Source: Acidobacteriota bacterium
GTDB taxonomy: Bacteria; Acidobacteriota; Blastocatellia; Pyrinomonadales; Pyrinomonadaceae
Assembly (NCBI GenBank): GCA_025463135.1
Contig: JAOAPY010000032.1
Location: 124,001-188,000 of the forward strand
Direction: 5' to 3'
Length of the DNA stretch: 64,000 nt
Made by a program: the position numbers and the translations under genes. Shown here piece by piece: positions 1 through 64,000 of the stretch (position 1 is the first letter of the stretch; each line of letters begins with the position of its first letter). Under the pieces are notes generated by a model. It was not told where the DNA came from. It searched no databases and saw only the letters and a list, made by a program, of their open reading frames with translations.

Positions 1-299
1 CTGGTGAAAAAGCCTTCGCTGGCAACGTCACCGGTGAATTTCAAGACGTAAGGAGCCGAGGAGATCCCTGGAGAGCTATGTGCGTTGGATTGAGTCGGCG
101 CTTGCTCAACCCGGAACTTAAAGGTCGCCACATCGATTTTTTTTAACAGCGCTCGCGAGACTTCGGCTTTGAAGATCAGTTCTTCACCGGCTGCGAATGG
201 TCTGGGCTCAACTTTCTGCGCTGTTGCGGGTTCGCAGCGCGCGGCCGCCAGCGAAACCAGAAACGTCAGCAGGGCGATGTTTATTCTTCGTGAAATCAT
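1..299 (-). CDS. DUF3108-like secreted protein, 3' end cut by window edge
   Basis: Reading from an ATG at 299 on the minus strand gives about 100 residues with no stop before the window edge, so the C-terminus is missing. The first ~28 residues are a signal peptide (short RR-containing n-region, hydrophobic LLTFLVSLAAA core). The mature start, PFAAGEELIFKAEVSRALLK, resembles the opening beta-strand of DUF3108 proteins (FxxGExLxYxVxW...), a periplasmic family of unknown role. Its ATG overlaps the stop of the upstream methyltransferase gene in an ATGA arrangement, so the two are probably translationally coupled. The family call rests on this short N-terminal match only. Confidence 0.6.
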   Translation of the reverse strand, partial: MISRRINIALLTFLVSLAAARCEPATAQKVEPRPFAAGEELIFKAEVSRALLKKIDVATFKFRVEQAPTQSNAHSSPGISSAPYVLKFTGDVASEGFFT

Positions 300-862
300 T
301 GGAAGTAATATGCCTTAAAGACCAACAGTCCCCAGGCGACTAGAAACCCCAATCCAGCCTGATATTCCCGGTAACGCAGGTAAAGAGTGGTATCAAATCG
401 ATTCCCCACATCGCGACTCGCATATGGTGTAAGGCGCGGCAGGAACAATGGGACTTCACTGGCAAAGCGTTCATAATTTCCGCCAAAGAGCCCCGCCAGA
501 GTCTTGGCTTCGACGCGCATCACCGGGAAATAGATGCCAAGAAACAAGGCGATGAACAGTAGCGCGAGGGACCAGCGAGCAGAAGCTATGGTGAAACCCA
601 GGCCCAGAACAAAACTCCCGAGGTAAAGTGGATTTCGTGTGTGAGCGTAGGGACCCGAAGTGGCAAGAGCGTCGTTCTTTCTTATGTGGCCCGCTGACCA
701 CGCCCTTAACGCCAGGCCAAAAAAGGAAATGATCGCACCCACGATGAGGGTCAGCCTGGTGGGCCGGGCCAACAAAATGAAGAGCGCCGCACAAACAAAG
801 CCGAGCGGTACCCGCCATCGTTGGATCCATGTACCGCCCCGACGAACTTTTGTTGACTCCAT
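296..862 (-). CDS. ICMT/PEMT-like membrane methyltransferase
   Basis: A 188-residue integral membrane protein of the isoprenylcysteine carboxyl methyltransferase / phospholipid methyltransferase superfamily. Two N-terminal membrane segments (about 16-55) precede the family motif around 59-85 (HIRKND.L.TSGPY..TRNPLYLGSF), whose Pro-His/Arg-Asn pattern forms the SAM-binding region. A second conserved block (VEAKTLAGLFGGNYERF, about 117-133) carries the E...L...F.G..Y...F signature, and a last membrane segment closes the chain. The substrate cannot be read from sequence; bacterial members modify small molecules or lipids. It overlaps the DUF3108-like gene by 4 nt. Confidence 0.8.
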   Translation of the reverse strand: MESTKVRRGGTWIQRWRVPLGFVCAALFILLARPTRLTLIVGAIISFFGLALRAWSAGHIRKNDALATSGPYAHTRNPLYLGSFVLGLGFTIASARWSLALLFIALFLGIYFPVMRVEAKTLAGLFGGNYERFASEVPLFLPRLTPYASRDVGNRFDTTLYLRYREYQAGLGFLVAWGLLVFKAYYFQ

Positions 863-899
863 GCTAATGCTTTATTCGGCCCCATCGAACAACTTGTTG

Positions 900-972
900 G
901 TTTAGACAGCGGACTTGTCCGCCGATTCGAATCCGGATTCAACGTAGCGGCGCACAAGTGCGCTATCTAAAC
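900..972. repeat. Family A palindromic doublet, copy A1
   Basis: Inverted repeat with 25-nt arms (900-924 and 948-972). The outer ends read GTTTAGA and TCTAAAC. Each arm holds its own mini-palindrome: GCGGACTTGTCCGC on the left, GCGCACAAGTGCGC on the right. The TAG stop codon of the adjacent GT9 gene (967-969) lies inside the right arm. Confidence 0.85.
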
Positions 973-2031
973 GGCGGGGACGAGAACCGTTTGTGCGCGC
1001 TCGAGCCTTTCCCCAACTGCCTCCAAAACCCTTGCCACTTCAATGTTCATGCAAATCCATTTCGAACAGGCGCGCCGGTGGCAGTCCTCCCGGCAGTCGA
1101 TATCATTTCTTTCAACGCAAATGTCCTCAACGTAGGGGCTGCCGTTCCGCCACCACTCAGTAGGGCCAAACAAACCGACGACTGGAGTACCGGCCGCAAC
1201 GGCCAGGTGCGTAGGACCCGTGTCACCACCGATGTAAACGCGCGCGTTCCTCGCCAACGCATAGAAACCCTTCAGCGACAGGCTCACTGCTCTCGCCTTC
1301 CCGGACTTGCTGCCGTTCAATACCAGTTGGGCCAGGTCTGCTTCGCCCGGGCCGTAAGTCACCAGCGAGTGTAGGCGATGATGCAACCACAATTCGTCGG
1401 CGAGCGCGCTAAACCGTTCGGCGCTCCAAAGCTTGGTTGGCCAACCACCGCCGGGGTTTAGAATGGCGTAATTTCCGCCTGTCTCGGCTACCACCGCCTG
1501 GGCTTCGCGCTCATGGACCGGATTCACTGTAATGGGAAACTCCAGCTCGCTGGCACTTTGGGGCACAGGTAAACCCAGCGCGCCATGCACCAGTTCCAGA
1601 CCTTTTCTTATAACGTGGGTTTGTTTGGGGACCCGAATGGTCCGGGAAAGCAGGAAACGACTGGGTGGCTCGCGCAGTCCCTCACGCGAAAAGCCGAAAA
1701 TTCGACGCGCGCCTGAGAGCCGGGCAATCGCTGCTGATTTTAATAAGCCTTGAAAGTCGAGTGCTAGATCGAAGGCCGAGGCGCGTAACCGACGTAACTG
1801 CTGGCGCGGTGCCCGCAGCGTCTCCCCAGACATCAGCCCGCGCCTCAGCGCCTTCGTGTCGACTTCGATGAGGCGATCCAGAATCGGGTTGTCTCTTAAA
1901 ATTTCTGCTGATCGGCGTTCGACTACCCAGGAAATTTCGGCGTTGGGTCGGGCCCGTCTAATTGCTGCCAGCGACGGCAGAGTATGCACGATATCGCCGA
2001 TGCTGCCCAGTTTGACAATGAGAATACGCAC
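967..2031 (-). CDS. waaC: Glycosyltransferase family 9, lipopolysaccharide heptosyltransferase I-like
   Basis: About 354 residues with the GT9 (GT-B fold) pattern. The N-terminus VRILIVKLGSIGDIVHTLPS is the classic heptosyltransferase opening; later come NPGGGWPTKLW, the nucleotide-sugar block GDTGPTHLAVAAGTPVVGLF and GPTEWWRNGSP. The reaction is transfer of L-glycero-D-manno-heptose from an ADP donor to the inner LPS core at the cytoplasmic membrane. I start it at GTG 2031 because the family begins exactly there; the longer frame opens at a TTG with 23 unrelated residues. A clear Shine-Dalgarno is not visible. The stop codon lies inside repeat A1. The heptose synthesis genes upstream support the call; the exact acceptor (WaaC versus another GT9) is not certain. 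Confidence 0.8.
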   Translation of the reverse strand: MRILIVKLGSIGDIVHTLPSLAAIRRARPNAEISWVVERRSAEILRDNPILDRLIEVDTKALRRGLMSGETLRAPRQQLRRLRASAFDLALDFQGLLKSAAIARLSGARRIFGFSREGLREPPSRFLLSRTIRVPKQTHVIRKGLELVHGALGLPVPQSASELEFPITVNPVHEREAQAVVAETGGNYAILNPGGGWPTKLWSAERFSALADELWLHHRLHSLVTYGPGEADLAQLVLNGSKSGKARAVSLSLKGFYALARNARVYIGGDTGPTHLAVAAGTPVVGLFGPTEWWRNGSPYVEDICVERNDIDCREDCHRRACSKWICMNIEVARVLEAVGERLERAQTVLVPAV

Positions 2032-2143
2032 GGCGTGAATGGTAAAGGGTACCAACCGAATAGGCAAAGGCGCTGCTCGAGACCGGTAAGCAGGCGGCAA
2101 AGGTGATATCCGGGATTACAAGGCGTCCTTTTGAAAGTCTATT

Positions 2144-2180
2144 TCTCATTCTCACCCGGTTCAACCGGGTGAGAATGAGA
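2144..2180. repeat. Family D palindrome, copy D1 (perfect 18-bp inverted repeat)
   Basis: TCTCATTCTCACCCGGTT and its exact reverse complement are separated by one base. It lies 3 nt beyond the RfaE2 stop codon, between RfaE2 and the GT9 gene, and could act as a processing or attenuation hairpin in the LPS operon. There is no T-run, so it is not a typical terminator. Confidence 0.85.
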
Positions 2181-2183
2181 TGT

Positions 2184-2711
2184 TCATTTCTCGAGTGGAT
2201 CGCGTTCGGGTTCGCAGCCCAATCTCTCAATCAACCCGGACGTCGAATGATCTTTCGGATCGCCAACAATCGCCACGCGGCCTCCGTATGATCTCACCAC
2301 CTCGCGCTCGGGCACAGTGTCCTCAGTATAGTCAGTACCTTTGGCATGAATATCGGGCTTCAGGGCGAGCAAGAGAGCTTCCACGGTTGGTTCATCAAAG
2401 ATGGTGACGAAATCGACCGCCTCAAGCGAGGCGACTATCTCGCTTCGATCCATTTCCGAAATAATGGGACGGCCCGGACCCTTGAGGACGCTTACCTGTC
2501 GATCTGAATTCACTCCAACCACGAGCAAATCGCCCATGGCCCGGGCTCCCGCCAAATAACGAACGTGGCCGGCATGCAGGATGTCGAAACAACCGTTTGC
2601 AAGAACGACGCGGGCGCCTTGCCTACGCGCGATTGCGACTCGCTCGACGAGTGCGTTGCGACTGAGTACCCGGCGGGAATTCTCGCTTGGGTTGTCAATG
2701 TCCTGACTCAT
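2184..2711 (-). CDS. rfaE2: D-glycero-beta-D-manno-heptose 1-phosphate adenylyltransferase (RfaE2 / HldE C-domain)
   Basis: About 175 residues, matching a stand-alone HldE cytidylyltransferase-type domain. The nucleotidyl-transfer motif [14 protein letters not shown] (HxGH) is near the N-terminus; [19 protein letters not shown] and the STSGLIERL motif (family STTxxIxxI) follow. It adenylates heptose-1-phosphate to ADP-heptose in the cytoplasm. I chose ATG 2711 because GGAG sits 7 nt upstream; the longer frame adds 13 residues from the 3' end of the preceding gene. It overlaps the PhyH gene by 17 nt. The kinase half of HldE is a separate gene (3447-4454), with the dioxygenase gene between the two. 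Confidence 0.9.
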
Positions 2712-3441
2712 GATGCCACTCCAGACCACCTGGTAACATGCCCGCTGCAAATTCGAGATGAATTACACGTCTATGGGTGGGTTGTGAACCACTGGATGAA
2801 GAATGCAGGAGCAGGGGCCGCATAATCATAATGCCTCCCGAACCCACACGACAGACGATGGCTTCATCGGCGGCGAGTATCTCTCGCATTTGCTGCGGCG
2901 TTAACCGACCGCGCGTATGCGAACCCGGAATTACTTTCAGGGCGCCGTTGGATTGGTCTGCATCATCCAGATGAATCCTGAGAGCTACCATTCGCTCGAG
3001 AATTCCTACTGGAGGTTGGACGTGATGTGTGCCGGCCTTAATTGTCCACTGACCAAATCCAGCCACCTCTCTGCGACGACGGACGGCGATGGTTAGATCC
3101 TGGTGCCAACTAACTTTCCAATTCGCCTTTGGTGTCTTGTCGAACAACAGTCCTCGGACCAGCTTTACGTCGGGACCGATGACTTCCTTGACCAGAGACT
3201 TGATTGAGTCATCCTCAGCCAGCGATCTCACGGCCGGAACCATGTTCAGCAGATCTCGAATTCCGAACGACTGCCCGGCCTTCTGCCGGATCGCGGCACT
3301 TTGGCGCAATCCTTCCAGATCTCCAATTAATGAAGAAATGGTCTGCTGACTAATCACCTTGTTGATGACCGCGTAGCCCATCTCATCGACACTTACAGAT
3401 ATATTTTGCGGGTCGACTGAAAGAACTGAAGCAATTGCCAT
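2695..3441 (-). CDS. Phytanoyl-CoA dioxygenase (PhyH) family Fe(II)/2-oxoglutarate oxygenase
   Basis: 248 residues. The facial triad is visible: WHQDLTIAV supplies the HxD pair, and the distal His is in [19 protein letters not shown], whose downstream Arg would bind 2-oxoglutarate. The strand pair [20 protein letters not shown] is diagnostic of PhyH proteins. These enzymes hydroxylate or oxidise small molecules, lipids or sugars; the substrate is not shown by sequence. It is embedded between the two halves of the ADP-heptose pathway (5 nt after the kinase gene, 17-nt overlap with the adenylyltransferase), so a role in modifying a heptose or lipid A/core component is a reasonable inference, not an observation. 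Confidence 0.85.
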
Positions 3442-3446
3442 GGAAT

Positions 3447-4454
3447 TTAGCGCAGCAGAGACTCGATGAGTTCATCTGACGTGATCGTAGCGGTGCCACG
3501 CTTCATCACTACTAAACCGCCGGCGTGGTTGGCCAGGCGGGCAGCGTCAGGAAACGAGGCCTCGGAAGCGAGCGCGAGAGTGTATGCCGCAATGACCGTG
3601 TCGCCTGCGCCCGTTCCGTCCACCGGCTCGCGTGCGCCTACTGCTTCGATCTCCAGGGGCTCGACGCCGGACTCAAAGAGGGTCATGCCATGGCGCCCTT
3701 GAGTTACCAACAGAGCACGATGACCAAGTTTCTCGCGCAACTCCTCTCCGGCGCGCTGCAATTCTCCATGATTCAGAACTTTACCAAGTAGAGTCTCAAC
3801 TTCTTCTTCATTAGGCGTTGCTGAAGTAAAGCCCGTGTAAGTTGAAAGCTGAAAACGCGAATCAACAAGGACTGGAATTCCGCGAGCCTTTGCTGCCTGG
3901 CGAATCGCATCGGTGATTTCCGCGATGACGACACCATAGTTGTAGTCGGAGATGATCACCGCATCCGCAGCCGCCAGCTGCTTGATAACACTCTCCAGGA
4001 TTGCTCGCCGCAAACGAAAATCACTGAGCGGCTGTCCCTCGTAGTCGATGCGAATGACTTGTTGACGAGTAGAGTGGGTCTGACCCGCCAGTATGCGTAT
4101 CTTGGTGGTCGTTTGCAGACCAGGCGAGGTTATCAGTCCTGAACACTCGATGCCGGCGCCTTGTAGTTTTTCCGACAGGGCGCGGCCCGCTTCATCTTCT
4201 CCGGCCACGCTTACCAGTGAAACTGAAGCGCCCAAAGATGCCAGATTCATGGCGCAATTGGCAGCTCCGCCGGGGGTGGTTTCCGTGTGCTCGTGACGCA
4301 GAATGAAAACGGGCGCCTCGCGCGAGACACGACTAATCGCGCCGAAGACAAACTGGTCGGCTACAGAGTCGCCAACCACCAACACCTTTCGCCGCGGAAA
4401 GCGGCGGATGACGCTGATCAATCGTTCCTGAAGCAATGTGCGTTCAGTAGTCAA
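3447..4454 (-). CDS. rfaE1: D-glycero-beta-D-manno-heptose-7-phosphate kinase (RfaE1 / HldE N-domain)
   Basis: 335 residues, PfkB/ribokinase fold. The N-terminal block KVLVVGDSVADQFVFGAISR is followed by the HldE-type motif SREAPVFILRHE and the substrate loop TPGGAANCAMNLASLGA. The C-terminal catalytic signature is EPVDGTGAGDTVIAAY, with the aspartate of GAGD as catalytic base. The product is heptose-1,7-bisphosphate, the substrate of the GmhB gene just upstream. The length fits a monofunctional RfaE1. It is followed after 5 nt by the PhyH gene. Confidence 0.9.
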   Translation of the reverse strand: MTTERTLLQERLISVIRRFPRRKVLVVGDSVADQFVFGAISRVSREAPVFILRHEHTETTPGGAANCAMNLASLGASVSLVSVAGEDEAGRALSEKLQGAGIECSGLITSPGLQTTTKIRILAGQTHSTRQQVIRIDYEGQPLSDFRLRRAILESVIKQLAAADAVIISDYNYGVVIAEITDAIRQAAKARGIPVLVDSRFQLSTYTGFTSATPNEEEVETLLGKVLNHGELQRAGEELREKLGHRALLVTQGRHGMTLFESGVEPLEIEAVGAREPVDGTGAGDTVIAAYTLALASEASFPDAARLANHAGGLVVMKRGTATITSDELIESLLR

Positions 4455-4542
4455 TGTTGCTTCCTAACAGTTCGCAGGTAGCTCTTGCTGGCTTGTCGTC
4501 GGCCAAAGCAGTAAAGCTACGGGACTTTGCTGAAGGTCTTCC

Positions 4543-4701
4543 TCTCATTCTCACGCGGTTTCAAGCGGGTGATCGGCGAATCCGCAGATCTCCAAAACCG
4601 TTATAACGGTTTCCCTTTCTTTCTGCGAACCACAAACCGTTGAAACGGTTCCTACATTCCAGGTCAATTATCTCACCCGGTTGAAACCGGGTGAGAATGA
4701 G
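4543..4701. repeat. Cluster of palindromes between gmhB and rfaE1 (family D copies D2, D3 and family E pair)
   Basis: This short interval holds a decayed family D copy (4543-4572, CTCACGCGG...), two AACCGTT palindromes (4595-4612 AAACCGTTATAACGGTTT; about 4634-4650 with a TGAA-type centre) and a good D copy at 4672-4701. The D3 copy is read through by gmhB: its last nine residues and stop codon are encoded by the repeat. Confidence 0.8.
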
Positions 4702-5284
4702 ACGAACCCAATTCATGTTTCAAATTGACAATACTCTGCACGGCTTCGAGCAAGTTTTCCGAAACCAGATCCGGCTCGTACCGCCATTCAGCTCGCTGAT
4801 ATTCCCATTCACCGCGACCGTAGCCGCTCAAGACAAACGCCGAGTTTACGCCCGCAACCCGGGCCAATTCGATATCGCTGTAGCGATCACCCACCATCCA
4901 ACTCTGGCCGAGATCCACGTCGAGGTCTTTCGCCGCGCGCATAATCAAACCGGGTTTGGGTTTGCGACAATCACAATCAAATCTATATGGCGCCTCACCA
5001 ACCGAAGGATGGTGCGCGCAGTAATAGATGGCGTCCAGTCGTGCCCCGCCCTGCTGCAAATCAAACTGAAGCTGATCGTGGACCGTATGGATCATCTCTT
5101 CCGTGAAATAGCCTCGCGCGACGCCGGCCTGGTTTGTGATCAGAATCGCCAACCAGCCGGCATCATTCAGATGCTTGACGGCCGCTGCTGCGTAGGGAAA
5201 GACACGAAAGCGCGAGGGGTGATTGATATAGCCCACCTCTTCGGAAATCGTCCCGTCCCGGTCAATAAATACTGCTCGCTTCAT
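4673..5284 (-). CDS. gmhB: D-glycero-beta-D-manno-heptose-1,7-bisphosphate 7-phosphatase (GmhB)
   Basis: 203 residues, HAD superfamily. Motif I is FIDRDGTISEE (DxD nucleophile and acid), motif II is ILITNQAGVARG, and the late motif is MVGDRYSDIELA. The Cys/His zinc cluster typical of GmhB is present as YYCAHHP and CDCRKPKPG. The enzyme removes the C7 phosphate from heptose-1,7-bisphosphate between the kinase and adenylyltransferase steps. The C-terminal SHSHPVSTG and the TGA stop are encoded inside a family D palindrome (4672-4701), so the native C-terminus has probably been rewritten by the repeat. No clear Shine-Dalgarno is visible; the start is fixed by the family N-terminus MKRAVFIDRDGT. 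Confidence 0.92.
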   Translation of the reverse strand: MKRAVFIDRDGTISEEVGYINHPSRFRVFPYAAAAVKHLNDAGWLAILITNQAGVARGYFTEEMIHTVHDQLQFDLQQGGARLDAIYYCAHHPSVGEAPYRFDCDCRKPKPGLIMRAAKDLDVDLGQSWMVGDRYSDIELARVAGVNSAFVLSGYGRGEWEYQRAEWRYEPDLVSENLLEAVQSIVNLKHELGSSHSHPVSTG

Positions 5285-5326
5285 ATTGGAGTCACACTCA
5301 GAATCACAGACTGAACTCTAGCTACC

Positions 5327-6421
5327 TCAAACGACAAACTGAAGTTTGTCGGACTTCGATTGTTCCCCCAGCATCTTCAACGCGCGTTCAAAAATGTCTT
5401 CAGGACTAATCGCTGTCATGCAGCGATGATCGATGGGACAGTCTCGCAACATACAAGGCGCGCAGTCCGGAGGGTAGCGCACAATTTCTGCCTCCGGTGA
5501 TAATGGCCGCGTCGTGACTGGGTTGGTTGGCCCAAAGATTACCAGCGTGGGCCGGCCCAAAGCAGCGGCAATGTGCGCCGGACCGGTGTCATTGGTTACT
5601 AACAGATCCACTGTGCTGAGCACTGCTACGGCACGGGCAAGATCGGTCTTGCCGGTTAGCACAACAGGCTGCCGTCTCATGCGTTGGCTGACCTCAAGCG
5701 AAACGGCGAGTTCGTCGGCCGAACCGATCAGTATCACCTCCGCATTGAGTTCGTCCATGAAACGATCAGCGAGCGAGGCATAACGTTCGGCGGGCCAGCG
5801 TTTGGCCCTGCTGTTAATTGAGCCCGGGCAAAGCGCGAGCAACGGACGGCCCTGGCGAACTCCCTGCTCGCGAAGGAAAGCAATAGCGTCAACGCGCCGA
5901 TTGCTGCTTACGCTCAAATCAAATGATGGCGCCTGCTTAAGAAGATCTGACTGGCCGTGCACCAGTTGCTCCAACTCGGCGATGACATTCAGATAGTAAA
6001 AGCTTTCGTGCCGCGAGTTGCGCCAGGCGGGCAAGTCCAGCGGATGTGAGAGCAGGAACCCGCGCTTCTCAGTAGCATAACCGATTCTCAGAGGGACCCT
6101 ACCCAGCAGAGCAACCACTGCTGCCTCGAACGAGTTAGGAAACAGAATAGCCAAATCAAAACGGCGGCGACGCCATTCGCGGGTCTGGGCCGGTATTCCT
6201 CCCAGGAAACCCGCGGCGCTATCGTGGACCAAAAGATCATCGATGAAGTCAGCATCCGTGAAAATCTCTTTCGCAAATGAACGCGTGGCCAGCGTGATGT
6301 GGGCTGTAGGTAATAGACATCTTAGCGCGCGCAGGGCAGGCACGGTCATGACCGCGTCGCCAACCCAGTTGGCGCCACGCACGACTATTCGTTTGAGGTT
6401 GTCTGCTTCGATCTCTTTCAC
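5327..6421 (-). CDS. waaF: Lipopolysaccharide heptosyltransferase II
   Basis: 364 residues, GT9. The opening RIVVRGANWVGDAVMTVPAL is characteristic of WaaF; the ADP-heptose block NDTGPAHIAAALGRPTLVIF and the downstream GPTNPVTTRPLSP follow, with a Cys-containing tail (CAPCMLRDCPIDHRCM) also typical of this subgroup. It adds the second heptose of the LPS inner core. The start is GTG 6421. The last eight residues, SDKLQFVV, plus the next bases are encoded by a family C palindrome (5331-5354), so the C-terminus appears to have been captured from a repeat. Confidence 0.9.
   Translation of the reverse strand: MKEIEADNLKRIVVRGANWVGDAVMTVPALRALRCLLPTAHITLATRSFAKEIFTDADFIDDLLVHDSAAGFLGGIPAQTREWRRRRFDLAILFPNSFEAAVVALLGRVPLRIGYATEKRGFLLSHPLDLPAWRNSRHESFYYLNVIAELEQLVHGQSDLLKQAPSFDLSVSSNRRVDAIAFLREQGVRQGRPLLALCPGSINSRAKRWPAERYASLADRFMDELNAEVILIGSADELAVSLEVSQRMRRQPVVLTGKTDLARAVAVLSTVDLLVTNDTGPAHIAAALGRPTLVIFGPTNPVTTRPLSPEAEIVRYPPDCAPCMLRDCPIDHRCMTAISPEDIFERALKMLGEQSKSDKLQFVV
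5331..5354. repeat. Family C palindrome, single unit C1, inside the waaF 3' end
   Basis: CGACAAACT, GA, AGTTTGTCG forms a 9-bp inverted repeat with a 2-nt centre, followed by GAC. It is the same unit that occurs as a doublet at five other places in the window. Here it is in the coding frame of waaF. Confidence 0.85.
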
Positions 6422-6498
6422 AGATTCCTGCGCCTACCTGGATCCGATATCCGGATGGATCCAATATTCAGTAGCGCACACAGTTTTACGGCTACCAC

Positions 6499-6588
6499 CG
6501 TTTAGATAGCGCACTTGTCGCCTTCGTTGAAGGGCAGATTCAGAATACGAGTTCCTCACGTTAGGCGGACAAGTCCGCAGTCTAAACG
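6499..6588. repeat. Family A palindromic doublet, copy A2
   Basis: The left arm begins CGTTTAGATAGCGCACTTGT, the right arm ends in AAGTCCGCAGTCTAAACG. The right arm has an intact GCGGAC/GTCCGC mini-palindrome; the left one is decayed by a missing base. It lies between waaF and the epimerase gene. Confidence 0.85.
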
Positions 6589-6628
6589 ACCTTGACCTTC
6601 GGCGTGAACAAGGCTGCCCCGCGGGCGT

Positions 6629-6649
6629 GAACAAGCTGGCCGCTTGTTC
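6629..6649. repeat. Hairpin downstream of the epimerase gene
   Basis: GAACAAGC, 5-nt loop, GCTTGTTC: a perfect 8-bp stem starting 5 nt beyond the stop of the minus-strand epimerase gene. It has no T-run, so it is a processing or attenuation hairpin at best. Confidence 0.5.
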
Positions 6650-6654
6650 TACAA

Positions 6655-7497
6655 CTAAACCAGGCTGCGCAGCCCTTGTTCGATGCCGATCTCCGGTACC
6701 CAGCCAAGTTCGTCACGGACCTTTGCCAGATCGCTGACATAATTAAGAGGGACGGGCGCCGGCATTGTCGATTCCGTATCGATGACCGGCTGGCACTGGA
6801 TAAGCCCACCCACCGTATCAATGATTCCTCGCAGCGTTGCTGAGTTGGCGCGGCCGCCGCCCAGATTGTACAACCCATATTCCGACGACGATTCCATGAA
6901 GGCCTTACACGCGCGAGATAAATCGTCGACGTGCAGAATGTCGCGCACCGGCTGGCCCAGAAGCGGAAGCTTTATGGGCCAGCCGCGCTTTACTGATTCC
7001 ACGTAGTGGGTCACAAAGCCAGAGTCATTGTCCTCTGAAGGTCGGGCATAGACCGTGGACAGGCGAAAAATACAAGCGCGGATGTTATTGCGCCGCGCGA
7101 AATAATCGACATATCGCTCACCCAGCAACTTGGACCACTCGAGTGGAGACTGACCGCAATACGCAGTCGAACATTCTTCCGGCACATCCTGATAGTTATC
7201 AGCATGCGCTCCGTAAACATCCTTGGTCGACGCATAGATGAAGACAGAATTCGGTCGCATGTGGCGGAGGATGTTGGCCGTTCCGTCGGCGTTGGTGCGA
7301 AAGCAGAGTTCGGCCGAGTCAGGACTCTTGTCAAGATAACCGGCGAGATGGATCACGGCGTCATAAGCCGCCACGCGTTCCAGATCGCTCTCGCTGAGGA
7401 TGTTCAGATTTGAGCGCCGCGAAAAATCGTCGGCAGCAAAAAACCGGCGCACATGGACGCCGAGATAGCCGCTGCCGCCGGTAACTAAGATCTTCAT
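6655..7497 (-). CDS. NAD-dependent epimerase/dehydratase, extended SDR with atypical active site
   Basis: 280 residues. The Rossmann motif GGSGYLG (7-13), the strand VIHLAGY and the Ser region YASTKDVYG place it in the extended SDR (nucleotide-sugar epimerase/dehydratase) family; RDILHVDDL and YNLGGG support this. The usual catalytic YxxxK is altered: before Lys123 (SPLEWSK) position 119 is Leu, not Tyr. It may act on a nucleotide sugar for LPS, but an ADP-heptose 6-epimerase (HldD) role would normally need that Tyr. It is 27 nt downstream of the K+ channel gene and upstream of waaF, on the same strand. Confidence 0.75.
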   Translation of the reverse strand: MKILVTGGSGYLGVHVRRFFAADDFSRRSNLNILSESDLERVAAYDAVIHLAGYLDKSPDSAELCFRTNADGTANILRHMRPNSVFIYASTKDVYGAHADNYQDVPEECSTAYCGQSPLEWSKLLGERYVDYFARRNNIRACIFRLSTVYARPSEDNDSGFVTHYVESVKRGWPIKLPLLGQPVRDILHVDDLSRACKAFMESSSEYGLYNLGGGRANSATLRGIIDTVGGLIQCQPVIDTESTMPAPVPLNYVSDLAKVRDELGWVPEIGIEQGLRSLV

Positions 7498-7524
7498 TCC
7501 TGAGCTCTTGCAGACCAGATCAAA

Positions 7525-8526
7525 CTACGCCCTGATTCCTTTTGCCAGGGCCTTTAATTTAGAAAGCGAATCAGGGTGGCCGATGGCGATAAGCATATCG
7601 CCGCTTTCAATCGATTTGTCACCGCTGGGATTGAACAGCATTTGACTGTCACTGCGTCGGATGGCGACGATGACGATATCCAGTTCCGGGCGAATGCCGG
7701 AGTCGCGCAATTTACGACCGACCAACGTCGACGGAGGCTCAACTTCAATCTGTTCAAAAGTCAGATCAAGCTGGCTGGCTGTAATGGAATCTATAAAGTC
7801 CCCGACCGCGGGTTTGGTCAACGCGACAGCCATGCGGTGACCGCCGATAATTGTGGGAGCAACCACGCGATTAGCACCCGCCCGCAGCAACTTTGTCTCG
7901 GCTTGCTCTTCGGCAGCGCGAGCCACTATATGCAGCTTTGGATTCAGATCTCGCGCGGTCAACACAACATAAACATTGTCGGCATCGTCGGGCAGGCACG
8001 CGGCCAACCCGCGCGCGTGAAGTAGCCCGGCCTCGCGCAGGCTTTCCTCGAGTGTGGCGTCGCGCACCAGCACGGGAAAGCCCTGGCTGGCGAGGTCGGC
8101 CACCTTGTCGGGATCTCGCTCAAGCACCACAAAAGTTTCACCCGCTCGCCGCAGGTCGCGTATCAGGTGCGATCCGACGCGTCCTGCTCCGCAAATAATG
8201 AAGTGGTCTCTGTGCTTGCTCATTTTGCGTGACCGCCGCCGCTGGCCAAAGGCCGCCACCATCTCAGACTGCACGATTGATTGGACCGCGTTGCTCAACG
8301 CATAAAGGACCACGCCGACTCCGACCACCATGAAGCCGGTTGCAAAGACCCGCCCGGCCAACGTGCGTGGAGTTACATCGCCATAACCGACAGTCGTAAC
8401 GGTCTGCACGGTCACATAAAGGCTGTCCAACAGCGACCAGCCTTCCAGCAGATGAAAGCTCACCGTGCCCAACGCAATCATGACGAGTACGGCTAAGACC
8501 GCCTCGCGAGTACGGAACTTGCTCAT
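7525..8526 (-). CDS. Two-TM potassium channel with RCK (TrkA-N/TrkA-C) domains
   Basis: 333 residues, MthK/Kch-like. TM1 is about 9-28, the pore helix and selectivity filter TVGYGD are at 45-50, and TM2 is about 60-82. A cytoplasmic RCK domain starts with HFIICGAGRVGSHLI (112-126) and includes the acidic end-of-beta2 residue in VVLERD; the C-terminal RCK_C lobe is about 250-333 (EVEPPSTLVGRKLRDSGI). It conducts K+ across the inner membrane, gated by ligand or nucleotide binding to the RCK ring. The epimerase gene follows after 27 nt. Confidence 0.92.
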   Translation of the reverse strand: MSKFRTREAVLAVLVMIALGTVSFHLLEGWSLLDSLYVTVQTVTTVGYGDVTPRTLAGRVFATGFMVVGVGVVLYALSNAVQSIVQSEMVAAFGQRRRSRKMSKHRDHFIICGAGRVGSHLIRDLRRAGETFVVLERDPDKVADLASQGFPVLVRDATLEESLREAGLLHARGLAACLPDDADNVYVVLTARDLNPKLHIVARAAEEQAETKLLRAGANRVVAPTIIGGHRMAVALTKPAVGDFIDSITASQLDLTFEQIEVEPPSTLVGRKLRDSGIRPELDIVIVAIRRSDSQMLFNPSGDKSIESGDMLIAIGHPDSLSKLKALAKGIRA

Positions 8527-8703
8527 AACCGAACCGCATGCAGCGCTGAAAACTCATAGATCAAATCGAGCAGGAAACTCGTATTAACAGCGTCTGTCAC
8601 GGTAGCGAAAGGCAGGAACAGTGTCAATTGATCCACCGTCCTGCCCTGCATCGAACGTCGTCCACAGCGCGCGCAGGCGTCGTTTATTGTAATATTAGCT
8701 TGT

Positions 8704-11439
8704 ATGCCCGTACGTTATCCCCCTGAACCAGGAAGGCTCCCTACACCGCGACAGCCGAAAGCTCCTGCTCGGGCGGGGAGGATTGTCCGCTACGCAGAGC
8801 CGCCGACCAGTTTCTGGCGACGAGTTGTGCACCGGCTGTTTTCTTTGCCGGTAATCATCCCCCTGGCGTTTGTCTCGGCGCTGGTCTTTGGAATCCTGAT
8901 TTACTACTGGACGGCCTTCTCGGGCCGCATCGACAACCTGCTCAAGGGCGAAGTCTACACGCGCTCGGCGGGCATCTATGCGGCGCCGCGGCAGTTGCGG
9001 GTCGGCGAGACCCTATCTCAGGACGAGCTGATCGCTTATCTGAAGCGAGCTGGTTATGTAGATAAAACGCAACAGGCGGATACAGCTCGAGGGCGCTATG
9101 CACCCGGTGAACTGGTTGTGGACGTCGAACCCAGCCGGGATTCAACCGTCGATGGCCGGCGTCAGTTTCAGCACTTGCGCGTCCAATTCGCGCGCAACGC
9201 GAAAACCATTACGGCCGTTACCAACCTCGAAGGGAATGCGCGCCTGGGCAGTGCACTGTTAGAGCCGGAGTTAATCAGCTCAGTTACCGGACACGATCGC
9301 TCAAAAAGAAAAGTCGTAGGATTTAACGACCTGCCGTCGCCTCTGGTCAAAGCTATTGTAGTAACTGAAGACCGATCATTTTTTGAACACTATGGTGTCA
9401 ACGTGCGCGGCATCATTCGCGCGCTCGTCAGACGCTATGATACGGATCCCAACTCGCCCATCGCTCGCCAGGGTGGTTCCAGCATTACGCAGCAACTCGT
9501 CAAGAATCTTTTGTTGTCCCCGGAAAGGACCTGGCGCCGTAAAGTTGCTGAAGCTTACATGTCCGTGATTTTGGAAACACGTCTTTCCAAGGAACAGATC
9601 TTCGCGCTCTATTGCAACCAGGTATACCTGGGCCAGCAGGCCGGCTTTTCGATCAACGGTTTTGGGGAAGCAGCCAGTGCCTACTTCAACAAGGACGTCA
9701 CGACTCTCACGCCTTCGGAAGCAGCGTTTCTGGCTGGGCTGATCCGCAGTCCTAATCGTTACAACCCGTATCATGATCTGAACACAGCGACCTCGCGTCG
9801 CAATCAAGTTTTGGATTCAATGGTGGAAGCCGGCGTGATTACACAGGTCGAGGCCGAGGCCGGCAAGGCCACGCCCCTGGTAGTAGCGCCTTTGAAAGGC
9901 CGCATCGACCTCTCTGACGCTCCGTACTTCGCCGACTATGTTCAGAACCAACTGGGCGACATGATTGCCGGTCCCGGTTCGGCTGAACACCTGCGCATCT
10001 ACACCACCGTAGATATGGATTTGCAACGGGCGGCCTACGCAGCCGTGACGAAGCAGCTGGCGAGCCTGGACCAGGTGCAGAAAAAAAGATTCGAGCCCGG
10101 CACGCTGCAGGCGGCTTTGGTGGCGATGAATGCGCGCACTGGCGAGATTGTGGCCATGGTCGGCGGTCGAGACTATTCCAAAAGCCAGCTCAACCGCGCC
10201 TCTGAAGCGTTGCGCCAGCCCGGCTCTGTCTTCAAGCCATTTGTGTACGCAACGGCATTGAATACAGCCTACGATCCGATTCCTCGAGTACTGACAGCGG
10301 CCACGACGTACATGGACGAGCCGAAGACTTTCAATTATGACAACCAGGAATATTCGCCGGGGAACTTTGGCGAAAAATATTCCAACCAGCCGGTGACCTT
10401 GCGCGATGCGATGGTCCACAGCCTGAACGTGGTTACAGTTGAGGTGGCGATGGACGTAACCATTGGCCGCGTCATGAATCTGGCGGCAAAAGCGGGTCTG
10501 CCAAAGCCGCCGCGCTCTTATCCGGCAATGGCGCTCGGGACCAACGAGGCAACACCACTGCAAGTCGCGTCGGCTTACACGGCCTTCGCCAATCTGGGTA
10601 CGCGCAGCACTCCGGTGCCCATCAGTCGGGTCACGACCGGCGAAGGCGTCACCATCGCGGCGCCCGTGACGCAAAAGAATGATGTGATGCGACCGGACGT
10701 TGCGTATGTAATGGATTCGTTCATGAAAGACGTAATCAATCGCGGAACGGGTGCCCCGGTGCGCGCTCGCGGTTTGAAAGCAAACGTCGCGGGTAAAACC
10801 GGCACCTCACGCGATGGTTGGTTTGCTGGGTTTACTCCCAATCTGGTTTGCGTCGTGTGGGTCGGCTTTGACGACGGTTCGCAGTTGGGTTTGACCGGCG
10901 CGAATTCCGCATTGCCAATCTGGAGCGACTTCATGAGTGTGGCACTCACCGAACATCCTGAATGGCAAGGTGATTGGCAGGCGCCGGAAGGTATTCAGCA
11001 GATCGACATCGATCCGAAGACCGGCGAACCGGCAAAGCCGGATGATCCAAACAAGCGATCTGAGCTGTTCATTAACGGTACCTTGCCCGGCACGGCCGAG
11101 CCTGCGGCAACTCCGGAAGAAACCCCAACGCCGGAAGGTGATCAGCCCCAGCCTGATGCCACGAACCCGAGCGTGTCGCCCGAACCCTCGCCCAGCCCTT
11201 CGCCTAAACCCTCTCCGCGCCGGCCTGCCCTTCCTGATGACAGTGGTGGCTTGCAGGGAACGATCACACTCGACATCGATCCGACCACGGGCTTGATTGC
11301 CGTGGAAACCTGTCCTGTTATCCGGACCAAAACTTTTGTGCTGGGTACTGAGCCGAAGAAATATTGTGGGCCTGAGTATCACCGCGGGTCGAGCGACCCG
11401 TCTGCGAGTCGACCACGCGTGGTTAGGTCGCCTCGCTGA
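8704..11439 (+). CDS. mrcB: Bifunctional class A penicillin-binding protein (PBP1B-like)
   Basis: 911 residues. A proline-rich cytoplasmic N-terminus is followed by one membrane anchor (about 48-69), a UB2H-like segment with the ILRVGE-type region seen in PBP1B (GIYAAPRQLRVGE, 90-102), a GT51 glycosyltransferase domain with catalytic Glu222 in VTEDRSFFEHYG and the RQGGSSITQQLVKN motif, and a transpeptidase domain with SVFK (508-511), SLN (573-575) and KTGT (698-701). All three penicillin-binding motifs are intact. The C-terminal tail (about 790-840) is low-complexity Pro/Glu/Ser/Thr, then a conserved end with two Cys. It polymerises and crosslinks peptidoglycan. The 3' end overlaps the convergent scaffold gene by 17 nt. 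Confidence 0.93.
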   Translation: MPVRYPPEPGRLPTPRQPKAPARAGRIVRYAEPPTSFWRRVVHRLFSLPVIIPLAFVSALVFGILIYYWTAFSGRIDNLLKGEVYTRSAGIYAAPRQLRVGETLSQDELIAYLKRAGYVDKTQQADTARGRYAPGELVVDVEPSRDSTVDGRRQFQHLRVQFARNAKTITAVTNLEGNARLGSALLEPELISSVTGHDRSKRKVVGFNDLPSPLVKAIVVTEDRSFFEHYGVNVRGIIRALVRRYDTDPNSPIARQGGSSITQQLVKNLLLSPERTWRRKVAEAYMSVILETRLSKEQIFALYCNQVYLGQQAGFSINGFGEAASAYFNKDVTTLTPSEAAFLAGLIRSPNRYNPYHDLNTATSRRNQVLDSMVEAGVITQVEAEAGKATPLVVAPLKGRIDLSDAPYFADYVQNQLGDMIAGPGSAEHLRIYTTVDMDLQRAAYAAVTKQLASLDQVQKKRFEPGTLQAALVAMNARTGEIVAMVGGRDYSKSQLNRASEALRQPGSVFKPFVYATALNTAYDPIPRVLTAATTYMDEPKTFNYDNQEYSPGNFGEKYSNQPVTLRDAMVHSLNVVTVEVAMDVTIGRVMNLAAKAGLPKPPRSYPAMALGTNEATPLQVASAYTAFANLGTRSTPVPISRVTTGEGVTIAAPVTQKNDVMRPDVAYVMDSFMKDVINRGTGAPVRARGLKANVAGKTGTSRDGWFAGFTPNLVCVVWVGFDDGSQLGLTGANSALPIWSDFMSVALTEHPEWQGDWQAPEGIQQIDIDPKTGEPAKPDDPNKRSELFINGTLPGTAEPAATPEETPTPEGDQPQPDATNPSVSPEPSPSPSPKPSPRRPALPDDSGGLQGTITLDIDPTTGLIAVETCPVIRTKTFVLGTEPKKYCGPEYHRGSSDPSASRPRVVRSPR

Positions 11440-11797
11440 CTGCCGACGCTTCCAAAGCTACACGCAGAGTTTCAAGTGCAAGCGAGGCCGCGTGTTGTTT
11501 GCGAGCCGGCAATCCCCCAACAGCATGGATGAGATCGGCACGAGTCAGACTTCCTGCTTCGGCCACCGTCCTTCCCTGGATTAGCTCCGTCAGAACCGAT
11601 CCGCACACCAGCGTGGGCGGGCACCCATAAGCCAAAAACTGCGCGGCTTGAATCCGACCGCCGCTGATGCGCAACGACAATCGGATGCGATCACCGCAGA
11701 CGGGATTTGTTTCTTCGGCGACGCAATCAGCATCCGCAAGATCCCCAGCGTTGCGTGGATGTGCGAGATGATCTTTGAACGTGTTGGAGTAGGACAA
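11423..11797 (-). CDS. IscU/NifU-N-like Fe-S scaffold protein lacking the third cysteine
   Basis: 124 residues, the length of IscU/SufU. The first two scaffold cysteines are present: Cys34 in NPVCGD and Cys59 in YGCPPTLVC. The third, normally in KxHCS, is replaced: the sequence is RKQHAASLA, with Ala103 at the Cys position. A further Cys (64) lies near the second site. Known scaffolds need three Cys for a [2Fe-2S] cluster, so this may be a divergent carrier or sulfur-transfer protein. No iscS or sufS lies nearby. It is convergent with the PBP gene. Confidence 0.75.
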   Translation of the reverse strand: MSYSNTFKDHLAHPRNAGDLADADCVAEETNPVCGDRIRLSLRISGGRIQAAQFLAYGCPPTLVCGSVLTELIQGRTVAEAGSLTRADLIHAVGGLPARKQHAASLALETLRVALEASAVSEAT

Positions 11798-11902
11798 GAT
11801 GTGTTTTTGCCGGCGCTAATATGTGGACTGTGCGGCTTATTCTAACCTATGCGGCCTGGCAGAGGATTAGCGCCGCCAGGTAGTGGGTCAGTTTCGCGCA
11901 AA

Positions 11903-11959
11903 TGTCCGACAAACTTTAGTTTGTCGCGGCGTTACGACAAGCTAAAAGCTTATCGGACA
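11903..11959. repeat. Family C doublet, copy C2
   Basis: TGTCCGACAAACTTTAGTTT opens the element and AAAAGCTTATCGGACA closes it; each half is a small palindrome. Nearly identical to copy C6 at 39527-39585. It is followed by a fragment of family I (GTCGGTACTCTAAA). The rest of the 355-nt gap 11798-12152 shows no gene; the promoter for the efflux operon must lie here, but I see no convincing -35/-10 pair. Confidence 0.8.
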
Positions 11960-12152
11960 GTCGGTACTCTAAATACCTGTGGCCCAACTTTACCAATCCC
12001 ATTCAAAAAACAACAAATTGTGACTTGTCCCCAAGCCTTGTGCAGTCACGCTGCTGTTATCCTGTGTAACCGATGCCATGCAGCATGTCAGGGCGTAACA
12101 TGTTAGACTTTGCGACAATTTGCTGGTTGTCAGAAATGATCAAACGCTGCCT

Positions 12153-13385
12153 ATGATTGAATCCCCCGTTAACTCGACTAAGCGGTTTTGCTCCCTTGCT
12201 GGTTTGATTTTCGCTCTTTTGATTTGCCTCGTCGCTGTTGCGTGCAAGAGTGGATACCCGGCAGGTCAGCAACAGGCGACGGATACTAAGAGCGCGCCCC
12301 GACAGGTCAAGATGGCCCGCGTAGTCGCGATGCCGGTCGGCCAGACTGTTACCGTCAACGGCACCCTGGCCGCCTACGATCAAACAACGGTGAGCGTCAA
12401 AGTGCCGGGAAGATTGAAAACGATCTCCGTCGATCTGGGGACCGTAGTGCGTCGCGGCCAGGTGATTGCCTCGCTTGAAACTGAGGATTACAAGCTGCGT
12501 GTGCAACAGTCAGACGCCGCCCTGGCCCAGGCTCGTGCGCGTCTGGGTCTGACACCCGTTGGCACAGATGATCGAGTCGATCCCGAGAAGACCGCCACGG
12601 TGAGACAGGCTCAGGCAGTCCTCGACGAAGCGCGCTTCAATCGCAGTCGCGCGCAGAAGCTGGTGGAACAAGGCGTCGTGTCCCGCGCTGAATTTGATTC
12701 GGCCGAGGCGGCATTCAAGGTGGCCCAGGGTCGCTATCAAGATGCGCTGGAAGAGATTCGCAATCGGCAGGCGTTGTTGTCGCAGCGCCGTTCAGAGTTG
12801 GCACTGGCCGTCCAGCAATTGGCTTCCACCACGATCATTGCCCCGCTGTCCGGCATCGTACAACAGAAACGCACCAGCGTAGGTGAGTACCTGGCCGCGG
12901 GCACACCCGTGGTCGACATTGTTCAAATGGATCCCCTCCGCTTGCAGGCCGAGGTGCCGGAGCGCGAGGCGCCGAATGTGCGCTCAGGCCAAAATGTCCG
13001 CGTGACTGTCGAGGGAGATGTGAACGTTTACCTGGGCCAGATCAAGCGTCTGAGTCCGACCATCAAAGAGCAGAATCGCATGCTCATTGTCGAGGCCGAT
13101 GTTCACAACAATGGCAGTTTGCGGCCGGGCTCGTTTGCTCATGCGGAGATCGTGACCAACGATAGCAGCATGGCGGTAACCGTCCCCAGTAAATCGGTGG
13201 TTGTCTTTGCCGGGATCGAAAAAGTAATCATTGTTCAGAACGGTAAAGCTTTGGAGAAACCGGTCACCACTGGTCGCCGGATCAATGAATGGACCGAGGT
13301 GCTTTCCGGCGTTAGTGTTGGCGACTCCGTGGTGGTTGATCCCGGAAATCTGCAAACTGGCCAAGCGGTGCAGGTGCTGGAATAG
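12153..13385 (+). CDS. RND efflux periplasmic adaptor (HlyD/MFP family)
   Basis: About 410 residues from ATG 12153; the longer frame begins at a TTG. The N-terminus has a hydrophobic segment ending VAVAC, a plausible lipoprotein signal. A biotinyl-lipoyl half-motif (VKVPGRLKTISVDLGTVVRRGQVIASLE) precedes an alpha-helical hairpin (about 115-230) rich in Ala, Gln and Arg; the second lipoyl half follows (ASTTIIAPLSGIVQQKRTSVGEY), then beta-barrel and membrane-proximal domains. It bridges the RND pump encoded next to an outer-membrane channel. No TolC-type gene is in the window. Confidence 0.93.
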   Translation: MIESPVNSTKRFCSLAGLIFALLICLVAVACKSGYPAGQQQATDTKSAPRQVKMARVVAMPVGQTVTVNGTLAAYDQTTVSVKVPGRLKTISVDLGTVVRRGQVIASLETEDYKLRVQQSDAALAQARARLGLTPVGTDDRVDPEKTATVRQAQAVLDEARFNRSRAQKLVEQGVVSRAEFDSAEAAFKVAQGRYQDALEEIRNRQALLSQRRSELALAVQQLASTTIIAPLSGIVQQKRTSVGEYLAAGTPVVDIVQMDPLRLQAEVPEREAPNVRSGQNVRVTVEGDVNVYLGQIKRLSPTIKEQNRMLIVEADVHNNGSLRPGSFAHAEIVTNDSSMAVTVPSKSVVVFAGIEKVIIVQNGKALEKPVTTGRRINEWTEVLSGVSVGDSVVVDPGNLQTGQAVQVLE

Positions 13386-13479
13386 GGAAATTGATCTTTG
13401 TACTTTGAACTTAGTTCTTATTTTTTGTTTTGGTGTTTTCGACTCTTCATTCCTGGTAACTGATCCCAAAGGGTGAGGG

Positions 13480-13530
13480 GCAAACCAGAAACCAGAAACC
13501 AAAAACCAAAACCAAAAACCAAAGACCAAA
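13480..13530. repeat. Low-complexity ACCA-rich tract
   Basis: Six or so imperfect repeats of AACCAGAA / AACCAAAA lie between the adaptor and pump genes. This leaves a 167-nt gap in an otherwise tight operon. No function is evident. Confidence 0.6.
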
Positions 13531-13552
13531 GCCCAGCACCATTTAATTATCC

Positions 13553-16500
13553 ATGCAGAAACTGGCCGAAATTTGTATTCGACGTCCCGTGTTCGCGACG
13601 ATGATCGTGCTGTCACTGGTCGTCGTGGGCGGAGCCAGCTATTTCAAGCTGGGTGTCGATCGCTTTCCCTCAGTTGACTTACCCACCGTCAGCGTGCGCA
13701 CTTCGCTGCCCGGCGCCTCGGCCGAAGAGGTCGAGACGACCGTGTCCCAACGCGTTGAAGAAGTCGTAAATACCGTCGAGGGTATCGACCAGCTGCGCTC
13801 TGTCTCAAGTCAGGGAACCTCGTTCATCATTGCCACTTTCAATCTCAACCGTGATATCGATACCGCTGCGCAGGATGTGCGAGACCGTGTGAGCACCGTG
13901 ATTCGCGATTTGCCCCCGGACGTTCGGCCCCCGGTCGTTTCCAAATTCAACAACGACAGCTCGCCGGTGATGTCCATCGCGCTTTCATCCGATCGTTCCT
14001 TGCGAGAGCTTACCCAATTCGCGAACTTCACGGTTAAGGTCCAGCTCGAAAGAGCCGGTGGCGTCGGCGAAGTAGCCGTGGTCGGCGGCTTGGATAGGGC
14101 CATCAATGTCTGGGTTGATGCCGAGCGACTGGCTGCGTACCACATTCCGATTACACAGGTTCGTGAAGCGCTGGTGCGCCAGAACGCGGATGTTCCGGGC
14201 GGCAATGTTGAAGCCGGAAGACGTGAGTTGGTACTCAGGACCCTCGGTCGTTATGTCGATCCGCGCGAGATGGGCAACCTGGTGGTGGCCAACATCGATG
14301 GTGCGCCGATTCGTATCAGCGACATTGGCAGGGTCGAAGACGGCACCAAGGAACAGCGTTCAGTAGCACGACTCAACGGTGTGCCCACTGTCACACTCGA
14401 AATTCGCCGCCAGTCCGGAGCCAACACCGTCGAGGTCATCAACAACGTCAAGAAAGAACTCGATCGCATCAAGGGCCAGATGCCCGCTGATGTGAAGGTA
14501 GAGATCATCCGCGATCAGTCGCGTTACATCAACGAAGCCCTGCACGAGATCAAACAGCACCTGGTACTCGGCAGCATTCTGGCGAGTTTGGTGGTGCTGC
14601 TCTTCATGCGCTCCTGGCGCTCGACGTTGATTGCCGCGGTGGCTATTCCCTGCTCGGTCATTTCGGCATTTGGAATGATGCGCCTGCTGAACTTCACGCT
14701 CAACAGCGTCACCATGCTGGCGCTGGTACTGATGGTGGGCGTGGTAATTGACGATGCCATTGTGGTGCTGGAAAACATCTTCCGCTTTGTCGAAGAAAAG
14801 CGCATGGACGCGATGCGAGCGGCCAAGGAAGCTACGGCGGACATTGGCCTGGCCGTAATGGCAACAACCTTTTCACTGGTTGTGATTTTTCTGCCGGTCT
14901 CGTTCATGTCTTCGATCTCGGGGCGTTTCCTTTATCAGTTCGGCATTACCGCGGCGGTGGCGATCATGGTCTCGCTGCTGGTGTCATTTACGCTGACGCC
15001 AATGATGAGCGCCCGTTTGTTGCGCGCCGAGGATGCGGCATCCGGTCATGGCGGGCACGATGCGGCAGCGTCGCGGCGCGGGTTTTATGGCTGGCTCGAA
15101 CGCTGGTATACGCACCTGTTGGCTTTTGCCATGCGACATCGCCTGCTGGTGGCGTCGCTGGCTTTGATGGTGATTGCCTCGAATGTTCCGCTCTATCAAA
15201 TCGTCAAACAGGAGTACATCCCGAGCGATGTTGATGAGGCCGAATTCGACGTCAACATGAACGCGCCCGAAGGAACGAACCTGATAGCAATGAACGACGC
15301 GATGCTCCAGGTAGAGAAAGAACTGCTGGCGACGCCCGGCGTAAGATTGATCGTTGCCACTGTAGGTGGCGGGTTTGTCGGTGGAGTCAATCAGGGCAGC
15401 GTCTATGTTCGCATCGCGCCGCACGAAGAGCGAAAGTTCTCGCTCACTCGTCTGTTCGAGGCCACCATTCATGGCAATCCGCTGACGGCGTTCCGCGGGA
15501 ACTATAGCCAGCGCGATGTCATGCAGGAGATTCGTAAGCGCCTGGCCAAGTACGCGCCGCTGCGGTTCGCGGTGCGCAATGCTCCTTCTTTCAATATCGG
15601 CGGCGGCAATAATGATATCGACTTTGGCATCAAGGGACCTGAGCTATTACAACTGTCAAAGTACGCCGAGGATCTGCGGACAAAAACCAAAGAGCTGGGC
15701 GGGATAGTCGATGCCGACACCACCCTGAAACTCGATAAGCCGGAATTGCGTGTGCACATCGATCGCGCGCGCGCGGCCGACCTCGGCGTTGATTCGTCGA
15801 ACATATCCGATGCCTTGCGTTTGATGGTGGGCGGCGACGATCAGGTTTCGCGCTTCCACGATCCCGCGGTCAATGAGGATTACGATGTGCAGCTTCGCCT
15901 GACAGATCAGGACCGCAGCGACACCGACACTATCTCTCGTTTGACGGTACCATCTTCGCGCGGCGGGCTGGTGCGATTGAGCAATCTGGTAACGATTAAG
16001 GAAGAGACCAGTCCGTCTCGAGTCGATCGTCTGGATCGCCAGCGCATAGTTTCACTGCGGGCTTCGGTGGCGCCCGGTTATGCTCTGGCCGACCGGCTGG
16101 AAGCACTCAGAAAAGCTGCCGCCGCGATGAACATGCCGGCCGCTTACACTTATACAGTTTCAGGCAAAGGCCGCGAGATGGAAAAGACGCTGGTCGAGTT
16201 TGTCTTCGCGTTCTTACTTTCCATCGCCTTCATGTACATGATTCTCGCCTCGCAATTCGAGAGCGTGGTCCATCCAATCACGATCCTGCTGAGCCTGCCG
16301 CTCTCGGTGCCCTTTGGTCTGCTCGGTTTATGGGCCACGGGTGACACGCTGAATCTTTATTCGGCGCTGGGCGTGTTGGTGCTGTTTGGCGTGGTCAAGA
16401 AAAATTCAATTCTGCAGATCGATCACATGAACAATCTGCGCGCGAAGGGCATGGTGCGGCTCGACGCAATCATGCAGGGCAATCGCGATCGCTTGCGGCC

Positions 16501-16846
16501 AATTCTGATGACCACCCTCGCGCTGGTTGCGGGCATGATGCCTTTGGCGATAGGGACCGGACCTGGTTCTGAAGAGCGACGTTCGATTGCGGTGGTGGTG
16601 ATCTGCGGGCAGACACTCTCGCTGCTGCTGACCTTAATCGCCACACCGGTGGCCTACTCGCTTTTGGATGATCTCAGCTCCACCGCTCGCTGGCGCCGCT
16701 TGTCTATCGCGGTCACCGGTATGCGCGAACGACTCAGCTCAAAACTGCGCCGGCCGCGTAAGGAAGTCCCGTTGGACGAAACAGGCGAGGGCGCTGCACA
16801 CCAAACCGACAAAGAAGGAATCAGCGCCGGTGTTAGCGGCGACTGA
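13553..16846 (+). CDS. RND (HAE1-type) efflux transporter, AcrB-like
   Basis: 1097 residues, full length for AcrB-type pumps. It starts with the typical RRPVFATMIVLSLVVVGG TM1 and repeats the topology in the second half (TM7 near 530). The TM4 proton relay is present as LMVGVVIDDAIVVLENIFR (the DD pair), and the TM10 lysine in LFGVVKKNSILQIDH. Porter-domain sequences such as PGASAEEVETTVSQRVEEVV are diagnostic. It exports drugs or metabolites by proton antiport. The charged C-terminal tail is longer than usual. It is co-oriented with the adaptor gene. Confidence 0.95.
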   Translation: MQKLAEICIRRPVFATMIVLSLVVVGGASYFKLGVDRFPSVDLPTVSVRTSLPGASAEEVETTVSQRVEEVVNTVEGIDQLRSVSSQGTSFIIATFNLNRDIDTAAQDVRDRVSTVIRDLPPDVRPPVVSKFNNDSSPVMSIALSSDRSLRELTQFANFTVKVQLERAGGVGEVAVVGGLDRAINVWVDAERLAAYHIPITQVREALVRQNADVPGGNVEAGRRELVLRTLGRYVDPREMGNLVVANIDGAPIRISDIGRVEDGTKEQRSVARLNGVPTVTLEIRRQSGANTVEVINNVKKELDRIKGQMPADVKVEIIRDQSRYINEALHEIKQHLVLGSILASLVVLLFMRSWRSTLIAAVAIPCSVISAFGMMRLLNFTLNSVTMLALVLMVGVVIDDAIVVLENIFRFVEEKRMDAMRAAKEATADIGLAVMATTFSLVVIFLPVSFMSSISGRFLYQFGITAAVAIMVSLLVSFTLTPMMSARLLRAEDAASGHGGHDAAASRRGFYGWLERWYTHLLAFAMRHRLLVASLALMVIASNVPLYQIVKQEYIPSDVDEAEFDVNMNAPEGTNLIAMNDAMLQVEKELLATPGVRLIVATVGGGFVGGVNQGSVYVRIAPHEERKFSLTRLFEATIHGNPLTAFRGNYSQRDVMQEIRKRLAKYAPLRFAVRNAPSFNIGGGNNDIDFGIKGPELLQLSKYAEDLRTKTKELGGIVDADTTLKLDKPELRVHIDRARAADLGVDSSNISDALRLMVGGDDQVSRFHDPAVNEDYDVQLRLTDQDRSDTDTISRLTVPSSRGGLVRLSNLVTIKEETSPSRVDRLDRQRIVSLRASVAPGYALADRLEALRKAAAAMNMPAAYTYTVSGKGREMEKTLVEFVFAFLLSIAFMYMILASQFESVVHPITILLSLPLSVPFGLLGLWATGDTLNLYSALGVLVLFGVVKKNSILQIDHMNNLRAKGMVRLDAIMQGNRDRLRPILMTTLALVAGMMPLAIGTGPGSEERRSIAVVVICGQTLSLLLTLIATPVAYSLLDDLSSTARWRRLSIAVTGMRERLSSKLRRPRKEVPLDETGEGAAHQTDKEGISAGVSGD

Positions 16847-16848
16847 AC

Positions 16849-16930
16849 GCAGGAGTTGGTGGCAGGGGCTGGCGGCAGGAGCAGTATCCTGGTTTGGGAA
16901 ACACCTGCCTCCTGCTCCCGCCGACTGCAC
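16849..16930. repeat. Inverted repeat between convergent efflux and thioredoxin genes
   Basis: A GC-rich imperfect inverted repeat built on GGCGGCAGGAGCAG and CTGCCTCCTGCTCCCGCC. It sits exactly between the ends of two convergent genes and may act as a bidirectional terminator. Confidence 0.55.
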
Positions 16931-17470
16931 CTACCGCTTCGGTTCCCAGTTCGTCAGGACCGTCGTGAGTCTTTCCAGGTTGTAAGACTTGCCGCTTTCA
17001 AGCAGGCCGGTATCCTGCGAGAGCAGCAGCTTCCCTTGTGAGTCAAGAAAGAAAATGTGTGGGTAGCCACTGATCGCGGGATACTTTGAAAGGACTTCCT
17101 TGTTCTCGTTCTCGTCGCTGAAGTTGATCTTGACCGTGACGAAGTTACGGTCCCGCAACTTCAGCAGCGCAGGATTATCGACAAAGAACTTGTCAAGCCG
17201 ATGGCACCAACTGCACCACTCACCTCCGACTTCGAGCAGAATGTTTTTGTTGGTTCGTAGCGCTTCTTTGGTGGCCTTGACGATATCCAGCGCCGCATCG
17301 CGTTTCGGATCGTAGGCGGTGACGGGAATGTATTTCATTGACGCGCGAGGACTGCGTCGTCCCTGCGCCGCGGCTGACAGCGCGGCCACACACAAAATAA
17401 CGATCACTAATCCGATTTTGTGGGATTTGGGCTTTGCGGAAATTTGCAAGTCGTCGTCCTTCATTCTCAT
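16931..17470 (-). CDS. Secreted thioredoxin-fold protein
   Basis: 179 residues. An N-terminal membrane or signal segment (about 19-35, IGLVIVILCVAALSAAAQ) precedes a thioredoxin domain with active site GGEWCSWCHRLDKF (CSWC) and the cis-Pro loop GYPHIFFLD. It resembles DUF255/thioredoxin_7 proteins that act as periplasmic disulfide reductases. ATG 17464 (third codon) is an alternative start. The downstream TA toxin gene lies on the same strand upstream of it. Confidence 0.85.
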   Translation of the reverse strand: MRMKDDDLQISAKPKSHKIGLVIVILCVAALSAAAQGRRSPRASMKYIPVTAYDPKRDAALDIVKATKEALRTNKNILLEVGGEWCSWCHRLDKFFVDNPALLKLRDRNFVTVKINFSDENENKEVLSKYPAISGYPHIFFLDSQGKLLLSQDTGLLESGKSYNLERLTTVLTNWEPKR

Positions 17471-17491
17471 ATTTAGTGGAGTCGGCAGAGC

Positions 17492-17795
17492 TCAGGTTCG
17501 GTCTTGCCAAACTGCTGAGTCGCGACTCCCGTGCAAAACCGCAAGCACCTCGATCCGATTTGGGAGCACTCGATAGTAGATGAGGTAAGGAAACCTTCTA
17601 ACCTTTCCGCGGCGGACATCGCCAAGCGCAATGCCGTACGATTCCGGCATCGTCTCGATTCGGACAAGTATTGTCTCGACAGCAGCAGCGAACTTCTCCC
17701 CCAATCCCGAACGTTGCCATTCATACCAATCGTGTGCCTTCAGCAAATCGACTTCGGCCTCCGGACGCCGGACGCCAGACGAGGGATAGGCTCAT
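17492..17795 (-). pseudogene. ParE/RelE-type toxin, frameshifted by a 7-bp tandem duplication
   Basis: The C-terminal 84 residues (MLKAHDWYEWQRSGLGEKF... VRRFPYLIYYRVLPNRIEVL) form a clear ParE-like toxin. The start should be the ATG at 17795-17793, which overlaps the antitoxin stop as ATGA. From there the frame reads MSLSLVWRP and is then lost, because CCGGACG occurs twice in tandem at 17761-17774. Removing one copy restores MSLSLVWRPEAEVDLLKAHD and a 98-residue protein, the normal length. So the toxin is probably inactivated, or the duplication is an assembly error or reversible slippage. Confidence 0.8.
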
Positions 17796-18022
17796 CGCTT
17801 CTCCCGTAGACGCCTCTTTACCACTTCCCACGGAATTGCCGCTGCCGGATCGGCATCTGCGGCCGCTAAACGTCGTTCAAGTTCCTGGCGGTGCCATTCG
17901 GGCACGGGCAATTCCTTCTCGGGAATACTATCCCAAAGTAATCCGATAAGATCCAACCGCTGGTCTACACTTAGAGGTACGTTCAGCAATTCAAGAGCGC
18001 GATCTGGCAAGGCTTGTGACAT
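17792..18022 (-). CDS. Antitoxin of ParE module (addiction-module component family)
   Basis: 76 residues, acidic and helical, with the family layout LPDRALELLNVPLSVDQRLDLIGLLWDSI and a C-terminal WHRQELERRLAAADADP...PWEVVKRRLREK. This is the short antitoxin type (PF09720-like) usually paired with ParE/RelE toxins. AAGGAG lies 8 nt before the ATG. Its TGA overlaps the toxin start codon by 4 nt. The antitoxin frame is intact although the toxin is frameshifted. Confidence 0.85.
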   Translation of the reverse strand: MSQALPDRALELLNVPLSVDQRLDLIGLLWDSIPEKELPVPEWHRQELERRLAAADADPAAAIPWEVVKRRLREKR

Positions 18023-18128
18023 ACTGATTCTCCTTTTTCAACGAGCTGTTGGCGAACGTAGCAGATCATTCTGGAATCCTTGTAGCGCACGACTTGATGC
18101 AAGTGAGTCAAGTTTTGAATCGAACTTT

Positions 18129-18210
18129 TCTTTGCGTGCTCTGCGCTTTTGCGGGAAATTCTTTGTCCCCATTGAAGGGCCTCCCGCAAAGACGCAAAGA
18201 ACGCAAAGGA
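18129..18210. repeat. Family F inverted repeat, copy F1
   Basis: CTTTGCGTGCTCTGCGCTTT and its rough complement GCAAAGACGCAAAGAACGCA flank about 30 nt. Copies F2 and F3 are at 23169 and 57671. The rest of the gap between the antitoxin and pncB shows no gene. Confidence 0.75.
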
Positions 18211-18310
18211 ATCTTGCCGGTCTGAGGCGTAGCCTCGCTAGACTTCACCTCTTGATGCGATCAACCTGTCGATCTCTTGAAACAGAAAATCGAGTTCTTC
18301 AATGGACGAT

Positions 18311-19771
18311 TTACTTGGGCAGCAGAAGATCGTCAGTCAGCGTTTCCGGAAACGTTAACAAGTCTTCCCAGCCCGAACTGTCCGCGCGCATTTGCTCGGT
18401 CAGATCGTCACGCAGTTTTTCCAACTCAGCGCTAAGCGTACACGGATAGTTCTCGAGGTCCGGAAAGCGCTTGCGTTGTTCTTCGACGACAGCTTTCTGC
18501 TTTTCGATCGAGGGGATAGCTGCGTGCTGGCCATTCTCCCAAAACGGTCGCAGCAAGCGCTCGACACTCACCGCGCCGGGAATGGAAATATCCTCGCTAT
18601 CCAGTCCGGTTACGTCGCCCACAAAATAACCATCTTTGCCCGTGCCGCGGAACAGTTGCAGCTTGCCGGGAAGCGTGGTCTTGTCCGGGGAATTGGAAGC
18701 TTTCAAAGTCGGCCGCCCTTCGATCATTGATTCTTTAAAAATCACACCCGCGACCGCCGGCACCTCACTCGATAATTTAGTACCGATGCCAAAACCATTT
18801 GCTTCCGGAAATTCCTTGACGATGCGACGGATTTTTTTCACGTCGAGGTCGCCGGTTAGATTCGCGCGCAGGTTGGGCAGGCCATTCGCCTTGAAAAAAT
18901 TCAGACACCAGCGCCCCAACTCGGCCAGGTCGCCTGAATCCACGCGGAATCCCTTGAACGCGCAACGGCGACTCTCGGTTGAAGTGGCGGCCATCGCCGC
19001 ATGGACCGCACCCATGTAGACATCGATGGTATCCAACAACAGGGTGGTGCCGTTCGGATTCGCATCAAGCCAACGCTCGAACGCGACCTGCTCAAAATGT
19101 TTTGGCTTACCGGTGCGCGGTTCGATTTCGGGATCGTACATGAATTCGATGTAGGCCTGCTGCCAGTAATGCGCCTCGGTGCCGACGGCTGGAATGTCCA
19201 ATCGGTGCGCCGCTTCCATATTCGACGTGTCGTTAAAGCCGCCGATGAATGCATAGACGGCGATGTCCACCGCGCGCTCAATATCGCCGTTGCGCCGCAG
19301 CGAAAAATCGGACAACCAACGCTGGTCACCAGCCGCCATGCGAAACTGCATCGCCGTGCTGGCAGTTGTCATGGGTAGATCGAAAGCATGCTCAAACTTG
19401 ATCTCCTGGGCCTGGGTCAGTCCGAAAGCGCCGGTGATATCGGCAAATGGTTGTTGCGCGAACACAATCGTGCCCGGACGAACCGCGCGAATGGCGCCGA
19501 CAAAATGCATGTCTTCGATTGCCTTGGCGAACAGTTTCAGGCCGCCGCGATCCTGTTCCAGAAAGCGCAGGCGCGGCCGATCGATTTGACTGTCGATAAG
19601 CAAACGCACCAGGCGTTCATGGCCCAGCACGGGCGCGAATGGCAGCTTGCGCTGCGTAACATAAAAGGTGGCCTGGGCTTCACTGAGGAGTTTGTCGTGC
19701 AGTCGGGTCGCGTCTTTGTACGACGCGTCGCCCATCGCGGCGTGATAGCGGTCGATATTTAATGTGCCCAT
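18311..19771 (-). CDS. pncB: Nicotinate phosphoribosyltransferase
   Basis: 486 residues, full length for the long bacterial NAPRTase group. Phosphoribosyl-enzyme features are visible: PAVGTEAHYWQQAY with the phosphorylatable His of GT(M/E)AHxW, LLLDTIDVYMGAVHAA, FRVDSGDLAELGRW and the phosphate-binding region FGIGTKLSS. The enzyme converts nicotinate plus PRPP to nicotinate mononucleotide in the Preiss-Handler NAD pathway. The nicotinamidase gene (21048-21785) on the same strand supplies its substrate, so the two probably form a salvage unit, although 1.3 kb and a plus-strand gene separate them. Confidence 0.93.
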   Translation of the reverse strand: MGTLNIDRYHAAMGDASYKDATRLHDKLLSEAQATFYVTQRKLPFAPVLGHERLVRLLIDSQIDRPRLRFLEQDRGGLKLFAKAIEDMHFVGAIRAVRPGTIVFAQQPFADITGAFGLTQAQEIKFEHAFDLPMTTASTAMQFRMAAGDQRWLSDFSLRRNGDIERAVDIAVYAFIGGFNDTSNMEAAHRLDIPAVGTEAHYWQQAYIEFMYDPEIEPRTGKPKHFEQVAFERWLDANPNGTTLLLDTIDVYMGAVHAAMAATSTESRRCAFKGFRVDSGDLAELGRWCLNFFKANGLPNLRANLTGDLDVKKIRRIVKEFPEANGFGIGTKLSSEVPAVAGVIFKESMIEGRPTLKASNSPDKTTLPGKLQLFRGTGKDGYFVGDVTGLDSEDISIPGAVSVERLLRPFWENGQHAAIPSIEKQKAVVEEQRKRFPDLENYPCTLSAELEKLRDDLTEQMRADSSGWEDLLTFPETLTDDLLLPK

Positions 19772-19919
19772 TAAGTCTGAATAATAACACGAGCCGGCGC
19801 GGACTTAAGTCTGCTGAATCACAGGTTCGGCGGGGGGCCGCCGGCGGCGGCATCTTGTACTGGTTCAGTTTGTGATTAGTAGGAATTCCGAATGCCCTTT
19901 GGCCAGGAAGTGCTGATCA

Positions 19920-20031
19920 CAGAACCGGGAGCGGGTAGCGACCGGATCCACCTGCCAACTTAGTCTCTTAATAACCTTTTCGGCTGTCGAATTTCGAATG
20001 CAGGAGCCGGTCGCTACCGCTCCCGGTTCTG
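19920..20031. repeat. Long inverted repeat with 25-nt arms
   Basis: CAGAACCGGGAGCGGGTAGC at 19920 is mirrored by GCTACCGCTCCCGGTTCTG ending at 20031; arms are 26 and 25 nt and differ by one extra G. It fills most of the 429-nt interval 19772-20200 between pncB and the Cys-rich gene; no further gene is seen there. Confidence 0.8.
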
Positions 20032-20200
20032 TAACTACTCGCTCTCCAAATCGCACGATGTCTAAACGAACCCCAACTGAACCAGTTCCTCATTTTGCTT
20101 CTGCTCGAGATAAAGAAGTTGTATGCTAATCACCCCCAACCCCCTAAGCGTACAAACCCAGGTCGCCGAACGGTGGCTGCAATTGAAGAGGAGCCAACTC

Positions 20201-20452
20201 ATGACATCAAGAAGGAAAGTTTTCACGCGGTTAACTCTCGCAATTCTGTTTTTCTGCGCGCTGTTCGTTTCCGTATTGTCCTCGTCCGGCGTGGCCGCAC
20301 CGGATCGACATAAGGACCGCTGCAAACAGAGATGCGAAGAACGTTATGATCGGCGGAAGTGGGAGTGCAAACGATTGCGAGGTCGAGAGAAACACCGCTG
20401 TGAGGACGAGGCGAAACGCGAGCGCAAGGATTGCAAAGACGGCTGTCGCTGA
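20201..20452 (+). CDS. Small secreted cysteine-rich helical protein
   Basis: 83 residues from ATG 20201, chosen because GAGGAG lies 8 nt upstream; an upstream ATG would add 26 residues without signal features. A signal peptide (about 1-34, LTLAILFFCALFVSVL...GVAA) is followed by a highly charged mature region with six cysteines in regular spacing: Cx3C, x10, C, x10, C, x10, Cx3C. This suggests an alpha-helical bundle stapled by disulfides in the periplasm. I do not recognise the family. No obvious partner lies nearby. Confidence 0.7.
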   Translation: MTSRRKVFTRLTLAILFFCALFVSVLSSSGVAAPDRHKDRCKQRCEERYDRRKWECKRLRGREKHRCEDEAKRERKDCKDGCR

Positions 20453-20466
20453 CGTTTTGCAGCAAA

Positions 20467-20563
20467 TGTCCGACAAAATTCATTTTGTCGTTTGCGTCGA
20501 TTAGCTCTCAATCAAAGAGAAGACTTGATACGTCAACGACAAGATAATAAAGCTTTTCGGACA
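20467..20563. repeat. Family C doublet, copy C3
   Basis: Starts TGTCCGACAAAATTCATTTT and ends AAAGCTTTTCGGACA. The left unit is CGACAAAAT, TC, ATTTTGTCG: compared with the usual CAAACT/AGTTTG unit both stem strands changed together, which preserves pairing. Confidence 0.8.
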
Positions 20564-20568
20564 TTTGC

Positions 20569-21048
20569 TTAGCGACTTCGCTCAATCAAAATGATCTGCA
20601 ACTCGGCGACGGCTTCGCGGTCTTTGGGTCTTCCAGCTGCATTCTTGACCTCGATCAAACGTTCCAGACCCAGACACAGACATTTGTGTCCGAAGACTTC
20701 GATGTGAATCGAGTAGGGCAGCAGTTGTTCGTAGTTGCCGCCGAGTGTGATTTCCCCAAGCAGGTCAACGGCTCCGAGGTCGGTAGTCAGAGTAAAATTC
20801 AGTCCATGCCAGATCGTGCCCTGGTCCCATCTGAAAGGTAGCCCCGCGGGTACACCGCGGAGGTAAGGATCGTGCGGACGGAGACTCTCGATCATTCTGA
20901 AGACATTCTCCGCTTCGCGCTGGTACACCAGGTCAAGGTCGTCCGTTAGTTTGCTCGAGCCGTGCGCCGTAGCGGCGGCGCCGCCGACAATGATGAACCT
21001 GACGTTGTTAGCTGTCAGCACTCGAAGCAGTTCGCGGTAATCTGTCAT
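20569..21048 (-). CDS. Nucleotidyltransferase (MNT-like/DUF6036-type)
   Basis: 159 residues. The pol-beta nucleotidyltransferase signature is at the N-terminus: FIIVGGAAATAHGSSKLTDDLDL, giving GG...HG and the DxD metal pair, with a late acidic residue in TDLGAVDLLGE. This resembles stand-alone nucleotidyltransferases found with short helical partner proteins, some in toxin-antitoxin contexts. Its ATG shares one base with the upstream stop (TGATG), so translation is probably coupled to the nicotinamidase fusion gene. The substrate is unknown. Confidence 0.8.
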   Translation of the reverse strand: MTDYRELLRVLTANNVRFIIVGGAAATAHGSSKLTDDLDLVYQREAENVFRMIESLRPHDPYLRGVPAGLPFRWDQGTIWHGLNFTLTTDLGAVDLLGEITLGGNYEQLLPYSIHIEVFGHKCLCLGLERLIEVKNAAGRPKDREAVAELQIILIERSR

Positions 21049-21785
21049 CAGCCTGAAACCCGTTTGCCGGCCGCTCGCAGTTCTTCTGCCAGCTGCTGCA
21101 AGCTCATCAACTGTTCGAAGCGCTCGTCTACTGAAAGGGCCAGGTTTCTTCGAATCAAGGTGAGATCGATGCCGTCCTTATAAGCTTCGATTACGGGATC
21201 GACATAGTCTTGCGTACGGAGTTGCGTGTGATCGACAACCTCGGCTCCTGCATCTCGCATTTCATTAAGCGCGCGCGCGCCGTCGCCCGATTTCAGCTCA
21301 ACTGGCCGCATCGCATCTGCCAGCGCCTTGACGCGGAAGCCTTCTTTGAGGGCGTCGAGCACGGTGTTCTTGACACAGTAATCCGTGGCCAGGCCGCCCA
21401 CCCAAACCTCTTCTACACCGAGTCGCCGCAGTTGCAGCGCCAGATCGGTTCCATCAAAGCCCGAGTAACTGTCTTCGTCTCCCAGACCTTTCGAGATTAC
21501 TCGGATGTGCAAGTCATCGAGCAGGGCGCGATGAAACTCCGCGCCCTTAGTGTTCTGCACGCAGTGAACGGGCCAGGCACCGCCAAAGTCGGCAAAGTGT
21601 TTTGTTTGCGACGGATGCCAGTCACGCGTTTTGAAAACGGGTTCGCCCCGTTCGAGGAACTCCTGAATCAATTTGTTCAGGGGCTCGATTACCTCATCGC
21701 CACGCGCCACGGCGAGCGATCCGCCCGGACAGAAATCATTCTGAACATCAACCACGATCAGTGCGCGCTTGCTTTGACTGGACAT
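21048..21785 (-). CDS. pncA: Nicotinamidase with C-terminal small helical domain fused
   Basis: 245 residues from ATG 21785; AGGAGG is 10 nt upstream. Residues 1-185 are a complete isochorismatase-fold nicotinamidase: catalytic Asp13 (VVDVQNDF), Lys99 (ISKGLGDEDSYSGF) and Cys137 (LATDYCVKNT), and the metal ligands DWH (55-57) and H63. Normal PncA ends near 185. Residues 186-245 (DYVDPVIEAYKDGIDLTLIR... RFEQLMSLQQLAEELRAAGK) resemble the stand-alone proteins commonly encoded just upstream of nucleotidyltransferase genes, and the next gene here is such an enzyme. So a partner protein seems fused to PncA. The enzyme makes nicotinate from nicotinamide for PncB. Confidence 0.88.
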   Translation of the reverse strand: MSSQSKRALIVVDVQNDFCPGGSLAVARGDEVIEPLNKLIQEFLERGEPVFKTRDWHPSQTKHFADFGGAWPVHCVQNTKGAEFHRALLDDLHIRVISKGLGDEDSYSGFDGTDLALQLRRLGVEEVWVGGLATDYCVKNTVLDALKEGFRVKALADAMRPVELKSGDGARALNEMRDAGAEVVDHTQLRTQDYVDPVIEAYKDGIDLTLIRRNLALSVDERFEQLMSLQQLAEELRAAGKRVSG

Positions 21786-21914
21786 CTGAAAACGACCTCC
21801 TGGCTCTTTCGGATAAATGATGACCCGATATGCCATTGATGACAAGTCGAGGCTGGCGGTTGCGAGTCAACTTGCATTTGCGTTGCGCGCTGGGGCGTCT
21901 AATAATGCCTGGCG

Positions 21915-23081
21915 ATGAAAGCAAGGAGTGCGAACCAAAGTTGTGAGGTGGCGGTAATTGGTGCAGGAGTTTTCGGCGCCTGGATCGCTTACCAGCTGCA
22001 ACGCTCAGGCAAGAGAGTCATGCTCATCGACGCATACGGCCCGGGCAACAGCCGTTCGAGCTCTGGTGGTGAATCGCGCATTATCCGCATGGGTTACGGG
22101 GCGGACGAGGTTTATTCGCGTTCAGCCCGACGCTCACTTGACCTTTGGTTGGACTTCGCAAACGCAATGAACGAGCCGTTGTTCCATCGCACCGGCGTAT
22201 TGTGGCTGGCGCATGGCGACGACCCTTATCCGGCAAGATGCCTGACCACGCTGGAACGGATGGGCGTCGCCGTTGAAAAACTTACGGCAACTGAACTGTC
22301 AGCGCGTTACCCGCAGTTGGCAACCAATGATATCTCGTGGGCTTTGCTCGAGCCCGACAGTGGCGCACTGATGGCACGTCGCGCGGTGCAGGCCGTGGTT
22401 CGCGAAACGATTGAGGAAGGTACTATCTACCTGCGGGAATTGGTGCAGACTCCAAAGGATCAGGACCATTTAGAATTCATTGAAACGCAAAGCGGGAAGT
22501 TTGTTGCCGCAAACGACTATGTCTTTGCGTGTGGTCCGTGGTTGCAAAAGTTGTTTCCGGATCTGCTGCGCGATCGAATTTGTCCCAGCCGTCAGGAGGT
22601 TTTCTTTTTTGGTGCGGGAGCGAATGCGAGTCGGTTCTCTCCGCAGGCTTTGCCGGTCTGGATCGACTTTAAGAATGAAGCCTATGGATTTCCCGATTTG
22701 GAGCATCGTGGTGTGAAAGTGGCAATCGATCGTCACGGCCCTCCGTTTGATCCCGACCGCGGTGATCGGATTGCAACCGCTGAGGGCCTGGCAGAAGTTC
22801 GTCAGTATCTTGGGCGTCGCACGCCCTGGTTGAAAGATGCTCCCGTCGTGGAAACACGTGTGTGCCAGTATGAAAATACTTCGAATGGAGATTTTCTGAT
22901 CGACCGGCATCCCGGCTACGATAATGTTTGGTTAGTTGGGGGCGGCTCAGGTCACGGGTTCAAACATGGACCTGCTGTGGCTGAATACGTTGCCGCCCGA
23001 CTGGAAGGAATTCAAGAGGGAATCGAACCGCGATTTTCCCTAGTCACGAAGGAAACAACTCAACAGCGTGCTGTCTTCTGA
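21915..23081 (+). CDS. FAD-dependent amine oxidase, monomeric sarcosine oxidase / N-methyltryptophan oxidase-like
   Basis: 388 residues, DAO family. The FAD-binding VAVIGAGVFGAWIAYQLQ is at the N-terminus, then the MSOX-type GGESRIIRMGYG (flavin contact Arg region), FACGPW and the C-terminal WLVGGGSGHGFKHGP. Cys317 in VCQYENT aligns with the cysteine that holds FAD covalently in monomeric sarcosine oxidase (CMYTNT). It oxidatively demethylates or deaminates small secondary amino acids to give H2O2; sarcosine, N-methyltryptophan or similar substrates cannot be distinguished. It stands alone on the plus strand. Confidence 0.85.
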   Translation: MKARSANQSCEVAVIGAGVFGAWIAYQLQRSGKRVMLIDAYGPGNSRSSSGGESRIIRMGYGADEVYSRSARRSLDLWLDFANAMNEPLFHRTGVLWLAHGDDPYPARCLTTLERMGVAVEKLTATELSARYPQLATNDISWALLEPDSGALMARRAVQAVVRETIEEGTIYLRELVQTPKDQDHLEFIETQSGKFVAANDYVFACGPWLQKLFPDLLRDRICPSRQEVFFFGAGANASRFSPQALPVWIDFKNEAYGFPDLEHRGVKVAIDRHGPPFDPDRGDRIATAEGLAEVRQYLGRRTPWLKDAPVVETRVCQYENTSNGDFLIDRHPGYDNVWLVGGGSGHGFKHGPAVAEYVAARLEGIQEGIEPRFSLVTKETTQQRAVF

Positions 23082-23168
23082 AGGTACAACAAGCTGCCCA
23101 GCCTGTTGGTGCTGACATGGAGGAGCTCCCAAAACGCTTTTGTCTTCTTTGGCTTCAAATTGTTAATT

Positions 23169-23238
23169 CCTTTGCGTGCTTTGCGCCTTGGCGGGAACTT
23201 TCCAGGCCATTCCCGTAAAGCGCTGAGCACGCAAAGAT
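23169..23238. repeat. Family F inverted repeat, copy F2
   Basis: CCTTTGCGTGCTTTGCGCCT is mirrored by GAGCACGCAAAG. It occupies the middle of the 316-nt gap 23082-23397; nothing else in that gap looks like a gene. Confidence 0.75.
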
Positions 23239-23397
23239 CCAACCTCCCGATCTCGACTATCCAGCATACGATTTCGTGTCGCACTGGTTCGCGAATCGTG
23301 CAAGCCTTCGAAAAATCCCGCCTCAATAAAGTTCCATTTCAGCCTCTGCCGGTGTGGCCTGCGATTTGCTAACCGCAAATTCAAGGGAGGGTCAGAA

Positions 23398-23883
23398 ATG
23401 AAATCTAATTATTTAGTTAACAGAATTGGCATGGCCGTTATGGGCATCGCCCTGCTTTTTGGCGTCGGCATGATTTCCAACGCCAACGCGCAGCAATGGC
23501 CTCAGGACCGTGATTACCGGCGTGATCGGGACCGCGATCGTCGCGACAGAGATCGCGATCGGCAGAATCGAGATCGTGATTATCGGCGCGACGACCGTAA
23601 TAACCGGGGCGGCTACGGCAACTATGGCTACGAGGCAGGCCGCAATCGTGGATACCAGGACGGATTACAAACTGGCGCCAACGATGCCGGCAGACGACAG
23701 AGCTACGATCCCCAGCGCTCTCACTACTACCGCAATGCCACCGACGGTTACGACCGTTCGTATGGCAACAAAGACTATTACAAACAGTCCTATCGTGATG
23801 GCTTTATCCAGGGCTATAACGAAGGGTTCAGACGATACGGCGGTAATCGTCGTGGGAACAACGGCAGGTGGTTTCCCTGGTAA
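23398..23883 (+). CDS. Secreted Arg/Asp-repeat, Gly/Tyr-rich protein
   Basis: 161 residues. GGGAGGG lies 7 nt before the ATG. A signal peptide ends near 31 (ISNANAQ). Residues about 35-65 are a degenerate RDRD repeat (alternating Arg and Asp, encoded by repeated CGNGAY units). The rest has repeated G-Y-x-x-G patterns (YEAGRNRGYQDGLQTGANDA; YRDGFIQGYNEGFRRYG), which are typical of a family of acidobacterial secreted proteins of unknown function. A structural or surface role is a guess. Confidence 0.75.
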   Translation: MKSNYLVNRIGMAVMGIALLFGVGMISNANAQQWPQDRDYRRDRDRDRRDRDRDRQNRDRDYRRDDRNNRGGYGNYGYEAGRNRGYQDGLQTGANDAGRRQSYDPQRSHYYRNATDGYDRSYGNKDYYKQSYRDGFIQGYNEGFRRYGGNRRGNNGRWFPW

Positions 23884-23958
23884 GCAGCAGGGGGCTAGCG
23901 AATAAGAAAAAGGTGTCGCAGAAAACTACGGCACCTTAATTCCTTTGAGCGCACCTGA

Positions 23959-24030
23959 TGTAACGCAAACTGTTAGCTTGCGACCGCGTTGAATGCCATT
24001 CAACCTTCGCAAACTAACAGTTTGCGTTAC
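23959..24030. repeat. Family B palindromic doublet, copy B1
   Basis: TGTAACGCAAACTGTTAGCT opens it and AACTAACAGTTTGCGTTAC closes it; the centre carries GAATGCCATTCAAC. The right unit is GCAAACT, AAC, AGTTTGC, a perfect 7-bp stem. It lies just beyond the VOC gene stop. Confidence 0.85.
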
Positions 24031-24041
24031 GACTGAATTTC

Positions 24042-24515
24042 CTACCCGTGGCTGTGCGCGGCGGCGGCGGCGCGCTTTTCCATCTCTTCCGGTGAAATGT
24101 CTTCTGTGTGGGTAGCGATATGCCAAACATGACCGAAGGGATCTACCAAACTTCCGCCTCGATCGCCATAGAACTTGTCCTCGACCGGTCGTTGCTGCTC
24201 AGCGCCGGCAGCGATTGCCTGGTTGAACACAGCGTCCACGTCTTCGACATAGATTAAGAGACTTACTGCCGAGCCGCCGAGTGTTTGCGGGCCCAGGTAC
24301 TTCATGTCCGGAAATTCGTCGGCCAGCATGATCGGCGAATCACCGATCTTGATTTCGGCGTGGCCGATTTTCCCGTCCGGTTGCGGCATGCGAAATAGTT
24401 CCGTTGCGCCAAAGGCTTTCTTGTAGAACTCAATCGCATCGGCCGCACCTTTGATAATCAGATAGGGTGTAACGGAATGATAGCCATCAGGGATGGGTTT
24501 GACTGCGTTGCCCAT
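24042..24515 (-). CDS. VOC-superfamily protein (PhnB/glyoxalase-like)
   Basis: 157 residues. The two beta-alpha-beta-beta-beta halves are visible: SVTPYLIIKGAADAIEFYKKAFGATELFRM and SLLIYVEDVDAVFNQAIAAGA, ending in DRGGSLVDPFGHVWHIATH. This is the PhnB-like group often annotated as glyoxalase or bleomycin-resistance protein; true enzymatic activity is not implied. The C-terminal tail EEMEKRAAAAAHSHG is low complexity. It follows the bcp gene by 10 nt on the same strand, and a homologous tandem VOC protein is encoded further upstream. Confidence 0.88.
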   Translation of the reverse strand: MGNAVKPIPDGYHSVTPYLIIKGAADAIEFYKKAFGATELFRMPQPDGKIGHAEIKIGDSPIMLADEFPDMKYLGPQTLGGSAVSLLIYVEDVDAVFNQAIAAGAEQQRPVEDKFYGDRGGSLVDPFGHVWHIATHTEDISPEEMEKRAAAAAHSHG

Positions 24516-24525
24516 GAATGCCTCC

Positions 24526-24990
24526 CTATTTTTGTTCCCGCAATTGCTTAATGTCCTCGAGCAATACCTGTTCGTGGCCCTGTGGATTCACCTTCTCATA
24601 GACCTTGCGCACAATACCTTCGGGGTCAATCACAAACGTGGTGCGCTCCCAAAACTTCATGCCCTGCCACTCTGATTGTCCGATACCCAAAGCGGTCATC
24701 AGTTCGGCGTTGGTGTCGGCCAGCAGTTCCACTTTGAAGTCGAACTTGTTACAGAAGTTCTTGTGCGACTCCACGTCGTCCTGACTTACGCCGACGACGG
24801 AAATACCGGCAGCGTCGAATTCGTCCTTCGTTGCGGTGAAAGACTTGCCCTGGATCGTACACCCAGGTGTATCGTCCTTCGGATAAAAGTAGACCACCAG
24901 CCATTTGCCGGCATAGTCACTGAGGCTAACAATACGCCCATCCTGATTAGGCAGGGCAAAATTTGGAAAAGGTTTTCCGGTTTCAAACAT
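24526..24990 (-). CDS. bcp: Thioredoxin-dependent thiol peroxidase (Bcp/PrxQ)
   Basis: 154 residues, standard length. The peroxidatic cysteine is in YFYPKDDTPGCTIQG; the next residue pattern (TPGCT with Gly-Lys-Ser-Phe) and a second Cys in HKNFCNKF suit a PrxQ-type peroxiredoxin. The thioredoxin fold continues with RTTFVIDPEGIVRKVY. It reduces peroxides in the cytoplasm. It lies between two VOC-protein genes downstream of an ECF sigma factor gene, so control by that sigma factor in a peroxide or electrophile response is plausible but not shown. Confidence 0.92.
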   Translation of the reverse strand: MFETGKPFPNFALPNQDGRIVSLSDYAGKWLVVYFYPKDDTPGCTIQGKSFTATKDEFDAAGISVVGVSQDDVESHKNFCNKFDFKVELLADTNAELMTALGIGQSEWQGMKFWERTTFVIDPEGIVRKVYEKVNPQGHEQVLLEDIKQLREQK

Positions 24991-25098
24991 GTTCGTTGAT
25001 CCTTTCGTCCTGGTTGAAATTATTCAAGTGGCACGGGCGTCCCGCCGTGATCCGCGCGCAAGCTGAGCGTACATAATCAAACTGCCCTTACCCACACG

Positions 25099-25119
25099 CG
25101 ACCGGCTGTGAGCCGGTCG
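25099..25119. repeat. Short perfect hairpin upstream of bcp
   Basis: CGACCGGCT, GTG, AGCCGGTCG: a 9-bp stem with 3-nt centre, of the same size as the units of the other families. It lies in the 143-nt gap between the VOC fusion gene and bcp. Confidence 0.7.
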
Positions 25120-25133
25120 TACTTAGGCGCTCA

Positions 25134-26144
25134 CTACGACACAATGTCTTTAATATGCGTAGCAATGTACCACAGGTTCCCGAACGGATCAGTAACGGAC
25201 CCGACCCGATCGCCATAAGGCTGGTCAGCCGGTTCGCTCGCTGATAGTGCGCCGGTCGCTCGCATAGCGTGTGCATACGATTGGTCGACGTCGTCGACAT
25301 ACATCATGAACATGCCGGGCATTGGCTGCCATTGATCGTGCGCCTCACCCAACTCGACTATTGCAGTTCCTATCTTCAGCTTGGCGTGATGGACGACCCC
25401 GTCCGGAGACTGATGGCGAAACGCCTCTTCCGCGCCGAAGGCCTCTTTCAGAAACTCAATTTGTGCGGCAGCGCCCCGCGGATGCAAATACGGCATCACG
25501 TCTTGCGCGCCTTCCAGTATGTAATGTGCACCGCTGGCAGTCGCTGGATACCAATAATTTCCACCGGCGTCGCTAAAAGCAGCAGAGCGTTCGCCATATT
25601 CCTGATCCATGGGCGGATGAAGAGGCGTCGCACCCGCCTGCAACGCGCGTTCATAAACGGCGTCGACGTCCTTTACATAAATATGTAATGACGCCGGCCT
25701 GGGAGTGCCGTGCCATGTTCCGCCGCCGCCAATCATCAACATTGCATCGCCGATCTTGAATTCAGAGTGGATCCCACCTTGTGAACCAACTCCATAGATC
25801 TGCCCCTGGGCATCGAACACTTTTTTGACGAACTCAATTACCTCGAGGGCTTCACGCACGGCGATATAGGGTGTAACGGTGCGAAACCCTGGCCGGACAG
25901 GATTGACTACCGGTGACGCAGATTCAGCCTGAACAGGTTTTGCTTGCGCGGACATTGATATTCTCCTTTGCAAATCTTTTTTGAGTTCCAACTTAAATTC
26001 CTCGCGTGGCAGGCTGCGCAGTTCAGCCGCGACACCAAGCAGCGAAACTACTTCGGCGTCCGCGGACGAAACCTCCGCACCCGAATGCGCCAAAAGCGCT
26101 TCGAGGGCTTGATCGAGTTGTTCTATCAAGCTCGAGTTATCCAT
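25134..26144 (-). CDS. Anti-sigma-like N-terminal domain fused to two VOC domains
   Basis: 336 residues from ATG 26144, which overlaps the stop of the sigma factor gene (ATGGATAA) and has AGGTGG 6 nt upstream. Residues 1-65 (LIEQLDQALEALLAHSG... LLGVAAELRSLPREEFKLEL) match the helical N-terminus usually found in proteins encoded right after ECF sigma genes, which acts as an anti-sigma or sigma-regulatory segment. Residues about 88-205 and 210-335 are two PhnB-like VOC domains; the second ends DRVGSVTDPFGNLWYIATH. The layout suggests a ligand-sensing regulator of the co-encoded sigma factor. The membrane segment and zinc-binding Cys of classical anti-sigmas are absent. Confidence 0.82.
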   Translation of the reverse strand: MDNSSLIEQLDQALEALLAHSGAEVSSADAEVVSLLGVAAELRSLPREEFKLELKKDLQRRISMSAQAKPVQAESASPVVNPVRPGFRTVTPYIAVREALEVIEFVKKVFDAQGQIYGVGSQGGIHSEFKIGDAMLMIGGGGTWHGTPRPASLHIYVKDVDAVYERALQAGATPLHPPMDQEYGERSAAFSDAGGNYWYPATASGAHYILEGAQDVMPYLHPRGAAAQIEFLKEAFGAEEAFRHQSPDGVVHHAKLKIGTAIVELGEAHDQWQPMPGMFMMYVDDVDQSYAHAMRATGALSASEPADQPYGDRVGSVTDPFGNLWYIATHIKDIVS

Positions 26145-26700
26145 TGATACCACCTAGCTGGCTCCGCAAATTCTGGAGGCCACGAAATTGAAGTTGCTTG
26201 ACGGCGCCTTCGCTGCGCCCCAGCTCGCTTGCAATCTCCCTGATACTTTTCTCTTCGGCAAAGCGCATTCCGATTACGCGGCGTTGATCCTCGGGGAGCT
26301 GTCCGACCAGGCGAAAGAGGCGCGCCCGACGCTCCACTTCCTCGAGATCTATTTCACTGTGCGCGATTACCTGTTGCTCGATAGCGGGACTCTCTCTTCC
26401 AGCGGTTTTGAAACGATCGGCGACGACATTGGCAGCAATTCTGAATAGCCAGGCGGCAAACGGGACGCCGCGCCATTGAAAACGCGGGAGGTTAGCCAGC
26501 GCTTTCTGAAATATTTCCGAAGTCAGGTCTTCAGCCGTATCGCGATCGCGCACACGCCGGACGACATACGCGTATACACGTTCAAAGTTGATTTCGTATA
26601 ACTCGGCAAACCGGGCAGGATCTTCTTGCGCAGCTGCAACCAGAAGGCGCTCGTTCGCCTCCTCAGCCTGACCCTTTGCTGCAGGTTTATCGCCGGTCAT
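26137..26700 (-). CDS. ECF-type RNA polymerase sigma factor
   Basis: 187 residues. Region 2 (FAELYEINFERVYAYVVRRVRDRDTAEDLTSEIF) includes the conserved RDxxxAEDLxxE pattern; region 4 is RLVGQLPEDQRRVIGMRFAEEKSIREIASELGRSEGAVKQLQFRGL with a clear helix-turn-helix. The linker is short and no extra domain is fused. The stop overlaps the start of the downstream anti-sigma-like/VOC fusion gene, so both are coupled. Its regulon probably includes its own operon. Confidence 0.92.
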   Translation of the reverse strand: MTGDKPAAKGQAEEANERLLVAAAQEDPARFAELYEINFERVYAYVVRRVRDRDTAEDLTSEIFQKALANLPRFQWRGVPFAAWLFRIAANVVADRFKTAGRESPAIEQQVIAHSEIDLEEVERRARLFRLVGQLPEDQRRVIGMRFAEEKSIREIASELGRSEGAVKQLQFRGLQNLRSQLGGING

Positions 26701-26754
26701 TTTTTTATCTCTACGGGAATAAACTGTCGCGAGGAAAAAAGGTTACGGTTACAA

Positions 26755-26852
26755 GTCCGACGAACTTCAGTTTGTCGTTGGTTTCCGGGAAAGCCTCGTC
26801 ATAAACAGCAGATATGCCGCCCTCGACCACGACAAACTGAAGTTTGTCGGAC
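26755..26852. repeat. Family C doublet, copy C4
   Basis: The left unit reads CGACGAACTTCAGTTTGTCG, the right CGACAAACTGAAGTTTGTCG; the outer ends are GTCC and GGAC. It lies directly upstream of the ECF sigma gene, where a promoter would be expected. Confidence 0.85.
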
Positions 26853-26923
26853 CTTGGAGCAGCGCGGCGGCGGTCGACCTTGCGTTTGAAGTTGGAGTCG
26901 GTGCCGGCAAACCAACAGTCGCG

Positions 26924-27898
26924 TTACGTGCCGGCCCCCTTACTCTCTCCGTAGCTGCCGGCCTCATTCAACAGTTCGATGGCGGCGGGATCCAATACAA
27001 GTTCTGTGGCGGCGATTAGATCCTCGAGTTGGCCCAGGCTGGTGGCACTGGCAATCGGCGCCGTGATACTGGGTCGGGCTATCAACCAGGCGAGAGCAAC
27101 CCTGGCCGGAGTTGACGCATACTGTTCGGCTACCTGGTCCAACGCTTTCAAAATGCGCAAGCCACGAAGATCCAAATATTTCTTGATGTCGCGTCCGCGT
27201 GGACTCTGGGCCAGGTCGGCCTCGGATCTGTATTTGCCGGTGAGAAAACCGCTCGCGAGGGCATAGTAGGGAATCACGCCTATGCCTTTTTCCAAACAGA
27301 GAGGCTCGAGCTGTTCTTCAAAGTCGGCGCGAGTGTAGAGGTTGTAATGCGGCTGCAGACTTTCATATCTCGGAATTTTCAATTGCTCGCTCACTTTAAG
27401 GGCCTCAGCGAGCCGCTCAGCTTTGTAATTCGAAGCACCGATTGCACGCACCTTGCCCTGCTGCTTGAGTTCGGCAAAGGCTGAGAGAGTTTCTTCCAAC
27501 GGCGTGGCCGGATCGTCCTCATGCGATTGGTAAAGATCTATGTAGTCCGTTTGCAGACGGCGCAGAGAATCCTCAACAGCACGAAAAATATAGTCGCGGG
27601 AGAGACCTTTTTTCCCAGGCCCCATTTCCATTCCGACCTTTGTCGCGATGATTACGCTGTGGCGATTACCTTTCTGTTTGATCCATTTGCCGATAATCGT
27701 TTCGGACTCGCCACCCTGATTTCCGGGGACCCAGGTTGAATAGATGTCGGCGGTGTCAATAAAATCAAAACCTGCTTCGGAAAATGCATCAAGCAGCGCA
27801 AAGGACTTCGATTCATCCACCGTCCAACCAAAGACGTTCCCGCCAAAGGCGAGTGGTGCGACTTCCAATCCTGAATTGCCGAGTTTCCGTTTCTGCAT
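26924..27898 (-). CDS. Aldo/keto reductase
   Basis: 324 residues, TIM barrel of the YajO/GSP69-like group. Catalytic tetrad features can be read: Asp in FDFIDTADIYSTW followed by Tyr, Lys in VIIATKVGMEMG, and His in DLYQSHEDD. NADPH-binding region RPSITAPIASATSLGQLEDL is near the C-terminus. It reduces aldehydes or ketones; the physiological substrate is unknown. It lies 62 nt downstream of the phosphofructokinase gene on the same strand. Confidence 0.9.
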   Translation of the reverse strand: MQKRKLGNSGLEVAPLAFGGNVFGWTVDESKSFALLDAFSEAGFDFIDTADIYSTWVPGNQGGESETIIGKWIKQKGNRHSVIIATKVGMEMGPGKKGLSRDYIFRAVEDSLRRLQTDYIDLYQSHEDDPATPLEETLSAFAELKQQGKVRAIGASNYKAERLAEALKVSEQLKIPRYESLQPHYNLYTRADFEEQLEPLCLEKGIGVIPYYALASGFLTGKYRSEADLAQSPRGRDIKKYLDLRGLRILKALDQVAEQYASTPARVALAWLIARPSITAPIASATSLGQLEDLIAATELVLDPAAIELLNEAGSYGESKGAGT

Positions 27899-27960
27899 GA
27901 TGTGCCCTCCAAGTTTGCCTTGATGGATTGTTCCTGGTTCTCTCGTTTGATCAAATCCGC

Positions 27961-29079
27961 CTACATGCCGATGTTTCGCAAATGATAACGTTCAGTATCG
28001 TAGTAGCGGTCGACGTCCACTGTATTGATCTTTCCTAACACCGCGTTGATATCGACCAGCGACAGTTCGCACGCAGGCGCGATGCCTCGTGCCGAGACCA
28101 TCATGCCGAACTGATTATCAGCGACAGCCTCTGCAGCGCGGGCCCCGAAAAGCATGCCCATGATTCGATCTACCGGACTCGGAGAACCGCCGCGTTGTGG
28201 ATGGCCGAGCATCACCGCGCGGGCTTCGTATGGAGTCTCGCTCAGGATTCGGCGGGCGAGCACCTCTCCAATGCCGCCGAGCCGCATGTGGCCGAAAGCG
28301 TCGTGACGATCATCGAGGGTGATCATCTCGCCATCTTCGGCGCATGCTCCTTCGGCAACTACTATCACCGCATAACGCGGTCCATGTAATGGTCCTCGCC
28401 GTAGTCCCGGCTCGCCCAGTCGCTCAACTAAGAGATGAAAAACCCTTTCGTAACGAAAGGGATGTTCCGGGATCAGTATGATATGCGCCTGACCTGCCAC
28501 CCCCGACCACAATGCCAGGTGTCCAGCGTGCCGGCCCATCACTTCGATTATCTGGACCCAACCGTGCGAGCCGGCGGGAGTGCGGGACCGTTCGATCACC
28601 TCAGAAACATTTCTCAGCGCGGTATCGAAACCCAATGTGTAATCAGTTGCGGCCAGGTCTTTGTCGATGGTCTTGGGTATGCCGACAACGCGAACGCCGC
28701 GCTGTGCGAGTCTGGCGGCTACACCCAGGGTGTCCTCGCCTCCGCACGCAACGACCGCATCGAGCCCAAGCTTCTCGATATTGGCAAATACTTCTTCTGA
28801 CCGGTCCAGCGGCTCACCCTCTTCCGTCAATTGCTTGAAAGGATTCGTCCGCGAAGAGCCGAGATTGGTGCCGCCGTCACGGTCCCAGCGACGAACAGTT
28901 TCGCGGTCGAGCAACTGGGTTTCCGGCAATGGGTTGAGCAAGCTGCGCCAGCCATCGAACAAACCAAAGACTTGTAAGCCAAGTTCGGATCCGCGATAAA
29001 CGAGTCCTTTGATCGCAGGGTTTAGTCCGGGAGCATCGCCGCCTCCCGTCAACACCCCAACACGCATTGATTCAGCCAT
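27961..29079 (-). CDS. pfkA: 6-phosphofructokinase, pyrophosphate-type signature
   Basis: 372 residues. The GGGDAPGLN phosphate-binding loop, IPKTIDKDLAATDYTLGFDTA, IEVMGRHAGHLAL and LGHPQRGGSPS define a PFK. Two positions separate ATP and PPi enzymes: the residue after GGE is Asp116 (GGEDT, where ATP enzymes have GGDGS), and Lys136 precedes TID (ATP enzymes have Gly). Both are the PPi-type residues, as in the actinobacterial PPi-PFK group. So the enzyme probably uses pyrophosphate and works reversibly in glycolysis and gluconeogenesis. The start has no strong Shine-Dalgarno. Confidence 0.9.
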   Translation of the reverse strand: MAESMRVGVLTGGGDAPGLNPAIKGLVYRGSELGLQVFGLFDGWRSLLNPLPETQLLDRETVRRWDRDGGTNLGSSRTNPFKQLTEEGEPLDRSEEVFANIEKLGLDAVVACGGEDTLGVAARLAQRGVRVVGIPKTIDKDLAATDYTLGFDTALRNVSEVIERSRTPAGSHGWVQIIEVMGRHAGHLALWSGVAGQAHIILIPEHPFRYERVFHLLVERLGEPGLRRGPLHGPRYAVIVVAEGACAEDGEMITLDDRHDAFGHMRLGGIGEVLARRILSETPYEARAVMLGHPQRGGSPSPVDRIMGMLFGARAAEAVADNQFGMMVSARGIAPACELSLVDINAVLGKINTVDVDRYYDTERYHLRNIGM

Positions 29080-29159
29080 GCAAATATGTTCTCACCGAAG
29101 CGGCGCCAGTGTCTAATACCGCGGACCGAAAGAAATGAGTTGGCGATTTCGGTTACGGG

Positions 29160-29345
29160 ATTTCTTGCGGCTTTGCCGCAGCACAGTGCGGTGAGGCTCT
29201 GCCCTTACTGCGATGCGGCTGAGTGTTCGGCGAGGCTACGCCTCGAACCGCCGAACTCGAGACATAGCCTCAAAGCGAGAGTCTGAAGTCGGTAAGGCAG
29301 AGCCAGGGTTTCGCCTTGCCGCATTGGGCGGCAGCAAAGCCGCTT
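29160..29345. repeat. Family H GC-rich imperfect repeat region
   Basis: The 347-nt gap 29080-29426 between divergent genes is filled by imperfect inverted repeats on GCGGCTTTGCCGC, GTGAGGCTCTGCC and GGCGAGGCTACGCCTCG. Similar material lies at 63325-63432 and in part at 55138-55190. No gene is seen here. Confidence 0.6.
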
Positions 29346-29426
29346 TCACCGGCAGTCAGGTGATCTTCGCTGCGCTTGACTGTATGATGTTCGCGAAATC
29401 ATATCCCTGCCGCACAAGGTGCATTC

Positions 29427-30668
29427 ATGTCAATTGGATTTCCTGGACGCAAGACCGCGTGGCTAACTTTGCTGGTTGTCACTCTGATTGGATTGGCAAT
29501 CGTGCTCGCTCCGGTCTGGATCATTCAACCTTTCAAACCGCAATCGCCGAGAGGTCTGGCCTGGTCCTATGTAATGCGCAGTTGGTCGCCGCTGGTGACG
29601 ATCGTTTGTTCGTTGTTGGCGCTGGCACTGTTGGTCTACCTGTGGCGGGGCACGCGCCGCTGGTGGCGCAAAGCCGCGCTGGTTGCGATCATTCTGCCAT
29701 TGCTCGCAGTGACCTGGTTGGCGCGACAGAACCACTTTGAGTGGATGTTTCATCCGCTTCCAAATGCCGCCTATGCCCGATTACCGGAAGCCGGATTTGT
29801 GGCTGACGCGGATATGGTCATGACCATTCGGAACAAAGGCGAGGCAGTGGCTTACCCGATCCGTTTGATGGCCTATCACCACGTGGTCCAGGACACAGTT
29901 GGGGGCACGCCAGTGGTCGCTACTTATTGAACGCTCTGTCACACCGGTCTGGTGTGGGAGACGACGGTCAATGGGCGGCAACTTCATTTCCATCTCGCGG
30001 GCATTAACAATCAGAATTTCATCATGCGCGACGAGGAGACAGGCTCCTGGTGGCAGCAGGTGACTGGCGAAGCGATTTTTGGCCCGCTTAAAGGACAACG
30101 ACTAACGCCGGTAATTCATGATGAGTTGACGTTTGGATTATGGAAGCGAGAAGAACCCGCGGGCCGGGTGTTGCGGCCAGATACAAACGTCGAAGCCGCA
30201 GGAGAATACGCGCCGGCTGATTGGGAAGCGCGCATGCAAAAAGTGCGAGTGACCACTGCCCAAATTTTGGACGCTTCGCTCAAACCCCGCACGCTGGTCG
30301 TGGGTGTCGTCAGCCACGGTGCGGCAAAGGCTTATCCGTTGGACGCGCTGCTGAAACAAAGCCCGGTACTTGATGACGTGGGTGGCGTCCCCATCATTCT
30401 GGTGGTTGGGACCGATCAGCGATCCGTGCGCGCTTACGAAAGATTGGTGGACGGTCGCAAGCTCGAGTTTTTCGCGCGACCGCCATCGTCGGAAGTGCGC
30501 CTGGTAGATGCAGAGACCGGCAGCGAATGGGACTTTACCGGCAAGGGGATTAGCGGTGCGCTCAGCGGACGCCAGCTGAAAAAGATACCCGTGCTAAACG
30601 ATTATTGGTTTGACTGGAAGACTTACAATCCCAGCAGCACGGTTTATGAGTTAGGCGCCCGACAGTAA
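29427..30668 (+). CDS. DUF3179 membrane protein with in-frame UGA at a conserved Cys: candidate selenoprotein
   Basis: One reading frame of 414 codons runs across 29427-30668, interrupted only by TGA at 29928-29930 (codon 168). Three membrane segments (about 8-30, 50-72, 80-97) lead into a DUF3179 domain: GEAVAYPIRLMAYHHVVQDT, GGTPVVATY, then TGA, then TLCHTGLVWE. DUF3179 proteins normally have TYCxLCxTG here, so UGA replaces the first Cys of CxxC. Downstream, NGRQLHFHLAG, SWWQQVTGEAIFGPLKG and a second half-repeat (AKAYPLDALLKQSPVLDDVG) are intact for 246 codons. A hairpin with loop GGUCU begins 10 nt after UGA. Alternatives are nonsense mutation or a base error; then the locus is a pseudogene. 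DUF3179 function is unknown. Confidence 0.72.
29934..29960 (+). promoter_or_regulatory. Candidate bacterial SECIS element
   Basis: Upper stem CACACC/GGTGTG (29940-29945 with 29951-29956), apical loop GGTCT (29946-29950), a T-G wobble at 29939/29957, then a TG bulge and a lower CTC/GAG stem (29934-29936 with 29958-29960). The loop sequence equals the GGUCU of the E. coli fdhF SECIS, and its offset from UGA is only about 3 nt shorter. Inferred from sequence alone. Confidence 0.6.
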
Positions 30669-30678
30669 AGTCCAGGCT

Positions 30679-30744
30679 TAGAGTTCCGACTTCAGTCGGG
30701 TTTTTTGTCATTCGAACGACCCGACTGAAGTCGGTACTCTAAAC
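30679..30744. repeat. Family I doublet; first hairpin resembles a terminator
   Basis: CCGACTTCAGTCGG followed by GTTTTTTG, a spacer, then CCGACTGAAGTCGG and TACTCTAAAC. The first hairpin plus T-run, 18 nt after the DUF3179 stop, looks like a weak rho-independent terminator. Related fragments are at about 11955 and 59323-59349. Confidence 0.7.
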
Positions 30745-30748
30745 GCCA

Positions 30749-30821
30749 GTTCAGAAGCGCACTTGTCCGCCAGGCGTTGCACGAGATTGAACGCGCGGCG
30801 CACAAGTGCGCTGTCTAAACG
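30749..30821. repeat. Family A palindromic doublet, copy A3
   Basis: Left arm GTTCAGAAGCGCACTTGTCC, right arm GCACAAGTGCGCTGTCTAAA. It follows family I directly, filling the gap between DUF3179 and the next convergent gene. Confidence 0.85.
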
Positions 30822-30845
30822 AAGGTCTAAGTAGGTGTGTACAGC

Positions 30846-31157
30846 TCAATGTGCGCCCATGGTCTTCATTAGCGGCGCAAACATACGCAACCGCGGCGGC
30901 AACGAATCGCTTCGCTGCCAGGACACGGGCCCTCGGTACACATTTTCAAAATAATCAATCGCCGCAACTTTCAATCCGGTATCGCGCCCAAGACGTTCGC
31001 TGATGAACCACTTGTGCTCGAGTATCCGGGGCCACACCGCAGTGGCCTCATCCCTCTTCAGGCTGATGCCAGTCAGTTTCTTGATGGTCTGTCGCTGGCT
31101 CCGCGCGTCTGCTGCGAGTCTATGTATGACGTAATCCAATGTGAATGGTATCGGCAT
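30846..31157 (-). CDS. Small conserved protein, possibly DUF4032-related
   Basis: 103 residues from ATG 31157, which has a GGGGGG run 5 nt upstream; the longer frame begins at TTG. It is predicted soluble and basic. The segment ILEHKWFISERLGRDTGLKV with AAIDYFENV resembles the W-x-x-SE-x-x-GRDxG...A..DY pattern of DUF4032 proteins, but the usual protein is longer, so the family call is uncertain. It lies divergent from the LysR gene. Confidence 0.6.
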   Translation of the reverse strand: MPIPFTLDYVIHRLAADARSQRQTIKKLTGISLKRDEATAVWPRILEHKWFISERLGRDTGLKVAAIDYFENVYRGPVSWQRSDSLPPRLRMFAPLMKTMGAH

Positions 31158-31340
31158 GAATCCCCCCTGTACGCGGCCCTTTGTTTCCGCCAACTGAACA
31201 AACCCAGAGGCTTCTTTGGTCCGACCGCTGATGACCGACCTGACTTAGACGCCACATTGTAGGATGGGGCTGTCCTCAAGACCAATTCATTCTTATAATG
31301 CCCGTGATTAATCCTGCTCATGCCTGGAAGGAGTTATGAG

Positions 31341-32249
31341 ATGGAACTAGGGCAGCTAAAGACTTTTCGAGTGGTCGCCGAGACGCTGAATTTCACCAGG
31401 GCCGCCGAGCGTCTTCACCTAACGCAGTCCGCCGTAAGTCATCAGATCAAAGCTTTGGAAAGGGATCTGGGCGAGCCGCTCTTTCTGCGCTCAAAGCGAG
31501 GCGTCCGACTCTCGCAGAAGGGCAAGCTCGCGCTGGAGCACGCGGAACGAATTCTCGACGAAACTCAGGCGCTCAGAGAACACTTGTCCGGGCTCGACAA
31601 TTCTCCGGTGGGCCAGGTTCGGGCAGCGGCCGCAACACAAGCCTTTGTTCACTTGTTCTCGGATCTTTTTGAGATGTTCATGCGCCAGAACCCGGGTATC
31701 GAACTCTCGTTTCGCACCACGGCCAGCACCGACCAAACTGTGACTGATATCCTGAACGGCGCGGCCGACGTTGGCTTTGCGTCGATGCCGGTCTATTCAC
31801 CGGCACTGAGAGTAACGGAGCTCTTTGAAGATGAACTCGTTTTGGTGGTCGGGCAAAACCATCGGCTGGCAAAAGGGCAGGTGGTGAAGGTTGCCGAGAT
31901 CGAGCGCGAGCGACTGATTTTGTTTGAGCGAGGTGCTTCAATACGCCGGGCCACGGAACTCTTTTTTAAGAAAGTCCATATCAGTCCCAAGCTGGCTTTG
32001 GAATCGAACGACACCTACTTCATCAAGCTCATGGTGCAGCATGGACTCGGTATCTCGCTGCTGCCTTCGTGGGCGGTGCGCGACGAGGTGACGGCCGGCA
32101 CGTTGGCTAAGCTGCGCTTTGAAGGGCATCGGTTACGACGTTCAGTGGCGATGGTGTCGCTGGCGCGTTTTCAGCCTTCACCCAAAAGGGCGTTCGTGTC
32201 ATTCATTCTGGGACATCGAAAGCACTTGCAGGAACTCGCGCGGTTGTAG
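31341..32249 (+). CDS. LysR-family transcriptional regulator
   Basis: 302 residues from ATG 31341; AAGGAG is 7 nt upstream, and the in-frame upstream ATG (31320) has no such site. The N-terminal winged helix (LKTFRVVAETLNFTRAAERLHLTQSAVSHQIKALERDLG) is typical; the effector-binding domain runs from about 90 to 290 with ADVGFASMPVYSPAL and VQHGLGISLLPSWAV. It would bind near its own promoter; the adjacent small DUF4032-like gene is divergently encoded and a possible target. Confidence 0.92.
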   Translation: MELGQLKTFRVVAETLNFTRAAERLHLTQSAVSHQIKALERDLGEPLFLRSKRGVRLSQKGKLALEHAERILDETQALREHLSGLDNSPVGQVRAAAATQAFVHLFSDLFEMFMRQNPGIELSFRTTASTDQTVTDILNGAADVGFASMPVYSPALRVTELFEDELVLVVGQNHRLAKGQVVKVAEIERERLILFERGASIRRATELFFKKVHISPKLALESNDTYFIKLMVQHGLGISLLPSWAVRDEVTAGTLAKLRFEGHRLRRSVAMVSLARFQPSPKRAFVSFILGHRKHLQELARL

Positions 32250-32515
32250 GAAGTTTGCCAGGCGCGACCGCGATTTCATCAAATGAATAATCCGCAGTTT
32301 TTGAGTGCTGCGACCTGTCGCAGCTTTGGTCAGCGGCAGCCCGGCGCCGCAAGCTGCAGTAGATTCACCGCAAGCTGATCGCGACAAGTCGCGATTGGAC
32401 AAAGCGCTGAGAACTCAGCTCACTCCAAAGAAAAATTGTCCCGCAAGGCCAGCACGCAGGATGCATGCGGTCCCCGGTTTGCGCACTGCTTGTGTCAGCG
32501 TTTATTGTGGGGCCG
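32250..32515. other. Intergenic region with short hairpins
   Basis: Contains CTGCGACCTGTCGCAG (about 32308-32323) and CGCGACAAGTCGCG (about 32380-32393). Both have the small-stem, 2-4-nt-centre geometry of the other repeat units and share the core CGAC..GTCG. No gene or clear promoter is seen. Confidence 0.5.
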
Positions 32516-33400
32516 ATGAATTTTGCGGGCAAATTTATGGCTCTATTGGCTGGAATCGTCGGCTTAGTCTGTTCCGCCACTGCAACCGCTCAACAGCCGC
32601 ATACTCTCACAGGCGACATTCGCCTACACAAGAATTTCCATTCAACTATTCTTAATAATGACCGTGACGTCATTGTTTATTTACCGCCGGGCTATGATTT
32701 GGAAAAGGCAAAGCGCTATCCCGTCTTTTATATGCACGACGGCCAGAACTTGTTTGATGGCGCCACGTCGTATATTCCCGGCCAGGAGTGGCGTGTTGAT
32801 GAGATGGCTCAATCCTTGATCGCGGCCGGCAAAATCGAGCCGCTTGTCATTGTCGGTATTTACAACACGGGTAAGGACCGCATCAACGAATACACTCCGG
32901 CCGAGGATGCCAAATACAAAATGGGAGGTAAGGCGGACCTCTACGGTCGCATGCTGGTCGAGGAGTTGAAGCCTTTCATCGATCGCACCTATCGCACTCG
33001 TCAGGGCGCCGAGAACACCGGGCTGGGTGGCTCGTCGTTGGGTGGAATCGTATCGCTGTACCTCGGCTTGAAATACAGTAACGTGTTTGGGCGGCTGGCT
33101 GTTGTGTCGCCATCGGTCTGGTTTGCCAATTATCATATCGTCCACTACGTCGAGGCCCTGCCAACGAAACCGATGGTGCGCATCTGGCTCGACATCGGAG
33201 CGAGGGAAGGGAGCACTGATCAAGAAGCGCAACAGAGTGTCGCCGGCGCGCGCATTTTAAGGGACGCACTTTCTAAAAAGGGCTGGCAGTTTGGAAAGGA
33301 TCTCCAATACCATGAGGCTGAAGGTGCTGAGCACAACGAGCGTGCCTGGGCCGCGCGCACCGGCCCGATACTGGAGTTCCTGTTCCCACGCACCAGGTAG
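32516..33400 (+). CDS. Secreted esterase, enterochelin-esterase-like alpha/beta hydrolase
   Basis: 294 residues from ATG 32516, which follows GTGGGG; ATG 32537 is an alternative. A signal peptide ends around ATATAQ. The esterase D fold is shown by VIVYLPPGYDLEKAKRYPVFYMHDGQNLF, the nucleophile elbow LGGSSLGGIVSLYLG (G-S-S-L-G), and a C-terminal His in EGAEHNERAW. Such periplasmic enzymes cleave siderophore or sugar esters. The substrate cannot be told from sequence. Confidence 0.85.
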   Translation: MNFAGKFMALLAGIVGLVCSATATAQQPHTLTGDIRLHKNFHSTILNNDRDVIVYLPPGYDLEKAKRYPVFYMHDGQNLFDGATSYIPGQEWRVDEMAQSLIAAGKIEPLVIVGIYNTGKDRINEYTPAEDAKYKMGGKADLYGRMLVEELKPFIDRTYRTRQGAENTGLGGSSLGGIVSLYLGLKYSNVFGRLAVVSPSVWFANYHIVHYVEALPTKPMVRIWLDIGAREGSTDQEAQQSVAGARILRDALSKKGWQFGKDLQYHEAEGAEHNERAWAARTGPILEFLFPRTR

Positions 33401-33461
33401 CACAGACTCTAGGAACCTCTGGTTAAGTATTTCGGCGCGTCGCGTAGATATGAATTTAGGC

Positions 33462-33534
33462 CGGCCTTTTAAGGCCGGGTACCTTCAGTATGAAATTCCA
33501 TTCGATAACAATTCACGCCGAGCTTTAAAGCTCG
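33462..33534. repeat. Two short palindromes upstream of secreted protein
   Basis: CGGCCTTTTAAGGCCG (33462-33477) and CGAGCTTTAAAGCTCG (33519-33534), both perfect 16-bp palindromes. They share the TTTTAA/TTTAAA centre style. Confidence 0.7.
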
Positions 33535-33551
33535 CTATGGAGAAGCTGGTT

Positions 33552-34070
33552 ATGAAACACCCAACCCAAACACTTTTCAAGATCATAATTTCAGTTATTA
33601 TTTCGTGCTCGATTCCGCTTACAGTTGACGCCCAAAACGCCGCTACCGTCCTCGCCGGCAGTGAGCTGACTCGGATCGTGCCCACGGCATTCTATTTCCA
33701 GGGTTTGAGCGCATCGACACAAATGCGCAACTCAGCCGCCGCGCGTTTTGGCGCGAAGCGTTATGTAATCGCCGCCATAGTCGACACAGCCGGATATGCC
33801 GCGGATGTACGCGATAAGTACCAGGGATTTTTGATCACGGACTCGCCGGTCCGCATCGGCGGCTTTGAATTAGGCGTTGGAGCCTACGGATTCGGCTTTG
33901 TGGGCGACGGCAAGTTCCTGGTGATGGATCTCAGCGGTAAAGAACTGTTTTCCACCCTCGCGGAAAACGATAAAAACATGAAACGACCGCGACCTTTGAT
34001 GATGAGCAAGGGCGGCAGCGGTGTGCGGCTCTACAGCGGTCGCAGCTATGTGACGATAGCGGCGAATTGA
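33552..34070 (+). CDS. Secreted protein of unknown function
   Basis: 172 residues from ATG 33552; GGAGAAG lies 8 nt upstream. A longer frame opens at 33291, but it overlaps the esterase gene and palindromes. A signal peptide (KIIISVIISCSIPLTVDAQ) precedes a mature domain with VPTAFYFQGLSASTQMRNS and several beta-strand stretches (FELGVGAYGFGFVGDGKFLVMD). I do not recognise the family. Confidence 0.7.
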   Translation: MKHPTQTLFKIIISVIISCSIPLTVDAQNAATVLAGSELTRIVPTAFYFQGLSASTQMRNSAAARFGAKRYVIAAIVDTAGYAADVRDKYQGFLITDSPVRIGGFELGVGAYGFGFVGDGKFLVMDLSGKELFSTLAENDKNMKRPRPLMMSKGGSGVRLYSGRSYVTIAAN

Positions 34071-34105
34071 GATCGAGCAAACGAAGAGCGTGGCGAGTCA
34101 AAGAT

Positions 34106-34222
34106 TAATCCATCGATTACGCAGATTACGCTGATTTAGCAGAAGACATTCAGAACCACATCTCCAAGATCTAATTCTGTTCTGACTTACTTAATCTGTG
34201 AAATCCGCGTAATCTGCGGATG
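34106..34222. repeat. Family G inverted repeat
   Basis: GATTACGCAGATTACGCTGA is mirrored by AATCTGTGAAATCCGCGTAA and CTGCGGATG about 60 nt later. This CGCAGATTACGC-type repeat is familiar from many bacterial genomes. Its right end touches the start of the nitrilase gene. Confidence 0.8.
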
Positions 34223-34231
34223 ATTACTTCT

Positions 34232-35254
34232 ATGGAACATATTAGATATTCGGTTGCGGCTTGCCAGACTGATCTTCCCAATCCCCTCGATCGTGCGAGC
34301 ATGCGCTCGAACACTGATCGCATCCTTTCGCTGATCGATGCGGCGGTCGCCGGCGCGGCGCCATTCCTGCCGGTGCGGCTCGTGGTCTTTCCCGAGTTCG
34401 CCCATGCGGCCCCCGTGTTTGTAACAGCGCCAGAGTTAATCGAGAAGCTGGCGATCAAAATTCCGAACGAACACACCGAGCGTCTGGAACAAAAAGCCCG
34501 CGAGCACAACATTTATATTCAGAGCGGATCGATGTTGGAGGTTGATCCTAAATGGCCGGGCCACGTTTTTAACACAACCTGTCTGATTGGACCGGCAGGA
34601 ATTCTTTACAAGTACCGCAAAGTGAACACCTGGATTCCCTACGAAGTGCACACCAGCCCACACGACCTCGAAGGATATGACGAACCGCTGTTTCCCGTCG
34701 CCGACACAGAAATAGGTCGCCTTGGTTGCGCCATTTGTTATGACTGGATTTTCCCCGAGGCGATCAGGCAGTTGGCTGCCAATGGCGCTGAGGTTTTGAT
34801 CCGCGTGTCAGCGTATATGGATCCGTGGGGCGCGACAGAGCCGATGGACTGGTGGACCGTGATTAATCGCGCGCGAGCGATGGAAAACCTTGCTTATGTA
34901 GTAGCGGCAAATCAGGGAGCGAGTTTGAAGCATTACCCGCCCTATTCGTGGCCCGGCGGCAGCCAGGTGGTTGATTACGATGGCCGCTTGCTGGCCCAGG
35001 CTTCACCCGGGCCGGGCGAGCGGATTGTAGTAGCGCCCATCGATATTTCTGCGCTGCGTCACGAACGTTCGACCCGCCGCGGGCATCACATGCTCGCGCA
35101 TTTGCGCACGGAAGCCTATCCGGTTTATCGGCAACATCGTTATCCACCATCGCCGGCTGGTGACGAAGGTGCTTTATCGTACGAGAAGAACAACCGTCTG
35201 ATTGATGAAGCGAAGGTGCGATTGGACGCCGACCAGGGAAGGGATGGGGGGTAG
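34232..35254 (+). CDS. Carbon-nitrogen hydrolase (nitrilase superfamily)
   Basis: 340 residues. The Glu-Lys-Cys triad is visible: VVFPEFAHAA, YKYRKVNTWIPYE and CAICYDWIFPEAIR. It resembles aliphatic amidase / cyanide-type or formamidase-like nitrilases rather than apolipoprotein transferases. I chose ATG 34232 because the in-frame ATG at 34220 lies in the right end of the family G repeat; neither has a good Shine-Dalgarno, so the first four residues are uncertain. The substrate is unknown. Confidence 0.88.
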   Translation: MEHIRYSVAACQTDLPNPLDRASMRSNTDRILSLIDAAVAGAAPFLPVRLVVFPEFAHAAPVFVTAPELIEKLAIKIPNEHTERLEQKAREHNIYIQSGSMLEVDPKWPGHVFNTTCLIGPAGILYKYRKVNTWIPYEVHTSPHDLEGYDEPLFPVADTEIGRLGCAICYDWIFPEAIRQLAANGAEVLIRVSAYMDPWGATEPMDWWTVINRARAMENLAYVVAANQGASLKHYPPYSWPGGSQVVDYDGRLLAQASPGPGERIVVAPIDISALRHERSTRRGHHMLAHLRTEAYPVYRQHRYPPSPAGDEGALSYEKNNRLIDEAKVRLDADQGRDGG

Positions 35255-35446
35255 GGTGTGGGGTGGTGTAGAGAGACGAAAGCTACTCCGTGTCCATGGC
35301 GAATTCCAAATCGTGTCCGGCCAGAACGGCCAAATGTTTTATAGCTCATGATCCAGAAAAGTCTTTCAGCTCCCGAGGAGCGCAAGGTCCTTGCTAGTGG
35401 AATATTTCGCTCCTCCGGAGTTCTTTTGCGCTGCTGTTTAGGCTGC

Positions 35447-35503
35447 CGTTTAGAAGGGGCACTTGTCCCCCCTGCGGCGGCGGACAAGTCCGCTTCCTAA
35501 ACG
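35447..35503. repeat. Family A palindromic doublet, copy A4 (short)
   Basis: A 57-nt version: CGTTTAGAAGGGGCACTTGT on the left, GGACAAGTCCGCTTCCTAAA on the right, with almost no spacer. It lies just upstream of the first CRTAC1 gene. Confidence 0.85.
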
Positions 35504-35517
35504 AAACGCTCAATACG

Positions 35518-37326
35518 ATGACAGTCCACCTTCCAAATGGGCCGCTCAACAGGCGCGGATTAACTCGTTGCGTGGCTGCGGTCGTATTCGCCATCTGTTT
35601 GTCACTCGCCACCAGCTATGCTCAGCAACCCACTCCCACACCCACTCCTCGCACGGGACGTTCATATAGTGTGGGCGAGATGCCGAAGAACCCGCCACCG
35701 CCCGGACCTCAGGCTCAGTCGCCGGTAACGTTCAGCAACATCACATCGCAAACGAAGATCAACTTCAAACATAATGGTTCGCCGACGGCGCTGAAATATC
35801 TGTTGGAAACCATGGGCGGCGGCGTGGCCATTTTCGATTTCGACAGAGATGGCCGCATGGATCTCTTCTTTACAAACGGCGCGCTAATAAAATCACCGAT
35901 GGCTCCGGGGGCGATGCCGGACAAGCGCGATCCCCAATTCTGGAACCGGCTCTATCATCAGAAAGCCGACGGTACCTTTGAAGATGTTACTGAACGTGGA
36001 GGTTTGCAAGGCGAGGGCTGCAGCATGGGTGTGGCCGCCGCCGATTACGACAATGATGGCTTTGTCGATCTCTACGTGACCGGGTACGGCGCAAACCATC
36101 TCTATCACAACAACGGAGATGGCACGTTTACTGATGTCGCAAAGAGAGCCGGTGTAGCAGGGACCGGCTGGTCCACCAGCGCGGGCTGGCTTGATTACGA
36201 TCGCGACGGGCGGCTGGATCTTTTCGTGACTCGGTATCTTGACTGGGACTTTGAAAAGGGCGCCATCCTCTGCGGCGACAGCAGGGGTACGCGGGCCTAC
36301 TGTCACCCTGACAATTTCAAAGGCGCGTCCAACATACTCTTCCACCAAATGCGGGACGGTTCTTTTGTTGATGTAAGCGTAAAGAGCGGTGTCGCCGATC
36401 CCAATGGCAAAGGGTTAGGGGTGGCCTTTGCAGATTTCGACGGCGATGGTTTCACCGACGTCTTTGTCGCAAATGACAGCGTGCGCCAATCGCTGTATCA
36501 CAACAAAGGCGACGGCACCTTTGAAGACGTCGCCGTAATGGCCGGCGCCGGATACGACGAGGACGGCAAGACATTCGCGGGCATGGGAGTCGATGCGGGT
36601 GACTATGACAATGATGGCTATCCGGATGTGGTGGTTACCACTCTTTCTTATCAGACCTATCCGCTCTATCGAAACAACGGTGATATGAGTTTCAGTTATG
36701 TGACGAAGGCGTCAGGGGTGGGCCAGATCACTTTGCCACAGTCGGGCTGGGGCATTCGCTTTCTGGATGCGGACAATGATGGTTGGCGCGATATTTTTGT
36801 CGCCCAGAGCCACGTGCTGGATACCATTGAAATTTCAACCGGCTATTTAAAGTACAAGCAGACTCCACTGCTGATGCGCAACACGGGCAAAGGCTTTGTG
36901 AATGTATCGCTGACTGCTGGTCCCCCTTTTAGTTTGCCGCTGGTCGCTAGAGGTGCTGCGTTCGGAGACCTTAATAATGATGGCCAGATTGACGCGGTGC
37001 TTGGCGTGCTCAATGGAGTGCCCGCGATTTTGCGCAATGGCGGGACAAAAAATCATTGGCTGGGAATCGAGTTAGCAGGGACTAAATCAAATAGCGGTGG
37101 CCTGGGAGCGCGCGTGCTTGTTACAGATACTGACGGTCGCAAACAGACCTTCGATGTTTCGACGTCGGGTAGTTATCTTTCGGCGAACGATCCGCGAATA
37201 ATCGCCGGCCTGGGAACTGCCGCGGCTGTTCGCAGCGTCGAAGTCCATTGGCCCAGTGGGAAGGTGCAGATAATTTCTGATCCTCGCATCGATCGCTACC
37301 TGGCGATAAAGGAAGCAGGGGAGTGA
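35518..37326 (+). CDS. CRTAC1-family secreted FG-GAP/VCBS protein with UnbV domain
   Basis: 602 residues. A signal peptide ends at TSYAQQ (about 40). Repeated FG-GAP/VCBS modules with calcium-binding D-x-D-x-D-G loops are read along the chain (FDFDRDGRMDLFFTNG, ADYDNDGFVDLYVTGYG, LDYDRDGRLDLFVTRYL, ADFDGDGFTDVFVAND), forming a beta-propeller. The C-terminus is an ASPIC/UnbV module (GLGARVLVTDTDGRKQTFDVS... VEVHWPSGKVQIIS). Such proteins are exported and often occur with TonB receptors in acidobacteria. Their role is unknown; glycan or protein binding is plausible. Confidence 0.9.
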   Translation: MTVHLPNGPLNRRGLTRCVAAVVFAICLSLATSYAQQPTPTPTPRTGRSYSVGEMPKNPPPPGPQAQSPVTFSNITSQTKINFKHNGSPTALKYLLETMGGGVAIFDFDRDGRMDLFFTNGALIKSPMAPGAMPDKRDPQFWNRLYHQKADGTFEDVTERGGLQGEGCSMGVAAADYDNDGFVDLYVTGYGANHLYHNNGDGTFTDVAKRAGVAGTGWSTSAGWLDYDRDGRLDLFVTRYLDWDFEKGAILCGDSRGTRAYCHPDNFKGASNILFHQMRDGSFVDVSVKSGVADPNGKGLGVAFADFDGDGFTDVFVANDSVRQSLYHNKGDGTFEDVAVMAGAGYDEDGKTFAGMGVDAGDYDNDGYPDVVVTTLSYQTYPLYRNNGDMSFSYVTKASGVGQITLPQSGWGIRFLDADNDGWRDIFVAQSHVLDTIEISTGYLKYKQTPLLMRNTGKGFVNVSLTAGPPFSLPLVARGAAFGDLNNDGQIDAVLGVLNGVPAILRNGGTKNHWLGIELAGTKSNSGGLGARVLVTDTDGRKQTFDVSTSGSYLSANDPRIIAGLGTAAAVRSVEVHWPSGKVQIISDPRIDRYLAIKEAGE

Positions 37327-37368
37327 ATGTCCTTAAGATCAAGAAGTCAGGCAGGTCCTGGACAAGTT

Positions 37369-37496
37369 GGGGAGGGGACCGTGTCCCCGCTCGAGTTGCG
37401 TGATCAAGCAATCTGAAGCAAGCCAATCCCCGGCCGGAGTTCCATGACTGATCATCAATCTACTCAACCTTGAGCGGGGACAGGGTCCCCTTCCCG
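37369..37496. repeat. Inverted repeat between the two CRTAC1 genes
   Basis: GGGGACCGTGTCCCCGCTCG (left) and TGAGCGGGGACAGGGTCCCC (right) are arms about 27 nt long separated by about 70 nt. It fills part of the 326-nt gap 37327-37652, which also holds a promoter. Confidence 0.75.
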
Positions 37497-37552
37497 ACTG
37501 TAGCTTGCGCGCGGGGCTATTGATATCCATAGCACCGACTCTGACAACTAGT

Positions 37553-37581
37553 TTGACACGACTTAGCCTGATGCGTATTTT
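37553..37581 (+). promoter_or_regulatory. Sigma-70-like promoter for the second CRTAC1 gene
   Basis: TTGACA (37553-37558), exactly 17 nt, then TATTTT (37576-37581), about 70 nt upstream of the start codon. A perfect -35 with a 4/6 -10. Confidence 0.65.
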
Positions 37582-37652
37582 TACTAAAGTCTCCAGCGTT
37601 TCACTCCGTAGAAGTTTCTGCCGGTCAATGTCCAGGGTTACCTCTGAGCCAA

Positions 37653-39497
37653 ATGTTTAAGACGACGTCTCATCACCTTTACCAGAAAACAATTGCGTTC
37701 CTTATCCTGCTTGTTCTTGGCGCCGCTTCTTTGAGCCAGACACCGCCCGTAAGGACGGATCAGAAACAGGAGATGGGAGGCGTCAATACCGGGCCCGCAT
37801 TGACGTATTCGTCACGACGCACCACCGGTATCACCGATGCTAAAGCGCTTATGATTTTTGAAGACGCGACGGATAAGACCGCGCTGGCAAACTTCAAACA
37901 CCACGCGGGGGGAACGGCCAAGGATTATATCTTCGAGGTTCCATCCGGTGGCGTAGCAATCTTTGATTACGATGGCGACGGTTTGCCGGATATCTATCTT
38001 TTGAATGGTTCGACAATGGCAGCGCTCCTGGGCAAGGAAAAGGCGCCGCGGGCCGCGCTTTATCATAATCTGGGCAATTGGAAGTTTGAGGATGTTACCG
38101 ATAAGGCCGGCTTGGCGAACGAGCGTTGGGGTATGGGACTCGCCGTCGGCGATTATGATAATGATGGCCGGCCGGATATTTTCGTGGGGAACTTTGGCAG
38201 CTCGCGGCTCTATCACAACAACGGGGACGGTACGTTTACCGACGTCGCCGAAAAAGTCGGCGTGGCGCGCAAGGGTTGGAGCACCGGCGCCAGTTGGGGC
38301 GATTACGATGGCGACGGCCGGCTCGATCTTTTCGTTCCCGGCTACCTGGAAATCGATTTGAATAATTTGCCGCGCAATCCCAGTGAGGCCGGGAAACCGG
38401 GAGGTGCGGGCCAGAACTTTTGTCAGTTCCGCGGCGCTCCGGTGATGTGTGGACCGCGCAGCCTTACAGGGGAAAGCGATACCCTCTATCATCAAAAGCC
38501 CGACGGTACTTTTGAGGATGTGAGTGTCAAAGCAGGCGTTAACGATCCGCAGAAGTATTACGGATTCTCATCCGCATTCGTCCACGTTAACGAGGATGAT
38601 CTTCTCGATCTGATTGTCGTAAACGATTCAACTCCCAAACAGCTCTACCTGAACAAGGGCGATGGAACTTTCGAAGAGGTTGGTTATCCCTCGGGCGTGG
38701 CCCTTAACGAAAATGGTCGCGAGCAGGCCGGCATGGGAGTGGCCGTCGGCGATTACGACAATGATGGCCGCGTCGATTTCCATATCACAAACTTTTCCGA
38801 TGATTCGAACGTGCTTTATCACAATGACGGTGACGGCAATTTCACCGACATTACTTTCCTCGCGGGCCTGGGCGAGATAACGCTTCCTTTTCTTGGCTGG
38901 GGCACCAGCTTTATCGACTATGACAATGATGGTTGGCAGGATCTGATTGTGGCTAACGGTCACGTGTATCCGGCGGTCGATAATAATCAGTGGGGAACCA
39001 GTTACGCCCAGCAACCGCTCCTGTTTCGTAATTTGAAGAACGGCAAGTTCGAACGGGTGGGGGCAGCCCCAGGTAGTGCGCTGGCCTCTTCATGGGTATC
39101 GCGCGGCCTGGCGGTCGGGGATTTGGACGGTGATGGGCGCCTTGATGTTGTCCTTAATAACGTGGACTCAAAACCGACGGTGCTGAAAAACGTCAGCGCG
39201 GCGCCCGGGCATTGGGTAAGCCTGCATCTGGTTGGCGACGTGGCGAAGAAAAGTCCTCGCGATGCAATCGGGGCCATCGTCTATCTCACCACCGGCAAGG
39301 TTCGTCAGCGCCAGGACGTGGTGAGCGGTGGCGGCTATGCATCGCAGAACGACCAAACCCTGCACTTTGGTCTGGGCACTGCGACCAGCATCGACAAAGT
39401 TGAAATTAAGTGGCCTGATGGCAGCATGGAAACTATCTCGATTCCCACGATTGATCGAAAGTTCACAGTAACTGAGGGTAAGGGTCTGACGAAGTGA
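37653..39497 (+). CDS. Second CRTAC1-family secreted FG-GAP/VCBS protein with UnbV domain
   Basis: 614 residues, paralogous to the gene before it. Signal peptide about 1-30 (LILLVLGAASLSQ). Successive calcium-loop modules: FDYDGDGLPDIYLLNG, GDYDNDGRPDIFVGNFG, GDYDGDGRLDLFVPGYL, GDYDNDGRVDFHITNFS, IDYDNDGWQDLIVANG. The UnbV-type C-terminus is DAIGAIVYLTTGKVRQRQDV and VEIKWPDGSMETIS. It differs by two CQF/MCG cysteines in a loop near 250. It has its own promoter and precedes the ROK regulator. Confidence 0.9.
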   Translation: MFKTTSHHLYQKTIAFLILLVLGAASLSQTPPVRTDQKQEMGGVNTGPALTYSSRRTTGITDAKALMIFEDATDKTALANFKHHAGGTAKDYIFEVPSGGVAIFDYDGDGLPDIYLLNGSTMAALLGKEKAPRAALYHNLGNWKFEDVTDKAGLANERWGMGLAVGDYDNDGRPDIFVGNFGSSRLYHNNGDGTFTDVAEKVGVARKGWSTGASWGDYDGDGRLDLFVPGYLEIDLNNLPRNPSEAGKPGGAGQNFCQFRGAPVMCGPRSLTGESDTLYHQKPDGTFEDVSVKAGVNDPQKYYGFSSAFVHVNEDDLLDLIVVNDSTPKQLYLNKGDGTFEEVGYPSGVALNENGREQAGMGVAVGDYDNDGRVDFHITNFSDDSNVLYHNDGDGNFTDITFLAGLGEITLPFLGWGTSFIDYDNDGWQDLIVANGHVYPAVDNNQWGTSYAQQPLLFRNLKNGKFERVGAAPGSALASSWVSRGLAVGDLDGDGRLDVVLNNVDSKPTVLKNVSAAPGHWVSLHLVGDVAKKSPRDAIGAIVYLTTGKVRQRQDVVSGGGYASQNDQTLHFGLGTATSIDKVEIKWPDGSMETISIPTIDRKFTVTEGKGLTK

Positions 39498-39526
39498 CTG
39501 CGAGAGTGGGTACGTTTCGCAGAAAT

Positions 39527-39585
39527 TGTCCGACAAACTTTAGTTTGTCGCCGCGTTACGACAAGCTAAAAAAGCTTATCGGACA
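39527..39585. repeat. Family C doublet, copy C6
   Basis: TGTCCGACAAACTTTAGTTT to AAAAGCTTATCGGACA, almost identical to copy C2 27 kb away. Near-identity suggests recent copying or gene conversion. Confidence 0.85.
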
Positions 39586-39701
39586 TAAAACTGAGCCAAT
39601 AGCCACTTTATTAATACCTTCCGCGTTCTGAGCAAAGACCAGAGTTATCCTGACCCCGAATCCTCGGCGAGACCGACCGTTCCTGTCTGGAGTCGAAACT
39701 A

Positions 39702-40898
39702 ATGCGACGTATCGACCTCAAGAAAGCCCAGGCGGCGCGCTTGAATACGATCCGCGATATCAATCGGCAGATTGTCCTGAACTATGTTCGTGACCGGGAA
39801 CCAATCTCACGGGCCGAGATTTCCCGCGAGACGGCACTTCAACGATCGACCATCTCAACCATAGTCGATGCCTTGAAAAGCGAAGGCTTGATTGAAGAGG
39901 TCGGAGAAGGCGAGTCGACCGGCGGTCGTCGTCCCACAATGCTGCGCTTGCGCATGGCTGGACCAATCGCAATTGGCGTCGCCATCAGGCCGACGCGAAC
40001 CGTGGTGGCGACCAGTAACCTGGCTGGGCGCGTGATTGATCAGGAAGAATTCCCCAGCGATCCCGATGCGGATCAGGCCCTGCGACAAATCGTTGCATCA
40101 GTGCTGCGTTTCTCTGAACGCAACAAGGCTTCGATTGAGGCGGTGGGAGTGACCATCCCGGGTCTGGTTGATCCGGCAACCGGCCACGCCATCTATGTTC
40201 CTTATTTCAAATGGCGCGATCTTCCTATCGAGCAGGTAATCGCTGCCGCTACCGGGTTGCCGGTGACTATAGACAATGATGCGAACTCGGTAGCGCTCGC
40301 AGAGTTATGGTTTGGTCGTCCCGAAGTTACTGACGCGCGCGATTTTATTTTGATACTGGTGGGCGCCGGTGTGGGCACGGGAATCATCATCGATGGCCAG
40401 GTCTATCGAGGAGAGCGTGGAGCAGCGGGAGAGTTTGGTCACATGATCGTTGGCGCTGAGGCTCCGGTCGCTTGTTCTTGCGGAAACTATGATTGCTGGG
40501 AAGCCTTCTCATCCGAGCGAGCGGCGTTGGCCAGGTATCGAAGGTTACGTGCTGAGGTCGCTCAACCCGACACGCTAAACTTTTCGATGCTCATCGATCG
40601 GGCCCTCAATGGCGAGGCGGCAGCCAAAAAAGCCCTGGTTGAAACCGCACATTATCTCGGGATAGGTATTTCGAATCTGGTCGTCGGTTTCAGCCCGGAA
40701 GTGGTAGTGGTTGGCGGAGAAATTTCCCGGGCCTGGTCGCTTATTGAAAGCGCCCTCACTGAAACTATTGATCGCAGCGTCCGCAGGGGACTGCCCACAG
40801 CCCGCATCGTACCCTCGACCCTGGGATCCAACCCGAGCCTGGTGGGAGCATTGAGCCTGGTTCTGGCAAACAAGTTTGGCGCCGCCTTCGCGGCTTAA
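39702..40898 (+). CDS. ROK-family transcriptional regulator
   Basis: 398 residues. GGAG lies 9 nt before the ATG. An N-terminal winged helix (VLNYVRDREPISRAEISRETALQRSTISTIVDALKSEGLIEEVG, about 26-70) is fused to a ROK sugar-binding domain: GVTIPGLVDPATG, VTIDNDANSVALAELWFG, GVGTGIIIDGQVYRGERGAAGEFGHM and the zinc motif CSCGNYDCWEAF. It is a XylR/NagC-type repressor sensing a sugar. The locus context implies glucose or malto-oligosaccharide as effector. A likely operator lies before the TonB receptor gene downstream. Confidence 0.93.
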   Translation: MRRIDLKKAQAARLNTIRDINRQIVLNYVRDREPISRAEISRETALQRSTISTIVDALKSEGLIEEVGEGESTGGRRPTMLRLRMAGPIAIGVAIRPTRTVVATSNLAGRVIDQEEFPSDPDADQALRQIVASVLRFSERNKASIEAVGVTIPGLVDPATGHAIYVPYFKWRDLPIEQVIAAATGLPVTIDNDANSVALAELWFGRPEVTDARDFILILVGAGVGTGIIIDGQVYRGERGAAGEFGHMIVGAEAPVACSCGNYDCWEAFSSERAALARYRRLRAEVAQPDTLNFSMLIDRALNGEAAAKKALVETAHYLGIGISNLVVGFSPEVVVVGGEISRAWSLIESALTETIDRSVRRGLPTARIVPSTLGSNPSLVGALSLVLANKFGAAFAA

Positions 40899-41017
40899 TG
40901 TTTTGCCAAATCACCCGCGGTAAATAATTCTTCCTAAACGAGACCCTGTTCTCAACAACTTTCCTGAGGCGGTCTAGACAGGACGCAAACATTTTTTGCA
41001 CTTCACCTAAAAAACTG

Positions 41018-41046
41018 TTGACATGGAGCTAAAACTGTACTAAATA
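41018..41046 (+). promoter_or_regulatory. Promoter of the TonB receptor gene
   Basis: TTGACA at 41018-41023, a 17-nt spacer, then TAAATA at 41041-41046. The -35 is perfect, the -10 weak, as expected for a regulated promoter. It lies in the 319-nt gap 40899-41217; apart from the operator nothing else is seen there. Confidence 0.65.
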
Positions 41047-41047
41047 C

Positions 41048-41072
41048 TTAGTTCGCTAAGGCAACAAACTTT
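41048..41072 (+). promoter_or_regulatory. Candidate ROK (XylR-like) operator
   Basis: TTAGTTCGCT, AAGGC, AACAAACTTT. It matches the known XylR-type operator half-sites TTAGTTTGTT and AACAAACTAA with a 5-nt centre, including the GGCAACAAACT core. It overlaps the expected transcription start just behind the -10, and the ROK gene is directly upstream. A second imperfect palindrome, ACTAAATACTTAGT (41039-41052), overlaps the -10. Confidence 0.65.
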
Positions 41073-41217
41073 TGATTACCCGCCCAGCCAGGTTTTTTGT
41101 CGAGCCCGGGCGTCGGTAGCAGACGTAACAACTGAATTAACCGTGCACTAACGTTTTCGGATCCATTCCCGGATCTTGAGCGCTATTCTTTTATCGTTCA
41201 CACCTTGAGGATTCAGC

Positions 41218-44200
41218 ATGAAGACCTATAGGGCTATTTTGCACCTACTGAGACCAGTGGGTATTTTGGCTTGTTTGCTGGCCATACTTTCCGTTCCGGC
41301 CTTTGCACAAACAAACAAAGCCGAAATTGGCGGCACGATTACCGACACCGGCGGGGGAGTTGTGCCCGGTGCGACTGTCGTAATTCTTAAGGTGGACACA
41401 GGCGCCAGCCGCACCCTGACGACGGGCGACGCGGGCGAGTACTCTGCACCCTTGCTCGACATCGGCGTCTATTCCGTTACGGTCAGCAAGGACGGTTTTC
41501 AGACTGCGGCGCAGGAAAAGATCGTCCTGCAGACTGGTGATCGACTCAGGATTGACGTGCAGTTGAAGCCAGGTACCGTTAGCGGAGTAGTTACCATTAC
41601 CGCGTCCGCGCCCTTAGTTGAAACCGAATCAAGTGATCGTGGCACAGTCGTCACCGGACGCGAAGTTACTGAGCTGCCATTGTCCGGCCGGAACTTTACG
41701 CAACTTGCTACTTTAACGCCGGGCGTGGCTGCTTCCGGTAATACGGGATTTGGCGGCACTGGTCCAGATGCGCGCCAGTTCAATAACGGCGATCCGCGCG
41801 CGGGTAGTGGTGGCCCAGGAGCCAGCAACGCGCAGGGCTCGACGGAAAATTCTCGCTTCGCGCGATCCGGTAGCGGTGCTTTGACAGTAAACGGCCAGCG
41901 CTCAACAAACAATAACTTCTCGCTTGATGGCGTAGACAACAACGAACCGCAATTCGGGACGATTGGTGTGTTCCCCAACCCCGACGCGATCGCAGAGTTC
42001 AAAGTTACGACCAGCGTGCCGCCGGCTGAGATTGGACGCGCTGCCGGCGCAGTGATTAATACTTCAATCAAATCCGGCACCAACGAGTTTCACGGCTCGG
42101 GTTACTACTATGGCCAGAACTCGGCGCTCAATGCGTACCATCCGATGCTTAAGAGGGATCGGGGCGTCGCCATCTCGCAAGGCGTAACGAACCTGGATCC
42201 TTTTAAGAAAGCGGTGCAACAGATTCACGAGTACGGCGGCACCCTGGGCGGACCAATTGTTAAGAACAAGACATTCTTTTTCTTTGACTATCTGGGTCAA
42301 CGCAACAACTTGCCGTTTCCTGCGAGTTCGACGGTGCCGACTGCCGGCTCCAGGAACGGAGACTTCAGCGGGTTTGCTAACCACGACTGCGATGGTGATA
42401 ACAGCACCACTGGCGTAAACGATGGACCGGTATGCAATCCCTTTACTGGCAAAGCTTTTGCCGGTGGAGTCATTCCGTCCGCTCTAATCAGTCCCATCAG
42501 CAAGAAGTTGTTCAATCTGTATCCGCTGCCGACCAAAAATGTTTTCAATCCGGACCAGGGAAATAATAACTACTTCACCCAACGCGCCAATAAGGAGCGG
42601 ATTGATAATTACGAAATCAAAATCGATCAGAAGTTGGGCTCCAAGAATTCGCTCAGCGGTCGTTTTAATAATCAGAACCTAAAGACCAATCGGGCTAACC
42701 TCTTGCCGGGACTGCCGACTGCAGGATTTGGCGCCGGTGATGAGGTGGGTAACACCAGGCAGATTACGGTAACCGACACGCACAGCTTTAGTCCGACTGT
42801 CCTCAATGAATTCCGTTTTGGCCTGACTCAGATCAACATCAGCATTCTTAATTGTGGTGTCGGCGGCGCCTGTGGAACCAGCGCGACATTTGCGCAGGAC
42901 ATTGGTTATCCCAATGCAAACGACGGTTCGTTGGCTGCTTCAGGCGGCCCAGGCCTGGGCAACTTCGGATCCGGTTTCACTGAATATTTGGGTGACGGCG
43001 GTTTGTTCCAGGTTAAGAGCAAGAACCCCTACTTTGCCGATTCACTGACCATCGTTCACGGCACGCACGTGACCAAGTTCGGTGGCGAGATGCGGCTGCG
43101 TTATTTGAATACTATTGACGGCGGCCGTTCGGGTTTCCTGAAAGGAAATGTGCAATATGCCGACGATGGTCCCGCAAGCAATCCCTTGATCGCCGGCCAG
43201 GTTTGTCCGGCGGCGTCAGTGGCGGCCGGCGGCGGCTGTTACGTTGACGCCAACGGTGTTCCTTATGGCGGCACCTCGAACGCGCAGGCAAACGAGCTGA
43301 TGAGTCTGCCGGCTTTTCAGGTTGATCGCGGCAAAGTCTTTGGCGGGCCCTTCAATCTGAGGACCCAGGAATATGGCTTGTTTGTTCAGGACGATTGGAA
43401 GGTTAATAACAGACTGACGTTGAACCTCGGTCTTCGTTATGACCTGTTCACGCCGCCAAATGAAGGCAGTGGTCGCCTGAGCTATTATTTTCCCGATGCC
43501 AGTCGTGTCCAGGTCGCGACCGGCGCCAAAGATCGTATTGTCTCAATGGACAAGAACAACTTTGGACCGCGACTCGGATTTGCTTATTCGCTGAACAAGG
43601 AAAAGACGATGGTCCTGCGCGGTGGGTACGGCTTGCTGTATACACTGGATGGCACGGACTATCCGCCGGGAATTCGCAATCCGCCGTATACGAACACCGT
43701 TCACTTCTCGCAGTTCAACGGACAACAGCCAACCAACGCGCGCACATATTTCAGCGTGAATACCGGACCACCGTCCGTTACTACGCAGATTGATCCGGCG
43801 AATCTACCTGCGTCGGCGTCACTATTCAGCGTCGACCGAGACCAAAAGACCGGGTACGTGCATCAATTCCAAATAACCTATCAGTGGCAGTTTGCTCGCG
43901 ATTGGTCGCTGGATGTCGGCTACGTGGGCAATCGCTCGCGCAATTTGCTGACTACCTTTAATATCGGCAGCGGCGGCACAGCCGCTTCAAAAAATGCGGC
44001 GGGAGCGTTCCTGGGCAACGTGCTGCTGTATTCCAACGCCGCCCACTCTTCTTATAACGGCTTACAGACGCAATTGCAGAAGCGCCTTTCCCGAAATATT
44101 CAGGGCCAGATTTCCTACACCTATAGTCGCACGATCGATAATGCCATCGGCGTCATCGGATCGTTGGGCGACAGTCGTAGCGGTGGCCGCAGCGGGCCCA

Positions 44201-44829
44201 TCAATCCCTTCGATCTCAATGCGGATCTGGGTCGCTCATCGCTTGATATCCCGCACCTGCTTTCGGCCAGTGCGATTATTGACCTGCCTTTTGGCAAAGG
44301 GCAGCGTTACATGAACAACGCCGGCTCCGCCGACAGATTCGTAAGCGGCTGGCAACTGAACCTGATACAAAGCGCGCGCACCGGCTTCCCGTTCACTGTG
44401 GTTTGTAACTGTGATGTTGTTCGTCCGACGCAAATTGGAGATCCGTTTGCCAATCTGGCTCCCGGGCGTTTCTTAAATGTGAACGCCTTCTCGACCACCG
44501 CCAATCTGACCGTTTTACCTGCTAATGCAGCGGGCACTGTGATCCGTTACGGCAGCCTGGGCCGGAACACCTTTAACGGACCGGCCATTTGGAACACCGA
44601 CTTGTCGCTGTTCAAGACTACGGCCCTTACGGAGCGAGTTAAGGCGCAAATCGGCATCGAGTTTTTCAATTTCTGGAACCATACGAAGCTGACTGTGCCG
44701 AATAACAACATCAGCGATGTCAGCCGGGACAGCAACGGTGTGATAATCCCCGGCGCCAGCGCTTTTGGGCGATTTGATGGTGCCTATCCGGGTCGCATAA
44801 TCCAATACCGAGCGAAGATTATTTTCTAG
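41218..44829 (+). CDS. TonB-dependent receptor, Oar-like with carboxypeptidase-regulatory domain
   Basis: 1203 residues. TGAGGA is 6 nt before the ATG. Signal peptide about 1-31 (SVPAFAQ). A carboxypeptidase-regulatory-like beta-sandwich (about 35-125, GGTITDTGGGVVPGATVVIL) precedes the plug (VVTGREVTELPLSGRNFTQL, about 140-165) and a large barrel with repeated aromatic strands; it ends in Phe (QYRAKIIF), the outer-membrane insertion signal. This Oar-like type is the usual acidobacterial oligosaccharide receptor. No SusD-like lipoprotein is encoded next to it. Expected role: TonB-driven uptake of malto-oligosaccharides. A terminator follows. Confidence 0.93.
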   Translation: MKTYRAILHLLRPVGILACLLAILSVPAFAQTNKAEIGGTITDTGGGVVPGATVVILKVDTGASRTLTTGDAGEYSAPLLDIGVYSVTVSKDGFQTAAQEKIVLQTGDRLRIDVQLKPGTVSGVVTITASAPLVETESSDRGTVVTGREVTELPLSGRNFTQLATLTPGVAASGNTGFGGTGPDARQFNNGDPRAGSGGPGASNAQGSTENSRFARSGSGALTVNGQRSTNNNFSLDGVDNNEPQFGTIGVFPNPDAIAEFKVTTSVPPAEIGRAAGAVINTSIKSGTNEFHGSGYYYGQNSALNAYHPMLKRDRGVAISQGVTNLDPFKKAVQQIHEYGGTLGGPIVKNKTFFFFDYLGQRNNLPFPASSTVPTAGSRNGDFSGFANHDCDGDNSTTGVNDGPVCNPFTGKAFAGGVIPSALISPISKKLFNLYPLPTKNVFNPDQGNNNYFTQRANKERIDNYEIKIDQKLGSKNSLSGRFNNQNLKTNRANLLPGLPTAGFGAGDEVGNTRQITVTDTHSFSPTVLNEFRFGLTQINISILNCGVGGACGTSATFAQDIGYPNANDGSLAASGGPGLGNFGSGFTEYLGDGGLFQVKSKNPYFADSLTIVHGTHVTKFGGEMRLRYLNTIDGGRSGFLKGNVQYADDGPASNPLIAGQVCPAASVAAGGGCYVDANGVPYGGTSNAQANELMSLPAFQVDRGKVFGGPFNLRTQEYGLFVQDDWKVNNRLTLNLGLRYDLFTPPNEGSGRLSYYFPDASRVQVATGAKDRIVSMDKNNFGPRLGFAYSLNKEKTMVLRGGYGLLYTLDGTDYPPGIRNPPYTNTVHFSQFNGQQPTNARTYFSVNTGPPSVTTQIDPANLPASASLFSVDRDQKTGYVHQFQITYQWQFARDWSLDVGYVGNRSRNLLTTFNIGSGGTAASKNAAGAFLGNVLLYSNAAHSSYNGLQTQLQKRLSRNIQGQISYTYSRTIDNAIGVIGSLGDSRSGGRSGPINPFDLNADLGRSSLDIPHLLSASAIIDLPFGKGQRYMNNAGSADRFVSGWQLNLIQSARTGFPFTVVCNCDVVRPTQIGDPFANLAPGRFLNVNAFSTTANLTVLPANAAGTVIRYGSLGRNTFNGPAIWNTDLSLFKTTALTERVKAQIGIEFFNFWNHTKLTVPNNNISDVSRDSNGVIIPGASAFGRFDGAYPGRIIQYRAKIIF

Positions 44830-44906
44830 GGCCCTTCGGAGCTCTTAGTAGTTAGGTTTGGTCCGGAGGGACCATGCATTAGAAGACTCTCCGGACTGCA
44901 AGTGAG

Positions 44907-44943
44907 GACGACCGGGCGCTCGCGCGCGCGGTCGTCTTTTGTT
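44907..44943 (+). terminator. Rho-independent terminator after the TonB receptor gene
   Basis: GACGACCG (44907-44914) pairs with CGGTCGTC (44929-44936), followed by TTTTGTT. The loop is a GCGC-rich 14-mer that can extend the stem. Confidence 0.85.
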
Positions 44944-44978
44944 AGAATTTTTGCCTTTCTCCCCTGTGCTCCTGCTCA

Positions 44979-46532
44979 ATGTCTAAAATCATGTTCATTC
45001 GATCAGCGGCAGTGGTGCTACTCCCCCTCGCTTGTTTCGGCGTCATCGCCGGTCAGGGTCCGGCTGCTACAAAGGAACGTTCACATGTTGAGCGTTTCAG
45101 CACACCTGAAGTCCGCGCCGAGCGATCGGAAGGTGATGCGACCGCAAGGCTCGCTGCCAACCCCAAAGACGACGAAGCGCTGAACATGCGATCGGTCGCG
45201 CGCATGCGTTTGGGTCGCTACAGCGAGGCACTCGATGATTTGCGCGCCGCGATTTCTTTGAAGCCAACCAATGCTGAATACCAGGCCAACTTTGGCTATG
45301 TGCTCTGGAAATTGGGTCGGGCCGAGGAAGCGGTGGCGGCAGAGCGAGCGGCTCTGAAGATCGATTTGAAGAATACGACCGCACACTATCAATTGGGCCG
45401 GTTCCTGCTTCGTCTCGGTGAGCGCAAAGATCTAAACGAAGCGATTTCTGAATTGCGACGCGCTCTGGAACTCGATCCACGGCAGTTCGAAGTACGTTTC
45501 GAGTTGATTGCCGCGTATCGTGAGCTTCCCGATCTGGCCCAGGCGGCGGCCCAGTTGGACGTGTTGCAGGATTCAAGACCAACTGACCCGCGCGTTTTTT
45601 ATGTCACTGGTTTACTCGATGCAGACCGGAATGACTTGAGTTCGGCTGTCCGAAATTTCAATGAGGCGATCAAGCGAGATCCCACTTTGTACGGCGCCTG
45701 GCAGGATCTTGGTCTGGCCTATATCAAAGCCAGTCGCTGGGATGAGGCGGTAAAGGTCTTTTCAGATCTCGCGCAGCGCCAACCCAGTTCTGTCGAAGCC
45801 GCATACTTTCACGCCCTGTCGCTTTACAACGCCGGCAACATGGCCCAGGCCGAACAGGAAGCACGCCGCGCTTTGCGAGTGGACGCGGGTGCAGTTGAAG
45901 CTCATACGCTGCTGGGAATAGTGTTGGCCTCGCGCGGCAATGCGAACGCCGAAGCGGCGGACGCCCTTTCCCAAGCCATCGCCCTTAATCCCAACAGTTT
46001 TGACGCGCAGCTTTATCTGGGTCGCGTGCAATACGCCTTGAAGGATTATGCGGGCTCTGTAAGGAGTTTGCGTGCTGCAGTGCTGCTGAATCCTCGTCAT
46101 GTGGAAGCGAGGTTCTTTCTGGGAACTGCGCTGGAATCCGCGGGAGATTCCGACGCCGCCATGGCGGAATATCAAAGTCTGTCAAAGAGTGATCCTGACT
46201 CTGCAATCGGACAGCTTGGACTGGGCGCGCTGTTGGTTAAGCAAGGCAAGGTTAGCGAGGCGGTCGCGGTTCTAAGGCGAGCAGCAACCCTCGACCCTTC
46301 GGAGTTTGAAGCGCACTGGGCGCTGGGGCGCGCTCTGGCCCTGCAGGAAAAGTACGCCGATGCGGTGGCATCTTTTGAAAAGGCGATCGCTCTTGCGCCG
46401 AATCGCTCTGACGCTCATTACCAGCTTGGTCTGTCTTTGAAACGGCTGGGTCGTACGGCCGAAGCAAATCGAGAGTTCGCAATCGTAGACCGGCTCAATA
46501 CAGAATTTCGCACCAGCAGCAGTCCGAAATAA
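44979..46532 (+). CDS. Secreted TPR-repeat protein
   Basis: 517 residues. Signal peptide about 1-25. At least ten TPR units run from about 55 to 500 with the W/L-G-Y-A-F-P pattern (for example LNMRSVARMRLGRYSEALDD, AHYQLGRFLLRLGE, AYFHALSLYNAGNMAQAEQE). These mediate protein-protein contacts, probably in the periplasm. In acidobacteria such TPR proteins often accompany CRTAC1 and TonB receptor genes. The next TPR gene starts 6 nt after its stop. Confidence 0.85.
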   Translation: MSKIMFIRSAAVVLLPLACFGVIAGQGPAATKERSHVERFSTPEVRAERSEGDATARLAANPKDDEALNMRSVARMRLGRYSEALDDLRAAISLKPTNAEYQANFGYVLWKLGRAEEAVAAERAALKIDLKNTTAHYQLGRFLLRLGERKDLNEAISELRRALELDPRQFEVRFELIAAYRELPDLAQAAAQLDVLQDSRPTDPRVFYVTGLLDADRNDLSSAVRNFNEAIKRDPTLYGAWQDLGLAYIKASRWDEAVKVFSDLAQRQPSSVEAAYFHALSLYNAGNMAQAEQEARRALRVDAGAVEAHTLLGIVLASRGNANAEAADALSQAIALNPNSFDAQLYLGRVQYALKDYAGSVRSLRAAVLLNPRHVEARFFLGTALESAGDSDAAMAEYQSLSKSDPDSAIGQLGLGALLVKQGKVSEAVAVLRRAATLDPSEFEAHWALGRALALQEKYADAVASFEKAIALAPNRSDAHYQLGLSLKRLGRTAEANREFAIVDRLNTEFRTSSSPK

Positions 46533-46537
46533 CACCA

Positions 46538-48232
46538 GTGGTGACGCAAGCAAAAGGGCAATCCGCAGGGCGCAAGGTGGAAGCCGTGTTTTTCTCGGGC
46601 ACGTTGTGCTTGTGCTGTCTGGTCCTCTCCGCATTGCATGTGCAGGCCCAGCGAACATCCACCAGCCGTCGCCGCAACACCGTGGCGCAGGCAGCCGCGG
46701 CTTCAGACGCCGGTGGCCTGAGCGCCGCGGCCCGAAGTTCACTGGATGCGGCGATCGCCGCGCTGGAAGCTAACGCTTTGGGGCCGGCGGAACGCGAAGC
46801 CCGCGCAGCAGTTGCGGCTTCACCAAGATCCGCGATTGTGCATAACGTGCTGGGCGTTGTGCTTGACAAGGCCGGGCGTAATGAAGAGGCCTTTAAGGAA
46901 TTCAATCTCGCCATAAAGTACGACCCGAACTTTGTGAGCGCGCGAAACAATCTTGGACGCATGCTGGCCGAACACGGAAAGACACGCGAGGCGATAGCCG
47001 AGTTTGAGCGCGTGCTGAAGAGCGATCCTTCCCATGTGCAGGCGCACTACAATCTCGGCGCACTTTATGGCGAGTCGGGCGACTTCACGAAAGCGGCGGA
47101 ACATTTTGCGCGCGCACGCGACGCCGATCTCAAAGATCCGCAATTGGCCCTGGCATTTCTCAACGTCGCTTATCGCGCCAGGCGTACCGGTGAGGCAGAT
47201 GCCGCCGCCGAACTGGTGGAAAGCGCCGCGGGAACGGACGCCAAGTCGCTTTTTACCCTGGCGACAGTGCTGGCAGAGAGCAAGCAATACGAGCGGGCCG
47301 CGCGTCTGTTTGGACGAGTTAACGAGCTTACGCCAAATACCTTCGAGGTCCTTTACAACCTTGGTGTCGCGCTTTACAACCTGGATCGCAATGCCGAAGC
47401 GGGGCGCTATCTGGCGGCGGCCGCGGATCTCAACCCAGCGCCACCCGAGACGCACTTTCGACTCGCTCTAATTGCGAGTGCGCAAAACGATCACGCGAAT
47501 TCAGTGCTTGAGTTCAAGCACGCGATCGAGCGCGATCCGAAAAATGCCAACTTCCATTTTCTGCTGGCGCGCGAATATGCCCGGGTGGGTTACTGGGACG
47601 GGGCGATTGTTGAGAATACGAAATCGATTGAGCTGAATCCCAAAGAAGCCGCGTACGTTTACGCGCGCGCCAACGCCAATTATCGTAAAGGCGAGTGGGC
47701 CGCCGCCGCCGCCGATTTCGATCGCGCCGCGGAATTGGATCCAAAGATCGAAAACATTGATTACCTGCGTGGCTACGCCCATCGGGCCGGTGGGGATTTT
47801 GAAAAGGCGCGCGAGATCCTGGAAAAGTTTGTGGTCACACATCCTGATCATGTCGACGCACTCTCAAGTCTGGGATACGTAGCGATTGAGCAAGGGCGGC
47901 TGGATGAAGCGGATGCGCCACTTAAGCACGCGCTGGAAATTGCTCCGGACGAGGTGCCGGTGCTTTACGATTACGCGCGGTTAGCCTTAAAGCGCCGCGA
48001 CTATCCAGAGGCGGTGGCGCGGCTCGAAAAAGTTATCAGCAAACTGCCGACGTTAACACAAGCGCATTATCAACTCTTTTTGGCTTATTCGAGACTGAAA
48101 GAATCGGAAAAGGCGCAAGCTGAGCTCGCGGAATTCAAGCGGCTGGAAGCCCTGGGAAAACAGGTCGAGCGCGAGCGTATCGTGGATGAGAAACTGCGTA
48201 CCCAGCAGATGCTGGGAGGCTCGGCTCCGTGA
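46538..48232 (+). CDS. Second secreted TPR-repeat protein
   Basis: 564 residues from GTG 46538; GTG 46541 and a later GTG near 46575 are alternatives. A signal-like segment (SGTLCLCCLVLSALHVQAQ) is at about 20-38. TPR units run from about 65 to 530 (VHNVLGVVLDKAGRNEEAFKE; AHYNLGALYGESGDFTKAAE; FEVLYNLGVALYNLDRN). It is a paralogue of the preceding gene and very probably co-transcribed with it. No enzymatic domain is seen. Confidence 0.83.
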   Translation: MVTQAKGQSAGRKVEAVFFSGTLCLCCLVLSALHVQAQRTSTSRRRNTVAQAAAASDAGGLSAAARSSLDAAIAALEANALGPAEREARAAVAASPRSAIVHNVLGVVLDKAGRNEEAFKEFNLAIKYDPNFVSARNNLGRMLAEHGKTREAIAEFERVLKSDPSHVQAHYNLGALYGESGDFTKAAEHFARARDADLKDPQLALAFLNVAYRARRTGEADAAAELVESAAGTDAKSLFTLATVLAESKQYERAARLFGRVNELTPNTFEVLYNLGVALYNLDRNAEAGRYLAAAADLNPAPPETHFRLALIASAQNDHANSVLEFKHAIERDPKNANFHFLLAREYARVGYWDGAIVENTKSIELNPKEAAYVYARANANYRKGEWAAAAADFDRAAELDPKIENIDYLRGYAHRAGGDFEKAREILEKFVVTHPDHVDALSSLGYVAIEQGRLDEADAPLKHALEIAPDEVPVLYDYARLALKRRDYPEAVARLEKVISKLPTLTQAHYQLFLAYSRLKESEKAQAELAEFKRLEALGKQVERERIVDEKLRTQQMLGGSAP

Positions 48233-48255
48233 GTGGGTTTCGTGATTTAGTCAGC

Positions 48256-48370
48256 TGTCCGACAGACTTCAGTTTGTCGTTTGGTTCAAAATTATCAACC
48301 TGCGAAACGCCTCGGGTACACATGCTCGGAGCTTTCGTTTAGAAGTACGACAAACTGAAGTTCGTCAGAC
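48256..48370. repeat. Family C doublet, copy C5
   Basis: TGTCCGACAGACTTCAGTTT on the left; CGACAAACTGAAGTTCGTCA on the right. The spacer contains TTTCGTTTAGAAG, a fragment like the end of family A. Confidence 0.8.
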
Positions 48371-48398
48371 TTTTTCAGAGTGACACAGGGAAGCAATA

Positions 48399-49175
48399 GT
48401 GAAAAGCAAGTTAATACCATCATTGGTTTTGATATCGGTACTCTCAGCAATGACATTAATGGTGTACGCACAGGAAGTGTGGACTGCCAAGCCATATGTC
48501 CAATGGTCGAAGAAGGAAGCCGAATCAGTTTTGAACAACTCGCCATGGGCCAGCAAGCAGGAACTGCGGATCCAATACGACACGCACACGCAGAAGGCGG
48601 CTGGGTCATATTCTGGAAACTCGAGCGCTTCCGCTGCCCAGGCGCAGACTGAAGTAAGCTCTGACATGCCCGTCGACTTTCAGTTCACGCTGCGGTTGCG
48701 TTCCGCTTTGCCGGTGCGTCAAGCCCTGGTGCGCCTGAAGCAATTGGATACCGATTTGGAAAAGATGAGCCAGAAAGATCTGGCGGCTTTTGATGCGCAG
48801 ATCAAAGGACTGCTCGAGTGTCCCGCCTGCATCGACAATTACGTGGTAACTTTGAGCTCAAAGTCGTCGAACACTCCGGGGGCGGACGCCGTGTATGCTA
48901 CGTTCAAGGGCGGACGGCTTGCCGATCTTCAGCGTTTTATTTATATCGCGAACGAACGAGGTGAACAGCGACAGTTGGTTCATTTCGTGGCGCCCAAAGC
49001 TCCTGGCGATGAGGCGATTTTCTTCTTTCCCAGATTGGACGACAAGGGCGCACCGTTGGTAACCCCGGGGAATAAGGATCTACTGATTAATCTTACGGAC
49101 AAGCAGGTAAACTCCGTCGCCAATTTTAAGATCGACGTTTCCAAATTAGTGATGAATGGAAAGGTTGAGTTCTAG
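48399..49175 (+). CDS. Secreted protein of unknown function (W...EAE...SPWA type)
   Basis: 258 residues from GTG 48399 with AGGGA 9 nt upstream. Signal peptide about 1-25. The mature start, YVQWSKKEAESVLNNSPWAS, is a pattern seen in acidobacterial secreted proteins that often travel with GWxTD-type proteins; I cannot name the family. A central segment has two cysteines in LLECPACIDNY. The C-terminal half reads like beta-strands (LVHFVAPKAPGDEAIFFFPR). It stands between the TPR pair and the first amylase gene. Confidence 0.7.
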   Translation: MKSKLIPSLVLISVLSAMTLMVYAQEVWTAKPYVQWSKKEAESVLNNSPWASKQELRIQYDTHTQKAAGSYSGNSSASAAQAQTEVSSDMPVDFQFTLRLRSALPVRQALVRLKQLDTDLEKMSQKDLAAFDAQIKGLLECPACIDNYVVTLSSKSSNTPGADAVYATFKGGRLADLQRFIYIANERGEQRQLVHFVAPKAPGDEAIFFFPRLDDKGAPLVTPGNKDLLINLTDKQVNSVANFKIDVSKLVMNGKVEF

Positions 49176-49240
49176 CCGACGCGGCGATTCAGAGGACCCA
49201 ACGGCGGTGGAGAAGTAGCCGCTCAAAGAAAAAATTTATC

Positions 49241-49329
49241 CGTTTAGAAAGCGCACTTGTGCGCCAGCCTGGCGCCGGATTCAAGTTCGGATTGCTGCGC
49301 GGCGGGCGGACAAGTCCGCGTTGTAAACG
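49241..49329. repeat. Family A palindromic doublet, copy A5
   Basis: CGTTTAGAAAGCGCACTTGT on the left, CAAGTCCGCGTTGTAAACG on the right. The left mini-palindrome is GCGCAC/GTGCGC, the right GCGGAC/GTCCGC: both fully paired, with different bases. It is 36 nt before the first amylase start. Confidence 0.88.
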
Positions 49330-49365
49330 GAGCAGCAAACCAACTGGCGGAAGAGAGGTTGAAAG

Positions 49366-51267
49366 GTGAGGACTCGAAGAATATCGGTTCTGATGATCGT
49401 CAGCCTGTTTTTCTTCGCGACTGCCGGCCTGTCTTGGGCTATGACTACCGCTGACGGCCCGGTAGTCACCAAGGTTGAACCGCCTTCGTGGTGGGCCCAT
49501 CATTCAATCAACCCGGTCCGCTTGCTGGTGCGCGGCACTAATCTAACCGGCGCGCGCGTGAAGTCCCTGAACCCTTTGATCGCTATTTCCGACGTGCGCG
49601 TAAATAGCCGCGGCACCTATCTCTTCGTAAACCTGAAAGTCGCGCGGACGGCGATGCCTGGTAACTTCACGCTGCAGGTGGAGACAGCGAAGGGAGGTAC
49701 CACGTTTTCGTTTCAAGTAGAGGCGGCTTTGAATTCAGCCGCAAATTTCCAGGGCATTACAACTGATGACGTGATCTATCTGATCATGCCGGATCGCTTT
49801 GCCGACGGTGACAGTGGAAACAATGCACCCGCCGCTTCTCCCCCTGCGGCCAACGATCGGCGGAACCCGCGGGCCTATCACGGCGGGGATCTTCGCGGCA
49901 TCATCGATCATCTTGGGTATCTTAAGGAACTGGGAGTGACCGCGCTTTGGCTGACACCCTGGTACGACAACTGGAACGGTGTTAACAAGTGTGACCGACC
50001 CTGGTGCCCGAATACTTACTATCACGGTTATCACGCCATCGATTACTACGCAGTGGAAGATCACTTCGGCGATCTCGCAACCTTGCGCGAGTTGGTTCAG
50101 AAAGCGCATAAGCTGGGGATCAAAATAATCCAGGACCAGGTGGCAAATCATGTCGGCTCACGCCATCCCTGGATAACCGATCCGCCGCTCGACGATTGGT
50201 TTCACGGCACACCACAAGCACACCTGCTCGAAAAATTTCAGAACAGTGTGCTGCTGTCACCGCATGCCAACACCGATGAAGTGCGTAATACGCTCGACGG
50301 GTGGTTCAGTGAAGACCTTCCCGATATGAATCAGGATGAGCCGGAGGTCGCCCTTTACGAGATTCAGAACTCGCTATGGTGGATTGGGACCACGGGCATC
50401 GACGGTGTGCGCCAGGACACCATCCAATATATGCCTCGGACGTTTATTCGCGACCTTTCGAATGCGCAGCATCGGCAATACCCACGCATGTGGATGGTGG
50501 GAGAAGTCTTTGAGCGTGACGCGGCCCATACTTCTTTCTTTATTGGTGGCCATACGGGCTGGGATGGAATTGACACCAGACTCGATTCGGATTTCGACTT
50601 TCCGCTTTGGGACAGATCGCTGGCCGTCTTTACCAACAAGCAACCCGTGCGGGCGCTGCGTGATGCCTTAAAGTATGACGCGCTCTATCCCGATCCTTCG
50701 CGGGTCACGACGTTTGTGAACAACCATGATACGCGGCGGTTCATGTCCCTTGATGGAGCGACGCTGGCCGGCGACATGCTGCACACCGCCTTTACCCTTG
50801 CCGTGCGCGGGATACCACAACTTTATTACGGTGAAGAGATCGCCATGGAAGGCGGCGAGGATCCCGACAATCGCCGCGATTTTCCCGGCGGCTTTGCGAG
50901 GGACACGCACGATGCCTTTCAGGCTGCCGGCCGCTCGAAGAACGAACAGCGAATGTGGGAATGGACCCGCGATTGGATCCGTTTGCGAAGAGAGCATTCC
51001 GCGATCCGACATGGCCGGCTACTCGATCTGTTTTACGATGACGACACTTACGCTTTCGCGCGGCGGGATCAGAACGAAACGGTAATCATCATAGTTAATC
51101 GAGCACCGACGGAAAAGAGAATCACGATTTCGGCAACGGCGATCGGTGTTCGCGACGGCGTGCAGTTAGAACCGTTGTACGGGACGAAAAGCTCTGCGCA
51201 CGTCGCCAAAGGCGAAGCTGCGGTGCTGGTGCCAGCAAGAACAGCTGTCGCATATAAAGTTGAATGA
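49366..51267 (+). CDS. Secreted GH13 cyclomaltodextrinase/neopullulanase-like amylase
   Basis: 633 residues from GTG 49366 with GAGAGG about 8 nt upstream. Signal peptide about 1-26. An N-terminal beta domain (about 30-120, VTKVEPPSWWAHHSINPVRL) matches the cyclomaltodextrinase N-domain. The GH13 barrel has region I DQVANH (257-262), region II GVRQDTIQ with nucleophile Asp351, region III GE with Glu380, and region IV NNHDTRR with Asp455. A C-terminal beta domain closes it. It hydrolyses alpha-1,4 bonds of cyclodextrins or malto-oligosaccharides, probably in the periplasm. A close paralogue lies 1.8 kb downstream. Confidence 0.92.
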   Translation: MRTRRISVLMIVSLFFFATAGLSWAMTTADGPVVTKVEPPSWWAHHSINPVRLLVRGTNLTGARVKSLNPLIAISDVRVNSRGTYLFVNLKVARTAMPGNFTLQVETAKGGTTFSFQVEAALNSAANFQGITTDDVIYLIMPDRFADGDSGNNAPAASPPAANDRRNPRAYHGGDLRGIIDHLGYLKELGVTALWLTPWYDNWNGVNKCDRPWCPNTYYHGYHAIDYYAVEDHFGDLATLRELVQKAHKLGIKIIQDQVANHVGSRHPWITDPPLDDWFHGTPQAHLLEKFQNSVLLSPHANTDEVRNTLDGWFSEDLPDMNQDEPEVALYEIQNSLWWIGTTGIDGVRQDTIQYMPRTFIRDLSNAQHRQYPRMWMVGEVFERDAAHTSFFIGGHTGWDGIDTRLDSDFDFPLWDRSLAVFTNKQPVRALRDALKYDALYPDPSRVTTFVNNHDTRRFMSLDGATLAGDMLHTAFTLAVRGIPQLYYGEEIAMEGGEDPDNRRDFPGGFARDTHDAFQAAGRSKNEQRMWEWTRDWIRLRREHSAIRHGRLLDLFYDDDTYAFARRDQNETVIIIVNRAPTEKRITISATAIGVRDGVQLEPLYGTKSSAHVAKGEAAVLVPARTAVAYKVE

Positions 51268-51285
51268 AAACAGAAATAACCGCTC

Positions 51286-51377
51286 CGTTTAGAAACCGCA
51301 CTTGTGCGCCCGACCGTGCGGGAAATTCATCGACGACAGCCGGCGTGAATCAGGCGGACAAGTACGCTTTCTAAACG
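51286..51377. repeat. Family A palindromic doublet, copy A6
   Basis: CGTTTAGAAACCGCACTTGT on the left, GGACAAGTACGCTTTCTAAA on the right. It lies in the only gap between the first amylase gene and malQ. Confidence 0.85.
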
Positions 51378-51405
51378 GGACAATAAAGGTCAAATCAAAA
51401 AGTCC

Positions 51406-52944
51406 ATGAGCTTTGCACGATCCAGCGGCATTCTGCTTCATCCGACCTCGTTGCCGGGGCCTTTCGGTATTGGGGATCTCGGTGACGAGGCCTATCGCTT
51501 CGCCGACTTCCTTTCGGCCAGCGGGCAAAACCTTTGGCAGGTGTTGCCGCTGGGTCCGACCGGTTATGGTGATTCTCCGTATGCCTGTTATTCCGCCTTC
51601 GCCGGCAACACTCTTTTGATTAGCCCGGATCACCTCGTCAAAATCGGTTTATTGACGACTGCCGATCTGTCCGGCGCGCCGGTGTTTGCCGCCACTCAGG
51701 TTGAGTTCGACCGCGTCCACAAATTCAAAGATGAAGTTTTGCGAAAGGCTTACGATCGCTTCGCGGCCACGACGGACACGGAACTGCGGAGAGACTTTGA
51801 AGTGTTCTGCGAGAGTCACGCCTCGTGGCTCGACGATTACGCCCTCTTTCGCACGCTGAAGGACCAGCATGGCGGGAAATCCTGGACTGACTGGGATGAA
51901 CCCTTTGTGCGACGCGATGCCGGCGGTCTGGCGCGCGCGCGCGCGGCCCTGCATTCTGAAGTTGAAGCTCAAAAATTCTATCAGTTCCTGTTTTTCAAAC
52001 AATGGTCCGAGCTCAAAGCGTATTGCAACCAGCGAGGGATCAGCCTTATCGGAGACATCCCGATCTTCGTGGCGCATGACTCGTCGGATGTGTGGACGAA
52101 CCCTGATCAGTTCAAGCTCGATCAGGATGGCCGGCCCCTTGTGGTGGCCGGGGTGCCGCCCGACTACTTCAGCACGACCGGTCAATTGTGGGGGAACCCG
52201 CTATACAAATGGGAGCGCATGATCGTCGACGGCTTCAAATGGTGGATCAAACGTGTCCAGGCAACCCTGCAAACTGTCGACATCCTGCGCATAGATCATT
52301 TTCGCGGCTTTGTAGCCTGCTGGGAAATCCCGGGCGGTGATCAGACGGCCGAGCGCGGTCGCTGGGCTGATGCTCCGGGAAGGGAATTGTTCATCGCTAT
52401 TCGCAATGCACTGGGCCAGCTTCCGATTATCGCTGAAGATCTCGGCGTCATTACTCCAGAGGTTGAGAAATTGCGCGACGATTTTGGTTTCCCGGGAATG
52501 CGTATCCTCCAGTTTGCATTCAGCAGTGATCCAACGAATCAGGACCTGCCTCACAACTATCATGCGAACGTGGTGGTCTATACCGGCACGCACGACAACG
52601 ACACTGCGGTCGGCTGGTTCCACAGCATAGCCGGCGAAGGCTCGACCCGGGACGCCGAACAGATTGAACGAGAGCGAGTATTCGGCCTCAAGTATCTGAA
52701 CACAACTGGTAAAGAGATTCACTGGGATTTCATCCGCGCGGTGTTGGGCTCCTGCGCGAATACCGCGGTTGTGCCTTTACAGGATGTGCTGGGGCTGGGA
52801 ACAGAGGCGCGCATGAACTTGCCCAACAGTACTTCCGGTAACTGGTCCTGGCGATTCAAGACTGGCGCGCTGACCAATGAGATTCAAGTTAGACTGAGAG
52901 AGTTAAGCGAGTTGTACGGTCGCAGCAACCTGACCAGGGATTAG
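51406..52944 (+). CDS. malQ: 4-alpha-glucanotransferase (amylomaltase)
   Basis: 512 residues, GH77, with no signal peptide, so it acts in the cytoplasm. The opening SSGILLHPTSLPGPFGIGDLG is diagnostic. Catalytic residues: nucleophile Asp297 (LRIDHFRGF), acid/base Glu344 (IIAEDLGVITPEV) and Asp397 (YTGTHDNDT). It transfers maltosyl or longer units between malto-oligosaccharides and releases glucose. It lies between two paralogous secreted amylases and upstream of a sugar transporter gene. The Shine-Dalgarno is weak (AAAGG). Confidence 0.95.
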   Translation: MSFARSSGILLHPTSLPGPFGIGDLGDEAYRFADFLSASGQNLWQVLPLGPTGYGDSPYACYSAFAGNTLLISPDHLVKIGLLTTADLSGAPVFAATQVEFDRVHKFKDEVLRKAYDRFAATTDTELRRDFEVFCESHASWLDDYALFRTLKDQHGGKSWTDWDEPFVRRDAGGLARARAALHSEVEAQKFYQFLFFKQWSELKAYCNQRGISLIGDIPIFVAHDSSDVWTNPDQFKLDQDGRPLVVAGVPPDYFSTTGQLWGNPLYKWERMIVDGFKWWIKRVQATLQTVDILRIDHFRGFVACWEIPGGDQTAERGRWADAPGRELFIAIRNALGQLPIIAEDLGVITPEVEKLRDDFGFPGMRILQFAFSSDPTNQDLPHNYHANVVVYTGTHDNDTAVGWFHSIAGEGSTRDAEQIERERVFGLKYLNTTGKEIHWDFIRAVLGSCANTAVVPLQDVLGLGTEARMNLPNSTSGNWSWRFKTGALTNEIQVRLRELSELYGRSNLTRD

Positions 52945-52957
52945 GACAACAACGGTT

Positions 52958-53095
52958 CGTTTAGATAGCGGACTTGTCCGGCGGCCAATGTAACGCAAGC
53001 TGCCGGCTGGCGATGAGGTCAAATGCCAAACACACGCGCGCAATGTAACAGTTTGCGTTACAAAAAAGTGGGGCGCACAGGGCGCTGTCAAAACG
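52958..53095. repeat. Family A doublet, copy A7, containing a nested family B element
   Basis: The left end is CGTTTAGATAGCGGACTTGT, the right end GGGCGCTGTCAAAACG. Its spacer holds a complete family B copy at 52989-53062. The element occupies the gap between malQ and the second amylase gene. Confidence 0.83.
52989..53062. repeat. Family B palindromic doublet, copy B2, inserted in A7
   Basis: TGTAACGCAAGCTGCCGGCT to TGTAACAGTTTGCGTTACA; the centre includes GGTCAAATGCC, the mirror of the GGCATT motif of the other B copies. Confidence 0.8.
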
Positions 53096-53115
53096 GCAGA
53101 TTAAGAAAATCAACT

Positions 53116-55005
53116 ATGCATCGTATGGATCTCAAGCGTGGCGCCGCCCTGCTGGCATTAGTGATTGGCATTCCCCTGTCGTGTCTGGCCCAATCCCAGG
53201 GTCCGCAGGTAACAAAAGTCGATCCGCCAAGTTGGTGGGTGGGCCATTCGTTAAACCCGGTGCGCGTGTTCATTCGCGGACACAATCTTGCCGGCGCACG
53301 CTTGACCGCACCTGCCGGCCTGCGCCTTGGGCTTCCCAGGATCAATGCGGCGGGTACCTACATTATCGTCGACGTGCAGATTAGTGCGCAGGTAAAACCA
53401 GGAATACGCGAGCTAAAAATCACGACTGCGAACGGGACCGTGCCGGCTCCCTTTGAAGTTCTGACACCTTTGGCGCGTGCCGGTCGTTTCCAGGGATTCT
53501 CACCCGCCGATGTTATGTACCTGATCATGATCGATCGTTTCAGCGACGGCGATCATTCAAACAACGATCCCGCGCAATCGCGTGGTCTCTACGACCGCGG
53601 CAACCAGTTCTACTACCACGGTGGCGATTTACAGGGCGTTATCGATCGCCTGCCTTACCTCAAAGATTTGGGAGTGACCGCACTGTGGCTGACGCCCTGG
53701 TACGACAACTATGATCGGCTCAACGAGATTGAACTCAAGGACGGGAAACCCTGCACGGGATTTCACGGCTACAATCCCCAGGATTTTTACGACGTCGAAG
53801 AGCACTTTGGAACGCTGGATAAGCTGCGCGAGCTGGTCGAAGCAGCACACAAGCTGGGCTTCAAGATCGTTCAGGATGAAGTCGTCAATCACACTGGCCC
53901 TTATCATCCCTGGGTCGACGATCCGCCGACACCTACCTGGTTCAACGGCACCCGGCAACATCATTTGAAAAATGTTTTCCAAACCTGGGAGTTGCACGAT
54001 CCACGTCCGGTTTTGAATCTCAAGAAAGAAACGATGGAAGGCTGGTTTCTCGACTTTCTTCCCGATCTCAATCAGGACGATCCAGAGACCGCGCGCTATC
54101 TAATCCAGAATACGCTTTGGTGGATTGGCATCACCGGGTTGGATGGCATTCGCATGGACACGTGGCAATATGTGTCCAATAGCTTTTGGAACAAGTGGAA
54201 CGGCGCCATAAAACGAGAGTATCCAAAGTTCACCGTGGTCGGTGAGGTAAAGGATGGCGATGTAGTGCACACATCCTTCTTTCAGGGTGGAGTGGTGCGC
54301 AATGGGGCGGATTCGCGCCTCGACTCACTGCTGGATTTCCCTCTTTTTTATTCCCTCCGTCAGGCTTTCGCCGAAGGCAAACATCTCGATGAAGTTCCGA
54401 AGACCCTGGCGAAGGATTACCTCTACACGAACCCGAATATTCTGGTGACGCTGCTGGGCGGACATGATGACGGCCGTTTCATGAGCGAGAAGGGCGCGAG
54501 TATCGCCGGACTCAAGCTGGCCAATGCCTTTGTGCTGACAACACGAGGAGTGCCGCAGCTTTACTACGGCGACGAGATCGCCATGAGCGGAGCAGATGAA
54601 CCGGCCACGCGTGCGGATTTTCCGGGTGGATTTCCCGGCGATAAGAAAAACGCATTTGTTAAGGAAGGGCGGAAGCAGCAGGAGCAGGATTTATTTGCCT
54701 ACGTGCGCAAGTTGACGCGACTGCACAGCGAGCTTGAACCGCTCAGGAGCGGGGAACTTGTAAACCTGTATGTATCGGCGCAACAGTATGCTTATGCGCG
54801 GAAGACAAAGACTGATGCGGTAGTGATTGTTATCAATAATGATACGAAGCCGGCCACGATGGAATTTGCCGTTAACGAGATTGGCCTGGCTGACGGCAAG
54901 TCCCTGGTTGATCGGTTGGGAGTATCACCTGAAACGCGCGTCAGCGGCGCCAGTTTGCAGGTGAGTCTACCGGCCCGTTCGGCGGCGGTATTCGTGCCGC
55001 GTTGA
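53116..55005 (+). CDS. Second secreted GH13 cyclomaltodextrinase/neopullulanase-like amylase
   Basis: 629 residues from ATG 53116. The frame is open from 53023, but the first 31 residues would come from repeats A7/B2, and the signal peptide starts at MHRMDLKRGAALLALVIGIP. The N-domain VTKVDPPSWWVGHSLNPVRV parallels that of the first amylase. GH13 residues: DEVVNH (255-260), Asp348 in GIRMDTWQ, Glu378 in VVGEVKDGD, and HD (450-451) in LLGGHDDGRF, where the usual Asn before His is Gly. Full length, likely periplasmic. The paralogy suggests a local duplication that now brackets malQ. Confidence 0.9.
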   Translation: MHRMDLKRGAALLALVIGIPLSCLAQSQGPQVTKVDPPSWWVGHSLNPVRVFIRGHNLAGARLTAPAGLRLGLPRINAAGTYIIVDVQISAQVKPGIRELKITTANGTVPAPFEVLTPLARAGRFQGFSPADVMYLIMIDRFSDGDHSNNDPAQSRGLYDRGNQFYYHGGDLQGVIDRLPYLKDLGVTALWLTPWYDNYDRLNEIELKDGKPCTGFHGYNPQDFYDVEEHFGTLDKLRELVEAAHKLGFKIVQDEVVNHTGPYHPWVDDPPTPTWFNGTRQHHLKNVFQTWELHDPRPVLNLKKETMEGWFLDFLPDLNQDDPETARYLIQNTLWWIGITGLDGIRMDTWQYVSNSFWNKWNGAIKREYPKFTVVGEVKDGDVVHTSFFQGGVVRNGADSRLDSLLDFPLFYSLRQAFAEGKHLDEVPKTLAKDYLYTNPNILVTLLGGHDDGRFMSEKGASIAGLKLANAFVLTTRGVPQLYYGDEIAMSGADEPATRADFPGGFPGDKKNAFVKEGRKQQEQDLFAYVRKLTRLHSELEPLRSGELVNLYVSAQQYAYARKTKTDAVVIVINNDTKPATMEFAVNEIGLADGKSLVDRLGVSPETRVSGASLQVSLPARSAAVFVPR

Positions 55006-55022
55006 GGCGATGCGCCGCCGGA

Positions 55023-55097
55023 TGTAATGCAAACTGTTAGTTTGCGTGTGGCTGCCTGGCATTCAACGTCGGATAGAAGCTAACAGCTTGGGTTACA
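55023..55097. repeat. Family B palindromic doublet, copy B3
   Basis: TGTAATGCAAACTGTTAGTT to AAGCTAACAGCTTGGGTTACA. The left unit has AAACT/AGTTT, the right AAGCT/AGCTT: both stem strands changed together. The rest of the 304-nt gap 55006-55309 holds a family H fragment near 55138-55190 and CGGAGC-type hairpin remnants; no gene is seen. Confidence 0.83.
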
Positions 55098-55309
55098 TCC
55101 GAGGCGCAGCTCGGAAGAGTTAGGGAACCTTATCGGTAACGCGGAGCCTTACCGCATTCTGCTGCGGCAAAGCCGCGGACGATGGAACGTAGTGCTGCCG
55201 TTTTGGATGATACATTTCGCTCCTTCGGAGCTTGGATCAATAAGTAACTGACGTAACTATAAATATTCGGCGCCTATGGAGCTTAACGCGAAGACGCGTA
55301 TACCATTTA

Positions 55310-56029
55310 ATGACGTACAAAGCCCTCAAAGATCAGATCGCTCTGGTAACCGGCGGCGGCAGCGGCATTGGCCGCGCTTTCACGGAGGCCCTGGCCACCG
55401 CAGGCGTTACCGTGGTAATCGCCTCGCGCCGCGAAGACGTGCTCAGTCACACCGCGCTTGATCTGAATTTGAAGCTCGGCGCCGAGCGTGTCTTTCCTTA
55501 TGCCTTCGACATTCGTGAACGACGCGAGATCGATGCCCTGGTGGGCCATGTGATCGAAAGCCATGGCGACCTGGACATTCTGGTGAACAACTCGGGACTG
55601 GCTGTTCCGGAGACGGTCGATCAGATCAGCGAAGATGGTTGGGATAAAGTGATGGATACCAACCTGCGGGGCATGATGCAACTGGTGCGAGCGACGCTGC
55701 CGCAGATGATTGCAAATGAGTTTGGCGACATCGTCAATATTTCTTCACAGGCGGGAAAGCACGGCTATGCGGACGTGCCGTCCTATTGCGCTTCGAAGTT
55801 CGGCCTGCTCGGTTTTGCGGAAGCTTTGCGCGATCACGTGCGCAAGGCCGGAGCGAACATTCGAGTGTTCAATTTCTGTCCGGGATTGGTCGACGTTGAG
55901 AACGCTGCGCCCGAGGCTGCGCCGCGACCGGGCTTCATTCATGTAGCCAACCTGGCGCGTACTTTGATGTACGCCTTATCGCTCGAACGCAATGTGGTGT
56001 TGGAAGATATCAGTCTGTACGCTTCGTAA
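55310..56029 (+). CDS. Short-chain dehydrogenase/reductase
   Basis: 239 residues, classical SDR. TGGGSGIGRAF binds the cofactor, NNSG stabilises the core, and the active site is ISSQAGKHGYADVPSYCASKFG (Ser, Tyr, Lys). VVIASRRE, with Arg after the second beta strand, favours NADP(H). The substrate is unknown; the locus suggests a sugar-derived compound. It is co-oriented with the flanking glucan genes, and family A copy A8 lies between it and the transporter gene. Confidence 0.9.
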   Translation: MTYKALKDQIALVTGGGSGIGRAFTEALATAGVTVVIASRREDVLSHTALDLNLKLGAERVFPYAFDIRERREIDALVGHVIESHGDLDILVNNSGLAVPETVDQISEDGWDKVMDTNLRGMMQLVRATLPQMIANEFGDIVNISSQAGKHGYADVPSYCASKFGLLGFAEALRDHVRKAGANIRVFNFCPGLVDVENAAPEAAPRPGFIHVANLARTLMYALSLERNVVLEDISLYAS

Positions 56030-56066
56030 AGCGGTGTTGGACTTTGCACTCGCTCCAAGATCGAGT

Positions 56067-56157
56067 TCTGTTTAAAGAGCGCACTTGTGCGCCGGTAGTA
56101 ATTAGAATTCGAGAATGGTCCTCTTCAAGCGGCGGACAAGTCCGCTTTCGCAACGGA
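56067..56157. repeat. Family A palindromic doublet, copy A8
   Basis: CTGTTTAAAGAGCGCACTTG on the left, CGGACAAGTCCGCTTTCGCA on the right. The mini-palindromes are GCGCAC/GTGCGC and GCGGAC/GTCCGC, again both intact. It precedes the transporter gene. Confidence 0.85.
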
Positions 56158-56225
56158 ATGAAAAACAGTCAATCGCTTCGGAACTCTGAAGATTCTGGAC
56201 AGCAGCAAAAGAGAAGGTGACGACC

Positions 56226-57668
56226 ATGGACAAACCACGATTGAGCTTCTGGCAAATCTGGAGCATGAGTTTTGGCTTCCTCGGTATTCAGTTTGGCTGG
56301 GGATTGCAACTCGCAAATATGAGTGGGATTTACACCTACCTGGGGGCGAGTCCAGACGCTGTACCGCTCTTGTGGCTTGCGGGGCCCATGACAGGTCTCC
56401 TGGTCCAACCCATTGTTGGTGCTATGAGCGATCGAACCTGGAACAGGCTTGGGCGACGACGCCCGTACTTCCTGGTTGGCGCTATTCTTGCCAGCATTGC
56501 GCTTTTCTTCATGCCTGATTCTTCAACGCTGTGGATGGCGGCTGGTTTGCTCTGGATTCTAGACGCCAGCATCAATGTCAGCATGGAGCCGTTTCGGGCT
56601 TTTGTCGCTGACAAATTGAACGTAGAGCAGCGCACGGCCGGCTTTGTTATGCAAAGCTTTTTCATCGGTATCGGAGCGACCCTGGCGAATACTCTGCCGT
56701 GGATATTTCGCCAGGCAGGTGTTAGCGGTACAACGGCCAGCGGTATTCCCTTGACGGTCCAATACTCCTTCAAGATCGGCGCGGTGGCATTCCTGCTTGC
56801 GGTGTTGTGGACCGTCTTCACAACGAAAGAGTACCCGCCGGACAACATCGAAGAATTTGAGCGCAAACGACGCGCGACGTACGGCAACGCCACGGGTTTG
56901 GCGAAGGTATTTCGGATCATCGCGGAACTGTTGCGCGAGATTTCTCACGCGATAAGAGAAATGCCACGAACGATGAAACAATTGGCCGTAGTTCAGATAT
57001 TCACATGGTTGGGGCTCTTTTGCATGTGGATGTTCTTCGGGCTGACGACCTCGTATCGCGTTTTTGGAGCGCATAACAGTGCCGACCCACGGTTTGCGTT
57101 GGGACAGGAATGGGGCGGCAACGCCTTTGCGGTTTATTCTATTGTTTGCTTTGCGGTCGCCTTTCTACTACCCAAGTTGGCATCAGCAACGAGCCGTAAA
57201 GTCGTGCACGCAATCTCACTCGTATGTGGGGGACTGGGACTTGTATCGGTATATTTTATTCAGGACAAGTGGATGCTGCTGTTAACTATGATCGGAGTGG
57301 GAATAGCCTGGGCCTCGATCCTCTCAATGCCTTACGCGATTCTTTCGGGGGCCTTACCTGCGGCACGCATGGGCGTCTACATGGGCATCTTCAATTTCTT
57401 TATTGTTATTCCGGAAATCATCGCGTCGCTTTTCTTCGGCCGCATCATCCGGGCCATATTCGGTGAGAACAGCACCATTGCACCGCTCTACATGGTGATG
57501 GCCGGCGGCGTGTTCATGTTGCTCGCCGCGTTGCTCGTGGCGCGAGTGGACGATGTAGCGCATCGAGTGGCGATAGATGATGTACTACGCGCGGACGCGC
57601 AGGAGTTGTTCACTGTGCCGGAAGCGGTTCAGCCGGTGCCGAGCAGCGGATTGATTAATGAGGAGTAG
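56226..57668 (+). CDS. MFS sugar transporter, SLC45/MalY-like
   Basis: 480 residues from ATG 56226; GAGAAGG is about 8 nt upstream, and a GTG at 56217 is an alternative. Twelve membrane segments are expected. The N-terminus ([23 protein letters not shown]) and the loop [20 protein letters not shown] carry the GPH/SLC45 signature. This type imports maltose or sucrose by proton symport across the inner membrane. Its position among amylase and malQ genes makes maltose or short maltodextrins the likely substrate. Confidence 0.92.
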
Positions 57669-57670
57669 TT

Positions 57671-57740
57671 CTTCGTTGCGAGCTTCGCGTCATTGCGGGA
57701 AATGATTTCGCGCAAAGACGCAAAGCTCGCAAAGGAAGAA
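57671..57740. repeat. Family F inverted repeat, copy F3
   Basis: TTCGTTGCGAGCTTCGCGTC and GCGCAAAGACGCAAAGCTCG with AAAGGAAG. It spans the gap between the transporter and third amylase genes, and its right end supplies the AAAGGAAG that acts as ribosome-binding site. Confidence 0.75.
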
Positions 57741-57742
57741 CA

Positions 57743-59206
57743 ATGGTTCGATGGAAGGAAGCTATGAAGCTAACAGTTAAAGCTGCGCGCGCGACAGGTC
57801 GCTTGCTGATACTCACTATTGTCGTCGCCTCCTTTTTTTGCGAAAGCCTGGCGCAACAACCGGCGCGCGATGTTTCGAAAGCGCAGGCCCGAGCGACGCG
57901 CGATTGGGTGCGCGACGGCGTTATCTATGAAATCTACCCGCGCGCTTTTTCCGCTGAAGGAAACTTTTACGGCGTAACAACGCAACTCGATCGGTTGAAG
58001 GATCTCGGTGTGACGATTCTCTGGCTGATGCCGATTCATCCGATCGGTCAGGAGAAGAAGAAGGGAACCATCGGCAGTCCCTACGCCGTGCGTGATTACT
58101 ACGGCATCAACCCCGACTATGGCACCAAAGCTGATTTGCAGCGGCTTATCTCCGAGGCACACCGCCGCGGCCTGAAGGTCGTCATCGATATCGTCGCCAA
58201 TCATACTTCCTGGGACAGTGTGCTGATGAAGCATCCCGAGTTCTACAAGAAGGATGCGAAGGGCAACATCACTTATCCGTATGACTGGTTCGATATCGCA
58301 GCCCTCAATTACAACAGTCAGGAGTTACGACGTTACATGACCGATATGCTGGTCTCCTGGTTGCGCGATTTTGATCTGGACGGCTTTCGCTGCGATGTAG
58401 CGGGTGAGGTGCCCACTGATTTCTGGGAGAACGCGCGGGTGGAACTGGAAAAGATCAAACCCGACATCTTCATGCTGGCTGAAGCGCACAAAGCAGAATT
58501 GCTGGTCAGGGCTTTTGATCTTGATTATTCCTGGCCGCTGCATAGTGCGCTGACAGAGGTCCTGCACGGACGAGCCCGCGCCTCCGATTTGCGCGCGGCG
58601 TGGGAGAGTGAAGTTAACGAGTGGCCGCGCGGTGCCTTGCACATGCGCTTTTCTGATAATCACGACGAACGCCGGGCCATCGCTCGCTTCGGTGAACCCG
58701 GTGCGTTGGCGGCCTCGGCCCTGGTCTTCACGCTCGACGGTGTGCCGATGCTCTATAACGGAATGGAAGTCGGCGATACGACTGAATCGGGAGCGCCGGC
58801 ATTGTTTGAAAAGCTGCCGGTCTTCTGGCCGATTGCCGAGCGACGACCGGAATTCCCGCGCTTCTACAAACAGATGATCGCTCTGCGACGAGCCAGTAGT
58901 GCTTTGCGGCGTGGGTCGCTGGAGTGGCTGCATACTGCGGACGACGCCAGAGTATTGAGCTTTGTGCGCCGGTCAAAAGATGAAGAGGTACTGGTGGCGA
59001 TCAACTTCTCTAATCGCCCGTTTGCAGGGACCATCGAAGTTGCGAGTGGCAACTTTGCGGATATTACTCCGGATGTGGGTCCGCCCCAGCCGCCCGATGA
59101 ACCTGGGTTCCAGGTTCACGGCGCGCACCCAAATCGAATCGTGGGACTGCCGGCCATCTCACTTGATTCATGGGGCTATCGAATTTTCAAACGGAAATTG
59201 AATTAA
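57743..59206 (+). CDS. Third secreted GH13 alpha-amylase-like glycosidase
   Basis: 487 residues. ATG 57743 has AAGGA 6 nt upstream; ATG 57764 is an alternative. Signal peptide ends near ESLAQQ (39). GH13 residues: DIVANH (149-154), nucleophile Asp218 in GFRCDVAGE, Glu247 in MLAEAHKAE, and NHD (306-308). It lacks the cyclomaltodextrinase N-domain of the other two and is shorter, resembling maltogenic or oligo-alpha-glucosidase-like enzymes. It closes the plus-strand glucan operon. Confidence 0.9.
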   Translation: MVRWKEAMKLTVKAARATGRLLILTIVVASFFCESLAQQPARDVSKAQARATRDWVRDGVIYEIYPRAFSAEGNFYGVTTQLDRLKDLGVTILWLMPIHPIGQEKKKGTIGSPYAVRDYYGINPDYGTKADLQRLISEAHRRGLKVVIDIVANHTSWDSVLMKHPEFYKKDAKGNITYPYDWFDIAALNYNSQELRRYMTDMLVSWLRDFDLDGFRCDVAGEVPTDFWENARVELEKIKPDIFMLAEAHKAELLVRAFDLDYSWPLHSALTEVLHGRARASDLRAAWESEVNEWPRGALHMRFSDNHDERRAIARFGEPGALAASALVFTLDGVPMLYNGMEVGDTTESGAPALFEKLPVFWPIAERRPEFPRFYKQMIALRRASSALRRGSLEWLHTADDARVLSFVRRSKDEEVLVAINFSNRPFAGTIEVASGNFADITPDVGPPQPPDEPGFQVHGAHPNRIVGLPAISLDSWGYRIFKRKLN

Positions 59207-59322
59207 GAAGCAACTTGCGCCGCATCAGATCGTGTCCCTAAACGAACGGAGGTAAAGAGGGGAGGCGCTTCTTGTGTTGCTCTTCGCGATCGCGGTAACC
59301 GATCGAGCTCTGCGGTTCAAAC

Positions 59323-59349
59323 ACTCGACTTAAGTCGGTACTCTAAACG
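59323..59349. repeat. Family I fragment
   Basis: ACTCGACTTAAGTCGGTACT followed by CTAAACG, a single hairpin unit with the TACTCTAAAC end. It lies between convergent genes. Confidence 0.65.
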
Positions 59350-59353
59350 TCTG

Positions 59354-60739
59354 TTACGCTGCTTTTCGATGCCGGGTTTTGAAACTCACCAACCCCACTC
59401 TTCTCATCGCGCGCGGAATTTCGACGTTGTTCATGAACCAGCGCCAGACATTTCCGCTGCGCGCATTTTCGGCACTGAGTAGAGTGATACCAACGTTGAT
59501 ACCAATCACATCGCTATCGATCCAGCCATTATTTGGATTGAACGCGTCCACGAATCCGTAACGTCCGTAAATTCGCTCACCAAAATTTTCGCGCATGGCC
59601 CGCAACGACGACACCGTCAGGTCAGGTATGAACATAAGGGAACCACCCGGGGCTGAAGGCACGACTGTGCCGTCAATCGCCGGATCACGCGGCGGTCCGC
59701 CCCACGCCAGATAACCTTTGGCGCTGTCCGAGGCAGTGATGCCCCAAACGTCTGGTCCATAGCCAGGAAATTCAGGCGCCAGGTTAAGACAAAAAGCTCG
59801 ATGCGCGAAGGTCGCGTTTATTGAGTTTTGGAAATAGTCGATGTGGTCGCCGCCAGTTTCGCGACGGTCGCGAAAATCAATCCAGGCATGGGCGTACTGG
59901 TGCATGAACAGCGGGACACCGATGGTGGTGAAATACGCATAGCCCTGGTAACGATAGCGGTCGCGCCATAACGAATACCATGAGCGTTCCGCGATGGCGT
60001 GCGTTGGCGAAGCTATGGCCAGGATGTAGAGAATGGTGTCTTCGCTATACGTGTCCCAGCGCGGCTTCAAAAAACCGGTTTCCGGTTTCCAGCCATGCGA
60101 CAACAACAGAGGATGGCCGTTCAGCATCCAGCGGAAATCGACGCGCGTGTAAATCCTGGTAGCCAGCGCCACGATTTCCGGATCGTCATGAAAACACTGT
60201 CGTACGGTGAGTACTCCACCGAGCAATAGTGCGGTATCGATAGAGGAAACCTCGCTCTTCCATCTGCGCTCGCCCGTCTTTGTATCCAGCCAATGATAGA
60301 ACCATCCATGATTCTCGAAGGCCGTGTTGGCAAAGAACCGCAACGTGTTCCGCGTACGCTCGCGAGCTTCGGCGTCTGTAATCCAGCGGCGCTCGGGCGC
60401 AATGCAAAGCGCGGTCAGTCCAAAGCCGGTGGCGGCGATGCTTGCCACATCGCGATGGTCTTCATCGAGTGCTTTGCCGTCCATGCGGGCGCGATCAGGT
60501 ACCAGACCGGTATGTGGATCGGCCTGCTCCCAAAAATATTGAAACGAACGTCGCTCAAGATCTTCAAGGAACTGTTGGTCTTCAACTGTTAATTGATGAG
60601 CGGCGCCGGCTCGCTGAGACAACTCAGGCGCAGCTGTCCGAACCGGTTGCTGACCGAAAACCGAGTAAGATAAGAGGAGAAGGAAGAGACCTAACAGGAC
60701 CGTCAACTTAGCTCTGGAGGGAGTTTTCGGAGAATTCAT
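59354..60739 (-). CDS. Glycoamylase-type (PF10091) secreted glycosidase, GH144-like endo-beta-1,2-glucanase
   Basis: 461 residues, signal peptide about 1-29. The (alpha/alpha)6 glycoamylase pattern is clear: LERRSFQYFWEQADPHTGLVPDR near the N-terminus, SIAATGFGLTALCIAPE, SSIDTALLLGGVL, then PLFMHQYAHAWIDFRDRR and GITASDSAKGYLAWGGPP. Members of this Pfam family with known activity are endo-beta-1,2-glucanases (GH144), although older annotation says glucoamylase. A GH3 beta-glucosidase is encoded in the same operon, as in known beta-1,2-glucan loci. Substrate specificity is an inference. Confidence 0.8.
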   Translation of the reverse strand: MNSPKTPSRAKLTVLLGLFLLLLSYSVFGQQPVRTAAPELSQRAGAAHQLTVEDQQFLEDLERRSFQYFWEQADPHTGLVPDRARMDGKALDEDHRDVASIAATGFGLTALCIAPERRWITDAEARERTRNTLRFFANTAFENHGWFYHWLDTKTGERRWKSEVSSIDTALLLGGVLTVRQCFHDDPEIVALATRIYTRVDFRWMLNGHPLLLSHGWKPETGFLKPRWDTYSEDTILYILAIASPTHAIAERSWYSLWRDRYRYQGYAYFTTIGVPLFMHQYAHAWIDFRDRRETGGDHIDYFQNSINATFAHRAFCLNLAPEFPGYGPDVWGITASDSAKGYLAWGGPPRDPAIDGTVVPSAPGGSLMFIPDLTVSSLRAMRENFGERIYGRYGFVDAFNPNNGWIDSDVIGINVGITLLSAENARSGNVWRWFMNNVEIPRAMRRVGLVSFKTRHRKAA

Positions 60740-60787
60740 TTTTGCTCGAACCCGACGACGATCAACGAAAAATCCCGAGCGATGACG

Positions 60788-61000
60788 TCACTTATGATTC
60801 CATCTGGGACCACGCTTTCTAAAGGATAGCCCAACAATCAGGAATAATATTCCAACCGCAACCTCACCGCCTATGTCAGTTGCGCTCATAACGCGCGGGC
60901 TCATTGAGAAGAAGCCGGGCGCGAAAATGTCGCGTAACGCAGCGATGATCCATAGACCACCCGCCAAATAGAAAAGCGCCGGCATTACCTTGTGTTTCAT
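60788..61000 (-). CDS. Small two-segment membrane protein
   Basis: 70 residues from ATG 61000, which has AAAGGGAG 7 nt upstream; the longer frame would add 22 residues with no signal. Two hydrophobic segments (about 6-25 PALFYLAGGLWIIAALRDIF and 42-60 IGGEVAVGILFLIVGLSF) flank a short loop. Function unknown. It lies between GH3 and GH144 genes with short gaps, so it is probably co-transcribed. Confidence 0.7.
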   Translation of the reverse strand: MKHKVMPALFYLAGGLWIIAALRDIFAPGFFSMSPRVMSATDIGGEVAVGILFLIVGLSFRKRGPRWNHK

Positions 61001-61066
61001 CTCAATTCTCCCTTTTGCGAGCCCGTCTCTGGTGCGAGAATTACCAGCAACCGGCCGTGACACCAA

Positions 61067-63304
61067 TCAATGATTCGACCCTGTAACTTCAAATTTCGTT
61101 TCGATGAGATCCTCGGAACTTGCGCCCACCATCACCTTGAACTCGCCAAGCTCGACCACAAAGCGCATCTCGGCGTTCCAAAAACCCAGTTGCTCGGTAC
61201 CAATCGCAACCTCGACTCGTCTCTTCTCACCGGGTTTCAGCGTTATGCGTTGAAAGCCCTTCAATTCTTTTACCGGCCGGGTCATGCTGGCGGACACATC
61301 ACGTATGTAGAGTTGGACCACCTCGTCTCCGGAGCGCTTGCCGGTATTTTCGACATCGACACTGGCTGTCAGTTTGCCATTTGCCCGAATACTTTGAGCG
61401 CTGAGCTGCAGGTTCGTAATCTTGAACTGAGTGTAGCTAAGCCCATATCCGAACGGAAAGAGCGGCGTCCAGGGAACATCGAGATACTTCGAGTTGTATC
61501 TGTTGTTGGCCTCGGGGGGCCGGCCGGTGTTCATGTGGTTGTAATAGATAGGCACCTGACCCACCACGCGTGGAAAAGTCACCGGCAATTTTCCCCCGGG
61601 GTCTACATCACCGAAGAGCACGTCAGCGATCGCGTTGCCCGATTCCGTGCCTGCCATCCAGGCTTCGAGGATTGCCGGTACGTTATCGACAACCCATGAA
61701 ATTGTGAGCGGACGGCCATTAATCAAGACGACGATCGTGGGTTTGCCCGTGGCTTGCACGGCCTTGACCAGATCCATCTGCTTGCCGCTCAAGTCCAGCG
61801 AACTCTTGGAGGCTGCTTCGCCAACCACCTCCGCGGTTTCGCCGACGAAAACTATGGCCACTTCACTGTTACGCGCCAGGGCCACGGCTTCGGCAAAGCC
61901 TTCGGTTGATGTGCCCTGCGTGTCGCAGCCTTTGGCGTAACCGACTTTTGTCCGCGGCGAAACCCTGGCCTTGATTCCGGAGAGTGGCGTCACGGTATCT
62001 TCAGGTTTGCCATCCCCGGCCCACCACCCGAGCGGCGCGCGTCGATCATCTGCGAGTGGTCCAATGACCGCGATTGACCGCAGGTTCTTGTTGAGCGGCA
62101 GAGTCTCCTTCTCATTTTTCAATAAGACCATTGAGCGCCCGGCGATTTCCCGGGCAGCGGCTCGGTTCGCGGCAGTTAATAGCGCGCCGCTCTCTGCTGC
62201 TTCATCAACGTATGGGTGTTCGAATAGCCTGAGGCGGAACTTGATGCGCAGAATTCGTCTAACAGCTTCGTCGATGGTGGCCTGGGAAACTTTTCCTTCC
62301 TTAAGGAGTGCGGGACCGTGCTCGTTGAAAAGGCGGCTCACCATCTCCATATCTACACCGGCGTTTATGGCTGCCTGCGCGGCCTCTTTATCATTGGCGG
62401 CGATGCCATGATTGATTAGTTCCTTGACTGACGTGTAATCACTGACGACAAAACCATCAAACTTCCATTCACCGCGCAGTACGTTGGTAAGTGTGAAGCG
62501 GTTGGCTGAGGTCGGTACGCCGTTAAGATCGTTGAAAGCACTCATGAACGTGCCTACACCAGCGTCTGTCGCTGCTTTGAATGGAGGAAAATAAACATTG
62601 CGCAAAGTGTACTCAGACACCTCCGTGGTGTTGTAATCGCGTCCGCCTTCAGCCGCGCCGTACGCCACAAAGTGTTTTGCGCAAGCCAGGATCTTGCCCG
62701 GCGCGCCGTAATCGGTTCCCTGAAAACCCATGACCCGAGCCCGCGCAAACGAAGCGCCCAGAAACGGATCTTCGCCCGCACCTTCAGTGATGCGTCCCCA
62801 ACGCGGATCGCGCGCAATATCAACCATCGGCGCAAACGTCCACCGCAAGCCGGTCGCATAGGCTTCTTTAGCGGCAATGCTGGTTGAGCGTTCCGCCAGG
62901 GCGGGATCCCAACTGCTGGCTTCGCCTAAGGGGATAGGAAAAATCGTGCGATATCCATGAATCACATCAAAGCCAAACAAGTTGGGAATCTTCAGACGCG
63001 ATTCTTCAACGGCTACGCGCTGCAATTGGTTCGCGCGCTGTGCGCCCCGGACATTCAACGTCGAGCCCAGCAGCCCTTTGCGAATCAGGTCGAGGTGTTC
63101 CGCCCGAAAGTTTCCGTTGCCTTCGCCGTCGAGTTGCTGTAGTTGACCCAGCTTCTCCTGGAGCGTCATTCGTGACAGCAACGCTTCGACCCGTTTTTCT
63201 ACATCTTTGGGTCGCTGCGAGTGCGACGACGAAACCGGTGCAATGAAAAAGAGAGAGCAGACAACCAGGAGTAGCAGCAATCGAATTATTTTGCTTGAGT
63301 TCAT
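61067..63304 (-). CDS. GH3 beta-glucosidase (BglX-like), secreted
   Basis: 745 residues from ATG 63304; the longer frame begins in a family H repeat. Signal peptide about 1-26. N-terminal TIM barrel with FAPMVDIARDPRWGRITEG and KHFVAYGAAEGGRDYN; the nucleophile is Asp289 in GFVVSDYTS. An alpha/beta sandwich and a C-terminal fibronectin-III-like domain follow (GDEVVQLYIRDVSASMTRP). It removes terminal beta-linked glucose in the periplasm. With the GH144-like gene downstream it could act on beta-1,2-gluco-oligosaccharides, as GH3 enzymes in known beta-1,2-glucan clusters do; other beta-glucosides are also possible. Confidence 0.92.
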   Translation of the reverse strand: MNSSKIIRLLLLLVVCSLFFIAPVSSSHSQRPKDVEKRVEALLSRMTLQEKLGQLQQLDGEGNGNFRAEHLDLIRKGLLGSTLNVRGAQRANQLQRVAVEESRLKIPNLFGFDVIHGYRTIFPIPLGEASSWDPALAERSTSIAAKEAYATGLRWTFAPMVDIARDPRWGRITEGAGEDPFLGASFARARVMGFQGTDYGAPGKILACAKHFVAYGAAEGGRDYNTTEVSEYTLRNVYFPPFKAATDAGVGTFMSAFNDLNGVPTSANRFTLTNVLRGEWKFDGFVVSDYTSVKELINHGIAANDKEAAQAAINAGVDMEMVSRLFNEHGPALLKEGKVSQATIDEAVRRILRIKFRLRLFEHPYVDEAAESGALLTAANRAAAREIAGRSMVLLKNEKETLPLNKNLRSIAVIGPLADDRRAPLGWWAGDGKPEDTVTPLSGIKARVSPRTKVGYAKGCDTQGTSTEGFAEAVALARNSEVAIVFVGETAEVVGEAASKSSLDLSGKQMDLVKAVQATGKPTIVVLINGRPLTISWVVDNVPAILEAWMAGTESGNAIADVLFGDVDPGGKLPVTFPRVVGQVPIYYNHMNTGRPPEANNRYNSKYLDVPWTPLFPFGYGLSYTQFKITNLQLSAQSIRANGKLTASVDVENTGKRSGDEVVQLYIRDVSASMTRPVKELKGFQRITLKPGEKRRVEVAIGTEQLGFWNAEMRFVVELGEFKVMVGASSEDLIETKFEVTGSNH

Positions 63305-63324
63305 TTCCAAAACTGTTTTCCTCG

Positions 63325-63432
63325 AATGCGGCTTGCCGCCGCACAGGGCGGTGAGGCTCTGCCTCACCGGATGCATTTCTTAGCTTTAGGTTGAGGGTAT
63401 GCCTCGACCGCCGCGAGGCATAGCCTCTCTGC
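63325..63432. repeat. Family H GC-rich repeat upstream of the GH3 gene
   Basis: GCGGCTTGCCGCCGCACAGG, GGTGAGGCTCTGCCTCACC and a GAGGCATAGCCTC-type hairpin. It encodes the N-terminal residues of an overlong GH3 frame that I rejected, and it lies in the region where the GH3 promoter should be. Confidence 0.65.
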
Positions 63433-63561
63433 AAAAAGAGCCCATCGTATTCAAACCGACCCGATAATGCTGGCTTCACTCTTGCGCAACTGTAATATAC
63501 TTCTTTTCGCCGCCCCGGATTCTTTCAATTGACTCTTAATGAGCTCTCAATTGATTTAGTT

Positions 63562-64000
63562 ATGATTGTTTCAACAATACGATTGGCCCTTCTACTTTCG
63601 TTATGCGTGTTCGGTCCCCTCACGAAGTGCCTAAGAGCAAGTGCGCTCCGCGTAGGCGAACAAGTACCGAGTTCAACTGAGACGCAATCGGACGTCGCCG
63701 CGGAATTACAAAAGGCGGTCGACCTTCTCCAGGCGAGCCGTTTTGCGGAAGCCGAGACGATTCTGCGCCGTTTGCTGATTGCCAATCCAAATAATTCCGA
63801 CGTGCACAACATGCTCGGGATAGCACTCGACGGACGGGGCCACACTGTAGAGGCCGAACGTGAATACCGCTCAGCCATGCGGCTTAAGCCGCGCGGCGTC
63901 TCGGCGATGGCCAACCTCGGCGCTCTGTTTGCGCGCACTAATCGTAGTGACGAAGCCATCAAGATTTTCGCCGCGGTATTGCGCATCGCACCCGACCATC
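63562..64000 (+). CDS. Secreted TPR-repeat protein, 3' end cut by window edge
   Basis: At least 146 residues from ATG 63562 to the window end. A hydrophobic signal-like N-terminus (STIRLALLLSLCVFGPLTKC) is followed by TPR units (AVDLLQASRFAEAETILRRL, VHNMLGIALDGRGHTVEAER, SAMANLGALFARTNRSDEAI). It resembles the two TPR proteins at 45-48 kb. The ATG sits after an A/T-rich stretch without a clear Shine-Dalgarno. Confidence 0.75.
   Translation, partial: MIVSTIRLALLLSLCVFGPLTKCLRASALRVGEQVPSSTETQSDVAAELQKAVDLLQASRFAEAETILRRLLIANPNNSDVHNMLGIALDGRGHTVEAEREYRSAMRLKPRGVSAMANLGALFARTNRSDEAIKIFAAVLRIAPDH

Follow-up and report, generated by a model that had tools for sequence, protein, structure and literature searches.

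Probable selenocysteine insertion at an in-frame UGA of a DUF3179 gene, and the distribution of this UGA in Acidobacteriota

The DUF3179 gene at 29427-30668 on the plus strand of the window (the whole 64-kb stretch of DNA that was analyzed) very probably encodes a selenoprotein. As judged from sequence comparison, selenocysteine (Sec) would be inserted at the in-frame UGA at 29928-29930, with a probability of roughly 0.94. The relevant features are listed below.

29427-30668, plus strand: probable DUF3179 selenoprotein gene of 413 codons with Sec at codon 168 (translation, Pfam, conservation)
29928-29930, plus strand: in-frame TGA, read as Sec168, the first residue of UxxC (translation, homologues)
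29928-29939, plus strand: UxxC motif, residues 168-171 (UTLC, followed by His172; translation, alignment)
29939-29957, plus strand: SECIS-like hairpin with a 6-bp stem and a flanking U-G pair (folding, relatives)

Translation of the frame gave an ATG at 29427, 167 sense codons, the TGA, 245 sense codons and a TAA at 30666-30668; the 246 open codons counted after the TGA in the initial annotation are thus 245 sense codons plus the stop. DUF3179 (PF11376) was matched by residues 113-403 with 210.4 bits (curated cut-off, 27), and a search of the protein against NCBIfam returned only an unrelated model (E 0.12, far under its cut-off). U168 was aligned with the first cysteine of the T[YF]CxxC motif of the homologues, in agreement with the initial proposal that the TGA replaces the first cysteine of the family's CxxC. 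A reading with the standard code splits the gene into two open reading frames. Since the UGA is also widespread in Acidobacteriota, many DUF3179 copies are likely to be mis-annotated.

The hairpin is composed of CACACC (29940-29945), the loop GGTCT (29946-29950) and GGTGTG (29951-29956). The spacer between TGA and stem is nine bases long and the stem begins at the tenth, as initially described. A loop distance close to that of the fdhF SECIS had also been claimed. In the record of Escherichia coli K-12 fdhF the loop lies 18 nt from the UGA, compared with 15 nt here, i.e. 3 nt closer in the present gene, which counts slightly against the reading. Both elements share the apical loop GGTCT and a short stem just after the UGA, whereas the E. 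coli protein is unrelated to DUF3179. Folding of 29921-29985 yielded -24.7 kcal/mol (z -3.42, none of 200 shuffles as good), so that a SECIS-like structure is present around the TGA. An Rfam scan of the 64-kb window revealed no family at the gathering score. Stem pairs are broken in three relatives (L128, L141 and L148). The argument that the hairpin exceeds chance rests mainly on its conservation in relatives. According to the proposed mechanism, SelB together with Sec-tRNA(UCA) would recognize the hairpin just 3' of the UGA and insert Sec168, resulting in a single 413-residue protein with the UxxC motif (UTLCH).

The genome of the host, a soil-type bacterium (6.48 Mb, listed completeness 100), was searched for the selenocysteine machinery, as the initial annotation had suggested. 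All components were present: a single tRNA-Sec that passes the Rfam cut-off and has the anticodon TCA, and one copy each of selA, selB and selD over the cut-offs. Host selD (L019, C42:181825-182751, minus strand) itself looks like a selenoprotein gene, with an in-frame TGA near the N-terminus (SCSGU by eye). A hairpin CGCTCA-GGTTT-TGAGCG was seen by eye about 30 nt downstream, although the minimum-energy fold chose otherwise.

Relatives were collected in two sets, which overlap and are therefore not independent. In the class-wide search of 162 genomes, DUF3179 was found in 56. Only loci with a TGA read at the motif were counted, because a single TGA in a search row is not itself evidence of Sec. 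This was the case for 41 loci: 39, each from a different genome, are of the TYUTLCHTG type, and two have TWUPLC. In the TYUTLCHTG subfamily the UGA stands at the motif in all 39 class genomes read; among these loci, L080 carries a frameshift, a TAG truncates L081, and L082 and L083 are interrupted by contig edges. Scanning of named genomes yielded 58 loci, of which 55 were used after removal of three without a readable motif (L147, L150 and L151). A TGA was present at the motif in 54 of the 55, and a cysteine in the remaining one (Puia, Bacteroidota). The taxa covered include Pyrinomonadaceae, Blastocatellia, Thermoanaerobaculia, Vicinamibacteria, Bryobacterales, Acidobacteriaceae and two Gemmatimonadota. 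For a 47-row alignment, 46 of the 55 loci were taken; seven failed the length filter, and L123 and L132 were left out. Homologues carried either Cys or UGA at codon 168. Decay 3' of the TGA, named at the outset as a sign against the reading, was found in few cases: the frame is intact in nearly all relatives, the exceptions being L080/L103 and L081, with L082 and L083 at contig edges.

Within the class, selB was over the cut-off in 132 of the 162 genomes, and its co-occurrence with Sec says little there because the gene is common anyway. In the 39 class genomes with Sec, selB was over the cut-off in 29; eight of the other ten had selA over the cut-off and two had fragments only. Some further DUF3179 genes were observed alongside. 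L055 and L056 (G016 and G017) mark two genomes with two adjacent DUF3179 genes each; these have a TGA at both motifs (YUPVC and WUPLC) and belong to other subfamilies than the window gene. In other Acidobacteriota the Sec-type motifs UTLCN, UPLAS and UPLCH were noted (L219, L220 and L221), L220 being without the second cysteine. The lone class genome with the Cys form TYCTVCRTG (L078 in G076, 75% complete) had no selB at E 1e-50 and no selA match. UAG was considered as a Sec codon, as TAG appeared in four genomes of one genus where sister species gave TGA, and TAG or TAA in two of another genus. This idea was discarded after the DNA had been read: the TAG, TAA and TGA marks are C-terminal stops, and the motif there has Cys.

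A search of 396 genomes of the phylum revealed ten full-length orthologues without an internal stop, all with TYCTLCHTG and the codon TGC. Their codons +2 to +8 vary, whereas all 12 Sec orthologues compared have CAC ACC GGT CTG GTG at +4 to +8. Folding energies of the 38 nt that follow the codon lay between -12.3 and -23.9 kcal/mol in Sec genes and between -4.3 and -12.0 kcal/mol in nine of the Cys genes. The hairpin is thus weakened in nine of the ten; the tenth (L207) folds stably at -17.7 kcal/mol, and several retain a short stem at the same place. All 13 Sec genomes, but none of the ten Cys genomes, had selA over the cut-off, and the same holds for selB; weak selA matches (E 3e-6 to 2e-5) were obtained in five of the Cys genomes. 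The TGA of the 13th Sec genome (L233) was read after the comparison of sel genes. A tree of 55 selected rows was calculated by a quick method without bootstrap, after masking of the Sec/Cys column; no motif was obtained for L235. The ten Cys rows formed one clade (SH-aLRT 100) within a clade (97) holding six Sec rows, and two changes of state suffice; the rooting branch is weak (76). On this quick tree, Sec would have been gained once in the subfamily and have reverted to Cys once, in the clade without selA and selB. The missing selA and selB make this clade a natural test of the selenocysteine reading, and the comparison supports the view that Cys stands in for Sec where the machinery is missing. 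This control is strong, yet it amounts essentially to one event, with the whole Cys clade in one family.

Sequence conservation after the UGA was analyzed in 54 sequences including the window (L145 was too short), and the codon table used 53 of them, with the frameshifted L103 left out. The 27 bases 3' of the UGA are identical in 30 of the 54. Among codons +1 to +8, the six that are at least four-fold degenerate had a relative entropy of at most 0.38, compared with at least 0.50 for all 67 conserved codons of like degeneracy in the rest of the gene (46 rows, L149 left out). The His codon +4 is frozen as well, in contrast to the Cys171 codon +3 (rank 93 of 127), so that synonymous freezing affects seven of the first eight codons behind the UGA. 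Base-pair covariation is weak because there is hardly any variation in the hairpin. Changes on both sides were seen for two pairs. The covariation score was reached by 115 of 500 shuffles, and the further pair types by 464 of 500. The share of paired cells (86.2% versus 84.1% in shuffled data) was reached by one of 500. The fold and the frozen synonymous sites nevertheless suggest conservation of the hairpin at the RNA level.

Two other readings of the TGA were considered. An ordinary stop would imply an assembly error, a broken gene or two separate genes, one of 167 aa and one of 238 aa that starts at GTG 29952. Both pieces are indeed present as open frames, some draft copies have extra stops or frameshifts (L080, L081), and the Cys homologue L054 has a TGA away from the motif. 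This explanation is nevertheless highly improbable given an identical TGA at the same codon across dozens of species, a frame kept on both sides of it in the 47-row alignment, a single Pfam domain crossing it, the frozen codons behind it and the sel-gene contrast between Sec and Cys genomes. Decoding of the UGA as an amino acid other than Sec, by near-cognate readthrough or a reassigned code, would equally yield the long frame, and nothing specific was found in its favor. It conflicts with the cysteine of the homologues, the 3' hairpin, the full Sec set of the genome and the ten Cys orthologues in genomes lacking selA and selB over the cut-off. Moreover, relatives still terminate genes with UGA (e.g. 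L102, L111 and L121), and we regard such decoding as extremely improbable. The checks proposed initially that could be run by computation, on the sel genes, the SECIS-like fold, the Cys or UGA of the homologues and the downstream frames, all favored Sec insertion.

Sec in DUF3179 is not new at the family level. The family is listed as a selenoprotein family with the motif UxxC/T in tables of two reviews (PMC9312934 and PMC13188914), the latter citing Zhang and Gladyshev 2007 on an Olavius algarvensis symbiont. The tabulated proteins belong to the same Pfam family and motif class as the present one, whereas the spread across Acidobacteriota and the reversion to Cys were not found in these tables. 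An initial remark that Sec-DUF3179 may already be known to annotation pipelines proved correct as far as reviews are concerned, but no NCBIfam model was found. Among the openly licensed papers listed, none was found on the Acidobacteriota-wide distribution or history of Sec-DUF3179, and none on a Rieske-like fold of the family. PMC12013277 counts three known selenoprotein genes for one Acidobacteriota genome, and one of these could belong to the DUF3179 family.

The protein architecture was analyzed with predicted models, and the following features were assigned.

29448-29720, plus strand: three predicted N-terminal helices, residues 8-98, presumably a membrane anchor (AlphaFold2 model)
29835-30143, plus strand: domain 1, residues 137-239, predicted Rieske-like fold with UxxC (predicted models)
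30315-30608, plus strand: domain 2, residues 297-394, a second copy of domain 1 that lacks Cys (self-comparison, models)
29877-29882, plus strand: His151-His152, invariant in the 47-row alignment (alignment)

In the AlphaFold2 model of the whole protein (pLDDT 93.5), three long helices at the N-terminus are followed by two beta domains. These domains are duplicates of each other (33% identity, E 8e-15 without composition adjustment; profile E 4.7e-27), and UxxC is confined to the first. Domain 1 was also modelled alone (pLDDT 92.6) and was matched best by 3gce (Z 9.0, rmsd 2.6 over 95 residues); domain 2 reached about Z 8.5 against Rieske-type structures, on a scale where Z 7 to 8 is common for unrelated models. 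The 50 matches listed for domain 1 comprise Rieske proteins, Rieske oxygenases and chains of bc1 and arsenite oxidase complexes, which are taken to be their Rieske subunits. In predicted fold both domains may resemble Rieske ferredoxins and NirD-type small subunits but they differ in sequence, with 6-16% identity in the structural matches listed for domain 1. Foldseek E values against Rieske folds were no better than 0.02 (domain 1, 0.046), and hhalign against 28 Rieske sequences (of 30 loci) gave probabilities of 0.4% for domain 1 and 31% for domain 2. A PDB sequence search with the 47-row alignment gave no match at E up to 1. A Pfam scan of the 47 alignment members (E up to 10) revealed no Rieske family among the 25 of 69 families listed, DUF3179 being the only strong family among the matches listed. 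The CxH...CxxH ligands of a Rieske [2Fe-2S] cluster are absent from both domains (residues 112-413 of the translation). The models thus predict a DUF3179 fold of three membrane helices and two duplicated Rieske-like domains without Rieske ligands. Five basic residues are located within residues 74-82, which under the positive-inside rule is a weak hint at a location of the beta domains outside the cytoplasm. The protein would then be anchored by its three N-terminal helices, with the two Rieske-like domains probably outside. The idea, formed by eye, that UxxC occupies the Rieske cluster site was dropped, as the register of domain 2 on the Rieske profile (31%) places the cluster loops elsewhere. 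Linear interpolation of the structural-match ranges, which is not a residue-level superposition, agrees with this decision.

Our best guess at the function, and one that could equally well prove wrong, is that of a membrane-anchored selenol-thiol redox protein. Sec168 would attack an oxidized substrate or disulfide and Cys171 would resolve the intermediate, with the conserved His151/His152 close by in the sequence. It is also conceivable, though unlikely, that Sec168 and Cys171 of the selenoprotein bind copper, zinc or iron together with these histidines, and that it serves as a metal or electron carrier instead of a dithiol catalyst. The invariance of both histidines in the 47-row alignment fits such a site, and a knuckle-like UxxC turn on a Rieske-like beta scaffold would suit it. 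Many other DUF3179 homologues, however, have Glu in place of His152 (WHE), and in the tables of PMC9312934 and PMC13188914 redox motifs usually take the form UxxC.

The motif could further be a site for c-type haem, reading UTLCH where Sec is present and CTLCH (CXXCH) where Cys replaces it; all 54 Sec loci and all ten Cys orthologues have His172. This is very unlikely, as position 172 in 17 other Cys homologues is His in just four (Tyr in eight, Arg in three, Asn in two), and the short motif often matches by chance. We know of no natural Sec-haem thioether, which also counts against it. A DUF3179 protein is among the candidates of a CXXCH scan of an Idiomarina genome (PMC9230427), which would favor haem binding. 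A combined model, in which the Rieske-like scaffold lost its cluster ligands and gained a new redox center on another turn of domain 1 (Sec168, Cys171 and a His metal or haem site), is unlikely; if it were true, Sec in DUF3179 would serve a membrane-anchored electron carrier as a ligand of its cofactor and would not be part of a dithiol catalyst. The predicted Rieske-like duplication and the HH...UxxCH motif give DUF3179 concrete, testable redox hypotheses.

The gene surroundings were compared at 56 places, some with short flanks, by clustering the proteins within 5 kb; no cluster occurred at more than nine, so that no support for a function came from conserved neighbours. Immediately behind the gene one further feature was assigned.

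30686-30706, plus strand: terminator-like hairpin CCGAC-TTCA-GTCGG followed by GTTTTTT (sequence)

The sequence CCGACTTCAGTCGG occurs once per strand just 3' of the DUF3179 gene (window 30686-30734), and two matches were obtained in none of 100 shuffles; the first copy of CCGACTTCAGTCGG is followed by a T run and is terminator-like. Two adjoining FG-GAP/UnbV_ASPIC proteins are encoded at 35518-37326 and 37653-39497 of the window. A cluster of similar proteins, noted with this pair, is located no more than 5 kb from the DUF3179 gene at nine of the 56 places.
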